This document shows, one piece after another, positions 1 to 64,000 of a stretch of 64,000 bases of DNA (positions are counted from its first letter, which is position 1; every line of letters starts with the position of its first letter). A program made the translations under genes and the position numbers. The notes beneath the pieces were generated by a model, which did not search any database, was not told where the DNA came from, and was given only the letters and a program-made list of their open reading frames with translations. Source of the stretch: Synechococcus sp. A15-62 (GTDB lineage Bacteria; Cyanobacteriota; Cyanobacteriia; PCC-6307; Cyanobiaceae); NCBI RefSeq assembly GCF_014280075.1, contig NZ_CP047950.1:496001-560000 (forward strand), read 5' to 3'.

Positions 1-109
1 TCAGTTGCGTCTGGATGCTGGGCACTGTCGACAGCCGTTCTGTTGGCCCGCAATCGGCGGCTGTTTTGGGGTCGTAACCCCTCTCCCCTGGTGCCGAGGG
101 GAGGAAGTA
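1..109. other. left edge, no assignable gene; GC-rich hairpin
   Basis: One forward frame stays open from the window edge to a TAA at 75-77 and could be the last 24 codons of a gene entering from the left, but nothing in it is recognisable. A hairpin follows with arms CTCCCC (83-88) and GGGGAG (98-103). It has no T-run on either strand, so it is at best a weak terminator, perhaps for the tRNA transcript read leftwards. Confidence 0.3.
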
Positions 110-181
<72 letters not shown>

Positions 182-191
182 ATGTGGAGGA

Positions 192-273
192 TGGGCCGGG
201 TTGGATTTGAACCAACGTAGGCAGAGCCAGCGGATTTACAGTCCGCCCCCATTAACCACTCGGGCACCGACCC
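192..273 (-). tRNA. tRNA-Tyr (anticodon GUA)
   Basis: An 82-nt class II tRNA with a long variable arm on the minus strand. The acceptor stem pairs GGGTCGG with CCGGCCC (one G-U pair), the loop ACTGTAAAT gives anticodon GUA, and the T-arm carries GTTCAAAT. The length and extra arm fit bacterial tRNA-Tyr. It is followed closely by tRNA-Thr and lies divergent from aroQ. Confidence 0.93.
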
Positions 274-357
274 GAACCACACCGCAAGAACTTACCAGTC
301 GGTGTGTCCTTCGCCACGATCTCGATACGATCGGCCGAGCTGAACCGATCTCCAGCC

Positions 358-798
358 ATGCACGTTCTGCTGCTGAACGGTCCGAATCTGAACCTGTTGG
401 GTCAGCGTGAGCCTGGGATCTATGGCCATTCTTCCCTGGCGGACATCGAAGCGGCGCTGACGCGGGAGGCGGAGCAGGAATCTGTGCAGCTGGACTGCTT
501 TCAGAGCAATTTCGAAGGTGCCCTGGTGGATCGGATTCACCAGGCCATGGGCCGATGCGATGGGATCTTGATTAACGCCGGGGCCTACACCCACACGTCC
601 ATTGCCATCCGTGATGCCCTGGCTGGCGTCGCGATCCCTTACGTGGAATTGCATCTCAGCAACACCCATGCCCGGGAAAATTTCCGCCATCACTCATTTC
701 TGGCTGAGCGCGCTGTGGGTGTGATCTGTGGGTTCGGCCCCGCCAGTTACAGCCTTGCCTTGAACGGATTGCTCAGCCACCTGCGCCGGAACGCATGA
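358..798 (+). CDS. aroQ: 3-dehydroquinate dehydratase, type II
   Basis: This cytosolic enzyme dehydrates 3-dehydroquinate to 3-dehydroshikimate, step three of the shikimate pathway. The 146-residue protein opens with [20 protein letters not shown], the type II signature holding the catalytic Arg and Tyr. It also has NAGAYTHTS and the [11 protein letters not shown] segment that binds the substrate. I chose the ATG at 358 because the family begins a few residues before this motif; an upstream in-frame start would add unconserved sequence overlapping the promoter. It overlaps the next gene by 4 bp, so the two are translationally coupled. Confidence 0.95.
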
Positions 799-1484
799 CC
801 AGCACTGCTCCAGCACAAACTGTTCCCTCCAAGACATCTCCCACTAAGACAGTGGCGTCGATCCGCTGGTTGGCCGCACCCACCAGCTGGAGCTGGGTGG
901 AGCAGGCCAACGCCCACCCGATGGAGGTGCTGATCGATCACGCCCACTGCGAACGCAAGGCTGCCGGAGCTGCGGTGCAAATGATGTTCCGCTACCTCTG
1001 CGAACCGGGTCTGGGTGAAGCCCTCAGCCCTCTGGCGCGGGAAGAGCTGGAGCACTTTGAGCAGGTGCTGGCGTTGATCAAGGCCCGGGGGCGCTACCTG
1101 GAACCGCTGCCTTCGCCGGGCTACGGCGCTGATCTCGCACGGCAGATCCGTAAAGGTGAGCCCCAGAGAATGCTCGACTCCTTTCTGGTGGCGGGTCTTA
1201 TCGAAGCCCGTAGCCATGAGCGCATGGCCCTGCTGGCGGAGCACAGCCCTGATCCTCAATTAAGGGAGCTTTACAGCGATCTCTTGGCCAGTGAAGCGCG
1301 CCACTTCGGCCTGTACTGGGTGTTGTGTGAGCAGCGTTATCCGCGGGAGCTGATCGTCGAGCGCCTCGAAGTGCTGGCCCTGGCCGAAGTGAAGGCCTTG
1401 GAAGGGGCGTTGACTCGCCCTGAAGACGTGCGAATGCATTCCTGTGGAGTGGACGTCACACAGATCAGCAGTCAAATCAGCTGA
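795..1484 (+). CDS. miaE: tRNA-(ms2io6A)-hydroxylase, MiaE family
   Basis: The 229-residue protein belongs to the MiaE-like ferritin-fold diiron monooxygenases that hydroxylate the isopentenyl group of ms2i6A37 in tRNA. The iron ligands are visible as repeated Glu and ExxH motifs: [31 protein letters not shown] and [11 protein letters not shown]. The start overlaps the aroQ stop as ATGA. The first 20 or so residues are Ser/Thr/Pro-rich and unconserved. The 3' end runs 13 bp into the convergent transporter gene. The family is clear; the tRNA substrate is inferred from homology. Confidence 0.88.
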
Positions 1485-3148
1485 GCTGCCTCCTGCAAGG
1501 CCTCCAGCCTGGACGGCCGAAGCACACCTTCCACTCCAAATTGCCGCAGCCGTTGTTCGAGGGTGTGGTTGGCTCCTGCGATGAACAGGGTGCGCCCCGC
1601 TGATCGTGCTTCATCCACCATGCGTTCAATGGCCAGCGTTGCAGTGACACCGATGCGGGGCACGTCGGTGAGGTCGAGGATCAGAACCCTGTAGCTCTGG
1701 ATCAACCCCATCCGGGCACTGATTCCCTTGGCGGCGCCGAAACTCAGAGGGCCGCGCAGCCGGAACAGCATCAAGGCCTTGCCGCAGCGCAGGATCAGGG
1801 CCTCCTCTTGCGGGGAGAGATTGGCGTGTCGTGCATCGGTGGCATCGGACGGGTTGTCCTCTTCCATCCCTTCCAGTTGGGACCGTGTGATCGCATCAAC
1901 GGTCAACAGGTTGGCTACGAACATCCCCACCAAAACGCCCCAGATCAGGTCCCAGAACACCGTCATCAACAGCACGGCATACATCAGTGCAGCCGTTTTT
2001 GCCGACAGGCGATGGGCGCGGAGCAGAAAGCCCCAGTCGATGATGTCGAGGCCGACCTTGATCAGGATTCCCGCCAGCAGCGCCGTGGGGATCTGTGCTG
2101 CCAGGGGGCCTGCCCCCAGCAGCACGAGCAGCAGCACCAGGGAATGGGTCATTCCCGACCAGGGCGTCTGACCACCGGATTTGATGTTGATTACCGTTCG
2201 CATCGTGGCGCCGGCACCGGGGAGGCCCGAGAGGAACCCGGCCGCGGTGTTGGCGATGCCCTGGCCGATCAGCTCACGGTTGGAGTCGTGGTTGGTCTGG
2301 GTGATGTTGTCGGCCACCAGGGAGGTGAGCAACGAGTCGATCGCCCCCAGCAGGGCGAGAACCATGCCGGCTTTCACCAGCTCCGGCAGGTGCTGGCTGA
2401 AATCGGGAACCACCAGTTGCAAGCCGCCTTCCGGGATGGCTCCGATCCGGGCGATGGGCTCAAGGCCCAGCTCCAGCAGCCGGTTGTCGTTGAACAGAAC
2501 CAGCGACAACGGCGTCACGATCAGCAGCGCCAGCAGAGGCGTTGGCACCCACTGACGGATCCTTAAGGGGGTCAGAAACACCACGGCGAGTGTCATCAAT
2601 CCAACGGCGAGTGCGGCTGGATTCCAGCTCTGCGCCTCGATCAGCGAACCCAGGGAGGCAACCACGCCGCCTCCGGTGCTCACCCCGATGAAGGGCCCAA
2701 GTTGCAGCACCAGGATGATGAAACCGATCCCCGACATGAAGCCGGAGATCACCGAGTAGGGCACCAGGGTGATGAAGCGCCCCAGCCGCAGCACACCGAG
2801 CAGGGCTTCGAACACACCACCGATCACCACAGCGGCCATCACCAAAGGCAGCATCTCGCCGGCATTGAGATCACGACTGATGCCGATGGCGGCCAGGCTT
2901 GAGACGATCCCCGCCACGGTGACGCTCATCGGTCCGGTGGGTCCGCTCACCTGAGCGGGAGTCCCACCGAGCAGGGCCGCCAGGAATCCGGTGACGATGG
3001 CGCCGTAAAGGCCATAAATGGCGCCGCCTGGCCCCAGGGCGGCATTGCCGAAGGCCAGGGCAAGGGGCAGTGCGACCACGGCTGCCGTCAGGCCTCCGAG
3101 AAGGTCACCTCGGATGTTGCGCTGATGCAGGCCGTGAATCAGTGCCAT
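1472..3148 (-). CDS. bicA: SulP-family bicarbonate transporter, BicA-like
   Basis: The 558-residue protein has the SulP layout: about 14 hydrophobic segments to residue 420, then a cytoplasmic STAS domain (roughly 440-558). The N-terminus RNIRGDLLGGLTAAVVALPLALAFG, the motif SGPTGPMSVTVAGIV and the stretch LIGQGIANTAAGFLSGLPGAGATMRT follow the BicA branch closely. BicA is a sodium-dependent, low-affinity, high-flux bicarbonate importer of the plasma membrane that feeds the carbon-concentrating mechanism. Related SulP proteins carry sulfate, so the substrate is inferred from branch similarity. A thioredoxin-like gene ends just upstream on the same strand. Confidence 0.8.
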   Translation of the reverse strand: MALIHGLHQRNIRGDLLGGLTAAVVALPLALAFGNAALGPGGAIYGLYGAIVTGFLAALLGGTPAQVSGPTGPMSVTVAGIVSSLAAIGISRDLNAGEMLPLVMAAVVIGGVFEALLGVLRLGRFITLVPYSVISGFMSGIGFIILVLQLGPFIGVSTGGGVVASLGSLIEAQSWNPAALAVGLMTLAVVFLTPLRIRQWVPTPLLALLIVTPLSLVLFNDNRLLELGLEPIARIGAIPEGGLQLVVPDFSQHLPELVKAGMVLALLGAIDSLLTSLVADNITQTNHDSNRELIGQGIANTAAGFLSGLPGAGATMRTVINIKSGGQTPWSGMTHSLVLLLVLLGAGPLAAQIPTALLAGILIKVGLDIIDWGFLLRAHRLSAKTAALMYAVLLMTVFWDLIWGVLVGMFVANLLTVDAITRSQLEGMEEDNPSDATDARHANLSPQEEALILRCGKALMLFRLRGPLSFGAAKGISARMGLIQSYRVLILDLTDVPRIGVTATLAIERMVDEARSAGRTLFIAGANHTLEQRLRQFGVEGVLRPSRLEALQEAAQLI

Positions 3149-3149
3149 C

Positions 3150-3560
3150 TCAGTTCAGGCCACTCCAGCGGCTCAGGGCTTCCAGGGACTGAACCCCAAC
3201 TTTTCGGCGTCCATCGGGGAGAACCCAGGTGGGGTAGGCCCGGATCTCTGCGGCTATGCAGGCGTCGGCTTGGTCCGGCAGCTGCTTCGGCTTGCGGCAT
3301 TCCACATAAGTCAGGTCCGCTCCGGCCTGTTTCCCGAACAGATTCATCTGCTTGAAGCACGCCGGGCAGGTCCAGGCGCCGTAAAACTTGGCCCCAATCG
3401 CCTTCAGATGTTGCGTCAGTTCAAGGGCCTGGGGGCTGGAGTTGCGCAGGGGCTCTCCGATCGTGCTGGTCCAGGGACCTGCCGATACCGGTGGGCCACC
3501 GATCGCTCCGCCAGCTGCAACCAGAACGGATGCCAGCAGAGATGAAGCCGTGCTCCTCAT
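3150..3560 (-). CDS. exported thioredoxin-like protein (VKOR-partner type)
   Basis: The 136-residue protein has an N-terminal hydrophobic, alanine-rich segment (about residues 7-28) that looks like a signal peptide. A small thioredoxin-fold domain follows with the redox motif FYGAWTCPACFKQMNLFG and the cis-Pro region AYPTWVLPDGRR. A conserved second pair of cysteines (YVECRKP and ADACIAAE) resembles the thioredoxin-like domain fused to cyanobacterial VKOR homologues; here it stands alone. It probably handles disulfides in the periplasm or lumen. It ends 2 bp before the transporter start codon, so they are likely one transcript. Confidence 0.75.
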   Translation of the reverse strand: MRSTASSLLASVLVAAGGAIGGPPVSAGPWTSTIGEPLRNSSPQALELTQHLKAIGAKFYGAWTCPACFKQMNLFGKQAGADLTYVECRKPKQLPDQADACIAAEIRAYPTWVLPDGRRKVGVQSLEALSRWSGLN

Positions 3561-3670
3561 GCTGATGCAGCGGTTGGCCTGAAACTAGGTCGCATTAAGG
3601 CGTTCGGGCTTCCCTCCATGCGGAAGCAACAACGCAAGCCCTGTTGCGGTGAGACTGGATCCACCACTGG

Positions 3671-4663
3671 ATGGGTATGGCAGGCAGCGGATACAAGGAT
3701 TATTTCCAGGTGCTCGGTGTTGATCGCAGCGCTGATGCCAATGCCATCAAGAAAGCTTTTCGCAGCCTTGCGCGCCAGTACCACCCTGACGTCAACCCCG
3801 GTGATGCCCAGGCGGAAGCACGGTTCAAGGAGATCAGTGAGGCCTATGAAGTGCTCTCTGATCCCGAAAAACGGCGTCGTTATGAGCAATTCGGCCAGTA
3901 CTGGAACCAGGCCGGTGGCATGGGCGGGGGAGCCGCACCCGGCATGGATGTCGACTTCGGTCGCTACGGCAATTTCGACGATTTCATTAACGACCTGCTG
4001 GGCCGTTTCGGTGGACCAGGCGGCGGTGGCTTCCAGGGGGGTGGTTTTCCTGGGGGTGGATTCCCCGGCGGGGGATTCGCAGGAGGTGGTTTCCCCCGTG
4101 GTGCCCAGGCTTCACGCGCTCCGGTGAATCTGGATGCCGAAGCTTCGGTGAATGTGACGTTTGCGGAGGCTTTTCGAGGTGGAGAACGCAGCCTTTCGGT
4201 GAACAATGAGCGCGTTCAGGTGCGCATTCCTGCTGGGGTGAAGAACGGCTCGCGGCTGCGGTTGAAGGGCAAGGGCAACCTGCAACCGGGAACCGGAAGG
4301 CGCGGCGATCTCTATCTCAATCTCAAGATTCAGGATCACCCGATCTGGCGGCTGGAGTCGGATCAGCTGCGGGCCGACCTGCCCGTCAGCCTCGATGAGC
4401 TGGCCCTTGGAGGCATGGTCTCGGTGATGACGCCCGATGGTGAGGCCCAGGTGAGCATTCCGGCCGGCACCGCTCCGGGTCGCAGCCTGCGGCTTAAAGG
4501 CAAAGGTTGGCCGTCGAAGACCGGTCGTGGTGATCTCCTGCTCACACTGATGTTGGCCATGCCGTCCTCGTGGAGTGACGAGGAGCGTCGCTTGCTCGAG
4601 CAGTTGCGTGCCAAGCGCACGGACCATCCACGTCAAGAGTGGCTTCGTTCGGCGTCCCTCTGA
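3671..4663 (+). CDS. DnaJ/CbpA-type co-chaperone without zinc finger
   Basis: The 330-residue protein starts with a J domain (about residues 7-75) containing the HPD motif in RQYHPDVNPGD, which stimulates DnaK ATPase. A Gly/Phe-rich linker with repeated GGGFPGGGF units follows (about 110-145), then the two-lobed DnaJ C-terminal substrate-binding domain (about 155-310). There are no CxxCxGxG repeats, so it is a class B (CbpA-like) protein rather than classical DnaJ. A second ATG two codons in (3677) is an equally good start. hemB follows closely on the same strand. Confidence 0.9.
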   Translation: MGMAGSGYKDYFQVLGVDRSADANAIKKAFRSLARQYHPDVNPGDAQAEARFKEISEAYEVLSDPEKRRRYEQFGQYWNQAGGMGGGAAPGMDVDFGRYGNFDDFINDLLGRFGGPGGGGFQGGGFPGGGFPGGGFAGGGFPRGAQASRAPVNLDAEASVNVTFAEAFRGGERSLSVNNERVQVRIPAGVKNGSRLRLKGKGNLQPGTGRRGDLYLNLKIQDHPIWRLESDQLRADLPVSLDELALGGMVSVMTPDGEAQVSIPAGTAPGRSLRLKGKGWPSKTGRGDLLLTLMLAMPSSWSDEERRLLEQLRAKRTDHPRQEWLRSASL

Positions 4664-4702
4664 TCGGGTGACCCTTACGATCGCACCTTGTGTTTGGGTC
4701 TG

Positions 4703-5704
4703 ATGGAGCTCACCTACCGCCCCCGTCGTCTGCGGCGTACGCCCGCCCTACGCGCCATGGTGCGTGAGCACAGCCTCTCGGCTGCAGACTTCATCTACCC
4801 CCTGTTTGTGCATGAAGGCGCTGAGGTGGAGCCGATTGGTGCCATGCCTGGTGCCAGCCGTTGGAGCCTGGCGGCCCTCACCGGCGAAGTGCAGCGTGCT
4901 TACGACCTGGGAGTGCGTTGCATCGTTCTGTTCCCCAAGGTGTCCGAGGGGCTGAAGACCGAAGACGGGGCCGAATGCTTCAACGCCAATGGCCTTATCC
5001 CGCGAGCGATCCGCCAGATCAAGGCAGCCATCCCCGAGATGGCGATCATGACTGACGTCGCCCTGGATCCCTATTCCTGCGATGGTCATGACGGGATCGT
5101 CAGCCAGGACGGCGTGGTCCTCAACGACGAGACGATTGAACTGCTGTGCAAGCAGGCCGTTGTGCAGGCCGAAGCAGGCGCTGATCTGATCGGCCCCAGC
5201 GATATGATGGATGGCCGGGTCGGTGCCATCCGGGAAGCCCTCGACGACGAAGGCTTTGAACATGTGGGCATCATCAGCTACACGGCGAAGTACTCCTCCG
5301 CGTACTACGGACCTTTCCGTGAGGCTCTCGACTCCGCCCCGCGTGCCGCCGGCAGCAAACCGATCCCCAAAAACAAGGACACCTATCAGATGGATCCCGC
5401 CAATGCTCGGGAAGCCATCACCGAAGCCCAGCTCGATGAGCAGGAGGGCGCCGACATCATGATGGTTAAGCCCGGTCTGGCCTATCTCGACATCATTCAC
5501 CGTCTGCGCGAGGAGTCGGAACTCCCCATCGCTGCTTACAACGTGAGTGGCGAATATTCGATGGTGAAGGCCGCGGCGGAGCGGGGCTGGATCGATGAAA
5601 AGTCCGTAGTGCTGGAGACGTTGCTGAGCTTCAAGCGCGCCGGTGCTGATCTGATCCTCACGTACCACGCTTGCGACGCAGCGGCTTGGTTGAAGGAGGC
5701 CTGA
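4703..5704 (+). CDS. hemB: delta-aminolevulinic acid dehydratase (porphobilinogen synthase)
   Basis: HemB condenses two 5-aminolevulinate molecules into porphobilinogen on the way to heme, chlorophyll and bilins. The 333-residue protein has RPRRLRRTPALRAMVREH at the N-terminus. The catalytic lysine segments are visible: SYTAKYSSAYYGPFREA (A-site Lys) and MMVKPGLAYLD (P-site Schiff-base Lys), with DVALDPYSCDGHDG in the metal region. The ATG at 4703 is preferred over an in-frame TTG 15 bases upstream because MELTYRPRR is the usual beginning. The next gene starts 4 bp after the stop. Confidence 0.96.
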   Translation: MELTYRPRRLRRTPALRAMVREHSLSAADFIYPLFVHEGAEVEPIGAMPGASRWSLAALTGEVQRAYDLGVRCIVLFPKVSEGLKTEDGAECFNANGLIPRAIRQIKAAIPEMAIMTDVALDPYSCDGHDGIVSQDGVVLNDETIELLCKQAVVQAEAGADLIGPSDMMDGRVGAIREALDDEGFEHVGIISYTAKYSSAYYGPFREALDSAPRAAGSKPIPKNKDTYQMDPANAREAITEAQLDEQEGADIMMVKPGLAYLDIIHRLREESELPIAAYNVSGEYSMVKAAAERGWIDEKSVVLETLLSFKRAGADLILTYHACDAAAWLKEA

Positions 5705-5708
5705 TCCG

Positions 5709-6107
5709 ATGGCAACAACCGATCAACCCAGGGGCGTGGATCGTCTCGGTCACGTTGCGATCCGTGTTGAGAACGTCGATCGGGCTGTTGCCTTCTACAC
5801 CGATCTGGGCATGCGTCTGGTCTGGCGTGCCGACGACTGGTGCTATCTCGAAGCTGGGGAAGGTCGCGACGGACTCGCCTTGTTAGGCCCGGATTACAAA
5901 GCCGCTGGCCCACATTTCGCCTTCCATTTCCGCGATCGTGCGGAGGTGGATGTGATTCACGACCGTCTCAAAGCGCAGGGTGTGCACGTTGGTGCCGTCC
6001 ATGACCACCGCGACGGCACGGCGTCTTTCTATCTGAAAGACCCGGAAGGCAACTGGCTCGAAATGCTCTATGAACCCCCCGGTGGCATCCCCTCCAACTG
6101 CAATTGA
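5709..6107 (+). CDS. VOC (glyoxalase/bleomycin-resistance) family protein
   Basis: The 132-residue protein has the paired beta-alpha-beta-beta-beta modules of the vicinal oxygen chelate fold. LGHVAIRVENVDRAVAFYTDLGMRLVW forms the first module, and FYLKDPEGNWLEMLYEPPG supplies the C-terminal metal-ligand Glu. The substrate cannot be read from the sequence; it could act as a lactoylglutathione lyase-like or dioxygenase-like protein. It sits between hemB and mutS2, and the mutS2 start lies 38 bp inside its 3' end, so the three genes are probably co-expressed. Confidence 0.82.
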   Translation: MATTDQPRGVDRLGHVAIRVENVDRAVAFYTDLGMRLVWRADDWCYLEAGEGRDGLALLGPDYKAAGPHFAFHFRDRAEVDVIHDRLKAQGVHVGAVHDHRDGTASFYLKDPEGNWLEMLYEPPGGIPSNCN

Positions 6108-8508
6108 CTTGAGTCAAGAGGCGGATCGGGCTCAGCAGGAAACCCTCGAACTGCTGGAGTGGCATCGGGTCTGTGACCATCTCAGCGGCTTTGCCAGCAC
6201 CGGCATGGGCCGTGATGCGGCTCGGATGCAACCGCTTCCGGCCAGCCTGGATGAGTCGAAACAACGCCTGGCCGAGACCGTTGAAATGGCGGCGCTTGAT
6301 GACCTCACCGAGGGCGGGCTTAGCTTCCGCGGCGTGCAGAACCTCGAGCCCGTGGTGCTGCGTTGCAGCAAGGGAGGAGTGGCCTCCGGCGAAGAGCTGC
6401 TGGCCGTGGCGGAAACGTTGGCAGCGGCCCGTCGCCTGCGCCGTCAGATCGACGACCCCGAGCTGCGCCCGGTTTGCACCGCGTTGATTGAAACGATGGT
6501 GACGCTGCCGGAGTTGGAGCAGCGGCTCAAATTTGCCCTCGAAGAGGGTGGCCGCGTCGCTGATCGCGCCAGCTCGGCCTTATCGGCGCTCCGGCATCAA
6601 TGGAACGGACTGCGCCAGGAGCGACGCGACAAACTTCAGGAGTTGCTGCGTCGCCTGGCGCCATCTCTGCAGGACAGTGTGATCGCCGAGCGTCATGGCC
6701 GTCCTGTTCTGGCGGTGAAGGCCGGTGCCGTGAGCCAGGTGCCGGGGCAGGTGCACGACAGTTCGGCTTCAGGCAGCACCCTCTTCGTGGAACCCCGCTC
6801 GGTGCTCACCATGGGCAACAAGCTGGCGGAGCTGGAGTCCCGCATTCGGGATGAGGAACGCAGGGTGTTGGCGGAGCTGAGTGCTCTGGTGGCTGAAGAG
6901 GCGTCTGCCCTCAACCAGGTGGTGGCCGTGCTGCGCACGCTTGATTTTGCTCTTGCCCGTGGGCGTTACGGCCGCTGGCTTGGCGGCGTCGAGCCGCAGC
7001 TTGAGCCGGCAGCGGAGGCTCCGTTTCGCTTTTCAGGTCTGCGGCACCCGCTGTTGGTGTGGCAGCACAAGCGCGCGGATGGGCCACCCGTGGTTCCCAT
7101 TTCGGTGGAGGTGTCTCCGGAGCTGCGGGTGGTGGCGATCACCGGGCCCAACACCGGTGGCAAAACGGTCACCCTGAAAAGCATCGGCCTCGCTGCACTG
7201 ATGGCGCGCGCCGGGATGCTCCTGCCCTGCTCGGGCCAACCCTCCCTTCCCTGGTGTGCCCAGGTGCTGGCGGACATCGGCGATGAGCAATCCCTTCAGC
7301 AGAGCCTGTCCACCTTCAGCGGCCACGTGAAGCGCATCGGGCGCATTCTTGAGGCGCTGCAGCGCAGTGGTTCCCCTGCCCTGGTGCTGCTGGATGAGGT
7401 GGGTGCTGGAACAGATCCCAGTGAGGGAACGGCCCTGGCCACGGCTCTGCTCAAGGCTCTTGCCGATCGAGCTCGGCTCACGATTGCCACCACCCATTTC
7501 GGTGAACTCAAGGCCCTCAAATACGACGACGCTCGTTTTGAGAATGCCTCTGTGGCCTTCAACCCTGAGACGTTATCCCCCACCTACGAGTTGCTTTGGG
7601 GAATTCCGGGACGCAGCAATGCGCTGGCGATCGCGACGCGCCTGGGGCTCGATTCGGATGTGCTTCACCAGGCCCAGCAGCTGCTGGCTCCAGGAGGTGA
7701 TGGTGAGGTGAACAGTGTGATCCGCGGCTTGGAGGAGCAACGGCAGCGCCAGCAGGCCGCGGCAGAAGATGCTGCAGCACTCCTGGCACGCACTGAGCTG
7801 CTGCACGAGGAGTTGCTGCAGCGCTGGCAGAAGCAAAAGCAGCAGACCGCGCAACGTCAGGAGCAGGGTCGTCAACGCCTGGAGCAGTCGATCCGTCAGG
7901 GCCAGAAGGAAGTTCGCACCCTGATTCGCCGTCTGCGGGATGAACGCGCGGATGGGGAAACCGCGCGGCGGGCTGGGCAACGGTTACGCAGCCTGGAGGA
8001 CCATCACCGCCCCACCCCTGAACGGCGTGCACCCAAGCCAGGCTGGCGTCCGGCCGTGGGCGATCGCGTGCGCTTGCTGGCCCTCGGTAAGGCCGGCGAT
8101 GTGTTGGCCATCACCGATGACGGCCTTCAGCTGACAGTCCGTTGCGGGGTGATGCGCACCACGGTGGATCTGACGGCGGTGGAAAGCCTGGATGGGCGTA
8201 AGCCAGAGCCGCCTCCAAAGCCGGTGGTGAAGGTGCATGCCCGTTCAGCCGGTGGCGGTGGTGCACAGGTGCGCACCAGTCGCAACACCCTTGATGTGCG
8301 GGGCATGCGGGTGCATGAGGCCGAAGCAGCGGTTGAGGAATGCCTGCGCAGTGCCAATGGCCCGGTTTGGGTGATCCATGGCATTGGTACGGGCAAGCTC
8401 AAGCGCGGCCTGCGCGCCTGGCTGGACACGGTGCCATACGTGGAACGGGTGACTGATGCGGAGCAGGGGGACGGCGGACCGGGCTGCAGCGTTGTCTGGG
8501 TGCGCTGA
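6070..8508 (+). CDS. mutS2: MutS2 family endonuclease/ATPase with Smr domain
   Basis: The 812-residue protein has the MutS2 domain order: core/lever helices (about 1-320), an ABC-type ATPase with Walker A GPNTGGKT (about 359-366) and Walker B LVLLDEVGAGTDPSEG, a long coiled coil (about 540-650), and a C-terminal Smr nuclease domain (about 740-812) with LDVRGMRVHEAE and HGIGTGKLKRGLRAWL. MutS2 acts in suppression of recombination and, in other bacteria, in splitting collided ribosomes. It lacks the mismatch-recognition domain of MutS. The ATG lies inside the VOC gene, a 38-bp overlap; slightly later starts are possible. Confidence 0.93.
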   Translation: MNPPVASPPTAIDLSQEADRAQQETLELLEWHRVCDHLSGFASTGMGRDAARMQPLPASLDESKQRLAETVEMAALDDLTEGGLSFRGVQNLEPVVLRCSKGGVASGEELLAVAETLAAARRLRRQIDDPELRPVCTALIETMVTLPELEQRLKFALEEGGRVADRASSALSALRHQWNGLRQERRDKLQELLRRLAPSLQDSVIAERHGRPVLAVKAGAVSQVPGQVHDSSASGSTLFVEPRSVLTMGNKLAELESRIRDEERRVLAELSALVAEEASALNQVVAVLRTLDFALARGRYGRWLGGVEPQLEPAAEAPFRFSGLRHPLLVWQHKRADGPPVVPISVEVSPELRVVAITGPNTGGKTVTLKSIGLAALMARAGMLLPCSGQPSLPWCAQVLADIGDEQSLQQSLSTFSGHVKRIGRILEALQRSGSPALVLLDEVGAGTDPSEGTALATALLKALADRARLTIATTHFGELKALKYDDARFENASVAFNPETLSPTYELLWGIPGRSNALAIATRLGLDSDVLHQAQQLLAPGGDGEVNSVIRGLEEQRQRQQAAAEDAAALLARTELLHEELLQRWQKQKQQTAQRQEQGRQRLEQSIRQGQKEVRTLIRRLRDERADGETARRAGQRLRSLEDHHRPTPERRAPKPGWRPAVGDRVRLLALGKAGDVLAITDDGLQLTVRCGVMRTTVDLTAVESLDGRKPEPPPKPVVKVHARSAGGGGAQVRTSRNTLDVRGMRVHEAEAAVEECLRSANGPVWVIHGIGTGKLKRGLRAWLDTVPYVERVTDAEQGDGGPGCSVVWVR

Positions 8509-8530
8509 GTTGCCTCAGCCGTCGCAGTGG

Positions 8531-9709
8531 TTAACGGATCGCTTCTCCATCCGCCTCGAACAACCGCCAGCCTGTGGGGTCAGGGTCGAGATGGATGGCA
8601 TCGCCGGCCTTGATGTTGATGTCTGCTGAACCTCTGACTTGGATGAGTTGATCCCCATCCACGAGCCGACAGGTGAGGATCTGCTCATTGCCCAGACGCT
8701 CGCAATGGCTCACCTCGGTTTGGAGATTTCTGTTCGTTGCTGGTGCCAGATGCCAGTGTTCAGGCCTCAATCCTGCGGTGAGGTGTTGGCCTTCTCGTTC
8801 AAGTAAGGGCTCAACCATTTCACCTTCAACCTGAATGCGCTTGCTTCCCAAAATGAGGGTTGCATTGGGTCCCACCGTGACGGGCAACAGGCTCATCGCT
8901 GGGCTGCCGATGAACTGGGCCACAAAGATGTTGGAGGGCCACCGGTACAACTCCATCGGTGTTCCGAGTTGTTGCAAGCGCCCTTGGTTCAACACCGCGA
9001 TGCGGTCGCCCATGGTCATCGCTTCCACCTGGTCGTGGGTCACATAAACCGTCGTTGTTCCGAGTTCTCGCTGCAGCTCGACGATTTTTTGGCGCGTGCT
9101 CGTTCTGAGTTTGGCGTCGAGATTGCTGAGCGGTTCATCCATCAAGAACACCTCAGGATTGCGCGCCATGGCGCGTCCGAGGGCGACCCGTTGTTTCTGT
9201 CCACCGGACAGTTCCTTTGGCCTTCGATCGAGCAATTCCGTTAGTTCCAGAGATCTGGCAACGGTGTTCACCCGGGCATCGATTTGTTCTTCTCTGACTG
9301 ACCGCACCCGCAGTGGTTTGGGCAACATGCGCGTGGATCGAAAGGCTTGATCTTGGATTCGCTGAAATGTCGATCTTGCCTGGCTTCTGCGCAGCCCGAA
9401 GCTGAGGTTGTCCCTCACGCTGAGATGCGGGTAGAGCGCGTAGCTCTGGAACACCATGGCGACGTTGCGGCGCGCTGGCGGCACATCGCTGATGGGCCGA
9501 GTTCCGATTCTGATTTCACCGCTGCTGGGATGGTCGAGACCGGCCAGCAGTCGCAGCAAGGTGCTTTTGCCGCACCCCGAGGGACCGACCAGCACCAAAA
9601 ACTCGCCATCGTTGATCGTCAGATTCAACTGACGAATCACATCAACGGGATCACCGCCGCCGCGCCCTGGGAACGTCTTGCTGAGGTCTTCGAAACGGAC
9701 GCCGGCCAA
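8531..9709 (-). CDS. ABC transporter ATP-binding protein, UgpC/MalK type
   Basis: The 392-residue ATPase powers carbohydrate or osmolyte import of the CUT1 type. Walker A is GPSGCGKST (42-50), the signature is KELSGGQKQR (166-174), Walker B is VFLMDEPLSNLDAK, and a TOBE/MalK-like regulatory domain occupies the C-terminal third. A basic insertion of about 25-30 residues (roughly 109-137, RSQARSTFQ to VRSVREEQI) separates the Q-loop from the signature and is not usual in this family. No permease or binding protein lies nearby, so it is an orphan subunit. The start is TTG; no ATG or GTG lies upstream before a stop. Confidence 0.85.
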   Translation of the reverse strand: MAGVRFEDLSKTFPGRGGGDPVDVIRQLNLTINDGEFLVLVGPSGCGKSTLLRLLAGLDHPSSGEIRIGTRPISDVPPARRNVAMVFQSYALYPHLSVRDNLSFGLRRSQARSTFQRIQDQAFRSTRMLPKPLRVRSVREEQIDARVNTVARSLELTELLDRRPKELSGGQKQRVALGRAMARNPEVFLMDEPLSNLDAKLRTSTRQKIVELQRELGTTTVYVTHDQVEAMTMGDRIAVLNQGRLQQLGTPMELYRWPSNIFVAQFIGSPAMSLLPVTVGPNATLILGSKRIQVEGEMVEPLLEREGQHLTAGLRPEHWHLAPATNRNLQTEVSHCERLGNEQILTCRLVDGDQLIQVRGSADINIKAGDAIHLDPDPTGWRLFEADGEAIR

Positions 9710-9767
9710 CGGCAGAGCTGCAGCGGCTGAATCTTAGGGTTATGGATTGGATTGAGCCGGCAGCACC

Positions 9768-10757
9768 GTGCAGTTCATCGATCAGGCACGGATCACGGTC
9801 CGAGGCGGGCGCGGCGGCGACGGCATCGCTGCATTTCGCCGTGAAAAGTATGTGCCTGCTGGAGGCCCCTCCGGAGGTGACGGCGGGTGTGGGGCTCCCG
9901 TGGTTCTGGAGGCCGACAGCAACCTGCAAACTCTGCTCGACTTCAAATACAAGCGCCTGTTCGCTGCTGACGACGGGCGACGCGGTGGCCCGAACAAATG
10001 CACCGGTGCATCAGGAAAAGACCTGGTGATCAAGGTGCCTTGCGGCACGGAGGTACGCCATCTGCGCACCGGCATTCTTCTGGGCGACCTCACAGCGCCG
10101 GGTGAACGGCTCACCGTTGCCTTCGGTGGGCGAGGTGGTCTGGGCAATGCCCATTACCTGAGCAATCGCAACCGTGCGCCGGAGAAATTCACCGAGGGGC
10201 GTGAGGGTGAGGAATGGCCCCTTCAGCTGGAACTCAAGTTGCTGGCTGAGGTGGGCATCATTGGACTTCCCAATGCCGGCAAAAGCACCTTGATCGCCGT
10301 GTTGTCGGCAGCGCGACCCAAGATTGCCGATTACCCCTTCACCACCTTGGTCCCCAACCTTGGTGTGGTGCGCCGGCCCAGTGGAGACGGCACTGTTTTT
10401 GCAGACATACCAGGCTTGATTGAAGGGGCCGCACAGGGCGCTGGTCTTGGCCACGACTTTCTGCGTCATATCGAACGCACCCGTCTGCTGATTCACCTGG
10501 TGGACGCTGGATCCGAGGATCCCGTGGCTGACTTGAACGTCGTCCAGCAGGAACTGGAGGCCTATGGCCATGGTCTGGTTGATCGGCCCCGTCTGCTGGT
10601 GATCAACAAGCAGGAGTTGGTGTCAGAGGAGGATCTACCCGCCTTGCGAGAAGACCTTGAAACGGCGAGTGGTCGGCCCGTGCTCTGCATTTCCGCAGCA
10701 ATGGGAACCAATCTTGACCAATTGCTTGCCGAAACCTGGGCCCAGCTCGGAGTGTGA
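9768..10757 (+). CDS. obg: GTPase Obg (CgtA)
   Basis: Obg is an essential GTPase associated with 50S ribosome assembly and stress signalling. The 329-residue protein has the glycine-rich OBG fold (about 1-158, for example [18 protein letters not shown]) and a G domain with G1 GLPNAGKST (about 166-174), G2 [12 protein letters not shown]3 DIPGLIEGA and G4 INKQEL. The GTG start gives MQFIDQARI, the conserved beginning. There is no C-terminal OCT domain, as in many cyanobacterial Obg proteins. It is divergent from the ABC ATPase. Confidence 0.95.
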
Positions 10758-10850
10758 GTTGATGCTCTAGACAATCTTCATGTGATCAGCCACAACGATG
10801 CTTGTGGGCTGAACGCGGGAGAGCCATAACGGGAATGTCTCTCCCATGAC

Positions 10851-11033
10851 ATGACCTTCTACACCTGTCTGGATAACAAAGGCGACGTGATTGCCCGGTG
10901 CCAAACGAAAGAGGATGTTGCTGTGCTTCAACGCATGGGACGCCCAATCGCTGAAGTGAAGGCGATGCGTAATGAAGAGGCTGTCGTCTGCACCCTGACC
11001 GGCAGCCCCTCCGATTACAACGAGGACTACTAA
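10851..11033 (+). CDS. small conserved hypothetical protein (60 aa)
   Basis: I do not recognise a named family. The 60-residue acidic, probably cytosolic protein begins MTFYTCLDNKGDVIARCQT, has three cysteines and no hydrophobic segment, and ends SPSDYNEDY. It starts at the first of two clustered ATGs and faces CP12 convergently. Codon use looks like the neighbours, and its isolation between obg and CP12 favours a real small gene. Confidence 0.6.
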   Translation: MTFYTCLDNKGDVIARCQTKEDVAVLQRMGRPIAEVKAMRNEEAVVCTLTGSPSDYNEDY

Positions 11034-11063
11034 GCCCTCGTTGGATTTCACGCGCTGGTTGAT

Positions 11064-11282
11064 TCAGTCGTCGTAGACGCGGCACTCGTCTGCATCGGGA
11101 TTGGCCTCGCAATGCAGCTCGAGGGAGGTTGGGTCGTGGCTGTCGCCGGGGTGGTGCTCCTTGTATTCCTCTAGCGACTTCAACTCATCGGTGAGGTGAC
11201 GAACCTTGGCCTCGTCGCCAGCTGCTTTGGCAGCTTCGATTTCCGATTGATCCTTCTGGATGTGTTCGTCGATGGACTTCAT
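11064..11282 (-). CDS. cp12: CP12 regulator of the Calvin cycle (single Cys-pair form)
   Basis: CP12 is a small, mostly disordered scaffold that joins GAPDH and phosphoribulokinase under oxidising conditions and so turns off the Calvin cycle in the dark. The 72-residue protein keeps the C-terminal GAPDH-binding motif CEANPDADECRVYDD with Cys58 and Cys67. The N-terminal half is helical and charged. It has neither the N-terminal cysteine pair nor the AWD-VEEL core of canonical CP12, so phosphoribulokinase would have to bind without that disulfide. Similar short forms are known in picocyanobacteria. Confidence 0.85.
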   Translation of the reverse strand: MKSIDEHIQKDQSEIEAAKAAGDEAKVRHLTDELKSLEEYKEHHPGDSHDPTSLELHCEANPDADECRVYDD

Positions 11283-11386
11283 GAATTCAGACCGTGGCCT
11301 GGAAGCACCTTACGGCGATTCATTGGTTTTGGAGTGGTGGAATCCCGCCCCATGACCATCCGTCAATCTTGATCTGAGGTGGCGGT

Positions 11387-11408
11387 AGCCGTGGCTACAA
11401 CCACGGCT
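11387..11408. other. hairpin downstream of the ABC-F gene
   Basis: A perfect 8-bp stem pairs AGCCGTGG (11387-11394) with CCACGGCT (11401-11408) around a 6-nt loop. It lies just past the stop of the minus-strand ABC-F gene, where a terminator would be expected, but no T-run follows on that strand. It may protect the 3' end or act as a factor-dependent terminator. Confidence 0.4.
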
Positions 11409-11420
11409 CCAGCTCCTTGC

Positions 11421-13322
11421 TCAGGGCGCCAATTCGCTGAGTTCCAGCCAGCGTTCTTCGGCCTGTTCGATGCGGGAGATCAGATCAGCCAGATCAAGGC
11501 TCAGCTTGGCCATGTCGGCGCCCTCCTGCGTCATCTGCTGTTCCAGCTCCTCCTTCTGCAACTCCAGGTCAGGCAGCTGTTGATCGAGAGCCGCAAGCTC
11601 CTTGTTTTCCTTGAAGTTTCGACGCCGCGGACCATCGCGCTTGGTTTCGCTGCTGCGCTCCGGTTTTGGTGAGGAGGGTTTGCTCGCCTGGGTCTGGCTG
11701 CGTTCCTCCTGGCGCTGTTGCTCCAGAAACGCGCTGTAGTTCCCTTCAAAGCGATTAAGCCGTCCTTGGTTGAAGCAGAACAGGCGATCAACGGTGCGAT
11801 CGAGGAAATAACGGTCGTGGGAAACAACGATCACGCAGCCCCGGAAGTCTTCAAGGAAGTCTTCGAGAACGCTGAGGGTCTGAACATCCAGATCATTGGT
11901 GGGTTCGTCCAACAGCAACACGTTGGGCGCCTGGATCAGCATCCGGCAGAGGGTGAGGCGGCGGCGCTCGCCTCCCGAGAGCTTGGCCAAGGGGCTGTGC
12001 TGCTGGGCCGGTGGAAACAAAAAGCGTTCCAGAAGCTGAGATGCGGTGACCTGTTCACCCCCCAGATCGATCCGGCTGGCGGCTTCTTCCACGAACTCGA
12101 TCACTTTGCGATCGAGCCCTTTGCCTTTGTTGAAGTCTTCGGTGTGCTGGTCCAGGTAGCCGATATGCACGGTCTCCCCAAGCAGCAGGCTGCCTTGGGT
12201 TGGCTCGCGCCGTCTGGCAATGAGATCAAGCAGGGTGGATTTGCCGCTGCCGTTGGGGCCGATGATGCCGATTCGGTCTTCAGGGCTGAAGCTGTAGCTG
12301 AAGCCATCAAGGAGTGGGCGACCGCCTTGGCTGCCATCGGCTGTGACCCCAACGTCTTCCGCTTCAATCACCTGTTTGCCGATGCGCCGGCTGATGCCGG
12401 TCATCTCCAGCTTCGCTTTGGCCTGATTGGGTTTCTGCTCGCGCATCGCTTCGATGCGTTGCAGTCGCGCCTTCTGTTTGGTGCTACGCGCCTTGGGGCC
12501 CTGGCGTAGCCAGGCCAATTCTCGGCGAAGCACGCTTTTGAACTTGGCCGCTGAGGCTGCTTCTGAGGCTTCTTCTTCCGCTTTGTGCTGCAGAAATGTG
12601 CTGTAGTTCCCCTGATAGGTGCGGGCCTGGCCTCGGTCCACCTCCACCATCCGTCGCGTCACCCGATCGAGCACATAGCGGTCATGGGTGACCAGCACCA
12701 GAGCCCCGGGGTAGCGATCCAGCCAGCTCTGCAGCCATTCCACGGCAGCGGCGTCGAGATGGTTGGTGGGCTCATCCAGCAGCAGCACATCGGGGCAGGC
12801 CACCAGGGCTGATGCCAGACCCACCCGTTTGCGGTATCCGCCGGAGAGGTCATCGACCGGGCGCTGGAGATCGCTGATGCCCAATTTCTGCAGCACTTCC
12901 CGGCATTGCTGCTCCAGGCTCCAGGCTTCTTCTTCATCCATCCGTTGGCTGAGCTGACCCAGCTCCGCCATCAGTGCTTCATTGCTGGGGTCTGCCGCGA
13001 TGGCGTCGCTGAGGGCGTTGAAGCGCACCAGCAGATCCCGTTTGGCGCCGCAGCCCTCCAGCACCTGTTCCAGCACCGTGAGCCCCGGAGTGATTCGGCT
13101 CTCCTGACCCACCAACTCCACCCGAAGCCGCGGTGAACAGCGGCGTTCCCCCTCACCGAGTGGCTCTTTCCCCGCCAGAACCTTCAACAGGGTGGATTTG
13201 CCGGCGCCATTGGGACCGATCAGCCCGAGCCGCTCCCCTTCACCGATGTGGAGATCGAGATCGGAAAAGAGGGTGCGGATGCCGAAATCCTTGGCCGCAC
13301 TCACCAGGCTGATCAGACTCAC
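11421..13322 (-). CDS. ABC-F family ATPase (Uup-like)
   Basis: The 633-residue protein has two ABC cassettes and no membrane domain. Walker A sequences are GPNGAGKST (about 36) and GPNGSGKST (about 355); both signatures (LSGGYRKRVGLA, LSGGERRRLTLC) are intact, with an ABC-F linker between the cassettes (about 240-310). A C-terminal coiled coil (about 560-633) is typical of the Uup/EttA-like branch that acts on the ribosome or on branched DNA intermediates. The start is GTG and overlaps the upstream DUF2301 stop by 4 bp, placing it last in a three-gene operon. Confidence 0.9.
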   Translation of the reverse strand: MSLISLVSAAKDFGIRTLFSDLDLHIGEGERLGLIGPNGAGKSTLLKVLAGKEPLGEGERRCSPRLRVELVGQESRITPGLTVLEQVLEGCGAKRDLLVRFNALSDAIAADPSNEALMAELGQLSQRMDEEEAWSLEQQCREVLQKLGISDLQRPVDDLSGGYRKRVGLASALVACPDVLLLDEPTNHLDAAAVEWLQSWLDRYPGALVLVTHDRYVLDRVTRRMVEVDRGQARTYQGNYSTFLQHKAEEEASEAASAAKFKSVLRRELAWLRQGPKARSTKQKARLQRIEAMREQKPNQAKAKLEMTGISRRIGKQVIEAEDVGVTADGSQGGRPLLDGFSYSFSPEDRIGIIGPNGSGKSTLLDLIARRREPTQGSLLLGETVHIGYLDQHTEDFNKGKGLDRKVIEFVEEAASRIDLGGEQVTASQLLERFLFPPAQQHSPLAKLSGGERRRLTLCRMLIQAPNVLLLDEPTNDLDVQTLSVLEDFLEDFRGCVIVVSHDRYFLDRTVDRLFCFNQGRLNRFEGNYSAFLEQQRQEERSQTQASKPSSPKPERSSETKRDGPRRRNFKENKELAALDQQLPDLELQKEELEQQMTQEGADMAKLSLDLADLISRIEQAEERWLELSELAP

Positions 13323-13957
13323 GGCTTGCCAGCGGGCAGTTGACCGTCCAGATAAGCAAACACGCTCTTGTCGCCCACATCCGCTGCTGCCTCCATGCCG
13401 AATTTGCGCAGGGCCAGCAGCACCAGCAGCAACGCCGCAGCTTCCAGTAGAGCCAGGCAGAGGTCACCATTGATCAGTCCCACCAGATGCCCCAGCAGCG
13501 CTGCCGGCAGCAGCAAGGTGAGACCAATGGCTTCGGGCCGTTGGAAGCAGAAAAACTCCTTGAAGCCGATTCCCGCCAAGGCGGCAAACAGCGGCCCTAT
13601 GGCCAGGATCCACAGCGGCTGAATCCGGAGGGTGGAGAGCACTTCGGTGGGGCCGGCCTGCAGCAGCAGGGCCCCCCAACCGATGCAACCGCTGAGCCAG
13701 AACAGTTGCAGGGCCCGGTGCAAGGGTCGGAGATAAATGTGAATCCAGCGCAGCGCCAGGCCAAGGGCCGTGGCCATCGGCAGCACCCAGAGCCATGCCC
13801 AGGGGCTGTCGGTCTGCCACCACTGCAGCACCCCTGCGGCCAGGCTGAGACCGGTGATCAACAGGGCGATTCGATAAAAACGCACCTCCTGGCGATCGGC
13901 AGCGGTGATCGAGTAGGTGCCGTAAACACCTTCAAAGGTTGGATCTGCGCTGGTCAT
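13319..13957 (-). CDS. DUF2301 family integral membrane protein
   Basis: The 212-residue protein has about six hydrophobic segments separated by short loops and the motif PLFAALAGIGFKEFFCFQRPEA typical of the cyanobacterial DUF2301 family. Its function is unknown. It overlaps the upstream GST-like gene and the downstream ABC-F gene by 4 bp each (ATGA-type junctions), so the three are translated as a coupled operon. Confidence 0.82.
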   Translation of the reverse strand: MTSADPTFEGVYGTYSITAADRQEVRFYRIALLITGLSLAAGVLQWWQTDSPWAWLWVLPMATALGLALRWIHIYLRPLHRALQLFWLSGCIGWGALLLQAGPTEVLSTLRIQPLWILAIGPLFAALAGIGFKEFFCFQRPEAIGLTLLLPAALLGHLVGLINGDLCLALLEAAALLLVLLALRKFGMEAAADVGDKSVFAYLDGQLPAGKP

Positions 13958-14928
13958 CCCGACGCTGCCGTGCTGTTCACCAGTGTGCTCAGGTCAGGAC
14001 CGGCTGGAACGATGCCGCTGGGATTGAGGGGGAACAGGGCACCGAAGTAATCGTGTCGCCAGGCGTTGCCGTCGCAGGTGTCCGCCACGCCCGGCAGGCG
14101 ATAAAAGCGCTGTCGCCATTTCCAGAGCTTCCGGTAGTGCCATAGCGGCTGCCGACTGCAACCGAACAGGGGGGCATACACCAGCTCCCAGCGGATCAAG
14201 GTGGGGAACAGCCGCACATCCGCCAGGGTCAGTGCTTCCCCGCACAGCCATGGACCATTGCTTTCGAGGCTCTGCTCCACCGCATCGAGGGCGGCGAAGA
14301 GATCGGCTTCAGCGTGGTCGTAGGCCGCTTGGTTGCGGGCGAAACCGCAGCGGTAAACCCCATCGTTGATGGCCGGTTGCAGCCGCTGCTGCCAGGCCTG
14401 GATCCTGTCGGTTGCTTCTGCTGGTGCCAGGTCCACAATCTCGTCGTGATGGGGCCAGCGGTTCAACAGGTCCACCAGTGGTGCACTGTCATTTCCCAGC
14501 AGGGTGCGCGTCTTGGGATCCACCAGCACAGGCACGGTGGCCCGGTAGCTGGGGGGGGCGCCGCAGTGCTGATACAACTCCAGCAGCGTTTTGCACCCCT
14601 CCCAGGCTGGATCGAGGGCCCAGCGTCCAGCGTTGTGATCCGCCCGTGCCATCACGAGGGTGACGCTGTCGTGCAGATGGCGCAGCTGATGCACCAGCCA
14701 GGTGCGGTGGGCCCAGGGGCAGCTGCGCCCGATCACCAGCATCGGCCGTTGACCTGCGCTGCGCTGGAGCAGGTCCGCGGGATTTAATGCCGGCTGGGTG
14801 AGCGGATCGCTGGTTGGGCGGGTGTAATTGCCGGCCGCATCGGCTGGGCCTAGCCCACCCATGAGCCGTTGCCATTGCCATCGCCAGCTGCGACGGGCGG
14901 CCGTGACCACGACAGGTGGGATCGACAT
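13954..14928 (-). CDS. glutathionyl-hydroquinone reductase-like GST (Xi class)
   Basis: The 324-residue protein has a thioredoxin-fold N-terminal domain with the catalytic Cys in GRSCPWAHRTW (about 87-97), and an all-helical C-terminal GST domain from about residue 170 with ADVRLFPTLIRWELVY. The CPWAHRT motif is the mark of the ECM4/YqjG (Xi) class, which reductively removes glutathione from hydroquinone conjugates. It leads the operon with the DUF2301 and ABC-F genes. The physiological quinone substrate is unknown. Confidence 0.82.
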   Translation of the reverse strand: MSIPPVVVTAARRSWRWQWQRLMGGLGPADAAGNYTRPTSDPLTQPALNPADLLQRSAGQRPMLVIGRSCPWAHRTWLVHQLRHLHDSVTLVMARADHNAGRWALDPAWEGCKTLLELYQHCGAPPSYRATVPVLVDPKTRTLLGNDSAPLVDLLNRWPHHDEIVDLAPAEATDRIQAWQQRLQPAINDGVYRCGFARNQAAYDHAEADLFAALDAVEQSLESNGPWLCGEALTLADVRLFPTLIRWELVYAPLFGCSRQPLWHYRKLWKWRQRFYRLPGVADTCDGNAWRHDYFGALFPLNPSGIVPAGPDLSTLVNSTAASG

Positions 14929-14998
14929 GGCTTGTTTTGGATCCCTTTCATCCTCGCTGTGACTCGTGCTTCAGTCAGAACTTGGTTCGCTGTGGTCC

Positions 14999-15913
14999 AT
15001 GAGCAGCTGTGGCGTTCTTGTGGTGGCCGGTACCCATGGGAATGAGGTGAATGCCCCTTGGTTGCTGCAGCAGTGGCAGGCCAACCCTGATCTGATCGAC
15101 GCGGCTGGCTTGGCGGTCCAGAAGGTGATCGGCAACCCAGAAGCGTTGCGCCGCCGCTGCCGATACGTCGATCGTGATCTCAACCGCTGCTTCCTCCCGG
15201 AACAGCTGGAGCAGGGTGCCTCCGGATTGGAGTTCCTGCGAGCTGGGGAACTCCTGCGTTTGCATGGCCCGAGTGGCGAGCAGCCCTGTGCTGTGGCCAT
15301 CGATCTGCACAGCACCACTGCGGCCATGGGCAATTCCCTGGTTGTGTACGGCCGACGCCCTGCTGATCTCGCCCTCGCTGCTTTGGTGCAGGGAGCGCTC
15401 GGCCTGCCGATTTATCTGCATGAAGCCGATGCTCAGCAGACCGGCTTCCTTGTTGAATCCTGGCCCTGCGGACTGGTGATCGAGGTGGGGCCTGTGCCGC
15501 AAGGTCTGCTCAATGCCCGGGTCGTTGAACAGACCCGTCTTGGCTTGGAAGCCTGCCTGAGGGCCTTGGATCAGGCACATCAGGGGTTAGCCCGGCTGCC
15601 GGATGCTTTGGTGGTGCACCGTCACTTGGGGAGTCGGGATCTTCCGAAGGCGGAGAACGGAGAGCCTCAGGCCCTTGTGCATCCCGACCTGCAGGGCCGC
15701 GATTGGCAGAACATCGCCTCAACCCAGGCCATGTTTCGTGCTGCTGATGGGACCGACCGTTGTGAAGCTTGGGTTGAAGGGGAAATTCCGGTGTTTGTGA
15801 ACGAAGCGGCCTATGCCGAGAAAAGCATTGCTTTCTCCCTCACCCGCCGGGAGGTGTGGCCTGTGGAGCCCAACTGGCTACTGGCCTTCAAACAGCTGCT
15901 CGCTGCGGCTTAA
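14999..15913 (+). CDS. aspartoacylase / succinylglutamate desuccinylase family zinc hydrolase
   Basis: The 304-residue protein has the AstE/AspA carboxypeptidase-like fold. The zinc ligands are visible: His and Glu in [12 protein letters not shown], and a later His in [24 protein letters not shown] matches the substrate-binding Arg-Asp-Leu-Asn-Arg of aspartoacylase, which hydrolyses N-acetylaspartate to acetate and aspartate. The ATG at 14999 is preferred to the in-frame GTG at 14966 because the fold starts within seven residues of it. The last bases overlap the convergent lipoprotein gene. Confidence 0.83.
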
Positions 15914-16236
15914 CCGCAGGCCCACACACCCTTCCCTTCTTCTGAGCAGATCAGATTGCTCATCTGACCATCAGCCCAGTACATCCGCAATCGGTCGTCC
16001 TCGGTGCCGATCCGCAGGGTGAGGGATCGCAGCGGGCCGGCTGGTGTCTTGCTGTCGGGGTCGCCGGCAGGTGACCTGAGTTCTTGCAGCTTCTGCTCCA
16101 GCTGGTTGATCCTTCGTTCCAGCTGTTCGATCGAAGCACTTCCGCTTGGCTTGTCGTTGCTGGAGGGCACCACTCGACAGCTGCTCAGGCCAATTGAGGT
16201 CACCCCAAGGCAAAGCAGAGGAATCAAACGCCGCAT
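15910..16236 (-). CDS. small putative lipoprotein
   Basis: The 108-residue protein has a signal peptide with a plausible lipobox LSSC (Cys20), so it would be lipidated and anchored at a membrane. Residues 35-55 ([20 protein letters not shown]) form a short coiled coil. The C-terminal half contains two cysteines near the end ([14 protein letters not shown]) that may form a disulfide. I do not recognise a named family. Confidence 0.65.
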
Positions 16237-16263
16237 GGGCCAGTCCCGATTGGTCCCAGCCTC

Positions 16264-16410
16264 TCAGCAGAGCTGGCCTTGGGCCAGTCGCTCACTCCAA
16301 TACACCGTGGCACCTTGAGCCTCCAGCTCCAGTCGCCTGTGACGAGCCTGGCTCAGAGGAACGGTTTCCTCCAAGCGAAGGCCGGCTTGCATCCAGCGGA
16401 TCAGAACCAA
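16264..16410 (-). CDS. candidate short gene (48 aa)
   Basis: A minus-strand frame with a TTG start encodes a 48-residue peptide beginning MVLIRWMQAGLRLEETVPL and ending YWSERLAQGQLC. It is arginine- and glutamate-rich, looks like a folded helical peptide rather than random sequence, and fills the gap between the lipoprotein gene and psbA. No ATG is available before the upstream stop. The identity is unknown; comparison with other marine Synechococcus genomes would decide it. Confidence 0.42.
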   Translation of the reverse strand: MVLIRWMQAGLRLEETVPLSQARHRRLELEAQGATVYWSERLAQGQLC

Positions 16411-16501
16411 AAAGCGCCCTGGTGAGTCTCATGAATCTTAAGCCTTTTGGAAGTCTCGCTTTCCCCGCGTGGGGCGCTTAAGCGTTGGTTTCGCAATCTG
16501 A

Positions 16502-16597
16502 GGACACACAGCGCAATCTTCCTTTACACTCCCGAACAGGCAGGGCTGTCCTGCCCTTCCTTAAACCGTTCCTTCGGGAACATTTCTTTCCGTTCTC
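16502..16597 (+). promoter_or_regulatory. psbA promoter and 5' leader
   Basis: A good -10 hexamer TACACT lies at 16525-16530. At 17-bp spacing the -35 position reads GGACAC, a weak match, as often seen in regulated cyanobacterial promoters. The leader holds a small stem (GGCAG at 16539-16543 with CTGCC at 16551-16555) and no clear Shine-Dalgarno sequence directly before the ATG. The transcription start is inferred. Confidence 0.45.
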
Positions 16598-17677
16598 ATG
16601 ACCACCACCCTCCAGCAGCGCTCCGGCGCTTCCAGCTGGCAGGCCTTCTGTGAGTGGGTCACCTCCACCAACAACCGTCTGTATGTCGGTTGGTTCGGTG
16701 TGCTGATGATCCCCACACTGCTGGCTGCCACCATCTGTTTCGTCATCGCTTTCGTCGCCGCTCCTCCGGTCGACATCGATGGCATCCGTGAGCCCGTCGC
16801 TGGCTCCTTGATCTACGGCAACAACATCATCTCTGGTGCTGTTGTTCCTTCCAGCAACGCCATCGGCCTGCACTTCTACCCCATCTGGGAAGCTGCTTCC
16901 CTCGATGAGTGGCTGTACAACGGCGGCCCCTTCCAGCTGGTTGTTTTCCACTTCCTCATCGGCATCTACGCCTACATGGGTCGTGAGTGGGAACTCTCCT
17001 ACCGCCTGGGCATGCGCCCCTGGATCTGCGTTGCCTACAGCGCACCTGTCGCTGCAGCCTCCGCTGTCTTCCTGGTTTACCCCTTCGGTCAGGGTTCCTT
17101 CTCTGACGCAATGCCCCTGGGCATCTCTGGCACCTTCAACTACATGTTGGTGTTCCAGGCCGAGCACAACATCCTGATGCACCCCTTCCACATGCTGGGC
17201 GTCGCAGGTGTTTTCGGCGGCAGCCTGTTCTCCGCCATGCACGGCTCCCTGGTGACCTCCTCCCTGGTGCGTGAAACCACCGAGAGCGAGTCCCAGAACT
17301 ACGGCTACAAGTTCGGCCAAGAGGAAGAGACCTACAACATCGTGGCTGCCCACGGTTACTTCGGTCGCCTGATCTTCCAATACGCCTCCTTCAACAACAG
17401 CCGTAGCCTTCACTTCTTCCTGGCTGCCTGGCCTGTTGTCGGCATCTGGTTCACCGCCCTCGGCGTGTCAACCATGGCCTTCAACCTGAACGGCTTCAAC
17501 TTCAACCAGTCCATCCTTGATGGTCAGGGCCGCGTCCTGAACACCTGGGCTGATGTGCTGAACCGTGCCGGCCTCGGCATGGAAGTGATGCACGAGCGCA
17601 ACGCTCACAACTTCCCCCTCGACCTGGCTGCTGCTGAGTCCACTCCTGTGGCTCTGCAAGCTCCTGCCATCGGTTGA
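16598..17677 (+). CDS. psbA: photosystem II D1 protein, Glu130 form
   Basis: D1 carries the reaction-centre chlorophylls, pheophytin, the QB site and most ligands of the Mn4CaO5 cluster in the thylakoid membrane. The 359-residue protein has Tyr161 (redox-active YZ), Asp170, His190, His198 (P680), His215 and His272 (non-heme iron), Ser264 (QB), His332, Glu333, His337, Asp342 and Ala344, the C-terminus after processing; the last 15 residues are the cleaved extension. Position 130 is Glu ([11 protein letters not shown]), the D1:2 or high-light form, rather than the Gln of D1:1. It is monocistronic with its own terminator. Confidence 0.98.
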
Positions 17678-17714
17678 TCTGGAATCAACAAACGATTCAG
17701 ATCAACTGAATCGG

Positions 17715-17743
17715 AAAGCCCCCTCCTCGGAGGGGGCTTTTTG
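17715..17743 (+). terminator. rho-independent terminator of psbA
   Basis: A strong stem pairs AAAGCCCCCTCC with GGAGGGGGCTTT and runs directly into TTTTTG on the plus strand. It lies 38 bp after the psbA stop and should end the psbA transcript efficiently. Confidence 0.92.
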
Positions 17744-17845
17744 TTGTGCAGGCAGTTCTTGGAGTCGGATCAATCATCAATGGCGAGGACCATCTGTGCA
17801 TCAGGCGGTGATGGCTAAAACAAGGACACTCCCGAGCTTCCTCTG

Positions 17846-18052
17846 ATGACCTGCGGCGACATCTTTCGGATCATCATTGCTCTGTTCATTCCACCCCTTG
17901 GTGTCTTCACCCAGGTGGGGTTGACCCAGCCCTTTTGGATCAACCTGGTGATTTATCTCTTCGCTGTGGGCGGCCTTGGTTTTCCGGTGTTGTTCGGCAT
18001 GTGGCCAGCCGCTGTGATTCACGCCCTGTTTGTCATCCTGACTCGCAAATAA
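17846..18052 (+). CDS. Pmp3/YqaE family small membrane protein
   Basis: The 68-residue protein has two transmembrane helices (about 8-26 and 32-62) around PPLGVFTQVGLTQPFWINLVIY, close to the PPLGVF-G core of the Pmp3/YqaE proteolipid family. Members sit in the plasma membrane and are linked to cation or osmotic stress tolerance. It starts at the ATG of ATGACCTGCGGCGAC and converges on the DUF389 gene, with 8 bp between stops. Confidence 0.85.
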   Translation: MTCGDIFRIIIALFIPPLGVFTQVGLTQPFWINLVIYLFAVGGLGFPVLFGMWPAAVIHALFVILTRK

Positions 18053-18060
18053 ATCGCGTT

Positions 18061-19272
18061 TCAGCAATCTGTCTCTAAACAAATTCCAGTATTAGCGGAG
18101 TCTTCAGCTTCCTCTTTCGTTTCATCTTCAAGCAACTGTGCTGGTGCGAGGGCAGTATCTAACTCGTTGAAGAGTTGCTCGAGATCAACCTCCACGTCTA
18201 CTTCATTTCCTTCCACCACGCTCATATTGATGCGTTGCACCTGCATCTGTAGTTCAAGGCCGGGGAATTGGCCTGCAAGTCTGCTGTTGATCGTGTCTTG
18301 GATGTTCTGAACCTGCTTGTAACTCGGCAGCGTGGGGTCGAGCGATCGCACCACCACCTGGAAGCTTGGGGCCTTATCTTGTTCCCAGTAGTTGGGCCAG
18401 TCGAATACAACTTTTCCCAGTTCCACGGCGTCGTTGGCGCCAAAGATTAATGTTTCATTTTTGAGGTAGTAGCGGATCTCGGATTCAATCTGTTTTTGAG
18501 CAACCTCTCGTTTCAGCTTGAATCGGTATTGCTCATATCTTCCATACAGTTTTTGACCCACCAGCACGGCCAAAACCAATGCCAACAGCACGGGTAAGCG
18601 TGAGCGGCGGCGGCGCCTGAGTTTGTCGCGGAAGTACGGCTCACGAATCGCCAGCACCGTGATTCCACCAATCAGTATTCCAAGCAGGTTGGCGGCATAG
18701 AGCAGTGCAGGACCCTGGGCACTGCTGATGTCTGGCCCGGAGAGCATCAATCCCATCACGCAAACCGGCGGAACCAAGGCCACGGCAATCGCCGTGCCGG
18801 CCATCGAACTCACAGCACCGGGGTTGACCTTGGCGTAGGTCGCGATCGCACCTGCCGCCAGAGCGATTCCCAGATCAAAGGTGTTGGGCTCCAGTCGGGA
18901 GACGATCTGTTCTGGCAAGGCCTCGACCAAAAGCAAGTCTTGAGCGCGTGCGATGAAGCCCAATCCCATCGATAGGAACAAGGTGATCCCTGCTCCGGCG
19001 ACAAGGGTGATCAGTGATCGGGATAACAGCCTTGCCTGCCCGATCAGAATCGCGAACACCGCCACCCGCAGCGGCAGGATCCACGGCGCCACAACCATGG
19101 CACCGATGATCACAGCATTGTTGTCGGCGACCAAACCCAGGCTGGCGATCAGGCTGGCGCCAATCGTCAGAACGATGAATGATTCGTTCAACCGTTCTTC
19201 GCCGTCGTAACTGCGCTGCAGTTCTTCGAGACGATCTTGTTTTTCGAGAAGCGATTGTTGATCAACAACCAC
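18061..19272 (-). CDS. DUF389 family membrane protein
   Basis: The 403-residue protein has the DUF389 core (about 30-225) with several hydrophobic helices, including LIASLGLVADNNAVIIGAMVVAP and VNPGAVSSMAGTAIAVALVPP. A soluble, charged C-terminal half (about 230-403) ends in an acidic tail. Members are predicted inner-membrane proteins of unknown function. The GTG start lies 13 bp after the SPFH gene stop on the same strand, so the two probably form an operon. Confidence 0.8.
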   Translation of the reverse strand: MVVDQQSLLEKQDRLEELQRSYDGEERLNESFIVLTIGASLIASLGLVADNNAVIIGAMVVAPWILPLRVAVFAILIGQARLLSRSLITLVAGAGITLFLSMGLGFIARAQDLLLVEALPEQIVSRLEPNTFDLGIALAAGAIATYAKVNPGAVSSMAGTAIAVALVPPVCVMGLMLSGPDISSAQGPALLYAANLLGILIGGITVLAIREPYFRDKLRRRRRSRLPVLLALVLAVLVGQKLYGRYEQYRFKLKREVAQKQIESEIRYYLKNETLIFGANDAVELGKVVFDWPNYWEQDKAPSFQVVVRSLDPTLPSYKQVQNIQDTINSRLAGQFPGLELQMQVQRINMSVVEGNEVDVEVDLEQLFNELDTALAPAQLLEDETKEEAEDSANTGICLETDC

Positions 19273-19285
19273 GGCTGGCCTTCAT

Positions 19286-20080
19286 TCAGTTGCGTCGCCC
19301 CACAATTACTGGAGGTGTGCTGCCATTGCTGCCCGGAAGGGCCGGTACCACCTCCGTTTGCCCATCCCACTTGTCGAGGAACAGTTTGTAGAGAACCTGA
19401 TCATCAAGACTGCGATTCAGGGTGTCGTAACGCAGGGCTTCCTGTTCAGCGATCTTCACTTCGGTTTGGGCGCGGAGCAGTTGTTGCTCGGCGATCTGTT
19501 TTTGTTCAATGGCGGCGCGATATTCCTCGGCGATCTGCAGGCCTGTGAGGTCAAGACCGCGCACTTCCACATAATCAAACTTGTCCAGCTCTTCGGCAAC
19601 CGTGCGCTCCACCAGGGCGGAGATGTCGTTCCATTCGGTGGCAATGGTGACCAGCTCGTACTGGGAGAAGACCGACTTCAGGGCTTTCAGCAATGACGGC
19701 TGAATGATGCGGGGATAGATCTCACGGTCATTGCCGGCGATCGTTCGGTAGATCCGTCCAGCTTCGTTGGGACGAACCGCGTATTTCACAGTTGCGGTGG
19801 CTTCAATCACCTGGAGGTCTTTGGTGAGGGTGGCAAATTCCTCCGGTTTGACCTGGGTTCGCACATCAAAGGGATACACCGATTGAATGAACGGCACTTT
19901 GAGATTGAGGCCGGGCAGTCGCGATCCTCCGCTCACCTTGCCCAAGGTGGTGACCACGGCAACCTTGCCGGCTGGAACGATGAACAGAGCCTGGCCCAAC
20001 AACAGCAGTGCGCTGAGAACGATGGCAACCACGACGGCGAGGCTGTTGGTGGGATCGTTGATCCGTCGTGGGGTCTGCAT
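19286..20080 (-). CDS. prohibitin/SPFH-domain membrane protein
   Basis: The 264-residue protein has one N-terminal transmembrane helix (about 12-37) followed by an SPFH/band 7 domain with VPAGKVAVVTTLGKVSGGSRLPGLNLKVPF, then a coiled coil (about 185-230) typical of prohibitins. Such proteins form large membrane-bound rings. I chose the internal ATG at 20080; a TTG at 20155 would add 25 charged residues ahead of the membrane helix. It heads an operon with the DUF389 gene. Confidence 0.85.
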   Translation of the reverse strand: MQTPRRINDPTNSLAVVVAIVLSALLLLGQALFIVPAGKVAVVTTLGKVSGGSRLPGLNLKVPFIQSVYPFDVRTQVKPEEFATLTKDLQVIEATATVKYAVRPNEAGRIYRTIAGNDREIYPRIIQPSLLKALKSVFSQYELVTIATEWNDISALVERTVAEELDKFDYVEVRGLDLTGLQIAEEYRAAIEQKQIAEQQLLRAQTEVKIAEQEALRYDTLNRSLDDQVLYKLFLDKWDGQTEVVPALPGSNGSTPPVIVGRRN

Positions 20081-20183
20081 GATTCGGCTTGATCCTGACT
20101 TGATGATGTCGGTTTTGTTCTTACGCCGTTGGCTCAGTGACTGCTTCTCCGCCAAACCGACATCATCAGGATCAGACGGATGT

Positions 20184-20462
20184 TCAGTTCAACCAGAGCG
20201 CTTTGAAAGCGCTTGGGTGGGGATCTCGCATGGTCATCGAGGTCTCGCGGATGAAGGTGATGCAGGCTTTGGATCCATCAAAGACCTTCTCTTTGATCAT
20301 CATCTCCATGGCTTGCTGAAGCGTTTTTCCTTCTTTCAAACTGGTGTCGATGATCTTCACCGCTTTGGCGGGCTCACAAGGACCCAGCTCCAGAGCTCCT
20401 GCCGCAGACGAGAGCAGACTTAGAGCAATCGAGAGAGGCAGCAGTCCGTTGAGGGAACGCAT
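20184..20462 (-). CDS. small secreted hypothetical protein
   Basis: The 92-residue protein has a clear signal peptide (about 1-23, cleavage probably after SAAGA-L) and a mature part with two cysteines (ELGPCEPAK and SKACITF) that could pair. It is probably periplasmic or lumenal. No family is recognised. It lies 100 bp upstream of the SPFH gene in the same direction but may have its own promoter. Confidence 0.6.
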   Translation of the reverse strand: MRSLNGLLPLSIALSLLSSAAGALELGPCEPAKAVKIIDTSLKEGKTLQQAMEMMIKEKVFDGSKACITFIRETSMTMRDPHPSAFKALWLN

Positions 20463-20697
20463 CAGCCGGGATCCTGTGATGGATGCACGGAGCTTATGGC
20501 GTGGGTCTGTAGGGATCTGACTCGTTTCTCACGGAGTTGTTGTCTGATCCCACTGGGCTGGGTCAGAACCAAAGAAAGCTCCAGCGCACTCAGATCAATG
20601 AACAAAGTTGTGCACCTTTGGCTCAGCTCCGCTGTGTAGACACGCTCCTTGGATACAAAGGCTCTCCAGACAGGTCTGCCTTGTTGAGGAACAAGCC

Positions 20698-20723
20698 ATA
20701 AAAAACCCTCCGTTGAACGGAGG
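20698..20723 (-). terminator. intrinsic terminator, minus strand
   Basis: A stem CCTCCG/CGGAGG with loop TTGAA is preceded on the plus strand by an A-run. Read on the minus strand it is therefore followed by GTTTTTTA. It would end a leftward transcript starting somewhere between about 20.75 and 21.0 kb, where no convincing gene is seen. Confidence 0.65.
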
Positions 20724-20845
20724 ATTAAGCCAAGTAATCCCCATCACCTGGCGCTCCAATAAGTGTAGTGCTTCGCGTCAAGTTTGTGCAGCTGATCCAC
20801 CACATCTGGTGGATTGAATTTCACAAGACATCGCTTGGCGGCGTT

Positions 20846-20942
20846 TTGTCCACAGGAAGGTGGATAACTTTGACGAACTGCGTTGTCGCCGTTTCTTCAA
20901 AAGGCCTGCAATCACTGGATCGTTCAGGTAAGCTGTGGATAT
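20846..20942. promoter_or_regulatory. cluster of three DnaA-box-like 9-mers
   Basis: TTGTCCACA (20846-20854) on the plus strand, and TTATCCACC (20859-20867) and ATATCCACA (20934-20942) on the minus strand, each differ from the DnaA box TTATCCACA at one position. Three in under 100 bp is more than expected by chance in GC-rich sequence. No dnaA, dnaN or other origin marker is nearby. Confidence 0.35.
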
Positions 20943-20954
20943 CCCCATCACCCG

Positions 20955-20979
20955 GCCGCCCATTTGTGGCGGCTTTTTT
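20955..20979 (+). terminator. intrinsic terminator, plus strand
   Basis: The stem GCCGCC/GGCGGC with a 7-nt loop is followed by TTTTTT on the plus strand. It lies 42 bp upstream of the next gene and would end a rightward transcript from the intergenic region, supporting a short non-coding RNA there. Confidence 0.75.
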
Positions 20980-21020
20980 GTGCCCGTGCTGCCAGTGTGG
21001 GCCCGTATTCCACAAGCCCT

Positions 21021-21314
21021 ATGACGGTGAATCGGGAGCAGGCCAGGGACGCACTGGCGACACTTCTCGAGGTTTTCGCAGGGCCGAACTATTCGGGTGC
21101 GTTGCGCGATGGTGATCTCACCACCCGCCTCGAACGATGCACCGGTTGGGTGAAGGCTGAGGCCTCTGAGGCGGCATCCCTGATCGAGTCATGTGTTCCC
21201 CATGGCAAGCCAATGCTTGCCCAGGCGCAGCAACGCCTGGCTGTTCTGGAATCGTTGAAGACCTTGCAGGAGGTTGCCGTCAACCATTTCGGCCCCCTCG
21301 ACGATCCCAGCTAA
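21021..21314 (+). CDS. conserved-looking hypothetical protein (97 aa)
   Basis: The 97-residue soluble protein starts MTVNREQARDALATLLEVFAG and is predicted mostly helical, with one internal cysteine pair region (RCTGWV, ESCVPHG). No domain is recognised. The ATG at 21021 follows the plus-strand terminator. An in-frame upstream extension exists but would read through that hairpin. It is convergent with the next gene, 6 bp away. Confidence 0.6.
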   Translation: MTVNREQARDALATLLEVFAGPNYSGALRDGDLTTRLERCTGWVKAEASEAASLIESCVPHGKPMLAQAQQRLAVLESLKTLQEVAVNHFGPLDDPS

Positions 21315-21320
21315 GGGGCT

Positions 21321-21617
21321 TCAGTCGCGACGCAGCCAGGGCGAGGCATTGCTGAACCAGTCGCCGAGATCATCCTCTGGATGCTCAGGGTCGTCTGGAT
21401 TGCGTCGCCCCAGATCGAGATCGGCCATTAAGCCGTCGAGCCCTTGTTGCGTGCCTTCCCGTTGAAAACGCTGCGCTCTGCTCACCCACGTGCTGACGCT
21501 GCGATCGCGTTCGGCAAATTTTTGAAGGTAGACACGTTCCTGGAGGGATACGAACTCACCCTGGGCCAGACGGCTGCAGATGTTTTGCAGTTTCAAGCGT
21601 GTTGATGTGGTCAGCAT
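21321..21617 (-). CDS. hypothetical protein (98 aa)
   Basis: The 98-residue protein starts MLTTSTRLKLQNICSRLAQGEFV and is highly charged. A helical first half (LQERVYLQKFAERDRSVSTWVSRAQRF) precedes an acidic, proline-containing tail (RRNPDDPEHPEDDLGDWF). It has no membrane segment, and no family is recognised. It diverges from the AllA-like gene. Confidence 0.6.
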   Translation of the reverse strand: MLTTSTRLKLQNICSRLAQGEFVSLQERVYLQKFAERDRSVSTWVSRAQRFQREGTQQGLDGLMADLDLGRRNPDDPEHPEDDLGDWFSNASPWLRRD

Positions 21618-21724
21618 GATCGGTTCACCTTTTTCAGGTGATAGGGAGTCGCGACCCTGGCGTCAGTGGCTCAAGGCACCATTTGTTGCGTTGGTGCAGG
21701 GCCTGGTTTTCATATCCTGACGGG

Positions 21725-22213
21725 ATGGAACACGAGGAAACCCAGAGCCTGACGCCGATTTCATCGGACTTGCCTTGGTTGGAGCGCTGCGGCACCTTGT
21801 TGCGTCCGCAGGGCGACCCTGCAATGTTCGGGCCCGCCGATGCAGATCTGTATTTCGCTGCAGATGGCTTGCCACGTTTCTATGTGATGCGGATCCGCCG
21901 CCGGCCCCCCGTGCTCAAGTCGATGACGCGGCACTATCGCGTGAGCCAATGTTTGGGGTCTGCCGATGCACAGCCCTGGTGGTTGGCCATGGCTCCTTCA
22001 ACGGATTCAGGCTGTCCCCCTGCCGTATCCTCCATCGCTCTGATCAAGTTTCAAGCCGGTGAAGCCTTCAAGCTGCATCCGGGAACGTGGCATGCAGGCC
22101 CTTTTGTTCAGGAGCAATCAGCGCTGTTTTTCAACCTTGAATTGAGAACGACGAATGAAGACGACCACAATTCGCTCGCATTGCCGCAGCTTGTGCGGTT
22201 GAGCTTGATCTAA
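21725..22213 (+). CDS. ureidoglycolate lyase (AllA)-like cupin protein
   Basis: The 162-residue protein resembles the AllA/ureidoglycolate lyase cupin family, most clearly at SSIALIKFQAGEAFKLHPGTWHAGPFV, which matches the family's PGTWH metal-site segment. AllA releases glyoxylate and urea from ureidoglycolate in purine breakdown, but no other allantoin genes are nearby, so the substrate is uncertain. The ATG at 21725 is preferred to the non-ATG start 87 bases upstream because the extension is not protein-like. Confidence 0.65.
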   Translation: MEHEETQSLTPISSDLPWLERCGTLLRPQGDPAMFGPADADLYFAADGLPRFYVMRIRRRPPVLKSMTRHYRVSQCLGSADAQPWWLAMAPSTDSGCPPAVSSIALIKFQAGEAFKLHPGTWHAGPFVQEQSALFFNLELRTTNEDDHNSLALPQLVRLSLI

Positions 22214-22271
22214 TTGCCTCTCGCTGTTGCGTGACGAACAGCGCAACCGGTCTTGGGTGTCCTATATTTAT

Positions 22272-22315
22272 TTTGTAGCAACTGCTACAAACGTTCACTT
22301 CGCTACATAGCGAAG
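22272..22315. promoter_or_regulatory. two tandem perfect palindromes (operator-like)
   Basis: TTTGTAGCA and TGCTACAAA (22272-22291, 2-bp spacer) are followed 6 bp later by CTTCGCTA and TAGCGAAG (22298-22315, 2-bp spacer). Both share a GTAGC/GCTA-like core. They lie 54-97 bp upstream of the DUF4278 gene, just downstream of an AT-rich TATATTTA that could be a -10 element. They could bind a dimeric regulator or form tandem hairpins in the leader. Confidence 0.5.
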
Positions 22316-22368
22316 CGCAGTTCGACTCAGGGCATGGAACGGGGCCTGAGCTTTCTACGAGGAACACC

Positions 22369-22575
22369 ATGAATGCTCTTCAGCTTCTGAAGCAGCGTGA
22401 GCTGCGCGTGCAGCTCCGCAACAGCTCCAAAAAGGCTGTGGCTCGCGGATCCGAATCCAGCGACTACACCTCTGCCCATCTCTCTCCCGTCAAGCTGGCG
22501 AAAGAGAAGGTTGCTCCAACTCAGTTGAAATACCGAGGCGTGACCTACGAGGCCATGCGTGCCAATTGGCTCTGA
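22369..22575 (+). CDS. DUF4278-type small protein
   Basis: The 68-residue basic protein carries the C-terminal motif LKYRGVTYEAMRAN, which resembles the YRG-xYE core of the cyanobacterial DUF4278 family. The N-terminal part, MNALQLLKQRELRVQLRNSSKK, is helical and positively charged. A purine-rich ACGAGGAAC lies 5-13 bases before the ATG as a ribosome-binding site. It is followed by its own terminator, so it is a single-gene unit. Function is unknown. Confidence 0.65.
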   Translation: MNALQLLKQRELRVQLRNSSKKAVARGSESSDYTSAHLSPVKLAKEKVAPTQLKYRGVTYEAMRANWL

Positions 22576-22599
22576 TCCCCGTTTCATTCAAGGGATGAC

Positions 22600-22625
22600 G
22601 CCCCACTTCGGTGGGGCTGTTTGTT
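22600..22625 (+). terminator. intrinsic terminator after the DUF4278 gene
   Basis: The stem GCCCCAC/GTGGGGC with loop TTCG is followed by TGTTTGTTT on the plus strand, 25 bp after the stop codon. Confidence 0.8.
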
Positions 22626-22686
22626 TGGATGGACTGATCGTGTGTGCAAGTCGACAGTGGCCTTTGATGTTGCGACCACCGGATCA

Positions 22687-22941
22687 ATGTCGTATCTGGA
22701 TGTCAGGGATCAATTGCCATCGATTGACCCTGAAAATCTTTCACCGCAGGACGTTCTGACCATTCTTCTGCATCTGTTCCAGCAGCAGCCCGGATTTGTT
22801 GACCGTGGCCATGAGGTCAACAACAAAGAGACAGCTTGGGTGAATGGCTTTCTCTTTCGTCTTCAGAATGACGCCATAGCGGAGCGTCTTTCCATAGAGG
22901 AAGTTGGTTCAAGCGTCGACAAAATTTCAGCTTTACGCTGA
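22687..22941 (+). CDS. hypothetical protein (84 aa)
   Basis: The 84-residue acidic protein starts MSYLDVRDQLPSIDPENLSPQDVLTILLHLFQQQ. It is predicted helical and soluble and has no recognisable domain. I chose the ATG at 22687; a TTG at 22621 would overlap the upstream terminator. Confidence 0.5.
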   Translation: MSYLDVRDQLPSIDPENLSPQDVLTILLHLFQQQPGFVDRGHEVNNKETAWVNGFLFRLQNDAIAERLSIEEVGSSVDKISALR

Positions 22942-23036
22942 TTACAACAGCTGATCAAGTGATCCCAACGAGTTTCTGTTGATCCTGCACAGAACCCGTG
23001 TTTCCCTCGAGCCTTTGTTCAGTTCGAGTCAAGCGC

Positions 23037-23228
23037 ATGTTTGCGGTTCAAGAGCTAACTGTTGAGGGTTGGTCCAACCGTGCCGAGCACGCTTCAAAAG
23101 ACAATGCGTTCTGGCATGCCCGTGCCCGCAGTGATGCTGATGGGCATACATATCGCCTGATCAGCGAGGAAAACCATGTTGTGTGCCTGCTCACCAGTCG
23201 TGGTTCTGAGTGCTGGGAGCTCGACTGA
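23037..23228 (+). CDS. hypothetical protein (63 aa)
   Basis: The 63-residue protein starts MFAVQELTVEGWSNRAEHASKDNAFWHARARSDADG and continues YRLISEENHVVCLL, giving a probable small alpha/beta fold. The earlier in-frame start at 22998 adds an unconserved-looking cysteine-containing segment. No family is recognised. Confidence 0.5.
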   Translation: MFAVQELTVEGWSNRAEHASKDNAFWHARARSDADGHTYRLISEENHVVCLLTSRGSECWELD

Positions 23229-23267
23229 TCCGCTGCTCTGGTCGTCCTGTTCAGGCATGATTGGTTG

Positions 23268-23585
23268 ATGACCGACGACACGCAACAAACCCATCCGCTT
23301 TACGCCATCGATCGCGACCAGATCGATGCTGTTTTGGGTCATGAGGGCACGCCAGGTCCGCAGCAGTTGACAACGATTGCTGCATTGTTTTCTCGTTATG
23401 CGGATTTTCCTGGCGCTGAAGATATTCGCGATGATCTTCAAAAATGTCTCACGCTATGGGGATTATCGCGCGACGAGTTGAACCTCAAGACGCGGGAAAT
23501 CTGGGAAAGTGGTTGGCGGCCTGGGCAGGATCCCGTGGCTGAGGGTGTTGGTTCTGGGGCCGATGTTGAAGATGCAGAAGCTTGA
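23268..23585 (+). CDS. DUF3288 family protein
   Basis: The 105-residue protein shows the DUF3288 pattern HPLYAIDRDQIDAVLGHEG, then LFSRYADFPGAEDIRDDLQKCLTLWGLSRDELNLKTREIWE. This small soluble helical family is found in cyanobacteria and its function is unknown. The ATG at 23268 follows an overlapping TTG by one codon. The C-terminal 20 residues are acidic and low complexity. Confidence 0.72.
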   Translation: MTDDTQQTHPLYAIDRDQIDAVLGHEGTPGPQQLTTIAALFSRYADFPGAEDIRDDLQKCLTLWGLSRDELNLKTREIWESGWRPGQDPVAEGVGSGADVEDAEA

Positions 23586-24108
23586 TGCTTGCCTGCATGA
23601 CTCTTTCCCTTAAGTGTTGAACGTGAGCCTGAGATGAGATCAGGTTGTTGCTGTTTCAGGGTGATCAGACAAAGAGGAAGGCCGCCCTTCCCGGTGGAAA
23701 GACGGCCTAACTCGCTCGTTTGTGCATCGTTCAACCCATCACTTCAGCGAAGAAAAGAAAGGGTCGAAGCGTCTGGCTCGAGGCGCCCTGGGGCCATGGG
23801 CTCGAGGTGTTGGGTCGTTTTCTCCGAGGGCACCTGAGACGGTGCAAGTGGAGCGTCGATTGGCGTGGCGGACCATTGCGTGCCCACCAAAGGACCAACC
23901 CAGGTCATTGTTGAGACTGTTGGAGCAGGGGCCAGAAAGTCAGTCTGCTTCTTTGGTCTGCTGGGGTGGAGTGTCGTCCGTCATGGGCTCCTCCGATCTC
24001 GATGCCCATAGTTTTGTGCCTTCTGGGCCCAAAGTCATCAGCATTAAGGCGCATTGCCTTGAGGGCCTGAACGATCGATTGTTTGGATGGCGTGCCTTTC
24101 AGTTGGTT
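23586..24108. other. 523-bp stretch without a supported gene
   Basis: A 139-codon plus-strand frame runs across most of this region, but its composition (Ser/Pro/Arg-rich, no hydrophobic or motif pattern) looks non-coding and it runs into the opposite-strand gene. An imperfect hairpin with arms AGGCCG (23679-23684) and CGGCCT (23703-23708) is the only structure seen. Confidence 0.4.
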
Positions 24109-24312
24109 TCAAGCCTCGGTCTGGTTATCGACGCCCCTTGATGCCCGTTCTTCCTCGGTGAGGTATTCCTCGATGAGGGGGGAGCTTTCACCCCGCTGTA
24201 CGGCGGCGATCTCCCGTTCGATGTTCTGAATGAAGAGCTCGTTTCCGTTCCGCTTGGCCACCGCAAGCACCCGTTCGAGGCGTTCCAGTTCCGCCTGCTG
24301 CTTGTTATTCAT
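24109..24312 (-). CDS. hypothetical protein (67 aa), coiled-coil
   Basis: The 67-residue protein starts MNNKQQAELERLERVLAVAKRNG and is a charged amphipathic helix (residues 1-45) with an acidic tail (LIEEYLTEEERASRG). The ATG at 24312 is preferred to a TTG five codons upstream. No family is recognised. Confidence 0.5.
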   Translation of the reverse strand: MNNKQQAELERLERVLAVAKRNGNELFIQNIEREIAAVQRGESSPLIEEYLTEEERASRGVDNQTEA

Positions 24313-24432
24313 CCCATGGAACGTCAATCACTGCCCACGCTGGCAGGGCTGGCCCCATAACGCTGAACAAGCTGGCCGGACGTGTGGCTGATTTCGATGG
24401 AGTTTTGATCTGAGGCTGATGTCAAAACCCGC

Positions 24433-24603
24433 TTAAGCAGCCTCTGATTCCGCCTCCTCATACAGAGCTTTGAGTTGATCGAGCTCAACCATCAGATATT
24501 GAATTTCAAGCCAGTCTGTCGACAGGTCAATGGCGGTTTCCAGGCGGTCGATCTGACGCTTGAGAAGCTCCGGCATTCCGCCATCTGGCTGTATGGCTCC
24601 CAT
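24433..24603 (-). CDS. short hypothetical protein (56 aa), helical
   Basis: A minus-strand ATG frame encodes 56 residues starting MGAIQPDGGMPELLKRQIDRL. The pattern LLKRQIDRLETAIDLSTDWLE then LMVELDQLKALYEEAE gives two regular amphipathic helices, which supports a real protein. No family is recognised. It lies head-to-head with the DUF3303 gene. Confidence 0.5.
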   Translation of the reverse strand: MGAIQPDGGMPELLKRQIDRLETAIDLSTDWLEIQYLMVELDQLKALYEEAESEAA

Positions 24604-24743
24604 GTAACCGCGCTTGACGCTGGATGCAAGACGACTGCCGATGACGATTGAGGGAAGGGCCTGCAGCGTTCCATCCCTCCGTGTTCGCCCTCACAGACAA
24701 GCTGTCTGGTCTGTGGGAATGTTCGCTGGCTTCAACACCTTCC

Positions 24744-25016
24744 ATGACCTTTTTGATGCACTGGTCGTTCAAGACCGGCTACCACGAAATTGCTGCCAAG
24801 AAGTTCCTGGCAACGGGTGCGCCTTTCCCTGAGTGCAAGTCCTGGAAGCGTTGGCATGCCCCTGGCTCGGTTGAAGGCTGGATCCTCGTGGAGGCAGACA
24901 ACGCTGATGCCTGTTACGAGCATGCCGCCGAGTGGGCCGAGTGCCTTGACTGGGAGGTCACCCCAGTGCTGTCAGATGAGCAGGCTGGCCCCCTGATTGC
25001 CAAGGCCTACAGCTGA
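24744..25016 (+). CDS. DUF3303 family protein
   Basis: The 90-residue protein starts MTFLMHWSFKTGYHEIAAKKFL and continues SWKRWHAPGSVEGWILVEADNADACYEHAAEWAECLDWEVTPVL. This is the ferredoxin-like DUF3303 pattern of a small alpha/beta barrel-type domain. Function is unknown. I chose the ATG at 24744, as the family begins with this strand. It is the last chromosomal gene before the left end of the mobile element. Confidence 0.72.
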   Translation: MTFLMHWSFKTGYHEIAAKKFLATGAPFPECKSWKRWHAPGSVEGWILVEADNADACYEHAAEWAECLDWEVTPVLSDEQAGPLIAKAYS

Positions 25017-25108
25017 GCGTCTGATGGGAGCCCCTTCAACAATCCGAGGGGCTCCATAACCCGTTTGAACCATTTCAAGACGTTTTCGTTGGAGTGGCTT
25101 CGTCGTCG

Positions 25109-25161
25109 ACGCCCCCTGATGGATTCGAACCATCGACCGACTGCTTAGAAGGCAGTTGCTC
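25109..25161. repeat. attL: 53-bp partial copy of tRNA-Arg
   Basis: Identical over 53 bp to 36701-36753. It covers the 3' acceptor strand, T-arm, anticodon arm and part of the D-arm of tRNA-Arg(UCU) and ends abruptly inside the D-stem. It cannot make a tRNA; it is the attachment site left at the distal end by integration. Confidence 0.92.
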
Positions 25162-25201
25162 GCTGCTTTGCAGCAAGGGGTTTCAGCCAATTTTTCGTGT
25201 T

Positions 25202-25210
25202 TGCACGGAA
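25202..25210 (+). repeat. left-end copy of integrase arm-type repeat
   Basis: TGCACGGAA, identical to the repeats beside the integrase at the other end and 40 bp inside attL. A degenerate second copy, TGCACGAA, follows at 25246-25253. The location fits recombinase arm-binding sites on the short arm. Confidence 0.55.
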
Positions 25211-25269
25211 GGCTGATCTCAGCACTGCTCGTTGTTCCTCGTAGTTGCACGAAGCCGCCAACCTGTACT

Positions 25270-25283
25270 AGTACATCTGTACT
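25270..25283. promoter_or_regulatory. LexA (SOS) box, cyanobacterial type
   Basis: AGTACATCTGTACT matches the cyanobacterial LexA consensus RGTACNNNDGTWCB at every position. It ends 12 bp before the ATG of the first gene in the element and overlaps a 12-bp palindrome, TGTACTAGTACA (25264-25275). The neighbouring gene is therefore probably repressed by LexA and induced by DNA damage. Confidence 0.6.
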
Positions 25284-25295
25284 TAATCAAAGGGT

Positions 25296-25544
25296 ATGTC
25301 GGTTGATCATGCAAGCGCCGTTGCTGCGCCGAAGGCGGATCCTGTTTTCCTGCACGTCAAAGCAGCCATGACCGTGATCGTCACTGACACGGAAGGCGCC
25401 TGGCGCATGGCTGATGTGATCTGGGTCGATGGCGGTGCCAGGAACCCCAAAGTTCCAACGTTGCTCCAGGTCGCTGATGTCGATACCGGCGTCATCAACC
25501 GGGTGAACGCTGACCTGGTGACTCACATCGTTCCAAGGGTTTGA
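25296..25544 (+). CDS. hypothetical protein with LexA box upstream (82 aa)
   Basis: The 82-residue protein starts MSVDHASAVAAPKADPVFLHV. Its core, MTVIVTDTEGAWRMADVIWVDGGARN, followed by LLQVADVDTGVINRVNADLV, suggests a small beta-rich fold. No family is recognised. AAAGGG just before the ATG is a good ribosome-binding site. Its position beside attL and behind a LexA-type box suggests DNA-damage-induced expression in the element; the role is unknown. Confidence 0.6.
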   Translation: MSVDHASAVAAPKADPVFLHVKAAMTVIVTDTEGAWRMADVIWVDGGARNPKVPTLLQVADVDTGVINRVNADLVTHIVPRV

Positions 25545-25559
25545 TCGCCAATTGAAGAC

Positions 25560-25853
25560 ATGATCCCGAAGGTGATTTTGAGATCACAGGCGCACGGGAC
25601 AGGACACACCAAAGGTGTAGGTACTTGCGTCAGATCTATGTACTGCGTTGAACGGGACAATGGCCCCGATCAGTGGGCCAGAGAAACTTGCTTTCAAACT
25701 GAATTCAAGGCGTTCGTTCATGCCCGCACAAAATCGCTGGCAACAGGGAACACCTATCGAGTTCTGTTCAGCAGCCCCTCCATTACAGGAGAGGTGCTGA
25801 GAGTTTCGAAAGGGAAGGCACTCTTAGATGCCGATGACCAACTAGTTGGTTAG
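25560..25853 (+). CDS. hypothetical protein (97 aa)
   Basis: The 97-residue protein starts MIPKVILRSQAHGTGHTKGVG and contains three cysteines. A C-terminal beta-like segment, YRVLFSSPSITGEVLRVSKGKALLDADDQLVG, ends it. It begins 15 bp after the preceding stop and may share its transcript. No domain is recognised. Confidence 0.48.
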   Translation: MIPKVILRSQAHGTGHTKGVGTCVRSMYCVERDNGPDQWARETCFQTEFKAFVHARTKSLATGNTYRVLFSSPSITGEVLRVSKGKALLDADDQLVG

Positions 25854-25877
25854 GGGTTCAGCTGCCAACCTTGGCGC

Positions 25878-26150
25878 ATGCACAAGAATTTCAAGCAGGG
25901 CTTAGGTATCGGGGTCGGAGTTGCTGCTGGCATCGCCCTCTTTGGCTTTGGAGCGGTTTGCTTGAAGGAGCTGCCCCTCAGAATTCAGTGGGCGGCCTAC
26001 AACTTCAAGCTCAGTGACCTTGAGATCAAGAGGAACTGTCCTAGTCCCTCAGTCCAGTGCCGCAGCTTCGACATGAGGGTCAAAGACTCGATCCAGGGGT
26101 TTTTCGCATCCAGCCAAGAGCTGGAATGGGTAAAGCCTCTGCTGGAGTGA
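25878..26150 (+). CDS. hypothetical membrane-anchored protein (90 aa)
   Basis: The 90-residue protein has one N-terminal transmembrane segment (residues 9-31, GIGVGVAAGIALFGFGAVC) after a basic MHKNFKQG. The soluble tail contains two cysteines (KRNCPSPSVQCRSF). No family is recognised. Confidence 0.5.
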   Translation: MHKNFKQGLGIGVGVAAGIALFGFGAVCLKELPLRIQWAAYNFKLSDLEIKRNCPSPSVQCRSFDMRVKDSIQGFFASSQELEWVKPLLE

Positions 26151-26250
26151 TTTCGTCCGACGTCAGCAACCGCTCCCGTTCCAGTCGGAGGTAGCGCTTC
26201 CCTCGGGCTGCAACCTCAGGCAGCAGCAGTTACAGCAAGGCGAGCACCTC

Positions 26251-26319
26251 AAGAGGAAGTGCAAGCTTTGGGCTCCCACCTGGCAGAAGCAAGTCGGTTG
26301 GGCGTATGAGGCTGGCTAA
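26251..26319 (+). repeat. peptide-coding repeat KCKLWAPTW, copy 1 (remnant)
   Basis: The frame encodes 22 residues with the core KCKLWAPTW and GWAYEAG before TAA. A second 69-bp copy lies at 26776-26844 in the same orientation. Most differences between the copies fall at third codon positions, so the repeat is or was translated. This copy has no in-frame start nearby, and the surrounding bases hold no other gene. Confidence 0.5.
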
Positions 26320-26480
26320 ACAAGCGAAACCACCAGCCTTCACAGAGGTGATCTCGCCGCTCTCAGTCAGTTATGCAAATCAACTGCGAGCAGTTCAGTC
26401 CTAGCTCTTTTAATTAGTAGCAAGTGCATCAAAGAATCCTAAATAATCGGGTTAGAAAGCCTGTCTGATGACGCAGAACC
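26320..26480. other. AT-rich non-coding gap
   Basis: Together with 26151-26250 this gives about 330 bp without an intact gene around the repeat remnant. Base composition shifts to AT-rich here, marking the start of cargo unlike the host sequence. No clear promoter or hairpin is visible. Confidence 0.35.
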
Positions 26481-26768
26481 TTGAATCGCCTTCCTTTTCT
26501 TGTAGTAGCTCTTTTGATTGCAGTCCCTGCAATAGCTGAAACCCGAAAATATGGCCCATTAATACTTGATTTTGGACGCTCTCAAAAAATGGGTGATTCA
26601 ATTGTAGTTCCAGGTGTAAACCCTCAAAAACAGCCTCTTTTCATTGCGGTTCTATGTACGGAGCGTTTATTCAATTTCACTGGTGCTGGATCGAAATGGA
26701 ATGACTGGAATGAGCCGGCTACTATTCACGAAGCAAAAATTGTTGCCGATGTATGTAATTTTATTTGA
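26481..26768 (+). CDS. small secreted hypothetical protein (95 aa)
   Basis: A TTG start gives 95 residues with a convincing signal peptide (MNRLPFLVVALLIAVPAIAE, cleavage after AIA). The mature part includes KYGPLILDFGRSQKMGDSIVVPG and two cysteines (VLCTER, DVCNF). No ATG lies in frame before the upstream stop. Composition is AT-rich relative to the chromosome. No family is recognised. Confidence 0.5.
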   Translation: MNRLPFLVVALLIAVPAIAETRKYGPLILDFGRSQKMGDSIVVPGVNPQKQPLFIAVLCTERLFNFTGAGSKWNDWNEPATIHEAKIVADVCNFI

Positions 26769-26775
26769 GCGCCTG

Positions 26776-26844
26776 ATGAAGAAGTGCAAGCTCTGGGCAC
26801 CAACGTGGCGTGCTGAGGCTGGCTGGGCTCCTGAAGTCGGCTAG
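26776..26844 (+). repeat. peptide-coding repeat KCKLWAPTW, copy 2
   Basis: ATG to TAG encodes MKKCKLWAPTW then GWAPEVG, 22 residues, the same length as copy 1 and diverged mainly at synonymous positions. The core is shared exactly at the protein level while Leu, Ala, Pro, Thr, Gly and Ala codons differ. It might be a free-standing short peptide or the end of a decayed gene. Confidence 0.45.
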
Positions 26845-26868
26845 AACTGCAAGGCACGCACCAAGCAA

Positions 26869-27546
26869 TTGGCTGAGGTCCTCCTAGACACGAAGTTCTG
26901 GAACAAGGTCTTCAAGATTCTGAAGCCGGCAACTGTTGTTGCAGTAAAGAAAATTAAGGGGAACGCAAAAGGAAAGCTCATACCATCCGATTACAGCCTC
27001 AACATGAATAGGAATACAGACAACAAAGTTGGCTTCATTCTTAAATGCATGGCAGAGAACGTTGAAGGGCCCTACTCAGCTAAAAGTAGAATTCTTGTCG
27101 CAAAACAAAGAGCCCAGAAAGAGGGCATCACAGGATCCATAATAAAAGAAATTGAAAAATCAATTGTCATAGTGGCAATTCATGAGGGAATCCTCCCTGA
27201 GACAGCGCGCTACGAAGGGAAGCATGTTGTCGTCATTCAGAGTCAGAACGAAGCGAACTCAATAACGTATTCAACCGAGGCGTATGGATTCGTTTACTTC
27301 GTCAAAAATTCTGACATCTACAAAATTGGAATTACCGAGAATCTGCTTAGGCGGATGAAAGAGCTGAACCCTGATGAGATTCTCAACTCGGTTCGTTGCA
27401 GCAACTACCAAGAGGTCGAAAGGAAAATGCATGCTCATTTCAAAGAAAAAAGGATTCCACAAACGGAATACTTCCGACTTGATCCGGCCGAGGTAGAGCA
27501 AGCACACTCCCTGATGACTGACTTGGCCGATTTCAAGGGCCGCTGA
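26869..27546 (+). CDS. T5orf172/MUG113 (GIY-YIG-like) domain protein
   Basis: The 225-residue protein ends with a T5orf172 domain (about 140-205): GFVYFVKNSDIYKIGITENLLRRMKELNPDEIL followed by VERKMHAHFKEKRIPQTEYFRL. This GIY-YIG-related nuclease fold is common in phages and mobile elements. The first 130 residues are lysine-rich and unassigned. The start is TTG; the frame stays open back to the stop of the repeat just upstream, so the true 5' end is uncertain. AT-rich codon use differs from the chromosome. Role: possible homing or defence nuclease, by inference. Confidence 0.65.
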   Translation: MAEVLLDTKFWNKVFKILKPATVVAVKKIKGNAKGKLIPSDYSLNMNRNTDNKVGFILKCMAENVEGPYSAKSRILVAKQRAQKEGITGSIIKEIEKSIVIVAIHEGILPETARYEGKHVVVIQSQNEANSITYSTEAYGFVYFVKNSDIYKIGITENLLRRMKELNPDEILNSVRCSNYQEVERKMHAHFKEKRIPQTEYFRLDPAEVEQAHSLMTDLADFKGR

Positions 27547-27780
27547 GCTCAACGCTTCAGCCAGCGCAGCAGGGGAGGCATCACCCTTGAGCTGTATCCC
27601 CGGCCGACGTAAGTAAACACACTTAACCCAGCCGTAGGAAGCGAGCCCGCTGGGCTGCACCGGTCATCCCTCAATGTCGTTCCAGGCCAAAAAAGTTTTA
27701 ACATTCGGGCCGCGACGCGACGCTCACATGCGAACGAAATTCGGAGGTAAGAGGTAAATCTAGGGCTTCAGCAGCTTCCA

Positions 27781-27805
27781 GCTCGCTAGCTCAGTTGGAC
27801 AGGCC
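27781..27805 (+). other. tRNA 5'-half-like fragment
   Basis: GCTCGCTAGCTCAGTTGGAC resembles the first 25 bases of the tRNA-Arg gene at the right end (GCTCCCTTAGCTCAGCTGGA), including the D-arm, but no anticodon arm follows. It may be a remnant of an earlier integration or excision event, or chance similarity. Confidence 0.3.
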
Positions 27806-29515
27806 TTAAGAAGACTTAGCTTGCTTGGCTGATGAAGAAGTTGAATGATTCTGAGAGTTATTGTGAGATTTAAATAGATTCAGTCTCTTCTGAATCGCAT
27901 CGGTTGAAAGTTCCTTCTCAATGCGGGTTTTGGTTAATTTTAAGAGACTACCAGAAATATCGCTTCTAAAAACAATTAAATTTGTTTGTGGATCAATGCA
28001 GAACAGATGCTTATCAAAAGCGCTGTGATGTGTTGGGCAAAGTGGAATTCCATTTCTTGGTTCGTCGGAACCTTGCTCAGAGACAGGCACTATATGCGCC
28101 GCCTCTAGAACACTCTTGATACTGAAATCACAACATAAGCATGTTGTTCCATGTAATGCGAAAACCGCTTCACGAAATCCAGAGTCTCTAACCCTTACTT
28201 TTGTCTGCAAGAGGCGAAGCTGTCTATCAAGTGCAACTAAGCTTGCTGGATTTTGTGAATTATTCTCATCTAGTTTATCCTTAGGTAGAACCACTTCGTC
28301 AGTAGATTGAATGTATTCTTGAACCATTCTGCTTAGAGGTCCAAAACTGACTGAAGCTGCTTTGCTAAAAGCCTTCCTGAACGAAGCAATCTTGTCTATT
28401 TTATAGCCTGAGCGTAGACAAATTGAGGTTTCAGGGACGCCTTCAGTCAATGCATCCACGGCAAAATCGACTAAATCTCGACCTGAAAGAAGCAAAAATC
28501 TTTTTGCTTCTTCTTGACCAGAACCGAGATCTAGTATCGAATTTCTCTCGAGCTTTCTACGTTTAAGATCTTGGTTTTTACGCAGTTCTTCAATTTTGGA
28601 ATCAGACCTTCTCTTGGATTCCATTAAAAGGATCTCGTTTATAGGTAATCCACGATGCGCACTCCTAATTGCGTCGATGATTCCAGTTACATCGCCTTTG
28701 TAATCATGCTCTTTGACTCTTTTATCAGGAACGATCCAGCCATTGCGAGCCGCAAAAAAGTTCCAAAGAGTTCTTAACCTTTTTGCGCCAGCCTTTTGAT
28801 TAGCTAGCACTTCTAGCTCATAGTCATAAAAAGTGGAAACAATATCGCCCACTGCTTTCTGCTTATTGCCTGCAAATCTTTTGTTTAGACCAGAGAATAG
28901 ATTGTTTATGAACTCAACTTTATTGTCTTTATTGTATCCACAAGCTTTAGCTAAGTCTATCCAGCTTGTAGGTAGAAGCGAACGACTTGATATCAAGTGT
29001 TCGCATTGTGAAATCAATTCTTCGCCCTTAAGCTCGCCTCGCAATGGTGGAAGCAAAGATTTTGGAGGATCAAATGCGATGCCTCTTTTGTTCAACTCGT
29101 TAAGAAGAATATCTTCCCAGTTTAAACTATTATTTTGGCGAAGTATTTCGGCTGCCAGCGCCCGATCTGACGGTTCATACAATCCGTCAGGACTTCGCCT
29201 GATCCATCCAGCATGGAGTGCAAGATAAACTAGTGGTCTTTGGAATTTAAGTGATTTATGGCTAACTACACAAAGAGTATGGAGATGATGGTCTGGGAAT
29301 GCGGATAAAAAATTAGAAGTAATTCGATTCTCCCATCCTCTGCCTTTTGTGTCTATGTAGGCTCGGCAGAGCTCATCAAAAAAGTCTTTTGTATCAAGAT
29401 CTGAATAGCCACATTTCTTTTTTAAGGTAGATATCTTTATAAATAGGCTTTGACGAAAGCACTGTTCAGATTTCTCATATAGAGCCCTTCCTCTTGGGAC
29501 TACTGATGATTCCAT
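27806..29515 (-). CDS. HNH endonuclease with large unassigned N-terminal region
   Basis: The 569-residue protein has an HNH nuclease domain at about 445-515: CLCCDF then LEAAHIVPVSEQGSDEPRNGIPLCPTHHSAFDKHLFCID. The paired Cys, the AAHI His and the LCPTHHSAFD motif are intact, in the style of restriction-type HNH enzymes. The first 440 residues match nothing I recognise; they include helical, basic stretches (SKRRSDSKIEELRKNQDLKRRKLERN). The gene is visibly AT-richer than its surroundings, a sign of transfer. A defence function is an inference from domain and context. Confidence 0.75.
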   Translation of the reverse strand: MESSVVPRGRALYEKSEQCFRQSLFIKISTLKKKCGYSDLDTKDFFDELCRAYIDTKGRGWENRITSNFLSAFPDHHLHTLCVVSHKSLKFQRPLVYLALHAGWIRRSPDGLYEPSDRALAAEILRQNNSLNWEDILLNELNKRGIAFDPPKSLLPPLRGELKGEELISQCEHLISSRSLLPTSWIDLAKACGYNKDNKVEFINNLFSGLNKRFAGNKQKAVGDIVSTFYDYELEVLANQKAGAKRLRTLWNFFAARNGWIVPDKRVKEHDYKGDVTGIIDAIRSAHRGLPINEILLMESKRRSDSKIEELRKNQDLKRRKLERNSILDLGSGQEEAKRFLLLSGRDLVDFAVDALTEGVPETSICLRSGYKIDKIASFRKAFSKAASVSFGPLSRMVQEYIQSTDEVVLPKDKLDENNSQNPASLVALDRQLRLLQTKVRVRDSGFREAVFALHGTTCLCCDFSIKSVLEAAHIVPVSEQGSDEPRNGIPLCPTHHSAFDKHLFCIDPQTNLIVFRSDISGSLLKLTKTRIEKELSTDAIQKRLNLFKSHNNSQNHSTSSSAKQAKSS

Positions 29516-29566
29516 GACACAATCACCCCAGCAATAGGAATTATAGTTCTGATATTGATACTTGCT

Positions 29567-30022
29567 TTAGCTCGTAATAGGTCGAATGACATGGCTTAGA
29601 TGCTGACTACCACATGTAGCTTCTGTTTCCAGGGCCTGAAGTGTATCCCTTACTTCTTGAAGCTGCCTCCTTTGCTCCTGCTCCAGGACGTTCTCGCGCA
29701 AGATTTTGAAGCTCTCGCTGATGGCCTGCGTTCTTGCATACGCCTTCACATTGGGATCCAGTGCAATCTGAATAAGTTCATCTGCAAGTCGTGGTGCTGC
29801 TGAAGTCAGCAAATTGTTGGCGACGTTGAGGTTTTCACGTACCAACGCTTCGATGAACTCTTCAGCCCTGCGGTCTCGATACCACTTTCGGAGGCAAGGC
29901 GCCTTGATGCCAACAGCAGCTGCAGCATCAGCCCAAGTGGAGCCATTGGCGCAAAGCGTCAGAGCTTTGATGATGTGCGGCGGTATTGCGTCAAATCTGT
30001 TGACGAGCTGATTCTCACTCAT
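29567..30022 (-). CDS. small terminase (TerS)-like helix-turn-helix protein
   Basis: The 151-residue protein has an N-terminal HTH (about 18-50, ALTLCANGSTWADAAAAVGIKAPCLRKWYRDR) followed by a long helical region (about 55-135) and a polar tail, the layout of phage small terminase subunits. I chose the ATG at 30022 because it overlaps the upstream stop as ATGA; a longer start at 30064 is less likely. In a satellite element such a protein could redirect packaging by a helper phage. A plain DNA-binding regulator is the alternative. Confidence 0.6.
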   Translation of the reverse strand: MSENQLVNRFDAIPPHIIKALTLCANGSTWADAAAAVGIKAPCLRKWYRDRRAEEFIEALVRENLNVANNLLTSAAPRLADELIQIALDPNVKAYARTQAISESFKILRENVLEQEQRRQLQEVRDTLQALETEATCGSQHLSHVIRPITS

Positions 30023-30273
30023 GACATCGCTCCAGGGAAACCTTTGGCTTTCAGCTGCTTCCATTTGCGCAGCCTTTGCCTGTCACTCATGCCAGGAGCC
30101 CTGCGGTCCCGTAGTTGCTCAGGTGTGATGCCTTCGAGAATCCAGCGTTGATATGCAAGCCTTCCAAATTCATCTGCTGCGTGTTGATCTCTGCTGAACA
30201 GTTGTTCTGCCACCCGGTTGCAACGTGAGAGGACGATCCACTCGTCTATTGTTGTGTTCCAGGTGGTATTCAT
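30019..30273 (-). CDS. hypothetical protein (84 aa) upstream of the TerS-like gene
   Basis: The 84-residue basic protein starts MNTTWNTTIDEWIVLSRCNRVA and ends RQRLRKWKQLKAKGFPGAMS. It is predicted helical with Arg/Lys-rich segments suited to nucleic-acid binding. The stop overlaps the ATG of the TerS-like gene by 4 bp, so they are translationally coupled. No family is recognised. Confidence 0.55.
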   Translation of the reverse strand: MNTTWNTTIDEWIVLSRCNRVAEQLFSRDQHAADEFGRLAYQRWILEGITPEQLRDRRAPGMSDRQRLRKWKQLKAKGFPGAMS

Positions 30274-30589
30274 CTCGACAAGATGCGCTTTCTTGAATAC
30301 TACCTAGTCTTTTTATCTAGCGGCTGTGCTACATTAAATCTATCGAGAATTGGTGCTGTTTCAAAAGGTTCCCTAGGGGTTGCTGATAACATCAGAAATC
30401 CGAACCCTTCCCCCTAAGCAACCAGCAAAGCTAATAACAGCAAGTGTCATCTAATAGGCCAATTGCATAAGAAATAGTCAGCAAAGATCACTGATCTCTT
30501 GTGATAGCCAGGTAGGAACACCGCGTAAAATACAAATAAGACGCGGTGGCAGGCTAAAACTGCGTTCTTGCCTACTTAAAAACTTAAAA
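30274..30589. promoter_or_regulatory. 316-bp divergent intergenic region with inverted repeat
   Basis: It lies between the leftward TerS-like operon and the rightward compact recombinase gene. It is AT-rich and contains a perfect inverted repeat CACCGCGT/ACGCGGTG (30519-30526 and 30541-30548, 14-bp spacer) 42 bp before the recombinase ATG, likely an operator. A distant GGTTGCT/AGCAACC pair flanks a second segment near 30380-30430. Confidence 0.45.
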
Positions 30590-31165
30590 ATGAAGTCCAA
30601 TCGACACGGGCAGTCGCGTGTGTTGAGCACCGACGAGCTCGATTTATTGATTTCAAAGCTGCCTGAGCAGCATCACCAAATCGTTGCCGAGATTTGTCGC
30701 CGTACTGGCTGCCGCATTGGCGAGGCAACGCAGCTCACCTGGGGCATGATTTCGGAATCTGCCGTTACGTTCCAGCGGGGGATCACCAAAGGCAAGCTGG
30801 CAAGTCGGTCGGTGCCGGTAACGCCGCAGCTATGGGAAGCCCTGCGCTCTTGGAGAGCTGCTTGGGTGGTACGGCAGGGTCGCGAACCTCTAGGTGGTGA
30901 CTATCTCGTTCCAGGCAGATTTGCAGGTTCTTGCCTGAGTACGCGCAGCTTTATGGATGCGCTTGAAAGGGCCGCGGCTGAATCGGGCCTAGAAGGCGTT
31001 TCTAGCCACTCTTTTCGGCGTTCGGCCTTAACTTCGGCGCACAATGCTGGAGTGCCGTTGAGGGTGCTTATGGCCCTGTCTGGGCATAAATCAATGTCAG
31101 CGCTCCAGCGGTACTTAGAAGTAACTCCTCAGCAGCGTGAGGAAGCCGCTGCGACTTTTGCCTGA
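30590..31165 (+). CDS. compact tyrosine recombinase (catalytic domain only)
   Basis: The 191-residue protein is a phage-integrase-type catalytic domain with almost no N-terminal core-binding domain. Arg42 (RTGCRIGEA), Lys67/69 (TKGK), His140-x-x-Arg143 (SSHSFRRSAL), His166 (LSGHKS) and Tyr175 (ALQRYLEV) form a full active site. It may invert or resolve DNA within the element, or be the recombinase of a nested element. It is GC-rich compared with the HNH cargo and is transcribed away from the main integrase's neighbours. Confidence 0.85.
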   Translation: MKSNRHGQSRVLSTDELDLLISKLPEQHHQIVAEICRRTGCRIGEATQLTWGMISESAVTFQRGITKGKLASRSVPVTPQLWEALRSWRAAWVVRQGREPLGGDYLVPGRFAGSCLSTRSFMDALERAAAESGLEGVSSHSFRRSALTSAHNAGVPLRVLMALSGHKSMSALQRYLEVTPQQREEAAATFA

Positions 31166-31173
31166 TAAGTCAC

Positions 31174-31707
31174 TTATTCCAGAAGTTCGTCTTTAGTGAT
31201 GCTTTCATGACGCAGCAGTGCAAAGGTTGTACCTGCATTGCCTCTGCAAATTCGTAATTCTTCGTCCAAGAACGTGATATCCAGCCATGCAGGGAAGCTT
31301 TGCTCAACCTCGCGTAATAACTTGAGTTGGCCAATTCCTGGTAATGAGGGGCCAAGCCAGCCTCCTTTATGGAATTTGACCTGGACTCGTTTCTCGTTGA
31401 TTACTTCCAGATCAGCCTGGACGCTGATTGCTCCCATTGCTCCAAATGGTCCACGCAGTCGGAGTAAATTGCATCCTCTTTTCTGAGCAGGGTCCAGAAC
31501 CTGAAGATTCTCTAGCCATGGTGCTTGACGCAACCAGGGCTGGCTTGAACTGCTCCAACGCAAGTCCCATACACCCTCAAGAAGCGCAGAATCGCGGCTT
31601 AAATCAGCTGGGTGTGATTGTTCAAGTGCTGATACTCGTTCAGCAATGCTGGGGTCATTGGGAGTGCGCTGAAGTATTGACACCAGATCATCGCGTGCAT
31701 CCGACAT
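31174..31707 (-). CDS. PAP/fibrillin-family protein
   Basis: The 177-residue protein resembles plastid-lipid-associated (fibrillin) proteins: an N-terminal helical part, then LLEGVWDLRWSSSSQPWL, and a lipocalin-like beta region with LRGPFGAMGAISVQADLEVINEKRVQVKFHKGG. Fibrillins associate with thylakoid lipids and plastoglobules. The ATG at 31707 (MSDARDDLVSIL) fits the family; an in-frame ATG at 31767 adds 20 residues. Finding it inside the element suggests host-derived cargo. It is convergent with the compact recombinase. Confidence 0.72.
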   Translation of the reverse strand: MSDARDDLVSILQRTPNDPSIAERVSALEQSHPADLSRDSALLEGVWDLRWSSSSQPWLRQAPWLENLQVLDPAQKRGCNLLRLRGPFGAMGAISVQADLEVINEKRVQVKFHKGGWLGPSLPGIGQLKLLREVEQSFPAWLDITFLDEELRICRGNAGTTFALLRHESITKDELLE

Positions 31708-31779
31708 GAACACATCAGCGTTGAAGCTGATTCTGTCGGAATTAGCTCTATTCCGACGTGGCCTCATTGCGTGAGGACT

Positions 31780-32010
31780 TCAGCTGAGCGGACAGAGTTG
31801 GCCAACGGGTTTGCCTTTGTCGTCGGCTGGCCTTTTGCCATCGACATGAACAACGATCCACGGTTGGAATGTCTCCACACCATCCGGTGGCTCTGGTACT
31901 TCCTCACCGCGAAAGACTCCGGTGACAAGCCAAAACGGCGGCCTTGATCGCGCCAGTTGGATTTGCTGCGCCCGCTGCAGCATTCGTTGAAGCTCTCGGC
32001 TGTGATCCAC
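31780..32010 (-). CDS. hypothetical protein (76 aa)
   Basis: A GTG start gives 76 residues beginning MDHSRELQRMLQRAQQIQLARSR. An N-terminal amphipathic helix is followed by PFWLVTGVFRGEEVPEPPDG and WIVVHVDGKRPADDKGKPVG, which look like beta strands. It lies between the PAP gene and the structured non-coding region, in the same direction as the primase gene. No family is recognised. Confidence 0.5.
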   Translation of the reverse strand: MDHSRELQRMLQRAQQIQLARSRPPFWLVTGVFRGEEVPEPPDGVETFQPWIVVHVDGKRPADDKGKPVGQLCPLS

Positions 32011-32099
32011 GAGGGGTGAGGCATCTATTTCGTTCTACCGGGGGCCAAGTTCCTGAGCAGAGCCTTTTTCCTTGGGTGAAAAGGAGGTTTAGGAGGGAT

Positions 32100-32305
32100 G
32101 AATTTTCCCCCTTATCCCCCTTTGACCTCCCTTGACTTCGCCTCTACCGCAATGGATTTGGGCCATAGGAGGGAAGGATGGTCGTACCCCCATGTGTGTA
32201 GCTCCAGGGGGGTGAATAGGTAGGGATAAATAAAGAGAGTTTTTGACCTTCCTTCCCTCTTATGGGTGATACCCCCTCTGGGGCAATGGATCTCAAGGGA
32301 GGTCA
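32100..32305. repeat. nested inverted repeats, candidate replication origin or structured RNA
   Basis: The outer arms TGACCTCCCTTGA (32123-32135) and TCAAGGGAGGTCA (32293-32305) pair perfectly. Inner 21-nt arms (32163-32183 and 32245-32265) pair with two imperfections, one of them a possible G-U pair. A central stem ACCCCC/GGGGGT lies at 32186-32191 and 32208-32213. A 9-bp direct repeat GCAATGGAT (32149, 32283) sits just inside the outer arms. It abuts the 3' end of the primase gene in otherwise gene-free DNA. Confidence 0.65.
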
Positions 32306-34813
32306 CCCCTGCCCTCCTTCGTCCCCCCTATCCCTCCCAGCATCTGGAGCAGCTCGATACTCCAAGCCACCTTTTGGCCCCGGACGCACCTCCCCGTAGC
32401 CGTTGTTGGCCAACTCTTGGAGCATCTCTCTTTGCTGCTCGGCTTTGAAATTCTCTCTGAGGTGTTTGTCGAGGCCTTGCCCGAGTTCCCTCCTTGAGAT
32501 CCAGCGGCCTGGTTTCTTCAGAGCAATCTCATGAAGGCGGAACGAGCACCGCTCCTCCTCTGTTTGATTTGCCATCCGCTGGAACTGGGTGGCGTAGGCA
32601 TCGCTGTGATCAACGATCCGAATTGCCCGTTCCACCATTGAGGCATCAATTTCTGCTGGACAGCTGGGCCTGTCGATTGCTGCACTAATCAACCAGAGCA
32701 AGCCAGCAATCCGCCCCACTTTCCCTGGAGCTTTATTCAGCAGACCAGCATGTGAACCCAGGGCAGCCTTGGAAGCCTCCAAGCTTTTGCGGTCGTAGTA
32801 ATCGCTAAAAATCGCTTGAGCCTCTGTGCTGAGTTGGAGCTGCAAAAGGGGTGGATTTTTGCTGCCAATGAGCCGCAGGATTTCTCCAACAGCCTCACGA
32901 GCCAGCTTGATTTCCTCGAGTTGTTGACGCGGCACGTCCCTGGGAAGCGTTGCCGGTATTGACGGCAACTCAGAGAACAGGAAGCGTGCCCACATCCCAT
33001 CTGCATCGTCATCTGTCTGCAGCTTCACCAGAACATCCGGCTGAATTGAGCCAGTGATGCTGACCTTCGTCCTGGAACAAAAGCGGCTCTTGCCAACACG
33101 CTTGGTTTCGAAACTGCCGCCGTCGTAAAGCTCGAGAAGTTGCTTGCCCTGTCCTGTGCCGGCCTTGCTGCCACCACCCTTGTACTGATCCATGCTGATG
33201 AAGACACCAGCTAATTCATCCTTAGCGATCAGAAGTGCCAGGCCGTACTCCTCCTGCGTGATGAGTTGCTCCTCAAGCCCCTCCTGATTGGTGTCACTGA
33301 GAGAGACGGTTGCAGGTTTCGGCGGGTCGTATTCGTCATCGCTGTCTTTCACCTGCTCGTTGTACGAGGCAAGTTTGTCTTCGTACAAACCACGGACATA
33401 ATCCGCGTAGTGCACCAGCGGTTGTTTGATCAGTGCCTTCTGGGCCGGGGATTTCTGCGTTCCTGTCTTGCCCACCACGCAGTGGAACAAGTTCAACGGA
33501 ACACTGAAGTTAGTCGCTTCACACAAGACGACCTCAGTACCCATTCGAGCGGCAGTGGAGACAGCGACCAAATACGAATTGATCACCAGTGCTTCCGGCC
33601 ACGGAGAAAAGCAACTCATCAGCTTCAAGTCATGAGCCAGTGGTGCTGGGAAGACGTCATCCAGTAACGGCGCCGTCGCTGATTCCTCCTTCTGTGGTGG
33701 ACTCAGTTCAATCGGCCGTGCACTTGGGGGCTCATATCCGAACTTCCGAGCCTCCTCGATGAGCGACCCAAGGTCCCAATGATCTTCCCTGCTTCCTTCG
33801 TTACTGAAGCTGCTCCACTTGTTTTCGAGAGCAGACTCGCCGTCGTATTTGGGAGCCTTGGAGCACCAGTCATTCCAGTAAGGGAACAGCAGCCATTCGT
33901 CGCTTGAACGGGACGACAGCAGGTGTGCCACCATCCCAATCATGAGGAAGAGGTTGTATCCCCGCGTCTCCTTACTCTTTGGATCGAGCCAATTCTCGAC
34001 GATGTCAATGAAGATCTTGATGTCGCGCTCAGGGTCGCCGATCTGTAGGTGTTTTTTGTGCTCCTGAGAAATGAATCCAGAGCCATTGGCCCGGGATTTT
34101 TTCTCGGGTGCTTCTACCTCCGGGCAACACTGGAGGATGTCCTCCAGGGCGTAGCGCTTTTCGCAGCCGCCAACGATTTCGGCACGCTGTCCCGTATCGG
34201 GGTGCACCGACCCTGCCAACCGCAGCGGCTGGTTAGCCCTGTGCATGCTGTGGTCGGTTTTGACTTCCGCCGAATAGGTCTTCGCCAGATACCCATCGAC
34301 TTGAGCACTAAGACCCGCCCGAGCGCGTTCACCCTCCGCAACCCCGCAGGGCTTATCCAGTACGTAGTAAACATGCACTGACTTGTTGCCGGTAAAAACC
34401 ATCAGCGTTGGTTCCGGCAGTCCTGCATGTCGCCAGATTTCTATTTGCTCCTCTACCGAGACTTCTTTGCTGTCGATCTCATAGATGAGGAAGCGCACCT
34501 CGAAGATTTCATTGGCTTTGGTTCCGCCAGGTGATCCACGAAATCCAAGGCTGCCGCCACCGTTCTGGAGACTTGATATCGCATGCTCCCAGTACTTTTC
34601 TTCTGCGTGCCTCTTGCTGCACCATTCGCCAGCAAGCTTCCAATTACATGTCCGTCCTTCCTCGTGTGACCAAATAGGGATGTGACCGGTGCGTGTACCA
34701 CCCCACAAAAACAGAAGGACGGCTTCACCAATCACAAAGCCGACGATATTCAGGTGTCGTTCTGCATCCTTGATGCAGATATTGTGAGCAGCTAACGGAG
34801 TACTGGTGCCCAT
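32303..34813 (-). CDS. primase-helicase (AEP-like primase plus DUF3987)
   Basis: The 836-residue protein has an N-terminal primase-like domain (about 80-230) with FLIYEIDSKE (ExD metal motif near 112-114), GNKSVHVYYVL (SxH) and DHSMHRANQPLRLAGSVH, the pattern of archaeo-eukaryotic primases. A primase C-terminal-type helical segment follows (about 275-345). From about 385 comes a DUF3987 helicase-like ATPase whose P-loop reads GKTGTQKS, with Gln in place of the usual Gly, as this family often shows. It probably initiates replication of the element. It is transcribed with the xis-like gene. Confidence 0.8.
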   Translation of the reverse strand: MGTSTPLAAHNICIKDAERHLNIVGFVIGEAVLLFLWGGTRTGHIPIWSHEEGRTCNWKLAGEWCSKRHAEEKYWEHAISSLQNGGGSLGFRGSPGGTKANEIFEVRFLIYEIDSKEVSVEEQIEIWRHAGLPEPTLMVFTGNKSVHVYYVLDKPCGVAEGERARAGLSAQVDGYLAKTYSAEVKTDHSMHRANQPLRLAGSVHPDTGQRAEIVGGCEKRYALEDILQCCPEVEAPEKKSRANGSGFISQEHKKHLQIGDPERDIKIFIDIVENWLDPKSKETRGYNLFLMIGMVAHLLSSRSSDEWLLFPYWNDWCSKAPKYDGESALENKWSSFSNEGSREDHWDLGSLIEEARKFGYEPPSARPIELSPPQKEESATAPLLDDVFPAPLAHDLKLMSCFSPWPEALVINSYLVAVSTAARMGTEVVLCEATNFSVPLNLFHCVVGKTGTQKSPAQKALIKQPLVHYADYVRGLYEDKLASYNEQVKDSDDEYDPPKPATVSLSDTNQEGLEEQLITQEEYGLALLIAKDELAGVFISMDQYKGGGSKAGTGQGKQLLELYDGGSFETKRVGKSRFCSRTKVSITGSIQPDVLVKLQTDDDADGMWARFLFSELPSIPATLPRDVPRQQLEEIKLAREAVGEILRLIGSKNPPLLQLQLSTEAQAIFSDYYDRKSLEASKAALGSHAGLLNKAPGKVGRIAGLLWLISAAIDRPSCPAEIDASMVERAIRIVDHSDAYATQFQRMANQTEEERCSFRLHEIALKKPGRWISRRELGQGLDKHLRENFKAEQQREMLQELANNGYGEVRPGPKGGLEYRAAPDAGRDRGDEGGQG

Positions 34814-34870
34814 CTAAAATGAGGGTGTGACGTGCAGAGATGCCTGGGGAGTCTTTTGGTGCGGGCAGAT

Positions 34871-34897
34871 GGTCACCGCGGTAACGGTGACCTTTTT
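34871..34897 (+). terminator. hairpin with T-run between xis-like and primase genes
   Basis: A perfect 8-bp stem GGTCACCG/CGGTGACC with loop CGGTAA is followed by TTTTT on the plus strand. It sits in the 91-bp leader between two minus-strand genes, so as a terminator it would only act on antisense transcripts. The dyad could instead be an operator controlling the replication gene. Confidence 0.55.
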
Positions 34898-34904
34898 ATG
34901 CCGA

Positions 34905-35141
34905 TTATTTCTGCTCGGAAAAGAACAGATAGCCCTGGTGCTCCATGGCTTCTTTCACCAGCTCCATGTGCCAAGCAGTCTTAGAAGTCCGGTAACGCCC
35001 CTTCTTGAAATGTTTGCCTTCGAGAAGAAACCCTGTTTCTGCGTTGGCATAACGCCGCAGTGACCATTCGCTGATGCCTAAAACCCTCGCCGCCTGGCGG
35101 GTCGAAAGCCAAGTTTCGTTTTCAGGAACGGTGGTGAACAT
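34905..35141 (-). CDS. excisionase/AlpA-like winged-helix protein
   Basis: The 78-residue protein carries a MerR/excisionase-type DNA-binding segment: WLSTRQAARVLGISEWSLRRYANAETGFLLEGKHFKKGRYRT. Small proteins of this kind act as recombination directionality factors or as activators of satellite genes. The ATG at 35141 is preferred to a TTG four codons upstream. It lies between the integrase and primase genes in the same direction, the usual place for xis in such elements. Confidence 0.75.
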   Translation of the reverse strand: MFTTVPENETWLSTRQAARVLGISEWSLRRYANAETGFLLEGKHFKKGRYRTSKTAWHMELVKEAMEHQGYLFFSEQK

Positions 35142-35306
35142 TATGGAGATCAAAGGTTCTTGTGGTTCAACGTACCCGCCAAATCACACCCCGCATGGCT
35201 AATTACCACCATCCATAGTGTCCCGTGAAAATATAACTTTCTTGGCTAGTACATCAGGCCGTCGATTTCGTTCTGCTTGCTTTCTATTCGCTGTTTGTTT
35301 GAGTTT

Positions 35307-36551
35307 CTAGATTGCTACTTTAGAAGTGTTGGATATCTCAAACGCTTCTTTCACAAGCTTCAGGCTGTGTTGCCGCTGGTACGTCTGAAGGTGAACTTGC
35401 AGGCTGTGCCCCATCGCTACTGCTGCCGCTTTAGGTGGGATTGGAGGTGTGGCCATTGCGCATCGATCAGCAAAACAATGTCGAAGGCTGTAGAGGCTCA
35501 CCCGCTGCCCCATTGCCTTTGCGTCTGCCTTGTATTCCATCCAGACGTCGTTTCGCCGCAGGAAAGTGTCTATGGCTCCCGACGCGGCCTTATCGGTGCT
35601 TCCCAATGGAGGCAGTTCAGTGATGCCGCTGCTCAGTGTCATCAGCAGCTGTTGCCCAAGCCCTGCTCGTCCTGCGGGGTCAAGGATTGGGATGTCTCTT
35701 GCTTCTGTTGACCCTTTGGCAGTCCGTTTCCCGTAGTTGACGTGCAGGTGGTCACGGTGAGCAGTGGCGTATTTGAGTTCCACCCCCCGTAGGCCGAAGA
35801 CACCGATCAACCCCACCGCCAGCTTCCAGCGTGCGTTGGCAATCGAGTCGAACAAACGCAAAAACTGTTCGTCCGACAGGGCTAACGCTTGCCCCGATTG
35901 GCTGGCCTTGCTGCTGTTGGGTGCTGGCTCACCTATGAGGTCCCGAATGGTGTCTTCGTCTGGGGGAAGCCAGCGACCTGAAGCACCGCACTTCGACACC
36001 GCAAACCTGAGCATCTGCACGGCGTACTGGATTCGGAGCTTTCGGCTGCGACTTCCCGGTGCATCGCCTTGCCCGTTTCGCCCTGCGCGCATGGCTGCCA
36101 ACGCAAGTTCGGCGTTGTTTGGTGCGTCTGCCCCAGTCAGTACGTCAATCAGCCAAAGCAGCCGGGGTGCGTACTCCTTTTCCCAGGTGGTCTCCTTGAC
36201 CTTCGCCGGCACTTTGAAGTCGTAGAAGCGGCTGTAAATCTCCCGCCAGTTCGTTTGCACCTTCAGCCCTGCGGTGAGGTCGAAAGTCAGCCGCACTGCG
36301 TCCTTAAGCGAAAGCCCCTTGGCGATTGCGGCATTGATGCCGTGCAGGGCATTGAGGACTTCTCGTTCGCAGCCACGCCGCCACTCAATGGGCAAGGTTG
36401 CGGCTTGGCGTTTGCCGGTGTCTTTCCAGTACCGCTCGACCTGCACCTTCCCGCGCATGGGTCTTACCGAGTAGCCCCATTTGTGCTGCGTCTTAATCGC
36501 ACGCTTCAGTGCCGCCTCCCAAGGCTGTGCGTCAGCGCGCTCCTTTGGCAT
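35307..36551 (-). CDS. tyrosine recombinase/integrase of the element
   Basis: The 414-residue protein has an N-terminal arm-binding and core-binding region (about 1-220) and a catalytic domain with Arg255 (FGLRGVEL), the box Tyr354-Ser-Leu-Arg357 (SLYSLRHCF, Tyr where many have His), Gly-His382 and the nucleophile Tyr391 (LQTYQRQH). It lies directly downstream of the tRNA-Arg 3' end and faces into the element, as expected for the enzyme that inserts it. Its promoter overlaps the TGCACGGAA repeats, so it may repress its own gene. Confidence 0.88.
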   Translation of the reverse strand: MPKERADAQPWEAALKRAIKTQHKWGYSVRPMRGKVQVERYWKDTGKRQAATLPIEWRRGCEREVLNALHGINAAIAKGLSLKDAVRLTFDLTAGLKVQTNWREIYSRFYDFKVPAKVKETTWEKEYAPRLLWLIDVLTGADAPNNAELALAAMRAGRNGQGDAPGSRSRKLRIQYAVQMLRFAVSKCGASGRWLPPDEDTIRDLIGEPAPNSSKASQSGQALALSDEQFLRLFDSIANARWKLAVGLIGVFGLRGVELKYATAHRDHLHVNYGKRTAKGSTEARDIPILDPAGRAGLGQQLLMTLSSGITELPPLGSTDKAASGAIDTFLRRNDVWMEYKADAKAMGQRVSLYSLRHCFADRCAMATPPIPPKAAAVAMGHSLQVHLQTYQRQHSLKLVKEAFEISNTSKVAI

Positions 36552-36565
36552 GTGCGTCTCTCCCG

Positions 36566-36646
36566 TGCACGGAAACTACCGAGCTGCACGGAAGATTGCA
36601 CGGAAACAGCACGGAAGATGCCCAAACATCCTCAAAATGCACGGAA
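36566..36646 (+). repeat. five TGCACGGAA-type repeats (integrase arm sites)
   Basis: TGCACGGAA occurs at 36566, 36585, 36597 and 36638, with AGCACGGAA at 36608, all in the same orientation within 81 bp. They lie between the integrase start and attR, with one further copy near attL. This is the arrangement of arm-type sites bound by the N-terminal domain of tyrosine integrases. Confidence 0.65.
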
Positions 36647-36700
36647 GCTGGCAGGGCTGGTCTCGGTGTGAGAAGCCCTGCTGCTGCTTGGCTTTTAGTA

Positions 36701-36753
36701 ACGCCCCCTGATGGATTCGAACCATCGACCGACTGCTTAGAAGGCAGTTGCTC
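36701..36753. repeat. attR: 53-bp repeat inside tRNA-Arg
   Basis: Identical to 25109-25161. This copy forms the 3' two-thirds of the intact tRNA-Arg gene, so integration preserved the tRNA. Distance from copy start to copy start is 11,592 bp, the unit length of the element. Confidence 0.92.
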
Positions 36754-36775
36754 TATCCAGCTGAGCTAAGGGAGC
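36702..36775 (-). tRNA. tRNA-Arg (anticodon UCU)
   Basis: A 74-nt cloverleaf on the minus strand: acceptor GCTCCCT/AGGGGGC with one G-U pair, D-arm TAGCTCAGCTGGATAGAGC, anticodon loop CTTCTAA giving UCU, T-arm GGTTCGAATCC and discriminator G. CCA is not encoded. Its 3' side is the attachment site of the mobile element. Confidence 0.94.
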
Positions 36776-36864
36776 AAGCATCCACATCTTGGCAGGCTGC
36801 TTCAAGGCAGGCTGGTATTGGAAGCCTTGCGCCGCCTAAGGTGATGGGCTATTGATCGGCATCC

Positions 36865-37584
36865 ATGGCCCCGCGTCGTCTCAGCGACAGCGAGAAGCAG
36901 GATCTGGTCGGTCGTTACAAGGCCGGCGAGTCAACAGCTGCTTTGGCTGAGGCCTTTGGCTGCAGTCCCAACACCGTGAGTCGCACGGTGAAAGCGCTGT
37001 TGCCCGCTGACGCTTATGCCGCACTGAAGGCCAGCCGGCAAAAAGGGTTGGTCACACCTCCTCTGCCAACCGTCACGGAGGCTGAACAACCTGAGGTTGA
37101 CGAGGTTGACTCCCTCAAGGAAGACGACAGCAGCCTGGCCCTGGATGACGCGGATGACTTCGGCGAAGACTCTGAGGAGGAGCTCGCTGAAGACGATGAC
37201 AACGGCAGCGTTGAAACGTTCACGGAGCTTGTTCCCCTTCTGGGCGTGGGAGACCTCAATGATCGCCCGCTCAATCAAGCCCAACCGTTCAGTGTCGACC
37301 TGTTGCCCGACAGCGCTTACATGCTGGTTGACAAGGTGGTTGAGCTGGACGCGCGCCCTCTCAAGGAGTTTCCCGAGTTGGGCCTCCTCGACGATGCCGA
37401 GCAAGAACGCCAGGGGTTGTGCCTGTTTGCCAGCCCTCGCGCGGCAAAGCGCCAGTGCGGGCGGAGTCAGCGGGTGATCAAGGTTCCCGACACGGCTGTG
37501 TTTCAACGCACCAGCAGCTACCTGTTGGCTCGAGGCATCACTCGCTTGGTGTTGGATGGAACTTTGATTGCGCTTGATGCCTGA
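36865..37584 (+). CDS. helix-turn-helix protein with acidic linker
   Basis: The 239-residue protein starts with a Psq/HTH_23-like DNA-binding helix-turn-helix (LSDSEKQDLVGRYKAGESTAALAEAFGCSPNTVSRTVKALL, about 5-45). A long acidic low-complexity linker (about 80-115, rich in Asp and Glu) precedes a C-terminal domain from about 150 that I cannot assign. It is probably a picocyanobacterial regulator or nucleoid-associated protein. It is the first chromosomal gene to the right of the element and is divergent from tRNA-Arg. Confidence 0.65.
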   Translation: MAPRRLSDSEKQDLVGRYKAGESTAALAEAFGCSPNTVSRTVKALLPADAYAALKASRQKGLVTPPLPTVTEAEQPEVDEVDSLKEDDSSLALDDADDFGEDSEEELAEDDDNGSVETFTELVPLLGVGDLNDRPLNQAQPFSVDLLPDSAYMLVDKVVELDARPLKEFPELGLLDDAEQERQGLCLFASPRAAKRQCGRSQRVIKVPDTAVFQRTSSYLLARGITRLVLDGTLIALDA

Positions 37585-37617
37585 TCATCGGAGTTGATCG
37601 CTCTTAGTTGATTGCAC

Positions 37618-37854
37618 CTAATCGAAGCGATCGCGCTGATCGGGAAGCAAGACGGCCGTAGCGGTTCCGCCACTGATCACACCGATCACAAGAGCAACGC
37701 CCACTAGAAAACCGGTGGGAAGAGGCACCGAGCGCTGCCCTCCGAGTTGGAGCGTGTGGCGATCCTGAAGGTTCTGCGCTCCAAGGCAGAGCAGCAGCAG
37801 CAGCAGCAGACCGCCGCCAAAACTGATCAGCAGAAGACGCAGGCGAATCAACAC
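37618..37854 (-). CDS. small membrane protein (LapA-like)
   Basis: A GTG start gives 78 residues with two hydrophobic segments (about 5-25, LLLISFGGGLLLLLLLCLGA, and 46-68, GFLVGVALVIGVISGGTATAV) separated by a polar loop. This is the shape of LapA/DUF1049-type proteins. It starts 20 bp after the rsmI stop and is probably co-transcribed. The much longer frame upstream overlaps rsmI and is not used. Confidence 0.6.
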   Translation of the reverse strand: MLIRLRLLLISFGGGLLLLLLLCLGAQNLQDRHTLQLGGQRSVPLPTGFLVGVALVIGVISGGTATAVLLPDQRDRFD

Positions 37855-37873
37855 AGCACAACCGTCGACGGGC

Positions 37874-38731
37874 TCAGTTTGACGTGCCCTGGTGCAGGAG
37901 GGCATACAACCGTCGTTTGGACAGCCCTGTGGACTTGGCCAATTGCCGCGCAGCATCGCTGGCACTTGCACCCTCGTCCTGCAGCGCCTGAAGCTGCCTA
38001 AGCAGGTCATCGTCGTCAGGTTCTTCTGCATCTTCCAGCGGTGCTCCTCCAAGCACAACCGTGCATTCACCTTGGGGGGGGTGCTGCTGAAAGTGCAGCA
38101 GGGCATGATCCACGGTCGGCCCCACCTGCTCTTCATGGCGTTTGGTCAGTTCCCGTGCCACCTGCAGGGGACGGTCTCCTCCGCAGTGGTGCTGGAGTTC
38201 CTCGAGCAATGTGATCAGGCGGTGCGGCGCTTCGTACAGCACCGTTGTGCGGGGTTCATGGCTGATGGCGTCCAGCCGTGCCCGCCGTTCCTTGCCTTTG
38301 GCCGGCAGAAATCCTTCGAAGCAAAAGCGTCCGCTCGGCAGGCCGCTGCTCACCAGAGCAGTGGTGGCGGCGCAAGGGCCAGGGATGCAGATCACGGGAT
38401 GGCCGGCCTGGTGCGCGGCGGCCACCAGCTCTTCCCCGGGGTCGCTGATGCCTGGCAGCCCGGCATCACTGATCACCGCCAGGCTTTGCCCCTCCGCCAG
38501 CAGATCCAGCAGTTGGGGCACGCGGGTGCGGGTGTTGTGCCGATGAAAGGACAGCTTGCGGCCGCCCGCTCCCAGGCTGCTGAGCAGCTGTCCGCTGTGG
38601 CGGGTGTCTTCACAGGCGATCACATCCACGCTGCGGAGCAAGTCGCGTGCCCGTGGCGACAGATCCCCAAGATGACCAATGGGCGTGCCCACCAGATAGA
38701 GGCTGCCGCCGCTTGGTTCATCCCGCTGCAT
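37874..38731 (-). CDS. rsmI: 16S rRNA (cytidine-2'-O)-methyltransferase
   Basis: RsmI methylates the 2'-OH of C1402 in the decoding centre of 16S rRNA. The 285-residue protein has the tetrapyrrole-methylase-like fold with GSLYLVGTPIGHLGDLSPRA, the ACEDTRHSGQLL motif and ISDAGLPGISDPG (SAM-binding region), then FEGFLPAKGKERRARL. The ATG at 38731 is chosen over an adjacent GTG. It is divergent from cysQ, with 29 bp between starts. Confidence 0.93.
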   Translation of the reverse strand: MQRDEPSGGSLYLVGTPIGHLGDLSPRARDLLRSVDVIACEDTRHSGQLLSSLGAGGRKLSFHRHNTRTRVPQLLDLLAEGQSLAVISDAGLPGISDPGEELVAAAHQAGHPVICIPGPCAATTALVSSGLPSGRFCFEGFLPAKGKERRARLDAISHEPRTTVLYEAPHRLITLLEELQHHCGGDRPLQVARELTKRHEEQVGPTVDHALLHFQQHPPQGECTVVLGGAPLEDAEEPDDDDLLRQLQALQDEGASASDAARQLAKSTGLSKRRLYALLHQGTSN

Positions 38732-38760
38732 CACAATGGCGAGCGCCTCTGTTGATCATG

Positions 38761-39675
38761 ATGCCCAGCTCTGCCGTCCTCCCCGCTGGCGTGAACAAGG
38801 AGGCTCTGCTGACGGAACTGCGTCGCCTCAGTTGGGGAGCCGCCGACATCCTGCGGGCCTATGCCCGCGGCGAGCAGCCTCCGCATGGTTTCCCCAAGGC
38901 CTTGAGTGTTGATGAAGGCGGAGAGGGCCCGGTGTCTGCGGCTGATCTGGCCGTGAACAAGTGGTTGCTGGATGGACTGTCCGCCGCGTTCCCCAAGGCC
39001 GACTGGACGCTGCTCAGCGAGGAGACCGCCAAAGAGCAGCTCACGGAAGGCCAACCGCTGCCGGCGGAGTGGCTGTGGATTCTCGATCCCCTGGATGGCA
39101 CCAAGGATTTCCTGCAGGGCACAGGCGAATACGCCGTTCATCTGGCCCTGGTGCGCGACAAGCGGCCGGTGATCGGTGTTGTGCTCCTGCCGGAAGCCGA
39201 TGAACTTTGGATCGGCATCGTTGGCGAGGGTGCCTGGTGTGAAGACCGTCAGGGTGAGCGGTCGCCGGTTCGCTTCAGCGACAGAACTGAGGTTTCAGAC
39301 CTGATCCTGGTGGCCAGCCGCAGCCACCGCGACGACCGTTTGGTCAAGCTCATTGATGCCCTCAATCTCGGCGGTTCCAAAGCCGTGGGCAGCGTTGGCT
39401 TCAAAGTGGCCACGATCCTGAGGGGCGAAACTGACCTTTACGTCTCCCTCTCCGGTAAGAGTGCTCCCAAGGATTGGGACATGGCTGCTCCGGAAGCGGT
39501 GCTGCTCGCGGCCGGTGGTCGTTTCACCCATGCCGATCAGGCCGACCTCACCTACAACACCGGCGATGTGCGTCAGGCCGGCTGTCTGATCGCCAGCCAT
39601 GGAAAAACCCACGTCGAGCTCGGAGAGCGTGCGACGCAGGCCATGGCCGAGATCGATCCCGGCTTTCAGGTCTGA
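38761..39675 (+). CDS. cysQ: 3'(2'),5'-bisphosphate nucleotidase CysQ-like
   Basis: The 304-residue protein belongs to the inositol-monophosphatase superfamily. Metal-binding motifs are visible: LLSEETAKE, WILDPLDGTKDFLQG and KDWDMAAPEAVLLAAGG. CysQ hydrolyses phosphoadenosine phosphate (PAP), a by-product of sulfate assimilation. Two ATGs in tandem (38758, 38761) are both possible. It is convergent with pnp, 7 bp apart. Confidence 0.9.
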   Translation: MPSSAVLPAGVNKEALLTELRRLSWGAADILRAYARGEQPPHGFPKALSVDEGGEGPVSAADLAVNKWLLDGLSAAFPKADWTLLSEETAKEQLTEGQPLPAEWLWILDPLDGTKDFLQGTGEYAVHLALVRDKRPVIGVVLLPEADELWIGIVGEGAWCEDRQGERSPVRFSDRTEVSDLILVASRSHRDDRLVKLIDALNLGGSKAVGSVGFKVATILRGETDLYVSLSGKSAPKDWDMAAPEAVLLAAGGRFTHADQADLTYNTGDVRQAGCLIASHGKTHVELGERATQAMAEIDPGFQV

Positions 39676-39682
39676 AACCTGA

Positions 39683-41848
39683 TCAGCTGAGCGGTGCCAC
39701 CGGGGTGGGCTGAGGCTCCACTTCCGCGGCATCGCCGGCCTGGGGCACGCCCCGCAGGGTGAGGTTGATGCGGCCGCGGTTGTCGATTTCGCGCACCCGC
39801 ACGGTCACCTCGTCGCCCACCTTCACCACGTCTTCGACCTTTTCGACGCGAGCTTCGGAGAGCTGCGAGATGTGGATCATGCCTTCCTTGCCGGGGAGGA
39901 TCTCCACGAAGGCGCCGATCGGGATGATCCGCGTGATCGAGCCGGAGAACACCTCGCCTTCGTTGACCTTGCGGGTCAGGCCTTCGATGATCTTTTGGGC
40001 TTCTTCAGCGGCAGCACCATCGTGGGAGGCGATGGTCACGATGCCGCCGTCCTCGATGTCGATCTTGGTGTTGGTGCGCTCGGTGATGCCCTTGATCGTG
40101 CGTCCACCTGGGCCTATCACGGTGCCGATCAGCTCAGGATCAATGCGGAAGCTGAGCAGACGTGGGGCATGGGGTGACAGGTTGTCCCGAGGAGTGTCGA
40201 TTGCCTCGAGCATCTTCTCGAGGATGTGGAGCCGTGCCGGGCGCGCTTGATTCACGGCTTCGGCCACCGTCTTCACCGAGAGGCCGGTGATCTTCATGTC
40301 CATCTGCAGGGCGGTGATGCCCTTCTCGCTACCGGCCACCTTGAAGTCCATATCACCGAGGAAGTCCTCGATGCCCTGGATGTCGGTGAGGATCCGAACC
40401 TCATCACCTTCCTTGATCAGACCCATGGCAGCGCCACTCACCGGAGCCTTCAGCGGCACACCGGCATCCATCAGCGACAGGGTGCTGCCGCAGACGGAGC
40501 CCATCGAGGTGGAGCCATTGGAGCTGAGCACTTCGCTCACCACACGCACCACGTAGGGGAAGGTGTCCTTCTCGGGAAGCACCGGAAGAATGGCGCGTTC
40601 GGCCAGGGCGCCATGGCCGATCTCACGACGACCGGGGGAGCGCATCGGCCGCGTTTCACCGACGGAGTAAGGAGGGAAGTTGTAGTGGTGCAGGTACAGC
40701 TTTTCGGTGTTGGGATGGAGGTCGTCCATCTCCTGGGCATCGCTGGGGGTGCCCAGCGTTGCGGTGGAGAGCACCTGGGTGAGTCCGCGCTGGAACAGAC
40801 CGGAGCCATGCACCCGGCGCGGCAGCACGCCGGCCATGGCGCTGATCTGACGCACCTCGTCGAGGCCGCGTCCATCTACACGCTTGCCGTCCTTGAGAAT
40901 CTGCTGACGCATCAGCTTCTTGGTCAGCGCTTTGAAGCTGTTGCCGAGCAGTTTCGGGCTGCTGGCCAGGGCCTGGCGAACGGCATGGTCTTCCTTCAGA
41001 CCTGAGATGGTCTCGGACACCTCGCCCTTCACGGTTTCCAGGGCTGTGTCCCGCTCGTCCTTGCTCTGATCAAATTTGCTGAGGACAGCGCTGATCGCCT
41101 TGGTGCACTGCTTTTCCAGGTAGGCGGGAACGGTGCTGTCTTCGTCCGGCTTCTCCGGCTTCACCTGGGTGATGCCCAGATCCTTCAGCAGCTGTTCCTG
41201 TGCCTTGATCAGTTCGCAGATCGCTTCGTAGCCGAAATCAATCGCCTCGATCACGTCCTGCTCGGGCAACTGATTAGCGCCGGCCTCAACCATCACCACG
41301 CCGTCAGGGGTGCCGGCGACCACCAGGTCCAGATCACCCCGTTCGATCTCCCGATAACTCGGGTTAAGCACGAAGTCATCTCCGAGCAAACCCACCCGCA
41401 CGGCTGCCATTGGGCCGTTGAAGGGGATGCCTGCCAGCAGCGTGGCAATCGAGGCGCCCGTCACCGCCAGAACATCGGCGGGAACCCGCTCATCGAGGGA
41501 CAGGCAGGTGGCCACCACCTGCAGGTCGTCGCGCAGCCAGCTGGGGAACAGCGGCCGCATGGGGCGGTCAATCAGTCGAGCCGTGAGCGTGGCGCGTTCA
41601 GGTGGGCGGCTCTCACGACGCATGTAACTGCCGGGAATGCGGCCAGCTGCATAAAGCCGCTCTTCGTAGTCGCAGATCAGCGGCAGAAAATCAATGCCTT
41701 TCCGACCGCCCGAACGGGTTGCGGTCACAAGCACGGCGGTGTCGCCACACTCCACCAAGACGGATCCTCCCGCCTGAGGGGCGAAGCGCCCGGTGGTCAG
41801 TCGAATCTCGCGTCCGTCAAAGGAGATCGACTGGGTTTGTCCTTGCAC
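39683..41848 (-). CDS. pnp: polyribonucleotide nucleotidyltransferase
   Basis: PNPase degrades RNA 3' to 5' by phosphorolysis and can add heteropolymeric tails. The 721-residue protein has two RNase PH domains with a helical linker, then KH (about 560-620, [18 protein letters not shown]) and S1 (about 630-700, [17 protein letters not shown]) RNA-binding domains. The start is GTG, preceded by AAAGGACA as ribosome-binding site. It is the last gene of the long minus-strand series and probably has its own promoter after the rpsN terminator. Confidence 0.97.
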
Positions 41849-41903
41849 GACGTCTTATGTCCTTTTGTCAATCCCAAGTCTGACATTTCATGGCTGCTCT
41901 TCA

Positions 41904-41929
41904 CAAGAAAGGGGAGGCCAAGCCTCCCC
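41904..41929 (-). terminator. intrinsic terminator after rpsN
   Basis: Read on the minus strand, GGGGAGGC pairs with GCCTCCCC across a 3-nt loop and runs into TTTCTT. It lies 26 bp after the rpsN stop and separates rpsN from pnp. Confidence 0.82.
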
Positions 41930-41954
41930 TCACGACGCCGTGGCGACGAGCTGA

Positions 41955-42257
41955 TCACCAGCTGGACTTGACCACGCCGGGCAGTTCTCCTTTGTGGGCG
42001 CGCTCACGCAGCTGGTTACGGCAAAGACCGAAATCGCGATAAACGCCGCGGGGTTTGCCGGTGGCCCAGCAGCGGTTGCGCACACGGATGCGTGCGCTGT
42101 TGCGAGGCAGAGCCTGAATCTTGCGATGGATCTCCAGGCGATCCATCGGATCTTCGGCTGCGTTGAAGGCTGCCATCAGTGCTGCGCGCTTGGCCGCATA
42201 GCGCTCAACCGTTTTTTTGCGCTTCACATCGCGAGCGATCATCGACTTCTTGGCCAT
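41955..42257 (-). CDS. rpsN: 30S ribosomal protein S14
   Basis: The 100-residue protein starts [27 protein letters not shown] and ends [30 protein letters not shown], the zinc-free (long) S14 form. It binds 16S rRNA in the head of the small subunit. The start at 42257 fits the family; the longer frame adds 11 unrelated residues. It is followed by a terminator. Confidence 0.97.
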
Positions 42258-42314
42258 GCAGCTGAGGGCAGCGAGTGAACGAATCGTCAACGATACACGG
42301 GCGCCTTCGCCCCC

Positions 42315-43397
42315 TTAGCGACCCATCAATTGCTGGACCACCGGCAGTTGTGTGGTGTCACGCACGATCAACACAAGCGTGAGCCCCACCAGAAGCAGAA
42401 AACCGGATTGCACGAAGGCCATTTGGATCCGTTCCGACACCGGACGACCCCGAACGGACTGAATCGCGAGCATCATCATCTGCCAGCCATCAAGCAGCGG
42501 CAGCGGCAGAGAATTGAGCACCGCCAAATTGATTGAGATCAGGGCTGAGAAGAGCACCAACCCGGATCCCCCCTGCTGGCTGAGCTGAGCGCCCATCTCA
42601 ACGATCTTCACGGGACCACTCACCTGGCCTGCCGTGGCTCGGAAGTTGGTCAGGAGTCCGGCGTAGCCGCGCACGGTTTGCTCCAGCATTTGGCTGAATT
42701 GCGAGCCGGTGGTGAGCACCAGTTCACCGGGATTGCGCACGGGGCGCATCTCCCCACTGATGTTGGCCTGCAGCTGGGCACCGATTTTTCCTGTGCCCTG
42801 TTGATCGTCGGGGATCAGTTCAACGGTTGAGGTCGCGTCGCCCCGCTTTCGCTCCACACGAATGGGTTGCTCGGGTGCTGCTTTCACATCCCGCACCATC
42901 GCGGCAACGCCCCGTTGTCCTGCGGCGAGAGGTTGGTCATTCAGGCTGAGGATCTGGTCGCCTGCACGAAGCCCGGAGCGGGCGGCAGCACCACCCTGTT
43001 GCACCTGAACCACGAGGACTCCGGGATCTGGCGCGGCGGGCACGCCGACAATCGCTGCCTGAGCGAACAGCACTACCAATGCCAAGGCCAGGTTGGCCAA
43101 CACGCCTGCAGCCACCACCAAGGCCTGCTGGGGGATCGGCCGGTTGCGCAGCAGATCCGGATCATCAGCAGGGATCGTGCTCTCCTCGTCGTCGTCGGGG
43201 AAGGCAACGAAACCACCCAGGGGCAGCAGCCGCAGGGCGTAGGTCACCCCACGCCGTTGTCTCTTGATCAGGGCTGGGCCAAAGCCAATGGAAAAGCCGC
43301 TGACGCGAATGCCCTGGAGTGTGGCAGCGAGGAAATGGCCGGCCTCATGCACCACGATCAGCAGGGCGAGCACCAGAAGGGCGGCCAACACGTTCAT
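42315..43397 (-). CDS. site-2 protease-type M50 metalloprotease (RseP-like)
   Basis: The 360-residue membrane protein cleaves transmembrane substrates inside the bilayer. HEAGH (17-21) in the first helix supplies zinc ligands, the C-terminal LNSLPLPLLDGWQMM supplies the third, and a PDZ domain lies between (about 125-200, GGAAARSGLRAGDQILSL). There are four predicted membrane helices. Cyanobacterial homologues act in regulated proteolysis of anti-sigma factors. It lies between serS and rpsN on the same strand. Confidence 0.9.
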   Translation of the reverse strand: MNVLAALLVLALLIVVHEAGHFLAATLQGIRVSGFSIGFGPALIKRQRRGVTYALRLLPLGGFVAFPDDDEESTIPADDPDLLRNRPIPQQALVVAAGVLANLALALVVLFAQAAIVGVPAAPDPGVLVVQVQQGGAAARSGLRAGDQILSLNDQPLAAGQRGVAAMVRDVKAAPEQPIRVERKRGDATSTVELIPDDQQGTGKIGAQLQANISGEMRPVRNPGELVLTTGSQFSQMLEQTVRGYAGLLTNFRATAGQVSGPVKIVEMGAQLSQQGGSGLVLFSALISINLAVLNSLPLPLLDGWQMMMLAIQSVRGRPVSERIQMAFVQSGFLLLVGLTLVLIVRDTTQLPVVQQLMGR

Positions 43398-43421
43398 ATG
43401 TCCGTCAGGAATCCAGTCGAA

Positions 43422-44699
43422 TCATTCTGGCTGGAGTCGCTCGCGGCCGACGTAGGGCACCAGAGCTTTGGGCAGCAGGACGCTGCCGTCGGGCTGTTGG
43501 CCGTTCTCCAACAGAGCCGCCATGGTTCTGCCGACGGCCAGGCCACTTCCATTCAGGGTGTGCACCAATTTCGTGGCCTTGCCTTCTTTGGTGCGGATGG
43601 AGGACCGTCGCGCCTGAAAATCGCCACAGACGCTGCAACTGGAGATTTCCCGGTAAGCCCCTGCTCCCGGCAGCCACACCTCGAGGTCGTAGGTCCGGCG
43701 GGCGGAAAAGCCGAGGTCGGCGGTGCAGAGGTCCAAGACCCGATAGGGAAGCTCCAGCGCCTGAAGCACGGCTTCTGCATCGGCCGTGATCTGTTTGTGC
43801 GCCTCGTCGGAGTGATCGGGGTGCACAAACCAGTACAGCTCCACCTTGTTGAACTGGTGCAGGCGGATCAAGCCACGGGTGTCGCGGCCGTAGCTGCCGG
43901 CCTCACGGCGGAAGCAGGGGCTGTAGGCGGCATAACGGAGGGGCAGTTGGTCTGCCGGGATGATTTCGTCCCGGTGCAGGGAGGTCACCGGCACCTCAGC
44001 GGTCGGTGTCAGCCAGAGGTCGTCCTCCGCGCACCGGAAGCTTTCCTCGGCGAACTTGGGCAGCTGCCCTGATCCGGTGAGGCTGGCGCTGTTCACAAGC
44101 ACCGGGGGCAGCACCTCGCGGTAACCCTTGCTCGTGTGGAGGTCGAGCATGAAATTGATCAGGCCACGCTCCAGCCGTGCCCCTTGCCCCATCAGCGTGA
44201 CGAAACGGCTCTGCGCAATGCGGACGGAGCGTTCGGTGTCGAACAGCTGCAGCCGCTCGGCGATCTGCCAGTGCTCGTCGAGGCCGTCATCAACCCGGGG
44301 GGTTCCCCAGCGGCGCACTTCAACGTTGTCGTCTTCACTCCGCCCATCCGGGCAGGCCTCTGAAGGCAGGTTGGGGAACCCCAGCAGCTGCTGCTTGAGC
44401 TCACTGGAAAGCTGCTTCTCCTCCTCCTCCAGCACCGCCACCTTCTGCTTGATGGCATTGCCCTGCTGGCGGAGTTCGGCGACCTCATCGCCTTTGGGAT
44501 CGGCGCCCGACTTAATGCGCTGGCCAACCTCCTTGCCGATCCGGTTGCCTTCCGCCTGCAGGCCGCTGCGTTGTTGCTCTAGATCGCGCTGCTGCTGGGC
44601 AATCAGCTGCAGTTTGGTGAGATCAACGGCCTTACCTCGACGCCCCAGTTGCTGGGCGATCGTTTCAGGGTTGTCACGCACAAGGCGCTGATCGAGCAC
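43422..44699 (-). CDS. serS: seryl-tRNA synthetase
   Basis: The 425-residue class II enzyme charges tRNA-Ser. An N-terminal antiparallel coiled-coil arm (about 25-105) reaches the long variable arm of the tRNA. The catalytic domain shows motif 2 ([25 protein letters not shown]) and motif 3 ([18 protein letters not shown]). The start is GTG in [10 protein letters not shown]. It precedes the M50 protease gene by 24 bp. Confidence 0.97.
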
Positions 44700-44741
44700 G
44701 GTTTCAGGGGCGTCAGCGCCGGCAGCCTATGGCAGTCCGTT

Positions 44742-44903
44742 TCAGAGCACTTGGCCAACCATCACCGCAGCAATGCCTGAGAACAGGGTGATGCCAAGGG
44801 CGGTGAGGGGGCTTTGCCCCTGGGCCACGGCCATGGTCGTGATCACACCGGCACCAAGGCAGGCCACGCAGAGCTGAGTGGCGATGTCGTTGCGGCTCTC
44901 CAC
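44742..44903 (-). CDS. short membrane protein (about 53 aa)
   Basis: A minus-strand frame after the ycf46 gene ends GITLFSGIAAVMVGQVL and has two hydrophobic segments (LCVACLGAGVITTMAVA and the C-terminal one). From the GTG at 44903 it encodes 53 residues starting VESRNDIATQL. The frame stays open upstream to near the ycf46 stop (segment RRAPYRPNNSRTN) without a standard start, so the true N-terminus may be longer. No family is recognised. Confidence 0.45.
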   Translation of the reverse strand: MESRNDIATQLCVACLGAGVITTMAVAQGQSPLTALGITLFSGIAAVMVGQVL

Positions 44904-44981
44904 GTTGGTCCTGCTGTTGTTGGGACGGTAGGGAGCGCGCCGGCCAGCGCCTTGCCCAAGGCTGGCGTTCGTTACGCCGCG

Positions 44982-46472
44982 TCAGGCTTCGTTACCTGCA
45001 GCAACAGAGGCGGGGCGGGCGCGGCCGCCGGCAGCCCACTGCTGTAGCCGCTCGAGCTGTTCGCTTGCGGTGCGGGACAGGGGGATGAGCTGGGATGCCG
45101 CTCCAATCAGATCCGGCTCCGTCAACTCACGGTTGTCGGCAAAGGCCAAATGCATCGCCTCGATCACGGTCTGCTCCAGCTCGGCACCGGAGAAGCCCTC
45201 ACTGCGGCTCACCACCGTGTCCAGGGGAAGCTTCAGCCCAGGGCGACGCCGTTCCAGATGCAGCTCAAGAATGCTGTGGCGCTCAGAGCTGCTGGGCAGA
45301 TCGAGCATGAAGATCTCATCGAAACGTCCCTTGCGCAGCAGCTCCGGTGGCAGCTTCTCAACGCCGTTGGCGGTGGCCACGACGAACACCGGGGACTGCT
45401 TCTCAGCCATCCAGGTGAGCACGTTGGCCAGAACCCGCTGGGTGGTGCCGCCGTCACTGCGGCCATCCCCCCCGAAGCCCTTGTCGATCTCATCGATCCA
45501 GAGCACGCAGGGGGCCATGGCTTCAGCCCGTTGGATCATCTCGCGGGTGCGTGCCTCGCTGGCCCCCACCAAGCCCGCGAACAGACGCCCCACATCGAGC
45601 CGCAGCAGGGGCATCGACCAACTGCAGGCGATCGCCTTGGCCGTGAGTGATTTGCCTGTGCCTTGAGGCCCCACGAGCAAAACGCCACGGGGCAGAGGCA
45701 GTCCGAAACGGCGTGCATCTTCCGAGAAGGCCCGGTGCCGTTGGTTCAGCCAGGTCTTGAGACCGTCGAGGCCCCCGATGGCTTCCGTGCCCGCATCGCT
45801 GCGGCAGAACTCCAGCACCTCGCTGCGGGCAATCGTCTGGCGTTTTTCGTCGAGAACGTCCTGCAGATCCTCTGATCCCAACTGGCCGCGGCGGGCCAGG
45901 GCACGGGCGGCCACCTGGCGCACCCGCATTTCGCTGAGCCCGCTGCAGGCCTGAGCCAATTCATCCAGGACAGGAGCTGGCAGGGGGCTGCCGCTGCTGG
46001 TGCCGATGCTGCTGATCAGCCGGCGCAGGTCGTTGTTGTCGGGAAGGGGGAGATCCAGCAACGTCAGGCTCTCTTCCAGATCACCGGGGGGTGTCCATTG
46101 CCCGCAGCACAGCACCAGGGTGTGCGGGGTGCTGCGCAGGGATGCCTCGAGATTGCGCAGCATCCGGGCCACACCGGGGTCATCGCAGAAACGATGAAAA
46201 TCCTTGGCAAGCAGCAGGGTTGGGCTGCCCGCATCCCGTTGCTGGAGCCACTGCAGCATGGCCATCGGTTGACGGCTTCCCTGGCCATCGGCATTCACCG
46301 GCCCGCTGATGCCATCGATGAAATTCCAGCAGACCAGCTGGCGTGCAAGCCGTTGAGCGGCCTCTCCGAGCAGGCTTTCCACCCGGGCTTCCTCATTGCT
46401 GCGCACCCAGATCAAAGGTGTGCGAGCACGCACCAGAAGGTCGAGCTGGTGTCCCCAGGCGGCACTGCTCAT
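44982..46472 (-). CDS. ycf46: Ycf46-type AAA+ ATPase
   Basis: The 496-residue protein has an N-terminal domain (about 1-215) specific to the Ycf46 family and one AAA+ module: Walker A GPQGTGKS (about 263), Walker B VLWIDEIDKGF, sensor-1 ATANG and arginine finger RKGRFDEIF. Ycf46 is conserved in cyanobacteria and algal plastids and has been linked to regulation of CO2 use in photosynthesis. Its start overlaps the DUF177 stop by 4 bp. Confidence 0.88.
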   Translation of the reverse strand: MSSAAWGHQLDLLVRARTPLIWVRSNEEARVESLLGEAAQRLARQLVCWNFIDGISGPVNADGQGSRQPMAMLQWLQQRDAGSPTLLLAKDFHRFCDDPGVARMLRNLEASLRSTPHTLVLCCGQWTPPGDLEESLTLLDLPLPDNNDLRRLISSIGTSSGSPLPAPVLDELAQACSGLSEMRVRQVAARALARRGQLGSEDLQDVLDEKRQTIARSEVLEFCRSDAGTEAIGGLDGLKTWLNQRHRAFSEDARRFGLPLPRGVLLVGPQGTGKSLTAKAIACSWSMPLLRLDVGRLFAGLVGASEARTREMIQRAEAMAPCVLWIDEIDKGFGGDGRSDGGTTQRVLANVLTWMAEKQSPVFVVATANGVEKLPPELLRKGRFDEIFMLDLPSSSERHSILELHLERRRPGLKLPLDTVVSRSEGFSGAELEQTVIEAMHLAFADNRELTEPDLIGAASQLIPLSRTASEQLERLQQWAAGGRARPASVAAGNEA

Positions 46473-47005
46473 GGCTGGTCGATCTGCTGCTGGAGCTGTT
46501 GCAGGGCCTGCCAGCGGGGATCGACGTCCTTCGGGTTGGCGTCTGAGGTCACGGGCTGCTGCTGAAGACCTGGTGGGCCTGGGCAGTGGTCACCGCAGTA
46601 GTTGACGACGGGCAACAGCAGGTTGAGCTGTTCGAAGGCCCATTGCTGGGGGTCAAATTGACCGCGTGGATCGAGAACATCCACCAGACCTTCCATCTCG
46701 GCAACCTCTCCGGACAGCTCCAGTTCGTCGGCCGTCGGTTGCTTGTCTCCCAGCCAGATCAGTTCCGAAGGCGTGCAGCTGAGGCTCTGATTGAACTGAT
46801 TCAGGCAGCGATCGCAGCAGAGCGTCACGATCGTGCTGAGTTTCCCCTCAACCGCCAAGACGTTGCCGCGATGCTCTGCGGAGACATGGCCTCGCACGAG
46901 TGTGAGCGATGGGAGCTCATCAAGCTCACCCTCGACGTCCCAGACTTTCGCGGTGCCGAGGGCCCGGAGCTCCTGGAGGGGAACAGGCTCCAGTGCCTCG
47001 ATCAC
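46469..47005 (-). CDS. YceD/DUF177 family protein
   Basis: The 178-residue protein has the DUF177 pattern: a beta-rich N-terminal half, two CxxC-like cysteine pairs ([11 protein letters not shown] and [11 protein letters not shown]) that may bind zinc, and an acidic middle ending in [17 protein letters not shown]. Homologues are tied to 23S rRNA accumulation or ribosome assembly. The GTG start overlaps the yidC stop by 4 bp, and its own stop overlaps ycf46 likewise. Confidence 0.85.
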
Positions 47006-48132
47006 TTGCCCTTCGGTTCAAAGGGCAGCCGTGAGCCGCCTGAAGTGGCGGAGACCGTCACCGTTTTCTGGGCCATTTGCTGGTCCAGAATTTTCTGAAG
47101 ATTGTCGGGAAGTGCCTCTTTGGTGAGGATGAAGGTCTGTAGGCCTTGGAAAATGTTGGCGATCAGCATGTAAAGCAGAACGCCGGCAGGGAGCGGGAAG
47201 AACAAAAACATACCCGTGATCATCACCGGAGTGATTTTGTTGGCCGTGGCCTGCTGAGGGTTGGCAGGCATGCCCATGCCCGACAGCAGTTGGGAAATGA
47301 ACAAGGTGATGCCGAATCCGGCAACGAGAATGGCGATGTCCCAATTGATGGCGCCGTCGGCGTAGAAGCCCACCTGACCAAGGGCCTTGATGAACAGGAA
47401 GCCGCTGCGGGCTGCCAGGCCAGGAATCTTGGCTTCAACGGTGGCATCACCGGCGGCGAGGGCCGTGATCGTGCCGTCCTCACTGACGCTGACGATTTCA
47501 TCGCCCTTGGTCACTGCCCATGTGGGGGCAAAGCGTCCAGGGTTTTCAACATCCGTGAGCACGTCGCTGAAAACGCGGCCGTCCTTCGTGTGAAGGTTCA
47601 CAGTGGCGCTGTCACCGACGCCGATCTTGGTGCCCCGCGGCAGGCTGGCGATCACCGGCACATGGTCGGTTTCACCGATGAAGATGGAATGGCTGGCGCT
47701 GTTGAACGGTTTGGGTTCAACGGCGGCGATCTGGTCCGCCGGCAACACCTTCATGTTCAAGGTGTAGGGGACGTCGGCGAATGGTGATCCCCGCAGGGTT
47801 GCAAACAGAGCAAACAGGATCGGCATCTGCACCAGCAGCGGCAGGCATCCCGCCAAGGGGCTGCCGAACTCCTTCATCACATTGCCCAGCTCCTCCTGAA
47901 GTTTCTGAGGATTGTTGGCGTAACGGCTTCTGATCTCAGCCTGGCGTTTCTGGATCACCGGTTGGGCAATGCGCATGCGCCGAGCGCTGCGAATTGATCC
48001 TGCGCTCAGGGGGTAGAGCGCGATCCGGATCACGAGGGTGAGGGCGACGATGGCCAGGCCATAGCTCGGAACCAATCCATAGAAGAAGTCCAGGATTGGA
48101 ATCAGCAGGTTGTCGGAGATGTATCCGATCAC
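47002..48132 (-). CDS. yidC: membrane insertase YidC/Alb3 with inserted Ig-like domain
   Basis: YidC inserts proteins, including photosynthetic ones, into the plasma and thylakoid membranes. The 376-residue protein has the conserved helices: residues 20-45 with the hydrophilic-groove Arg (LTLVIRIAL), [24 protein letters not shown], and the C-terminal pair from about 262. Between helices 2 and 3 a large extracytoplasmic loop (about 165-245) contains a BIG2-like Ig fold: [36 protein letters not shown] and [11 protein letters not shown]. The start is GTG. It follows the PH-domain gene on the same strand. Confidence 0.92.
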
Positions 48133-48188
48133 GTTGAAGAAACGGGGGGGCGGGACGTTGTGAGGCCAGTGTGCATGAACAGCTGCAC

Positions 48189-48596
48189 TCAGGCGGCGAA
48201 ACCTTCAGTGGTTTTCTCTTGGGCTTTGGCCGCACGGGTGCTGATGCGTTCGAGGATGTAGGCCTCCACTTCCCGGAATCGAGGCATCGAGCGCAGTTCG
48301 AGCCTGGCCCCGTCCTTGAGCACCAACACCATGTCTCCCCAGGCACCGAAGCCCCGGGGCACGGTGCGCACCTCGCTGATCTGCGAATACACCACCTGGG
48401 TTTTGTCTTTGCCCATCCAGCCACCCGTCACCGAAATGCGACGACTGGTGATGCGGAACCGCAGCCAAAGGGCCCGAACAACAGCCCCGATGGTGAAGGG
48501 AAGGCCGATCAGCGTGAAGCCAAGCAGGATGTTGAAGATCAGATCCCCGCGGGCTGGGCCACCGTCGTAGTGGACATCTTCCTGAATGCTGGTCAT
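48189..48596 (-). CDS. PH-domain (bPH2-like) membrane protein
   Basis: The 135-residue protein has one or two hydrophobic helices (about 20-45, [25 protein letters not shown]), followed by a bacterial PH-like domain with [30 protein letters not shown]. The gene between rnpA and yidC commonly encodes this type in cyanobacteria. The ATG at 48596 overlaps the rnpA stop by 4 bp, so it was chosen over the upstream frame inside rnpA. Function is unknown. Confidence 0.8.
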
Positions 48597-48979
48597 GGAT
48601 CCAGTCCGGCGCTTCTCAGAAGACTGTCGCATTCTTCGAGCAACTGTGTGGGTTCGGCTTCCGCGGCTTCCGGGCGAAGGCTGATCAACAACCACCGGCC
48701 TGCCAAGTCGTTTCGCCGTTCAAAACGTTGACGCAGGTGGTCATGCAGAAGCCGTCTGAGCCGGTTCCGTTTGACGGAACGCTTGCTCACCTTGTTGCTG
48801 ATCACCAGGGCGCAACGGCAGGTTCTCTCCTGTATGCCCCGCAACTCCCGGCGAAGCAAGTTGGAATCCGCTGCTGCAACTCGCAGAACCATCAAGGTTC
48901 CGTGCTGGCGCTTGGAGGATCGGTGCAAGCGGTTGAAGCATCGATGCCCGCGCAATCGCATGGAGGCGGGAAGGACCAT
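48593..48979 (-). CDS. rnpA: ribonuclease P protein component
   Basis: The 128-residue basic protein assists the RNA subunit of RNase P in 5' processing of tRNAs. The RNR signature is present as ISNKVSKRSVKRNRLRRLLHDHLR. The start MVLPASMRLRGHRCFNRLHR is chosen over a TTG one codon upstream. It lies in the classic rpmH-rnpA-(PH)-yidC order. Confidence 0.93.
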   Translation of the reverse strand: MVLPASMRLRGHRCFNRLHRSSKRQHGTLMVLRVAAADSNLLRRELRGIQERTCRCALVISNKVSKRSVKRNRLRRLLHDHLRQRFERRNDLAGRWLLISLRPEAAEAEPTQLLEECDSLLRSAGLDP

Positions 48980-49040
48980 CAACCAATCCTGTTTGGAGGT
49001 TATGTGGAAACTATGAATCCTCCGGATTCATACCGCACCA

Positions 49041-49178
49041 TCAAGCGGCGAGGCGGGCGCGGCCGCGCTTGCGACGCGTGCGGATTACGCGACGGCCGGT
49101 GTGGGAGCGCATCCGTACACGGAAACCCGAGACGCGCTTCCTCTTGCGGTTTGTTCCCCCGAGGGTGCGCTTGGTCAT
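49041..49178 (-). CDS. rpmH: 50S ribosomal protein L34
   Basis: A 45-residue, very basic protein starting [20 protein letters not shown] and ending [13 protein letters not shown], the full L34 length and signature. GGAGACGTCC before the ATG provides a ribosome-binding site. It heads the rpmH-rnpA-yidC cluster on the minus strand. Confidence 0.95.
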
Positions 49179-49224
49179 GGACGTCTCCTGGCTACCGGCC
49201 GATCTGAATCTGGGATTTTATCAG

Positions 49225-49800
49225 TCAGTCCACATCGATCAGCCAGCTGCCGCGGTAGCCGGACATCGGCACATCACCGGGGGCCTGCACCAGGGCGTTG
49301 AACTGATACATGCGCTTCCCCTGGGGGTTGAACAGCTTGATGTGAAGTGAGTAGTCCCCGTCTGAAGGCAGCGGCGTATCGGGGAAGACCACGATTTCTG
49401 TTTGGTCTTTGTTGACCTCGATCACGGCCGGGATCTCTTCGAGGCACTTGCTCCGGCTCATCATGCTGCCAACGCTGGTGCGGCAAATGCGCATGCGGTG
49501 AGGCTTGAGCTTGGAGTCGAAGTAGTCCGGCACGGTGACGGTGAGTTTGAGAATCGCGGTCTTGCGGTCCTTTTCGCGCAGGGTGAGATACCACTCCGAG
49601 CGGTCGTTTTCGATGTTGGATGTCTGGTAGTAGTACAGCTTCCGGTAGTCACGATCGTTGTCCCACCGGAATTCCATCAGTCCTGGTGTGCCCTGGGCGT
49701 GGGCGATCTGCTCGGGAGCTCCGCTGAATGCTGAGCCAAGCAACAGAGCTGCAGCGGTGCCGGCTCCAGCAAGCAAGCGTCTGGTGGTGGAACGGGCCAT
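49225..49800 (-). CDS. DUF2808 family secreted protein
   Basis: The 191-residue protein has a signal peptide (about 1-36, LLAGAGTAAALLLGSAFSG, cleavage near AHAQG). The DUF2808 domain contains MEFRWDNDRDYRKLYYYQTSNIENDRSEWYLTL and LPSDGDYSLHIKLFNPQGKRMYQFN, a beta-rich fold exported to the periplasm. Function is unknown. It runs in the same direction as rpmH but is probably independent. Confidence 0.8.
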   Translation of the reverse strand: MARSTTRRLLAGAGTAAALLLGSAFSGAPEQIAHAQGTPGLMEFRWDNDRDYRKLYYYQTSNIENDRSEWYLTLREKDRKTAILKLTVTVPDYFDSKLKPHRMRICRTSVGSMMSRSKCLEEIPAVIEVNKDQTEIVVFPDTPLPSDGDYSLHIKLFNPQGKRMYQFNALVQAPGDVPMSGYRGSWLIDVD

Positions 49801-49875
49801 AGGAAGGATCTTGATGATGGGATTCTCCTGAGTCCAACCACGGGGCGGTGATCTCAGGGGTCGGAGGCTGATCTG

Positions 49876-50259
49876 TCAGTTGTGACCAGATCGGTCTGGA
49901 CGCAGCCGCTGCGCGTCGCCTTGATAGGGATGCACAGGTTGCTGCTCCTGCGGGATCCAGGCGTGGGCCAGCACACGGATGCAGCGGGGGAGGTCGCCTT
50001 GAACAGCCATTTGCTGGCAATCCAGCAAGGCCACCGTGTCCCAGCCGGGCCGCCGCCGGGCAATGGCAGCCGGAAAACAGGCGTCGAGATCGGCGGTGAC
50101 CGAGAAGGTCACCGACACCAGCTGGTTGGGGCTCAGATCATTGCGATCGACAAGGGCATCCATCAGCGCGCTGACCGCCGCTTCGATGGCCTCCGTGCTG
50201 TTCTCTATGCAGGTGGTGGCACCGCGCAGGCCTCTCAGAACAAGGGGTGAGCTGGTCAT
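49876..50259 (-). CDS. aroH: chorismate mutase, AroH class
   Basis: AroH converts chorismate to prephenate on the way to phenylalanine and tyrosine. The 127-residue protein has the trimeric AroH-class pattern: LRGLRGATTCIENSTEAIEAAV, LVSVTFSVTADLDACFPA and CIRVLAHAW. The ATG at 50259 overlaps the sppA stop by 4 bp and is preferred to a TTG five codons upstream. Confidence 0.94.
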   Translation of the reverse strand: MTSSPLVLRGLRGATTCIENSTEAIEAAVSALMDALVDRNDLSPNQLVSVTFSVTADLDACFPAAIARRRPGWDTVALLDCQQMAVQGDLPRCIRVLAHAWIPQEQQPVHPYQGDAQRLRPDRSGHN

Positions 50260-51077
50260 GGGCGGTACAGCCAAAGCACCTGACCGCTTCCCATCAATTC
50301 AATCGAAAGGCGCTGCTGCAGTTGATGGAGGAGCTGGGATCCCGGCAGCAAACCACTGAGCTTGCGGCGTTGCTTGCCAAGAGTGACGGGGCGGATGTCG
50401 TCCGTGTCGAGATCGGCCAGCTGCGCTGCGAGACGACGGGCATGGTCCTCGTCGCCCAGTTCATCCACCAAGCCCAATGCCTGTGCCTGTTCTCCGCTGA
50501 ACACCCGTCCATCGGCGAAGCGCTTCACCGTTTCCAGCTCAAGGTTTCGCCCCTGCGCCACAACACCAACGAATTGGCCGTAGCTGCTGTCGATCAGCTC
50601 CTGAAGCAATGCACGTTCGGCATCGCTCAGCGGACGATCCGGGGAAAGGATGTCCTTGAACGGACCGCTCTTCACCGTGTCGAAGCGAATCCCGATCTTT
50701 TCGAACACCCGCGAGAGGTCGTTGCCCCGCAGGATCACCCCAATGGAACCGGTGATCGTGCCGGGATTGGCGACGATTTTCTCGGCAGCTACGCCGATGT
50801 AGACCCCCCCTGAAGCGGAGATGTTGCCGAAGCTGGCCACCACGCGACAGCCCTGTTCCCGGAGCCGCAGCAGGGCTGCATGAATTTCCTGGCTGTCTCC
50901 AACCGTGCCGCCGGGGCTGTCAATGCGCAGCAACAGTGCTGGAAATTCCCTCTGCTTCACCTCCCTCAGAGCCTTCAGCACCCGCTTCCGTGTGGCGCCG
51001 GTAATGGGGCCATCAACAACGATGCGCGCCATCCGTCGTCGGGATTTTCGCCGCAAGGGCCAGATCATGTTGCGCAT
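50256..51077 (-). CDS. sppA: signal peptide peptidase SppA
   Basis: The 273-residue serine protease of the S49 family has a nucleophile Ser in GNISASGGVYIGVAAEKI and the candidate general-base Lys in SGPFKDILSP. This is the short, single-domain form. It removes remnant signal peptides at the membrane. Several ATGs lie close together (51083, 51077, 51068); I chose 51077 because GGGGCG lies about eight bases upstream. It is coupled to aroH by a 4-bp overlap and divergent from the EamA gene. Confidence 0.88.
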   Translation of the reverse strand: MRNMIWPLRRKSRRRMARIVVDGPITGATRKRVLKALREVKQREFPALLLRIDSPGGTVGDSQEIHAALLRLREQGCRVVASFGNISASGGVYIGVAAEKIVANPGTITGSIGVILRGNDLSRVFEKIGIRFDTVKSGPFKDILSPDRPLSDAERALLQELIDSSYGQFVGVVAQGRNLELETVKRFADGRVFSGEQAQALGLVDELGDEDHARRLAAQLADLDTDDIRPVTLGKQRRKLSGLLPGSQLLHQLQQRLSIELMGSGQVLWLYRP

Positions 51078-51121
51078 CTGCATCGCCCCAGATCTTAAAA
51101 AGAGCACCCAAGTGCCCATCC

Positions 51122-52063
51122 ATGCCGTCATCGCGACTCTGGTTTCTGATGGTGTTGCCCTTTGCGCTCTGGGGCACGGCGATGACCGCCATGGCGCCAT
51201 TACTTGCCAGCGCAGGGCCTTGGCTGGTTGCTGGCTTGCGCCTCGTGCCCGCCGGTTTGGCTCTCTTGCTCTGGGGTCAGTGCACCGGCCGTGGCCTGGC
51301 GATCGATTCCCGTGATTGGCTTTGGTTCCTCCTGTTCACCGTGGTGGATGCCACCTTGTTTCAAGGCCTTCTGGCGCTGGGCTTGGAGGGCACAGGCGCC
51401 GGTCTTGGTTCCGTCCTGATTGATTGCCAACCTCTGTTGGTGGCCCTGATGGCACGCACTCTGTTCATGGAGTCGATCAATCCCATCGGCTGGATGGGAT
51501 TGGCCATCGGTTTGGCGGGAATCGTCTGCATTGGTCTGCCCGCTGAGCTGTTGGGACATTGGTGGTTGCTGGCTGATCCTCCGGTGGTGCAGCAGTTGTT
51601 TCAGCCCGGTGAGGGCTGGATGTTGCTGGCGGCCGTCGCGATGGCGGCTGGGACGGTGTTGATCCGCTTTGCCTCACGCCACAGCGATCCGGTCAGCGTC
51701 ACGGCCTGGCACATGGTGCTGGGGGGACTTCCCCTGCTCGGGGTTCATGCCCTGCAGCGCACCGATGCCGGCTTGGCCTGGACGGCAACGGACTGGGCGC
51801 GCATGGGGTACGCAAGCCTGCTTGGAAGTGCACTGGCCTACGGATTGTTCTTCTGGTTCGCCAATCAGCGCGATCTCACCAGTTTCAGCAGCCTCGGATT
51901 TCTCACCCCTGTGTTTGCCTTGGCCACCGGTGGGTGGTTGCTGGGAGAGCGCCTTGATCTGCTCCAGTGGATCGGTGTCGTGATGGTGCTTGTGTCGGTG
52001 ATTTTTGTGAGTCAACGTCGCCGGTTCTGGGAGCCCCTGTCGCTTGCGGACCCCTCCTCATGA
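51122..52063 (+). CDS. EamA/DMT-family transporter
   Basis: The 313-residue protein has ten predicted transmembrane helices in two EamA repeats (about 5-130 and 165-300): MVLPFALWGTAMTAMAP at the start and SLLGSALAYGLFFWFANQRDLTSFSSLGFLTPVFAL in the second. Members export amino acids, nucleosides or other metabolites; the substrate cannot be read. The stop overlaps the glycosyltransferase start by 4 bp. Confidence 0.88.
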   Translation: MPSSRLWFLMVLPFALWGTAMTAMAPLLASAGPWLVAGLRLVPAGLALLLWGQCTGRGLAIDSRDWLWFLLFTVVDATLFQGLLALGLEGTGAGLGSVLIDCQPLLVALMARTLFMESINPIGWMGLAIGLAGIVCIGLPAELLGHWWLLADPPVVQQLFQPGEGWMLLAAVAMAAGTVLIRFASRHSDPVSVTAWHMVLGGLPLLGVHALQRTDAGLAWTATDWARMGYASLLGSALAYGLFFWFANQRDLTSFSSLGFLTPVFALATGGWLLGERLDLLQWIGVVMVLVSVIFVSQRRRFWEPLSLADPSS

Positions 52064-53169
52064 CGGTGTCGCCGCTTCATCTCGTCATCGTCAACACGCC
52101 CATCGGTGCCCTCGGCAGTGGCGAGGGTGGAGGTGTGGAGCTCACCCTCCGATCCTTGGTGCAGGGGTTGGTGCGGCGCGGCCACAGGCTCACGGTTGTG
52201 GCCGCCAAGGGCTCGACGCTCCCCTCCGACTGCAGCGGAGTTGAGCTGCTGGAGGTGGAGGGTGTGAACCAGCCCAGCTGGCAGCATGCCGCCGAGCATG
52301 CGCCGGTCGAAATTCCCCGCAACGGTCTTCTGCCGGCTCTCTGGGAGGCCGCGCTCGATGTAGGTCAGTCCGCCGACGCTGTGATCAACGGTGGGTACGA
52401 CTGGTTGCCCCTGTGGCTAACGCAACGGGTCAGCGTCAGGATCTTCCACCTCGTGAGCATGGGGGATGTGGCTGCGGTGATGCGTGACGTGATCGAAGCC
52501 GTCGCCGCTTGGGATTCCCGTCGTCTTGCTTTTCACACGCACCGCCAGGCCGCTGATTTCCGGCTCCCATCCCCCGCCAACGTCGTGGGTAACGGTTTTG
52601 ATCTCAGCAATTACACCTTTCAGCGCATAACCGATGGCCCCTTGGGTTGGGCGGGCCGCATCGCTCCGGAAAAGGGTCTGGAGGATGCGGCAGCAGCAGC
52701 AGCAGCGTTGGGAGAACAGCTTCTGGTTTGGGGGTTGCGTGAGGACGACGCCTATGCGCGCCAGGTGGAGTCGAGTGTTCCCAAGGGCACGATCGACTGG
52801 CGTGGATTTCGATCCACCCAGGAGCTGCAGCAGGAGATGGGCCACTGCCGCGCTCTGATCAACACACCCAAATGGAACGAGGCCTACGGCAATGTTGTGG
52901 TCGAAGCCCTTGCCTGTGGTGTTCCGGTCGTCGCCTATGACCGCGGTGGACCGGGGGAGCTGATCTGTTCGGGGCGCACAGGCTGGTTGGTGCCGCCCGA
53001 CGATGTCGCAGCCCTCACGGAGGCTCTTCGGCGCGTTGACAGCATCGAGCGATCCCACTGCCGCAGCTGGGCTGAGGAGCATGCCTCCTGTGAGGTCTTC
53101 AGTCAGCGAGTTGAATCGTGGGTTCGAACAGGACTGATGGCGGATGTCAGCATCAACCCCAGGAGCTGA
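52060..53169 (+). CDS. glycosyltransferase family 4 protein
   Basis: The 369-residue GT-B enzyme has an N-terminal acceptor domain (TPIGALGSGEGGGVELTLRSLVQGLVRRGHRL) and a C-terminal nucleotide-sugar domain with GWAGRIAPEKGLEDAAAAA, NTPKWNEAYGNVVVEALACGVPVVAYDRGGPGELI, including the conserved Glu pair. It probably adds a sugar to a cell-surface glycan. The ATG at 52060 overlaps the EamA stop, and its 3' end overlaps the next gene by 26 bp, giving a three-gene operon. Confidence 0.88.
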   Translation: MTVSPLHLVIVNTPIGALGSGEGGGVELTLRSLVQGLVRRGHRLTVVAAKGSTLPSDCSGVELLEVEGVNQPSWQHAAEHAPVEIPRNGLLPALWEAALDVGQSADAVINGGYDWLPLWLTQRVSVRIFHLVSMGDVAAVMRDVIEAVAAWDSRRLAFHTHRQAADFRLPSPANVVGNGFDLSNYTFQRITDGPLGWAGRIAPEKGLEDAAAAAAALGEQLLVWGLREDDAYARQVESSVPKGTIDWRGFRSTQELQQEMGHCRALINTPKWNEAYGNVVVEALACGVPVVAYDRGGPGELICSGRTGWLVPPDDVAALTEALRRVDSIERSHCRSWAEEHASCEVFSQRVESWVRTGLMADVSINPRS

Positions 53170-54985
53170 GGGTCCCTTGTCGGTCAATGTTTCAGGACGC
53201 CAGCGACGCCAGGTTCTGGCGCTTGTGCTGACCCTGGGACTCGTCATCACCTTTTGGCGTTTGGGATCCACCGGCGTGGTGGATGAAACTCCGCCGTTGT
53301 TTGCCGCAGCCGGGCGGGCCATGGCTGACACCGGCGACTGGCTGACGCCTCGGGTGAACGGCTTGCCCCGTTACGACAAACCGCCCCTGGTGTACTGGCT
53401 GATGGGGTTCGGCTATGCCTTGCCCGGACGCGAGGTTTGGGATCCTCTCGGCAGTTGGGCGGCACGGCTTCCTTCCGCCCTGGCCTCTGTCGGGCTGATG
53501 CTTGGCCTCGCCGATACCGTGCTGCGTTGGCCGTTTTCCGGCGATGCGCGTCCGCGTTTAACGGCACTGATTGCGCCGCTGGCGTTTGCCTTCTCGCCCC
53601 TGGTGCTCGTCTGGAGCCGCACCGCAGTGAGTGATGCTCTGCTGTGCGGCCTGCTGGGTCTCAGCCTGTTGTTGCAGTGGCGGCGTTTTGCTGCCCCCCA
53701 AGAGGTGGCCTGGTGGCCGGCCTGGGTGATCCTCGGATTTGCAGTACTGGTCAAAGGGCCTGTCGCTGTTGTGCTGTCAGGGCTCGCTCTGCTGATGTTC
53801 GGAGCGTTGCGACGGGATCTCGTTCAGCCTTGGCGGAGGCTGCGCCCGCTGCCCGGGTTGCTGCTCACCGCTCTGATCAGCCTTCCCTGGTACGCCCTGG
53901 AGTTGCTGGTGGAAGGACAGCCCTTCTGGGACAGCTTTTTCGGCTACCACAACCTTCAACGCTTCACTTCCGTGGTGAACGATCACCTCCAGCCCTGGTG
54001 GTTTTTCGGGCCGGTGATGCTCGTGGCTGCCCTGCCCTTCACGCCTTACCTGCTGTTGGGGCTGGCGCGGGTGCCTCGATCACGGATCGCTCCGGAGCAT
54101 TCGTTGCATCAATTCGCAGCTTGCTGGCTGTTGGCGGTGCTGCTTCTGTTCACCACCGCAGCCACCAAGCTCCCCAGTTATTGGTTGCCGGCTACCCCCG
54201 CGGCGGCTCTATTGGTGGCCCAGGCAACGGTGAGCTCCACGGTGGGCTCATCGCGCTGGCAACGGATGGCCTGGGGCGCCTGCCTGATGCTGATCGCGGT
54301 CCTGGCCGCTGGGTTTTGGCTGGGATCGCTCTGGGTCCCCCTAATCGACGATCCGGAGATGCCAACGCTGTCGGTGGATTTGCTGGCCTGCGGTTTGTTG
54401 AAGTGGGCTGCGGTCTGGTTCAGCGCTGCCGCCGCCCTTGGAGCCGTTCTCTTGCTTCAGCGCCGTGCTGCCGCTCAGGCCTTGCTGGCCCTGCAGGGCT
54501 GTCTGCTCGGATTTCATCTCACGGCTCTGATCCCCATCGCCGAACTCGCCGATCGTCTGCGTCAGCAACCGGTGCGCGACGCGGCCTCGCTGATGCTGTC
54601 GCAACAGCGCAGTGGAGAGCCCATGGTCATGGTTGGCGCCATGAAGCCTTCGCTGCACTTCTACACAGGGCAGGTGATCCTCTACGAAGGCCAATCCGAT
54701 GGGGCGTTGGTCAACATTGCGGATCGCCTGGCCCATGAACAGCGGCGCGGCTGGAGTGGATACCCCCTTGGAAGCCCTGGTGCATCAAGCACTGTGCTGG
54801 TGCTGATCGATCGCGGCACGGCAGCACGGGATCATTGGAGCGACCTGCAGCCTGTGCTCCTCGGCCAGATCGGGATCTACGACGTGTGGCGTCTGGACCG
54901 CAGTCGCCTTGAGCAACGGGCAGAAAACCTCAAGGGCGATGGCGTGGATGCCGACTGGCGGGAGCCGCGCCCAGAGCGGTACTGA
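53144..54985 (+). CDS. ArnT/PMT-family membrane glycosyltransferase
   Basis: The 613-residue GT-C enzyme has about 12 transmembrane helices and a soluble C-terminal domain (about 480-613). The first loop holds the catalytic Asp-Glu region GVVDETPPLFAAAGRAMADTGDWLTPRVNG, followed by YDKPPLVYWLMG, as in ArnT-type transferases that use polyprenyl-phosphate sugars to modify lipid A or other acceptors. It overlaps the GT4 gene by 26 bp and is convergent with the DUF721 gene. Confidence 0.88.
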   Translation: MSASTPGAEGPLSVNVSGRQRRQVLALVLTLGLVITFWRLGSTGVVDETPPLFAAAGRAMADTGDWLTPRVNGLPRYDKPPLVYWLMGFGYALPGREVWDPLGSWAARLPSALASVGLMLGLADTVLRWPFSGDARPRLTALIAPLAFAFSPLVLVWSRTAVSDALLCGLLGLSLLLQWRRFAAPQEVAWWPAWVILGFAVLVKGPVAVVLSGLALLMFGALRRDLVQPWRRLRPLPGLLLTALISLPWYALELLVEGQPFWDSFFGYHNLQRFTSVVNDHLQPWWFFGPVMLVAALPFTPYLLLGLARVPRSRIAPEHSLHQFAACWLLAVLLLFTTAATKLPSYWLPATPAAALLVAQATVSSTVGSSRWQRMAWGACLMLIAVLAAGFWLGSLWVPLIDDPEMPTLSVDLLACGLLKWAAVWFSAAAALGAVLLLQRRAAAQALLALQGCLLGFHLTALIPIAELADRLRQQPVRDAASLMLSQQRSGEPMVMVGAMKPSLHFYTGQVILYEGQSDGALVNIADRLAHEQRRGWSGYPLGSPGASSTVLVLIDRGTAARDHWSDLQPVLLGQIGIYDVWRLDRSRLEQRAENLKGDGVDADWREPRPERY

Positions 54986-54988
54986 GCC

Positions 54989-55510
54989 TTAAGACGGAAA
55001 CAAGGTCTGGCGATGGCAAAAACCGCAGTGACCCCAGAGCTTGATTTCTCCGTTGGGCGCTGGTCTGCTGCAGTCCGGGCATGTCCCCATGCCATGGACA
55101 TCGGTGCGGCTCGGATGCTGGGCCCAAATGCTGGCTTCGCTCTCCAGTACCGCGGATTGAAGGGGGTGGTGTTGCTGAATGCGCAGATCACGCACCGCGT
55201 GGCCGGCTTGATGCAGGGCGCTGATCAGTTGAGGCTTGTTGTAGAGGAGAGCCTGGCGCCATTGGGGATGACTGGCTCCCACGGTCAGTACCCCGCGTTG
55301 CAGTGATAGGGGGCGGCAGTGCGGTGCCAGTTGGGCTCCCGCAACTCTCGGCCAGTCCTGCCAAAGCGCCGCCAAGTGGTCATCTTTGCGCCACTCTTTC
55401 TGCAGCGCGCTCAGGCAGGTTTGCAAGGGTTCCGCCGGCGCTGGTGCAGCTGACTGGAGCAGCTCCAGGCCCGGTAGGCGACGACGTTGTGACTCAGGTG
55501 CAACCGCCAT
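54989..55510 (-). CDS. DUF721 (DciA-like) protein with C-terminal zinc ribbon
   Basis: The 173-residue protein has a DUF721 domain (about 25-115: LQTCLSALQKEWRKDDHLAALWQDWPRVAG then VLTVGASHPQWRQALLYNKPQLI), the fold of DciA, which loads replicative helicase in bacteria lacking DnaC. A C-terminal zinc ribbon, CPDCSRP and HCGFCHRQT (about 143-170), is added. It may be a cyanobacterial helicase loader or a DNA/RNA-binding variant. It is divergent from vipp1. Confidence 0.75.
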   Translation of the reverse strand: MAVAPESQRRRLPGLELLQSAAPAPAEPLQTCLSALQKEWRKDDHLAALWQDWPRVAGAQLAPHCRPLSLQRGVLTVGASHPQWRQALLYNKPQLISALHQAGHAVRDLRIQQHHPLQSAVLESEASIWAQHPSRTDVHGMGTCPDCSRPAPNGEIKLWGHCGFCHRQTLFPS

Positions 55511-55574
55511 CCATCGATCCTAGGCAGAACTGCTGCAGGAACCTCGCTAATCTCAGCGCGTCTGAGGCCAAGTC

Positions 55575-56348
55575 ATGGGTTTCTTTGATCGGCTGAGCAG
55601 GCTGGTTCGTGCCAACGCCAACGCTGCCGTCAGCAGCATGGAGGACCCGGCCAAGATCCTCGATCAATCCGTCGCTGACATGCAGGCGGATTTGGTCAAG
55701 TTGCGGCAGGCCGTCGCCCTGGCGATTGCGAGTCAGAAACGACTGACCAGCCAGGCTGAGCAGGCTGCAGCTCAATCCAAGACCTGGTACGAGCGTGCTG
55801 AGCTGGCGTTGAAGAAGGGTGAGGAATCCCTGGCTCGGGAAGCATTGACCCGCCGCAAGACGTTCCAGGAGACAGCAACCTCGCTGACGGCCCAGGTGCA
55901 GGCCCAAGACGGCCAAGTGGAATCGCTCAAGAAGAGTCTGGTTGCCCTCGAAGGAAAGATCGCTGAGGCCAAGACCAAGAAGGACATGCTCAAGGCCAGG
56001 GCCCAGGCGGCCAAGGCCCAGCAGCAGTTGCAGAGCGCCGTTGGCAGCATCGGCACAGATTCCGCCATGGCGGCCTTCGAGCGGATGGAGGAAAAGGTTG
56101 AGGCCCTGGAAGCCACCGGTCAGGCTGCGGCTGAACTGGCTGGATCTGATCTGGAGAGTCAGTTCGCGGCTTTGGAGAGCGGTGGTGGCGTTGATGATGA
56201 TCTCGAGGCGTTGCGCGCTCAGCTGAAAGGAGGCCCGGAAGCCGTTGCTCTCCCCGCATCCGAGGCCTCCGAGGCCGTGAAGCCCGTGCAGGTGGAAGAG
56301 GTGGATGCTGAACTCGAAGACTTGAAACGATCCATCGACAAGCTCTGA
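55575..56348 (+). CDS. vipp1: PspA/IM30 family protein Vipp1
   Basis: The 257-residue protein is almost entirely helical: an N-terminal amphipathic membrane-binding helix (MGFFDRLSRLVRANANAAVSS) followed by long coiled coils to about residue 215. A C-terminal extension ends in a short helix (AELEDLKRSIDKL) that separates Vipp1 from plain PspA. Vipp1 forms ESCRT-III-like rings and rods that maintain thylakoid membranes. It is followed by trxA on the same strand. Confidence 0.88.
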   Translation: MGFFDRLSRLVRANANAAVSSMEDPAKILDQSVADMQADLVKLRQAVALAIASQKRLTSQAEQAAAQSKTWYERAELALKKGEESLAREALTRRKTFQETATSLTAQVQAQDGQVESLKKSLVALEGKIAEAKTKKDMLKARAQAAKAQQQLQSAVGSIGTDSAMAAFERMEEKVEALEATGQAAAELAGSDLESQFAALESGGGVDDDLEALRAQLKGGPEAVALPASEASEAVKPVQVEEVDAELEDLKRSIDKL

Positions 56349-56395
56349 TCAACCGAGGAAAGTCCTCCGGCTTTCCATAGGATCAGTTCAGTCAT

Positions 56396-56731
56396 TTGAG
56401 TGCCTTGGCTGGAGCTGTTGCCGATTTCACCGACGCTGGTTTTGAACGTGAAGTTCTCAAGGCTTCCGGCACGGTCCTCGTCGATTTCTGGGCTGCCTGG
56501 TGCGGCCCCTGCCGACTGATCGCTCCGTTGATGGATTGGGTCGCCAGTGATTACGGCGATCGTGTCAGCGTCGGCAAGCTCGAGGTGGATGCCAATCCCC
56601 AGACCCGTGATGCCTATGAGGTGCAGGGCATTCCCACGCTGATCCTCTTCCGCAACGGTGAAGTGGTGGCGCGGCATGAAGGGGCCATCGCCAAACCGCA
56701 GCTGCAGTCCTTCTTGGATGCCAACCTCTAA
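56396..56731 (+). CDS. trxA: thioredoxin
   Basis: The 111-residue protein has the thioredoxin active site FWAAWCGPCRLIAP (Cys at about 36 and 39) and the cis-Pro segment GIPTLILFRNGEVV. It reduces target disulfides in the cytosol, including light-regulated enzymes. The start is TTG, no ATG being available upstream. Its 3' end overlaps the aminotransferase gene by 14 bp. Confidence 0.93.
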   Translation: MSALAGAVADFTDAGFEREVLKASGTVLVDFWAAWCGPCRLIAPLMDWVASDYGDRVSVGKLEVDANPQTRDAYEVQGIPTLILFRNGEVVARHEGAIAKPQLQSFLDANL

Positions 56732-57908
56732 GCGGCTTGCCTCGCTGGGCAACGCTGTTTTTGCCCGTGTTGACGCTGCCAAGCAGGCTTATCGGCTCCA
56801 GACCTCTTCTTCAGAGCGACCGGATCTGGTGGATCTCTCCATTGGATCGTCTGATCTCCGGCCGCCCACGGCATTGTTGGAAACCATGGCCTCAGCGGTC
56901 ATGGCGTCCAACAGCAGCTCCTATTGCCTTCAGGCCGGACTGAGGCCTTTTCATGCCGCAGTCGCGGACTGGTGTCGCCATCGCTTCGACGTTGCGGTGG
57001 ATCCTGATCATGAGGTCCAGTTGTTGGTGGGATCCCAGGAGGGAACCGCCCACCTGCCGTTGGCGTTGCTTGATTCCGGTGATGCTGCTCTGCATCTGGA
57101 CCCCTGTTATCCGTCTCATACCGGTGGATTGCACCTGGCAGGAGCCCGGACCAAGGCCTTGGCCCTCTCCCCTGAAAACGACTGGCGGCCGGATTTGTCG
57201 ACCATCAGCCCCCAGCTCTGGGATCAACTGAAGCTGTTTGTTTTGGGGTATCCCCACAACCCTTCAGCTCGGGTGGGGGATCAGGAGGATCTCAATCGCA
57301 TCACGGCGATTGCGGCCCGGCACGACGTGGTGATCGCTCACGACAATCCCTATGTGGATCTCGCCCTGGATGGAGAGCCTCCCGCTCTTCTGCAGGCTCC
57401 GAGCTGGAGGGAGTGCGGCATTGAATTCTTTTCCCTCTCGAAGGGCTGGTGCCTTGGGGGATTCAGGCTCGGTTTCGCGGTTGGTGCTGCACCGCTGATT
57501 GCCGCCCTGCGTCGCGCCAAGGCCGTCATCGATTTCAACCAGAGCCTGGCTCTGCAGCAGGGTGCGATCCAGGCCTTGCAATGCTTCCCCGATTGGCCGC
57601 GGCAACTGCATCCGACCTATCGCGAACGACGGGATCGAGTGGTTGAGACCCTCAGGGCACGCGGTTGGTCGGTCCCCTGTCCAGAGATGGCGATGTACCT
57701 CTGGTTCTCCTTGCCTGATGCGGCCCAACGTCGGGGTTGGAGTGATGAAGATGCCGCCAGAGAACTGCTTCAGCGCAGTGGTGTCGCCTTGACCCCTGGG
57801 TCTGGGTTTGGTGGCGGCGGTCGTCAGTGGCTGCGCATGGCGCTGGTGCGGCCGGTGAATGAGTTGGTGGACGCTGCATCGCGTCTGGCGGATGCGATGG
57901 ATGACTGA
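56718..57908 (+). CDS. PLP-dependent class I/II aminotransferase
   Basis: The 396-residue fold-type I enzyme has the PLP Lys in FFSLSKGWCLGGFRLGF, the Asn and Tyr contacts in GYPHNPSARVGD and HDNPYVDLALDGE, and the substrate Arg near the C-terminus (GGRQWLRMALVRP). It resembles the LL-diaminopimelate/alanine-aminotransferase group, but the substrate is uncertain. It overlaps trxA at its 5' end and birA at its 3' end. Confidence 0.85.
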   Translation: MPTSKRLASLGNAVFARVDAAKQAYRLQTSSSERPDLVDLSIGSSDLRPPTALLETMASAVMASNSSSYCLQAGLRPFHAAVADWCRHRFDVAVDPDHEVQLLVGSQEGTAHLPLALLDSGDAALHLDPCYPSHTGGLHLAGARTKALALSPENDWRPDLSTISPQLWDQLKLFVLGYPHNPSARVGDQEDLNRITAIAARHDVVIAHDNPYVDLALDGEPPALLQAPSWRECGIEFFSLSKGWCLGGFRLGFAVGAAPLIAALRRAKAVIDFNQSLALQQGAIQALQCFPDWPRQLHPTYRERRDRVVETLRARGWSVPCPEMAMYLWFSLPDAAQRRGWSDEDAARELLQRSGVALTPGSGFGGGGRQWLRMALVRPVNELVDAASRLADAMDD

Positions 57909-58683
57909 TCCACGCCTCCCTCAGCATCGATGCCCACACCGCGGTGGTGGACGGTTGATGGCGATGTATCGCCGCCTCGCTGGTGCGTCGGCACGCCACT
58001 GGACCATCCGCCACGTGCCTGTGTGCAGCAGCACGGAGCACCTGCTGGGGACCTGGTTGCGCGATCAGCCGTCGTTGATGGGGCCTCGCGCCGTCATTGC
58101 CACCCACCAACGCCGGGGAGTCGGCCAGTGGGGGCGCGCCTGGGTTTCTCCGCCAGGTGGTGTCTGGATCAGTGCTGCCTTGCCCTGGCGGAGCCATGGG
58201 TCTGGTCAGGCCGGCTTGCTTGGCTTGGCGCTGGCCCTGTCGGTGGTGCAACGGCTGGAGCAGCGGGGCCTTTCGGTTCAGATCAAATGGCCCAATGACC
58301 TGCTCGTGAACGGCCGCAAATTGGCGGGCCTTCTGCCTGGGGTGGTGCAGCGTGGCTCCCAGCTGCGTCTGCTGCGGATCGGTCTGGGCCTGAATGTGCG
58401 GAATGCAGTTCCTGGTCATGCCATAGCCCTGCGAAAGCTGGAAGGCCAGCAGGCTGCGGATCCGATCCGGTGGACGGCGGAGGTTTTGCTGGCCTTCGAT
58501 CACTGTCACGGCATCGGAGGCGATGGGGCCTGGTGCCTCGATGGCGTTCAGGCCCGGCTCTGGTCCGATCAGCTCGTCCATCCTCAAGACGGTCAGATCT
58601 GGAGGATTGCTGGCCTTGAACGCGATGGAGGGCTGCAGTTGCGTCAGGGTTCAAGGACTGAAACCTGGCGCCGCTGGCCCTGA
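57901..58683 (+). CDS. birA: biotin-[acetyl-CoA carboxylase] ligase, BirA catalytic domain
   Basis: The enzyme attaches biotin to the BCCP subunit of acetyl-CoA carboxylase. The biotinyl-AMP site is a variant of GRGRxGR: THQRRGVGQWGRAWVSPPGG, followed by IKWPNDLLVNGRKLAGLLP. There is no N-terminal HTH repressor domain, so it is a monofunctional ligase. The ATG at 57901 overlaps the aminotransferase stop; a second ATG at 57958 with GGTGGACGG before it is equally possible and closer to where homology begins. Confidence 0.85.
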   Translation: MTDPRLPQHRCPHRGGGRLMAMYRRLAGASARHWTIRHVPVCSSTEHLLGTWLRDQPSLMGPRAVIATHQRRGVGQWGRAWVSPPGGVWISAALPWRSHGSGQAGLLGLALALSVVQRLEQRGLSVQIKWPNDLLVNGRKLAGLLPGVVQRGSQLRLLRIGLGLNVRNAVPGHAIALRKLEGQQAADPIRWTAEVLLAFDHCHGIGGDGAWCLDGVQARLWSDQLVHPQDGQIWRIAGLERDGGLQLRQGSRTETWRRWP

Positions 58684-58729
58684 GTTGGTGTCCCATCCAT
58701 AGGATTTCCCGGCGAAACCGTCTTGTCCC

Positions 58730-59605
58730 TTGCTTGCTTGGTTCGCGCTGATCTGGATGTTGGTTCCAGCCGCGGCTGCGCAGGGTTTTGATCAGTCGCT
58801 CGATGGTCTGGTTCGCCAACGGGTGATCACGTCCCAGGAGCGCAAGCTGCTCCGGGGCGGTGGCGCGGCGGTTCCCATAGAACGAAGCCGTTTTGAAGAG
58901 GCCTGTCGCACCGGTGCTCTGTCCCGCCAGGACTGCGCTTCCGGAGTGGCCAGGCGTTCGCCGGGGGCACCGGCTTCAGCACGGGTTCGCTTGATCCCCT
59001 CCCGCCAACCGTTGCGTGTTCCCGTGTCAGCGCTTCTCGCCCGCGATGGCGGCACCTTTCGGCTGGAATCCGTCTTTGCGGTCACGCCCCGTCCGCTGCC
59101 CACCCCCGGCAATGGCGACCGTCAACTGCTCTTCCCGGTGGTTGGAGACGCTTTTAAAAGCAGTGGGTTCGGTTGGCGTCTGCATCCGATCCTGGGGAGC
59201 TGGCTGATGCATGCCGGGCGGGACTTTGCAGCACCGGAGGGCACGCCGGTGGTGGCTGCGCTTTCGGGGCAGGTCTTAAGCAGTGGTCTTGCCGGTGGCT
59301 ATGGCGTCGCCATCGAGCTGGAACACACCCAGCCTTTGCGCCGCACGCTCTATGGCCATCTCTCGGAGATCTATGTGCGACCCGGTCAGCCGGTGCGCCA
59401 GGGAGAGGTGATTGGCCGCGTCGGCAGCACAGGCCTCAGCACAGGGCCGCATCTGCATTTCGAGTTGCGCACACCATCGCGGGCCGGTTGGCAGGCCGTT
59501 GATCCAGGGGATCTGGATCTTTCCTCGGTGATGCATGCCAACAAGGATCCTGTCTCGCTGCTGCTGGGCCAGGTGTTGCGCAGTCTTGAACGCGATCAGC
59601 CCTAG
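58730..59605 (+). CDS. M23-family peptidoglycan endopeptidase, exported
   Basis: The 291-residue protein has a signal peptide (residues 1-17, ending AAAAQG), a middle region with two cysteines, and a C-terminal LytM/M23 domain (about 140-265). Its zinc ligands are visible in SSGFGWRLHPILGSWLMHAGRDFAAP (His and Asp) and GPHLHFELR (HxH). It cleaves peptide crosslinks in the cell wall or activates amidases. The start is TTG; a later ATG at 58757 would cut the signal peptide. Confidence 0.88.
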   Translation: MLAWFALIWMLVPAAAAQGFDQSLDGLVRQRVITSQERKLLRGGGAAVPIERSRFEEACRTGALSRQDCASGVARRSPGAPASARVRLIPSRQPLRVPVSALLARDGGTFRLESVFAVTPRPLPTPGNGDRQLLFPVVGDAFKSSGFGWRLHPILGSWLMHAGRDFAAPEGTPVVAALSGQVLSSGLAGGYGVAIELEHTQPLRRTLYGHLSEIYVRPGQPVRQGEVIGRVGSTGLSTGPHLHFELRTPSRAGWQAVDPGDLDLSSVMHANKDPVSLLLGQVLRSLERDQP

Positions 59606-59641
59606 CCCAGAGCTGAAGCGACTCCGCGCGAAACAGCGACG

Positions 59642-59897
59642 TCAGTTTAATTGTTCCCTGAGGATGAATCCGACACCGCGCACGGTGTGGATGAGGGTTG
59701 GCGCATCGTCCAGTTCGACTTTTTGACGCAGGTAGCGGATGTAGACGTCGAGAAGATTGTCGTCCCCATAAAAATTTTCTCCCCAAACACCGTGCATGAT
59801 TTCCTGGCGTTCAAGCACGCGGCCTGCGCTCCGCATCAGGAAATTCAGCAGGTCGTATTCCTTCACCGACAGTCGGATTGCTCGGCTGCGTGCTCTC
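59642..59897 (-). pseudogene. truncated OmpR-type response regulator (C-terminal wHTH only)
   Basis: The frame ends with a full OmpR/PhoB winged-helix domain: LSVKEYDLLNFLMRSAGRVLERQEIMHGVWGENFYGDDNLLDVYIRYLRQKVE then IHTVRGVGFILREQLN. Directly upstream, where the linker and receiver domain should be, the sequence becomes that of the histidine-kinase gene on the other strand (junction about 59885-59897). The receiver domain and start are missing, so the gene is probably dead. The domain resembles RppA/ManR-type regulators. Confidence 0.75.
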
Positions 59898-60542
59898 CCG
59901 GAGGCCGTCAGCTCCCGGCTCACGATGGCCCGCGAGGAAATGGCGCGGATCCAGAAGTTGCTCGGGCATCTCTCGCTGCTCACACGCCTGGAGGTGGATC
60001 CGGATGTGGTCAGTTGTGGCGACCACCTCCTGGTGCCGCTGCTTCAGCGCTGGTATGAAGCCTCTCGGGAGCTGGCGCCGAGTCTCCAGCTGAAGGGTCT
60101 GGAACGGGGGGATGAACTGGTGGTTCAAACCGACCCTCGGGCCTTGATGCTGGCGTTGGATCAGTTGCTCGACAACGCTTGCCAGCACGCCAATCGATCC
60201 ATGCCGATTCAGCTCAGCCTTGCTGGGAGTGACGGGCTCGACCATTGCATCCTGGAGTTCGCTAGTCAGAGCCTTGACGCTCCTGTGGCTTCGGAGGATC
60301 TGGAACGCTGGTCTGCACCGTTTTTCCGGGGCAAGCCCGAACGGGATGGTCAAAGGGTGGAGGGCCCTGGTTTGGGGCTCGCCTTGGCGAGCGAACTGGT
60401 GAGGGGGTGTGGAGGAACGCTGGAGCTCCACCAGAAGCCCTCATCGGAGGGAACCACCACGATTGTTCGGTTGCGACTGAAAGTCAGAACATCGAACGGG
60501 TCTGGAGCAGTTGCGGCAGCTGTTCGAACAGATCCGGCTTGA
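59886..60542 (+). pseudogene. truncated sensor histidine kinase (C-terminal part only)
   Basis: The frame holds the end of a dimerisation region (LPEAVSSRLTMAREEMARIQKLLGHLSLLTRLE) and an HATPase domain with the N box DQLLDNACQHA, the F box APFFRGK and the G2 box GPGLGLALASELVRGCGGTLEL. The sensor region and the phospho-acceptor His box are absent; the sequence instead runs into the antisense of the response-regulator fragment. An internal ATG at 59934 could still give a kinase-dead ATPase fragment. Its 3' end overlaps the convergent receiver gene by 59 bp. Confidence 0.72.
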
Positions 60543-60870
60543 GCACGTAGGCCTCGGCTCCGTTCGCCAGAGCTTCGTGTTTCTTGTCGGCATCATTGAG
60601 AGCCGTCACGATCACCACCCTCAGAGCAGGCTGGGAAGAGGCCTGGAGCTGCAGTTGTTTCAGGCAGGCCAGGCCGTCCATGCCGGGCAGCATCAAGTCC
60701 AGCAGCAGAAGATCGAAACGATCAGAGCCGGCTTCGTCGAGAAAGTCTTCTGCGGATCCGAAGCAGATGCAGGCGTGCCCCTCATCGGTGATTTCAGCAC
60801 TGATCAGCTGCTGAATGCGCGGGTCATCCTCCACGACTGCAACACGAAGAGCCTTGGGGGTCTCCTCCAT
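60484..60870 (-). CDS. single-domain response regulator (receiver)
   Basis: The 128-residue protein is a CheY-like receiver: acidic pair in VVEDDPRIQQLI, phospho-acceptor Asp in FDLLLLDLMLPGMDG, conserved Thr in VVIVTALND and Lys in AYVLKPDLFEQLP. No output domain follows. The ATG at 60870 (MEETPKALRVAVVEDD) is preferred to upstream frames. It lies in the same direction as the MacB-type ATPase gene, 19 bp after it. The partner kinase is unknown. Confidence 0.85.
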   Translation of the reverse strand: MEETPKALRVAVVEDDPRIQQLISAEITDEGHACICFGSAEDFLDEAGSDRFDLLLLDLMLPGMDGLACLKQLQLQASSQPALRVVIVTALNDADKKHEALANGAEAYVLKPDLFEQLPQLLQTRSMF

Positions 60871-60889
60871 TAGCGCAGGGGCACTGCAC

Positions 60890-61588
60890 TCATTGTGGGC
60901 ATCCTGTGAGCGCCCGACCATCCTGGAAGCGAGCAATGCGTTGTGCTCGGGCCGCCACATCATCTTCATGGGTCACCATCACCAGGGTGATGCCCTGTTG
61001 GTGGAGTTCATCAAACAGTTCCAGCACTTCGGCGGTGGTGTTGGAATCCAGGGCCCCTGTGGGTTCGTCCGCCAGCAGCAGACTGGGGCGGTTGATGATG
61101 GCCCGGGCGATGGCCACCCGTTGTTGCTGCCCACCGGAGAGCTGATTGGGCTTGTTCTCCAAACGCTTCGCCAGGCCAACGCGGCGCAGGGCCGATTCGG
61201 CCCGCTCGATCCGTTCCTCCCTGGGCACTCCCGCATAGATCATCGGGAGCATCACGTTCTCCATGGCGCTGGCGTGGCCGAGCAGATGGAACTGCTGAAA
61301 GACAAATCCGAGCGAGCGGTTGCGTACGTCGGCCAAGGCATCGTCATCGAACTGTTCAACGGCCATGCCATTGAGCCGGTAGGTCCCGCTGGTGGGCCGG
61401 TCAAGGCAGCCAAGGATGTTCATTGCCGTGCTCTTGCCTGAGCCGCTGGCCCCCATCACCGCCAGGTAATCCCCCTCTTGGACGGTGAGATTCAGTTGGT
61501 CAAGGGCTTTGACTTCGAGATCACCAGACCCATAGATCTTGCTGATCCCCTTGAGCTCAGCAACCGGCTGCTGCACAGCCTCAGCCAA
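60890..61588 (-). CDS. MacB/LolD-type ABC transporter ATP-binding protein
   Basis: The 232-residue ATPase has Walker [10 protein letters not shown], the family Q-loop [21 protein letters not shown], signature [14 protein letters not shown] and Walker [14 protein letters not shown], typical of the MacB/LolD/FtsE group that pairs with FtsX-like permeases (the DevA-like branch in cyanobacteria). No permease is adjacent. The TTG start overlaps the ndhB stop by 8 bp, so it is coupled to ndhB. Confidence 0.88.
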
Positions 61589-63152
61589 GACCCTTCAGGC
61601 TGGACAGGGCGATGGCCTGCTGAAGCAATGGCGTTCCTGCAACCGCTGTGTTGGCCCACTGGAACAGGGGATTGGAGAGGATTCCGCCAACTGCGGTGAT
61701 CGCCACACATCCAATCAGGGCAACACGAAGCGGCTGCATTCCCATCAAGGACCAATTCACGTCGGGGTAGGCCTTGACCACATCGGAGGCCTCCTGGGGC
61801 TCCTTCACCACCATCATTTTGATGACGGAGATGTAGTAGTAGATCGACACCACGGAGGTGACCAGGCCAACCACCACCAGCAGGTATTCGTGGTTCGCCC
61901 AACCGGCAAAGAACAGATAGATCTTTCCGAAGAAACCCAGCATTGGCGGAATGCCACCCAGAGAAAGCAGGCAAAGACTCAGACCAAGGGTGATCAGGGG
62001 ATCCTTCTGATAAAGCCCGGCGTAATCGGAAATTCGATCGCTTCCTGTGCGGATCGAGAAGAGGATGATGCAGGCGAAGGCCCCCAGGTTCATGAACAGG
62101 TAGGCCGCCATGTACAGAACCATGGCCGCGAAACCGTCCTCGGTGCCGCAGACCATGCCGATCATCACGAAGCCGGCTTGGCCGATCGAGCTGTAGGCCA
62201 GCATGCGCTTCATCGAGGTCTGGGCGAGGGCAACAACGTTGCCCAGGGTCATGCTCAACACCGCCAGAACGGTGAACAGCAATTTCCATTGATCGTCGAA
62301 GGCACCAAAGCAACCCACAAGGATGCGAAGAGCCAGGGCGAATCCGGCTGCTTTGGAACCCACAGAAAGGAAAGCCACCACAGGGGTTGGTGAGCCTTCG
62401 TAGACGTCAGGCGTCCACTGGTGGAAGGGAACGGCTGCGATCTTGAATGCAACGGTGGCCAAGACGAACACCAGGGCCAAAGCCGCCAGAGGTGTGGTGC
62501 TGGTTTGCAGAGCCAGGCCGATGGTGTCGAGGCTGGTGCTGCCGCTCAGTCCGTACAGCAGAGAAGAGCCGTAGAGGAAAACAGCAGCGGCTGCCGATCC
62601 CACGAGCAGATATTTGAGTGCTGCTTCCGAGCTGCGGGCATCCCGCTTCATGTAGCCCGACAGCAGATAGCTGGCGACGGAGAGCGTCTCTAGCGAGATG
62701 AACACACTCACCAGATCCGTTGCCCCGCAGAGGAGCATGGCGCCAAGGGTTGCGGCGAGAAGGATGGCGGCGTACTCGCCAACGGGTGTGCCGCTCTTCT
62801 CCGCGTAACGCCAGCTGATCAGCAGCGACAGAAGCGTGGACAGGGCAATCACAGCCCGGAATGCCACTGCCAGGTTGTCGGCGAGGAAGGCTCCAAGGAA
62901 CGAGGGCTCCAGCGGTGCGTTCCACTGCAGGGCGAGTAGCACCAGGGAGGTGCTCAGGCCGAGATAGCAAATCGGCGGCACCCAACGTGCGGCGACCTTT
63001 TCGCCGGCCAGGTCCACCAAGAGGGTGGCGATCATCGCCAGCAGAACTGCACCTTCGGGCAGAACGGCGGAGGCGTTGAGAGAGAGATTCAGCAGCTCAC
63101 CAGGGGCAGCCGTGGCCTGGGTGGCGAGAAGGAAAGCACCCATGTCGGGCAT
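61581..63152 (-). CDS. ndhB: NAD(P)H-quinone oxidoreductase subunit 2
   Basis: NdhB is a proton-pumping, antiporter-like subunit of the thylakoid NDH-1 complex used in respiration, cyclic electron flow and CO2 uptake. The 523-residue protein has about 14 transmembrane helices with conserved [39 protein letters not shown] and [17 protein letters not shown] chose the ATG at 63152 ([12 protein letters not shown]); an in-frame ATG at 63212 adds 20 alanine-rich residues. It is divergent from topA. Confidence 0.95.
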
Positions 63153-63263
63153 GGCAGCCTGGAACCGTTGCGCTGCGGCGACTGTAGCGGCGCTTGACGC
63201 GCCAACGGTCATGCAGAGCGTTGCTCGGTGCGATAAAGAAGGGGAACGGTTTACCTGCCGCTA

Positions 63264-64000
63264 GTGGCGCACACCCTCGTCATCGTTGAGAGCCCCACGA
63301 AGGCCAAGACCATCCGTGGCTTCCTTCCCAAGGAATTCAAGGTCGAAGCCTCCATGGGGCATGTCCGCGACCTTCCCAACAACGCCAGCGAGATTCCGGC
63401 ATCGGCCAAAGGGCAGAAATGGGCCAACCTCGGTGTGAACACCGAGGCGGATTTCGAGCCGCTCTACGTGGTCCCGAAGGACAAGAAGAAGACGGTTCGC
63501 GAACTCAAGGACGCCCTCAAGGGTGCTGATCAGTTGCTGTTGGCGACGGACGAAGACCGGGAAGGTGAAAGCATCAGCTGGCATCTTCTCCAGCTGCTGG
63601 CGCCGAAGGTGCCGGTGAAGCGCATGGTGTTTCACGAGATCACCAAGGAGGCCATCGGCAAGGCCCTGGATCAGACCCGCGATCTGGACATGGAGCTGGT
63701 CCATGCCCAGGAAACCCGGCGCATTTTGGATCGCCTTGTGGGATACACCCTGTCCCCTCTCCTTTGGAAAAAGGTGGCCTGGGGACTCTCCGCCGGGCGG
63801 GTGCAGTCCGTTGCGGTTCGGCTCCTGGTTCAACGGGAACGGGCCCGCCGCGCCTTCCGCAGCGGCAGTTACTGGGACCTCAAGGCCCAGCTTGAGCAGT
63901 CGGGCAGTGGCTTTGAGGCCAAGCTCACCCATGTGGGTGGCCAGCGGATCGCCACCGGCAACGATTTCGACGAGAGCACCGGCGGGCTGAAGGCGGGCAG
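63264..64000 (+). CDS. topA: DNA topoisomerase I, 5' part (cut by the window end)
   Basis: The frame is open to the window end (245 codons). It starts at GTG with [21 protein letters not shown], the TOPRIM domain of type IA topoisomerases. [14 protein letters not shown] carries the acidic TOPRIM triad, and [31 protein letters not shown] follows. The catalytic Tyr lies beyond the window. The enzyme relaxes negative supercoils. Confidence 0.96.

Follow-up and report, generated by a model that had tools for sequence, protein, structure and literature searches.

Why does a set of nested inverted repeats lie directly 3' of a primase–helicase gene in the chromosome of the marine picocyanobacterium Synechococcus sp. 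A15-62? In the window, as we call the whole stretch of 64,000 nucleotides that was analysed, the repeats sit within an 11.6-kb element integrated in tRNA-Arg. A first-pass annotation, made from the sequence alone, had offered a replication origin, a packaging site, or a structured RNA as explanations, and this interpretation is partly supported here. Judged by sequence comparison, the array at 32080–32340 is very probably an iteron-type replication origin of the integrated element (25109–36776), bound by the C-terminal winged helix of the element's own primase.

The repeat array and its host element

The two outer arms (13 bp each) are 100% complementary, and the two inner arms (21 bp each) are 90% complementary, as had been annotated. 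Both lengths lie above chance: across 500 dinucleotide shuffles, the longest perfect arm did not exceed 12 bp, and the longest arm with at most two mismatches did not exceed 18 bp (0/500 matches in each case). The 6-bp central stem was recovered inside a 9-bp inverted repeat (32186–32194 and 32205–32213) with 8/9 positions complementary. Two copies of the annotated direct repeat, GCAATGGAT, are present inside the outer arms (32149–32157 and 32283–32291), but the word is absent from the recurrent pattern and may be due to chance. The stretch had also been called gene-free. This is mostly correct, but the final three bases of the right outer arm are those of the primase stop codon (32303–32305), and three sites fall in the last codons.

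The features placed at 32100–32305 are real, but the structure is larger (about 32080–32340) and is best described as approximately 14 two-strand repeats of 11 bp. A two-strand motif search, run with a single simple finder and the width fixed at 11, identified approximately 14 degenerate copies of a word with a consensus of about AAGGAGGGA, spanning 32081–32339 (Table 1). The motif score of the array (79.4) was equalled by none of 200 shuffles of the region and by none of 196 other windows of the 64 kb. The arm-shuffle and motif-score tests exclude chance, and the array is non-random. A dispersed repeat was considered and rejected: when 98 genomes were searched with the array as a DNA query, no copy turned up beyond the window, and a motif search of the strain's genome, with at most one mismatch allowed, gave the window's two copies plus two sites with one mismatch, a lower number than in the reversed control. 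With its 14 sites, the array has the multiple clustered copies of one short sequence expected of an iteron origin. It adjoins a PrimPol/DUF3987 gene with a predicted C-terminal winged helix, just as an iteron origin adjoins an initiator gene with a DNA-binding domain.

The sites run in mirror order, with four dyad pairs among the 14; the order is less clean than in relatives, and the iterons of the window are degenerate. On the primase side the layout is +++- ++. The far side mirrors most of that and has a few extra weak copies. The AT-richest stretch reaches 65–70% A+T, which is mild as a signal of an unwinding region, and we regard it as a candidate for that role. In relatives, the mean G+C drops from approximately 0.65 at the edge to approximately 0.47 near the dyad centre.

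Table 1. Features of the array and of the integrated element, in window coordinates.
Feature	Position	Strand	Evidence
Iteron array, proposed replication origin (whole feature)	32080–32340		Repeats and layout common to relatives
Three outer iterons at the primase-side end (32329–32339, 32320–32330, 32309–32319), in the last primase codons	32309–32339	-	Motif search
Opposed iteron; holds right 13-bp outer arm (32293–32305)	32293–32306	+	Arms and motif search
Inner iterons, primase side; right 21-bp inner arm (32245–32265)	32243–32265	-	Arms and motif search
AT-richest stretch, candidate unwinding region	32218–32250		Composition; function inferred
Small central stem near the dyad centre	32186–32213		8/9 complementary; two weak iterons at 32206–32228
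Inner iteron, distal side; left 21-bp inner arm	32163–32183	+	Arms and motif search
Iterons 32122–32132, 32113–32123, 32104–32114; left 13-bp outer arm (32123–32135)	32104–32135	-	Arms and motif search
Two outer iterons at the distal end (32090–32100, 32081–32091)	32081–32100	+	Motif search
Segment coding for the C-terminal winged helix (about residues 752–822), proposed iteron-binding domain	32348–32560	-	AlphaFold2 pLDDT ~91 over the domain; VIA-align Z 9.9 (Zur), 9.3 (Z-alpha)
Primase–helicase, 836 aa: archaeo-eukaryotic PrimPol, PriCT-2, DUF3987 (MCM-like AAA+ helicase), C-terminal winged helix	32303–34813	-	Pfam, profile, Foldseek
Tyrosine recombinase/integrase, 414 aa	35307–36551	-	PHROG_1 integrase, E 3.5e-12; 99% identical copy at the same tRNA in G029
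Terminase-small-subunit-like protein (weak match)	29567–30064	-	PHROG_7344, E 4.9e-5
Intact tRNA-Arg(TCT), integration target, near end of element	36701–36776	-	ARAGORN, Rfam, duplication
Attachment-site copy, 53-bp duplicate of the tRNA-Arg(TCT) 3' part, far end of element	25109–25161	-	Identical to 36701–36753; 100% over 53 bp versus G029 copy; tRNA fragment by ARAGORN and Rfam

The element is bordered by the identical 53-bp duplication of the 3' part of tRNA-Arg(TCT), and the integrase gene adjoins the intact tRNA. Further genes encode a second short recombinase, a terminase-small-like protein, HNH and GIY-YIG nucleases, and a PAP/fibrillin-type protein. No match to a structural protein was found among the nine element ORFs tested. 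The element thus has the features of a PICI-like phage satellite: an integrase, an att duplication, its own replication module, a TerS-like gene, small size, and no structural-protein match in the nine ORFs. It may also belong with the tycheposons, on the basis of two features, the tRNA border and the tyrosine recombinase.

Several other genes were noted. The PAP_fibrillin-family protein (31174–31767, -; E 2.7e-17) is an unusual cargo gene. The region 26869–29515 encodes a GIY-YIG/T5orf172 protein and an HNH protein, with a sub-threshold match to a phosphorothioate-DNA restriction nuclease; PADLOC labelled it PDC-S57 and HNH, and these genes are possible defence cargo. Sister elements with other primases (L036, L040, L041, L042) retain a block made of a short catalytic-domain-only tyrosine recombinase (30590–31165, +), a small protein (30019–30273, -), and the TerS-like gene. 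Another small ORF is found close to the far att site here (25560–25853, +) and beside the primase in the element of genome G029 (L041:3579–3869); judging by its placement, gene order is shuffled between the two elements. Outside the element, PhotoRC-I and Glutamine-II riboswitch matches occur at 16538–16581 (+) and 22289–22350 (+).

The primase–helicase matches the Pfam families PF13148 (DUF3987; E 8.5e-36) and PF08707 (PriCT-2; E 2.4e-5). The profile of its primase domain matched the PrimPol structure 6zp9 (E 5e-23), and Foldseek names the PrimPol of cyanophage S-2L. The helicase part was placed by Foldseek among MCM proteins and SCCmec Cch. The model of the whole protein is moderate (mean pLDDT 74). 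Because winged helices are a common fold, the winged helix predicted at the C-terminus speaks for DNA binding but is no proof of it. Among named relatives, the one nearest to the primase is from an uncultured Synechococcus, and others are found in Prochlorococcus and Cyanobium. Relatives were recovered through an alignment-based search; single-protein scans of genome and viral collections with the primase gave none. Against named phages, the primase had no match, and a phage-type relative of it gave two weak matches.

Recurrence of the array beside related primases

Inverted repeats were found 3' of the primase in 22 of 49 loci of cyanobacterial genomes in a first test (local p ≤ 0.05). A second set of 79 loci, which overlaps in part with the first under different names, was measured from the stop codon and gave 48 positives. 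By this measure, plasmid-type proteins with long C-terminal extensions seemed to be without arrays. This reading was rejected, as a plasmid scan put the array right after the winged-helix segment, in frame. With the end of the winged helix as the starting point, a repeat-dense window was present in 89 of 121 primase-family loci (local p ≤ 0.05, the floor of these p-values being near 0.005–0.02, as set by the number of windows). The frame continues past the winged helix in 26 loci, and 22 of these are array-positive. Clustering at 80% identity left 45 of 68 clusters positive (binomial p 7e-42). Other gene ends in the same loci, which served as a control, were positive in 12 of 384 cases (3.1%). 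About a quarter of the family members are negative in the array test, some close ones included (L075, L082, L090, L092).

In ten of the 12 plasmid loci, the array follows immediately on the winged helix and lies within the coding sequence, hundreds of bases before the stop. In most plasmid loci, no other window of the stretch examined is as dense in repeats. The positive circular plasmids include a 6,987-bp plasmid of Microcystis and a 7,645-bp plasmid of Oscillatoria. On plasmids L184, L190, and L192, the array is translated in frame into an S/T-rich linker ahead of a further C-terminal segment. The viral contigs with the module include at least one true tailed-phage genome (L167), which has genes for a terminase and for the tail.

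The repeat word varies by lineage (for example TGTAGGTAGGT, ATCGGCAAACA, GAATGTTGGCT, ACGGTAGACAC), but its order and strand recur. Two to four same-strand copies are followed by one opposed copy, one or two inner copies, a gap of approximately 50–100 bp, and then the mirror image. Of 31 distinct iteron families, 16 have an outermost pair of copies at each end that agrees, with the pairs pointing towards each other (12.5% expected; p 1.6e-7). Over the whole set, the excess of dyad pairs is modest (4.27 versus 3.56 in orientation shuffles) because the matching tolerance is loose. The first-pass annotation had made its interpretation depend on conservation of the paired arms in relatives; the layout is indeed kept, but the sequence changes. 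As far as sequences can tell, cyanobacterial satellites, phages, and plasmids share this mirror-image layout, built each time from a different repeat word. This comparative evidence, namely the fixed place and the recurring layout in relatives, strongly supports the annotated option of a replication origin.

Pairing of repeats with the winged helix, and other readings

Iteron similarity tracks the identity of the C-terminal domain, most clearly among pairs whose cores are at least 70% identical (rho 0.81; the pairs are non-independent, and many come from one near-identical group). The clearest pair is close to a natural swap. The primases of L067 (Synechococcus sp. Baikal-G1) and L070 (Cyanobium sp. 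Cruz-8D1) are 97% identical in the core and 59% identical in the C-terminal domain, and their iterons are unrelated. The DNA of the two loci is approximately 83% identical over 5.5 kb upstream and 3.3 kb downstream. Between these flanks, the two sequences cannot be aligned from -36 to +280 relative to the primase stop, a stretch that covers the array, and identity is lower already from about -200. A larger exchange is seen in the sister element of G029, which has a 99% identical integrase and the same tRNA, but a D5-type primase and a TCCGGACA array; relative to the window, the whole block at about 31,971–34,871 is replaced as one. D5-type primases with a TCCGGACA array of the same spacing, 300–750 bp downstream of the stop, were seen in two genomes (L041:3300–3564 and L042:4585–4849), and these arrays are probably another origin family. 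One Crinalium strain has three plasmids with three different iterons, as would be expected if iterons set incompatibility. That winged helix and iterons change together lends indirect support to binding of the iterons by the initiator. We propose that the iterons and the winged-helix segment beside them make up a single specificity cassette, which may be changed or exchanged as a unit.

Could the structure of the dyad, and not the repeated word, be what the replication protein recognises? In such a stem–loop (cruciform) origin, the long dyad would extrude, as for pRN1, whose PrimPol–helicase–winged-helix protein requires a 100-bp dyad or stem–loop origin immediately downstream of the gene that encodes it (PMC4234260). 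In the arrays, dyad partners resemble each other more closely than other iteron pairs do, and more so when 8 flanking bases are included (0.557 versus 0.458 for non-partners, p 1e-6). A stem–loop or cruciform may therefore matter besides the iterons, and pairing between the halves may add to function. However, recognition of the structure alone leaves the same-strand copies in each cluster (+++- and +--- layouts) unexplained, and the word changes along with the winged helix. The arrays also differ from a single large stem–loop without iterons in having same-strand repeats, although dyad partners pair better. We consider this mode of recognition unlikely; a stem–loop of this kind is still an origin, and only the mode of recognition differs.

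The remaining readings give the array a role other than replication. Either strand can form an extended nested hairpin (about -100 kcal/mol), as a structured RNA or a 3' regulatory element of the primase transcript might, but the z-scores are only -1.9 and -1.6, and 11 and 13 of 200 shuffles fold at least as well. An Rfam search found no family at the site. Repeats in both orientations make any strand foldable, and the plasmid arrays lie inside translated sequence. The RNA option of the first-pass annotation is thus weak, and we hold it to be very unlikely. An operator or terminator acting solely on neighbouring transcription would fit the location at a gene end; such repeats are, however, rare at the other 3' ends of the same loci (12/384), and their position is tied to the winged-helix segment even where the gene runs on, as in the plasmids. 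This reading is more improbable still. The annotated packaging site (pac/cos-like) would be recognised by the small terminase of the element, which does encode a terminase-small-like protein. A homologue of this protein lies near only one of 60 array-bearing loci (the count is for that family; other terminases near arrays exist, for example in L167), arrays occur on plasmids too, and the array always adjoins the primase. Of a packaging role, little credibility is left.

Proposed initiation and comparison with known systems

We favour the iteron-type origin, and the best reading, by analogy, is that it works like the staphylococcal SaPI origins. The course of initiation is proposed because of the analogy to SaPI Rep (PMC7581432) and pRN1 (PMC4234260). 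The integrase would excise the element as a circle, and the winged helix of the PrimPol/DUF3987 protein would bind the approximately 11-bp iterons on both sides of the dyad. Since the array halves are mirror images, two helicase rings may be placed facing each other. The AT-richer centre would melt, and the PrimPol domain would prime synthesis. A broader proposal, on which our judgment is evenly balanced, is a widespread cyanobacterial replicon class common to satellites, phages, and plasmids. It would combine PrimPol, an MCM-like helicase, and a winged helix; the mirror iteron layout would be fixed and the word free, two rings would be loaded head to head, the winged helix and array would be an exchangeable cassette, and the plasmid origin would be hidden in the coding sequence of the initiator. 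In the open-access literature, we found no description of origins for this PrimPol/DUF3987 protein family.

The array provides a sequence-level handle on the replication start of abundant, little-studied mobile elements in picocyanobacteria and other cyanobacteria. The initiator–origin pairing is readable from sequence, which makes incompatibility, module exchange, and small cyanobacterial shuttle vectors testable. The L067/L070 pair is a ready-made natural experiment on specificity, and with the mirror layout lying beside an MCM-like helicase, whether two rings load head to head can be tested directly in a bacterial system.

The C-terminal domain of SaPI Rep recognises iterons directly downstream of the rep gene, as described in PMC7581432 (Ubeda et al. 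2007 cited there). SaPI/PICI origins share with the array an initiator helicase with a C-terminal DNA-binding domain, a short-repeat origin directly 3' of the gene, and an integrated satellite-type element. In contrast to them, the DUF3987 helicase is here fused to PrimPol, approximately 10–14 iterons have a lineage-variable word, and plasmid arrays lie inside the coding sequence; the fixed mirror order of the iterons may be a further difference. The likeness to pRN1 is in the domain order (primase, helicase, winged helix), in a dyad-symmetric downstream origin, and in an origin whose sequence varies and whose structure persists. pRN1 has an SF3 helicase and a single stem–loop of approximately 100 bp without iterons, whereas the iterons here extend over approximately 260 bp.

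In the PLE satellites of Vibrio cholerae, the N-terminal RepA_N domain of RepA binds three iterons of approximately 30 bp (PMC8263062). The DNA-binding domain of that initiator and the origin iterons covary and swap as a module, as is proposed here, but the protein architecture is unrelated to that of the window primase. For SCCmec cch2, the C-terminal domain on its own binds direct repeats that lie in the intergenic stretch following the helicase gene (PMC7581432). A C-terminal domain and repeats downstream of a helicase gene are common to both systems, but SCCmec has three iterons and a D5-type helicase. The tycheposons/VEIMEs of marine bacteria are named in PMC10803314, and their tRNA and tyrosine-recombinase borders are given in PMC10872708. 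Like them, the element studied here is integrated in a tRNA gene and has a tyrosine recombinase, and it comes from the same picocyanobacterial group.
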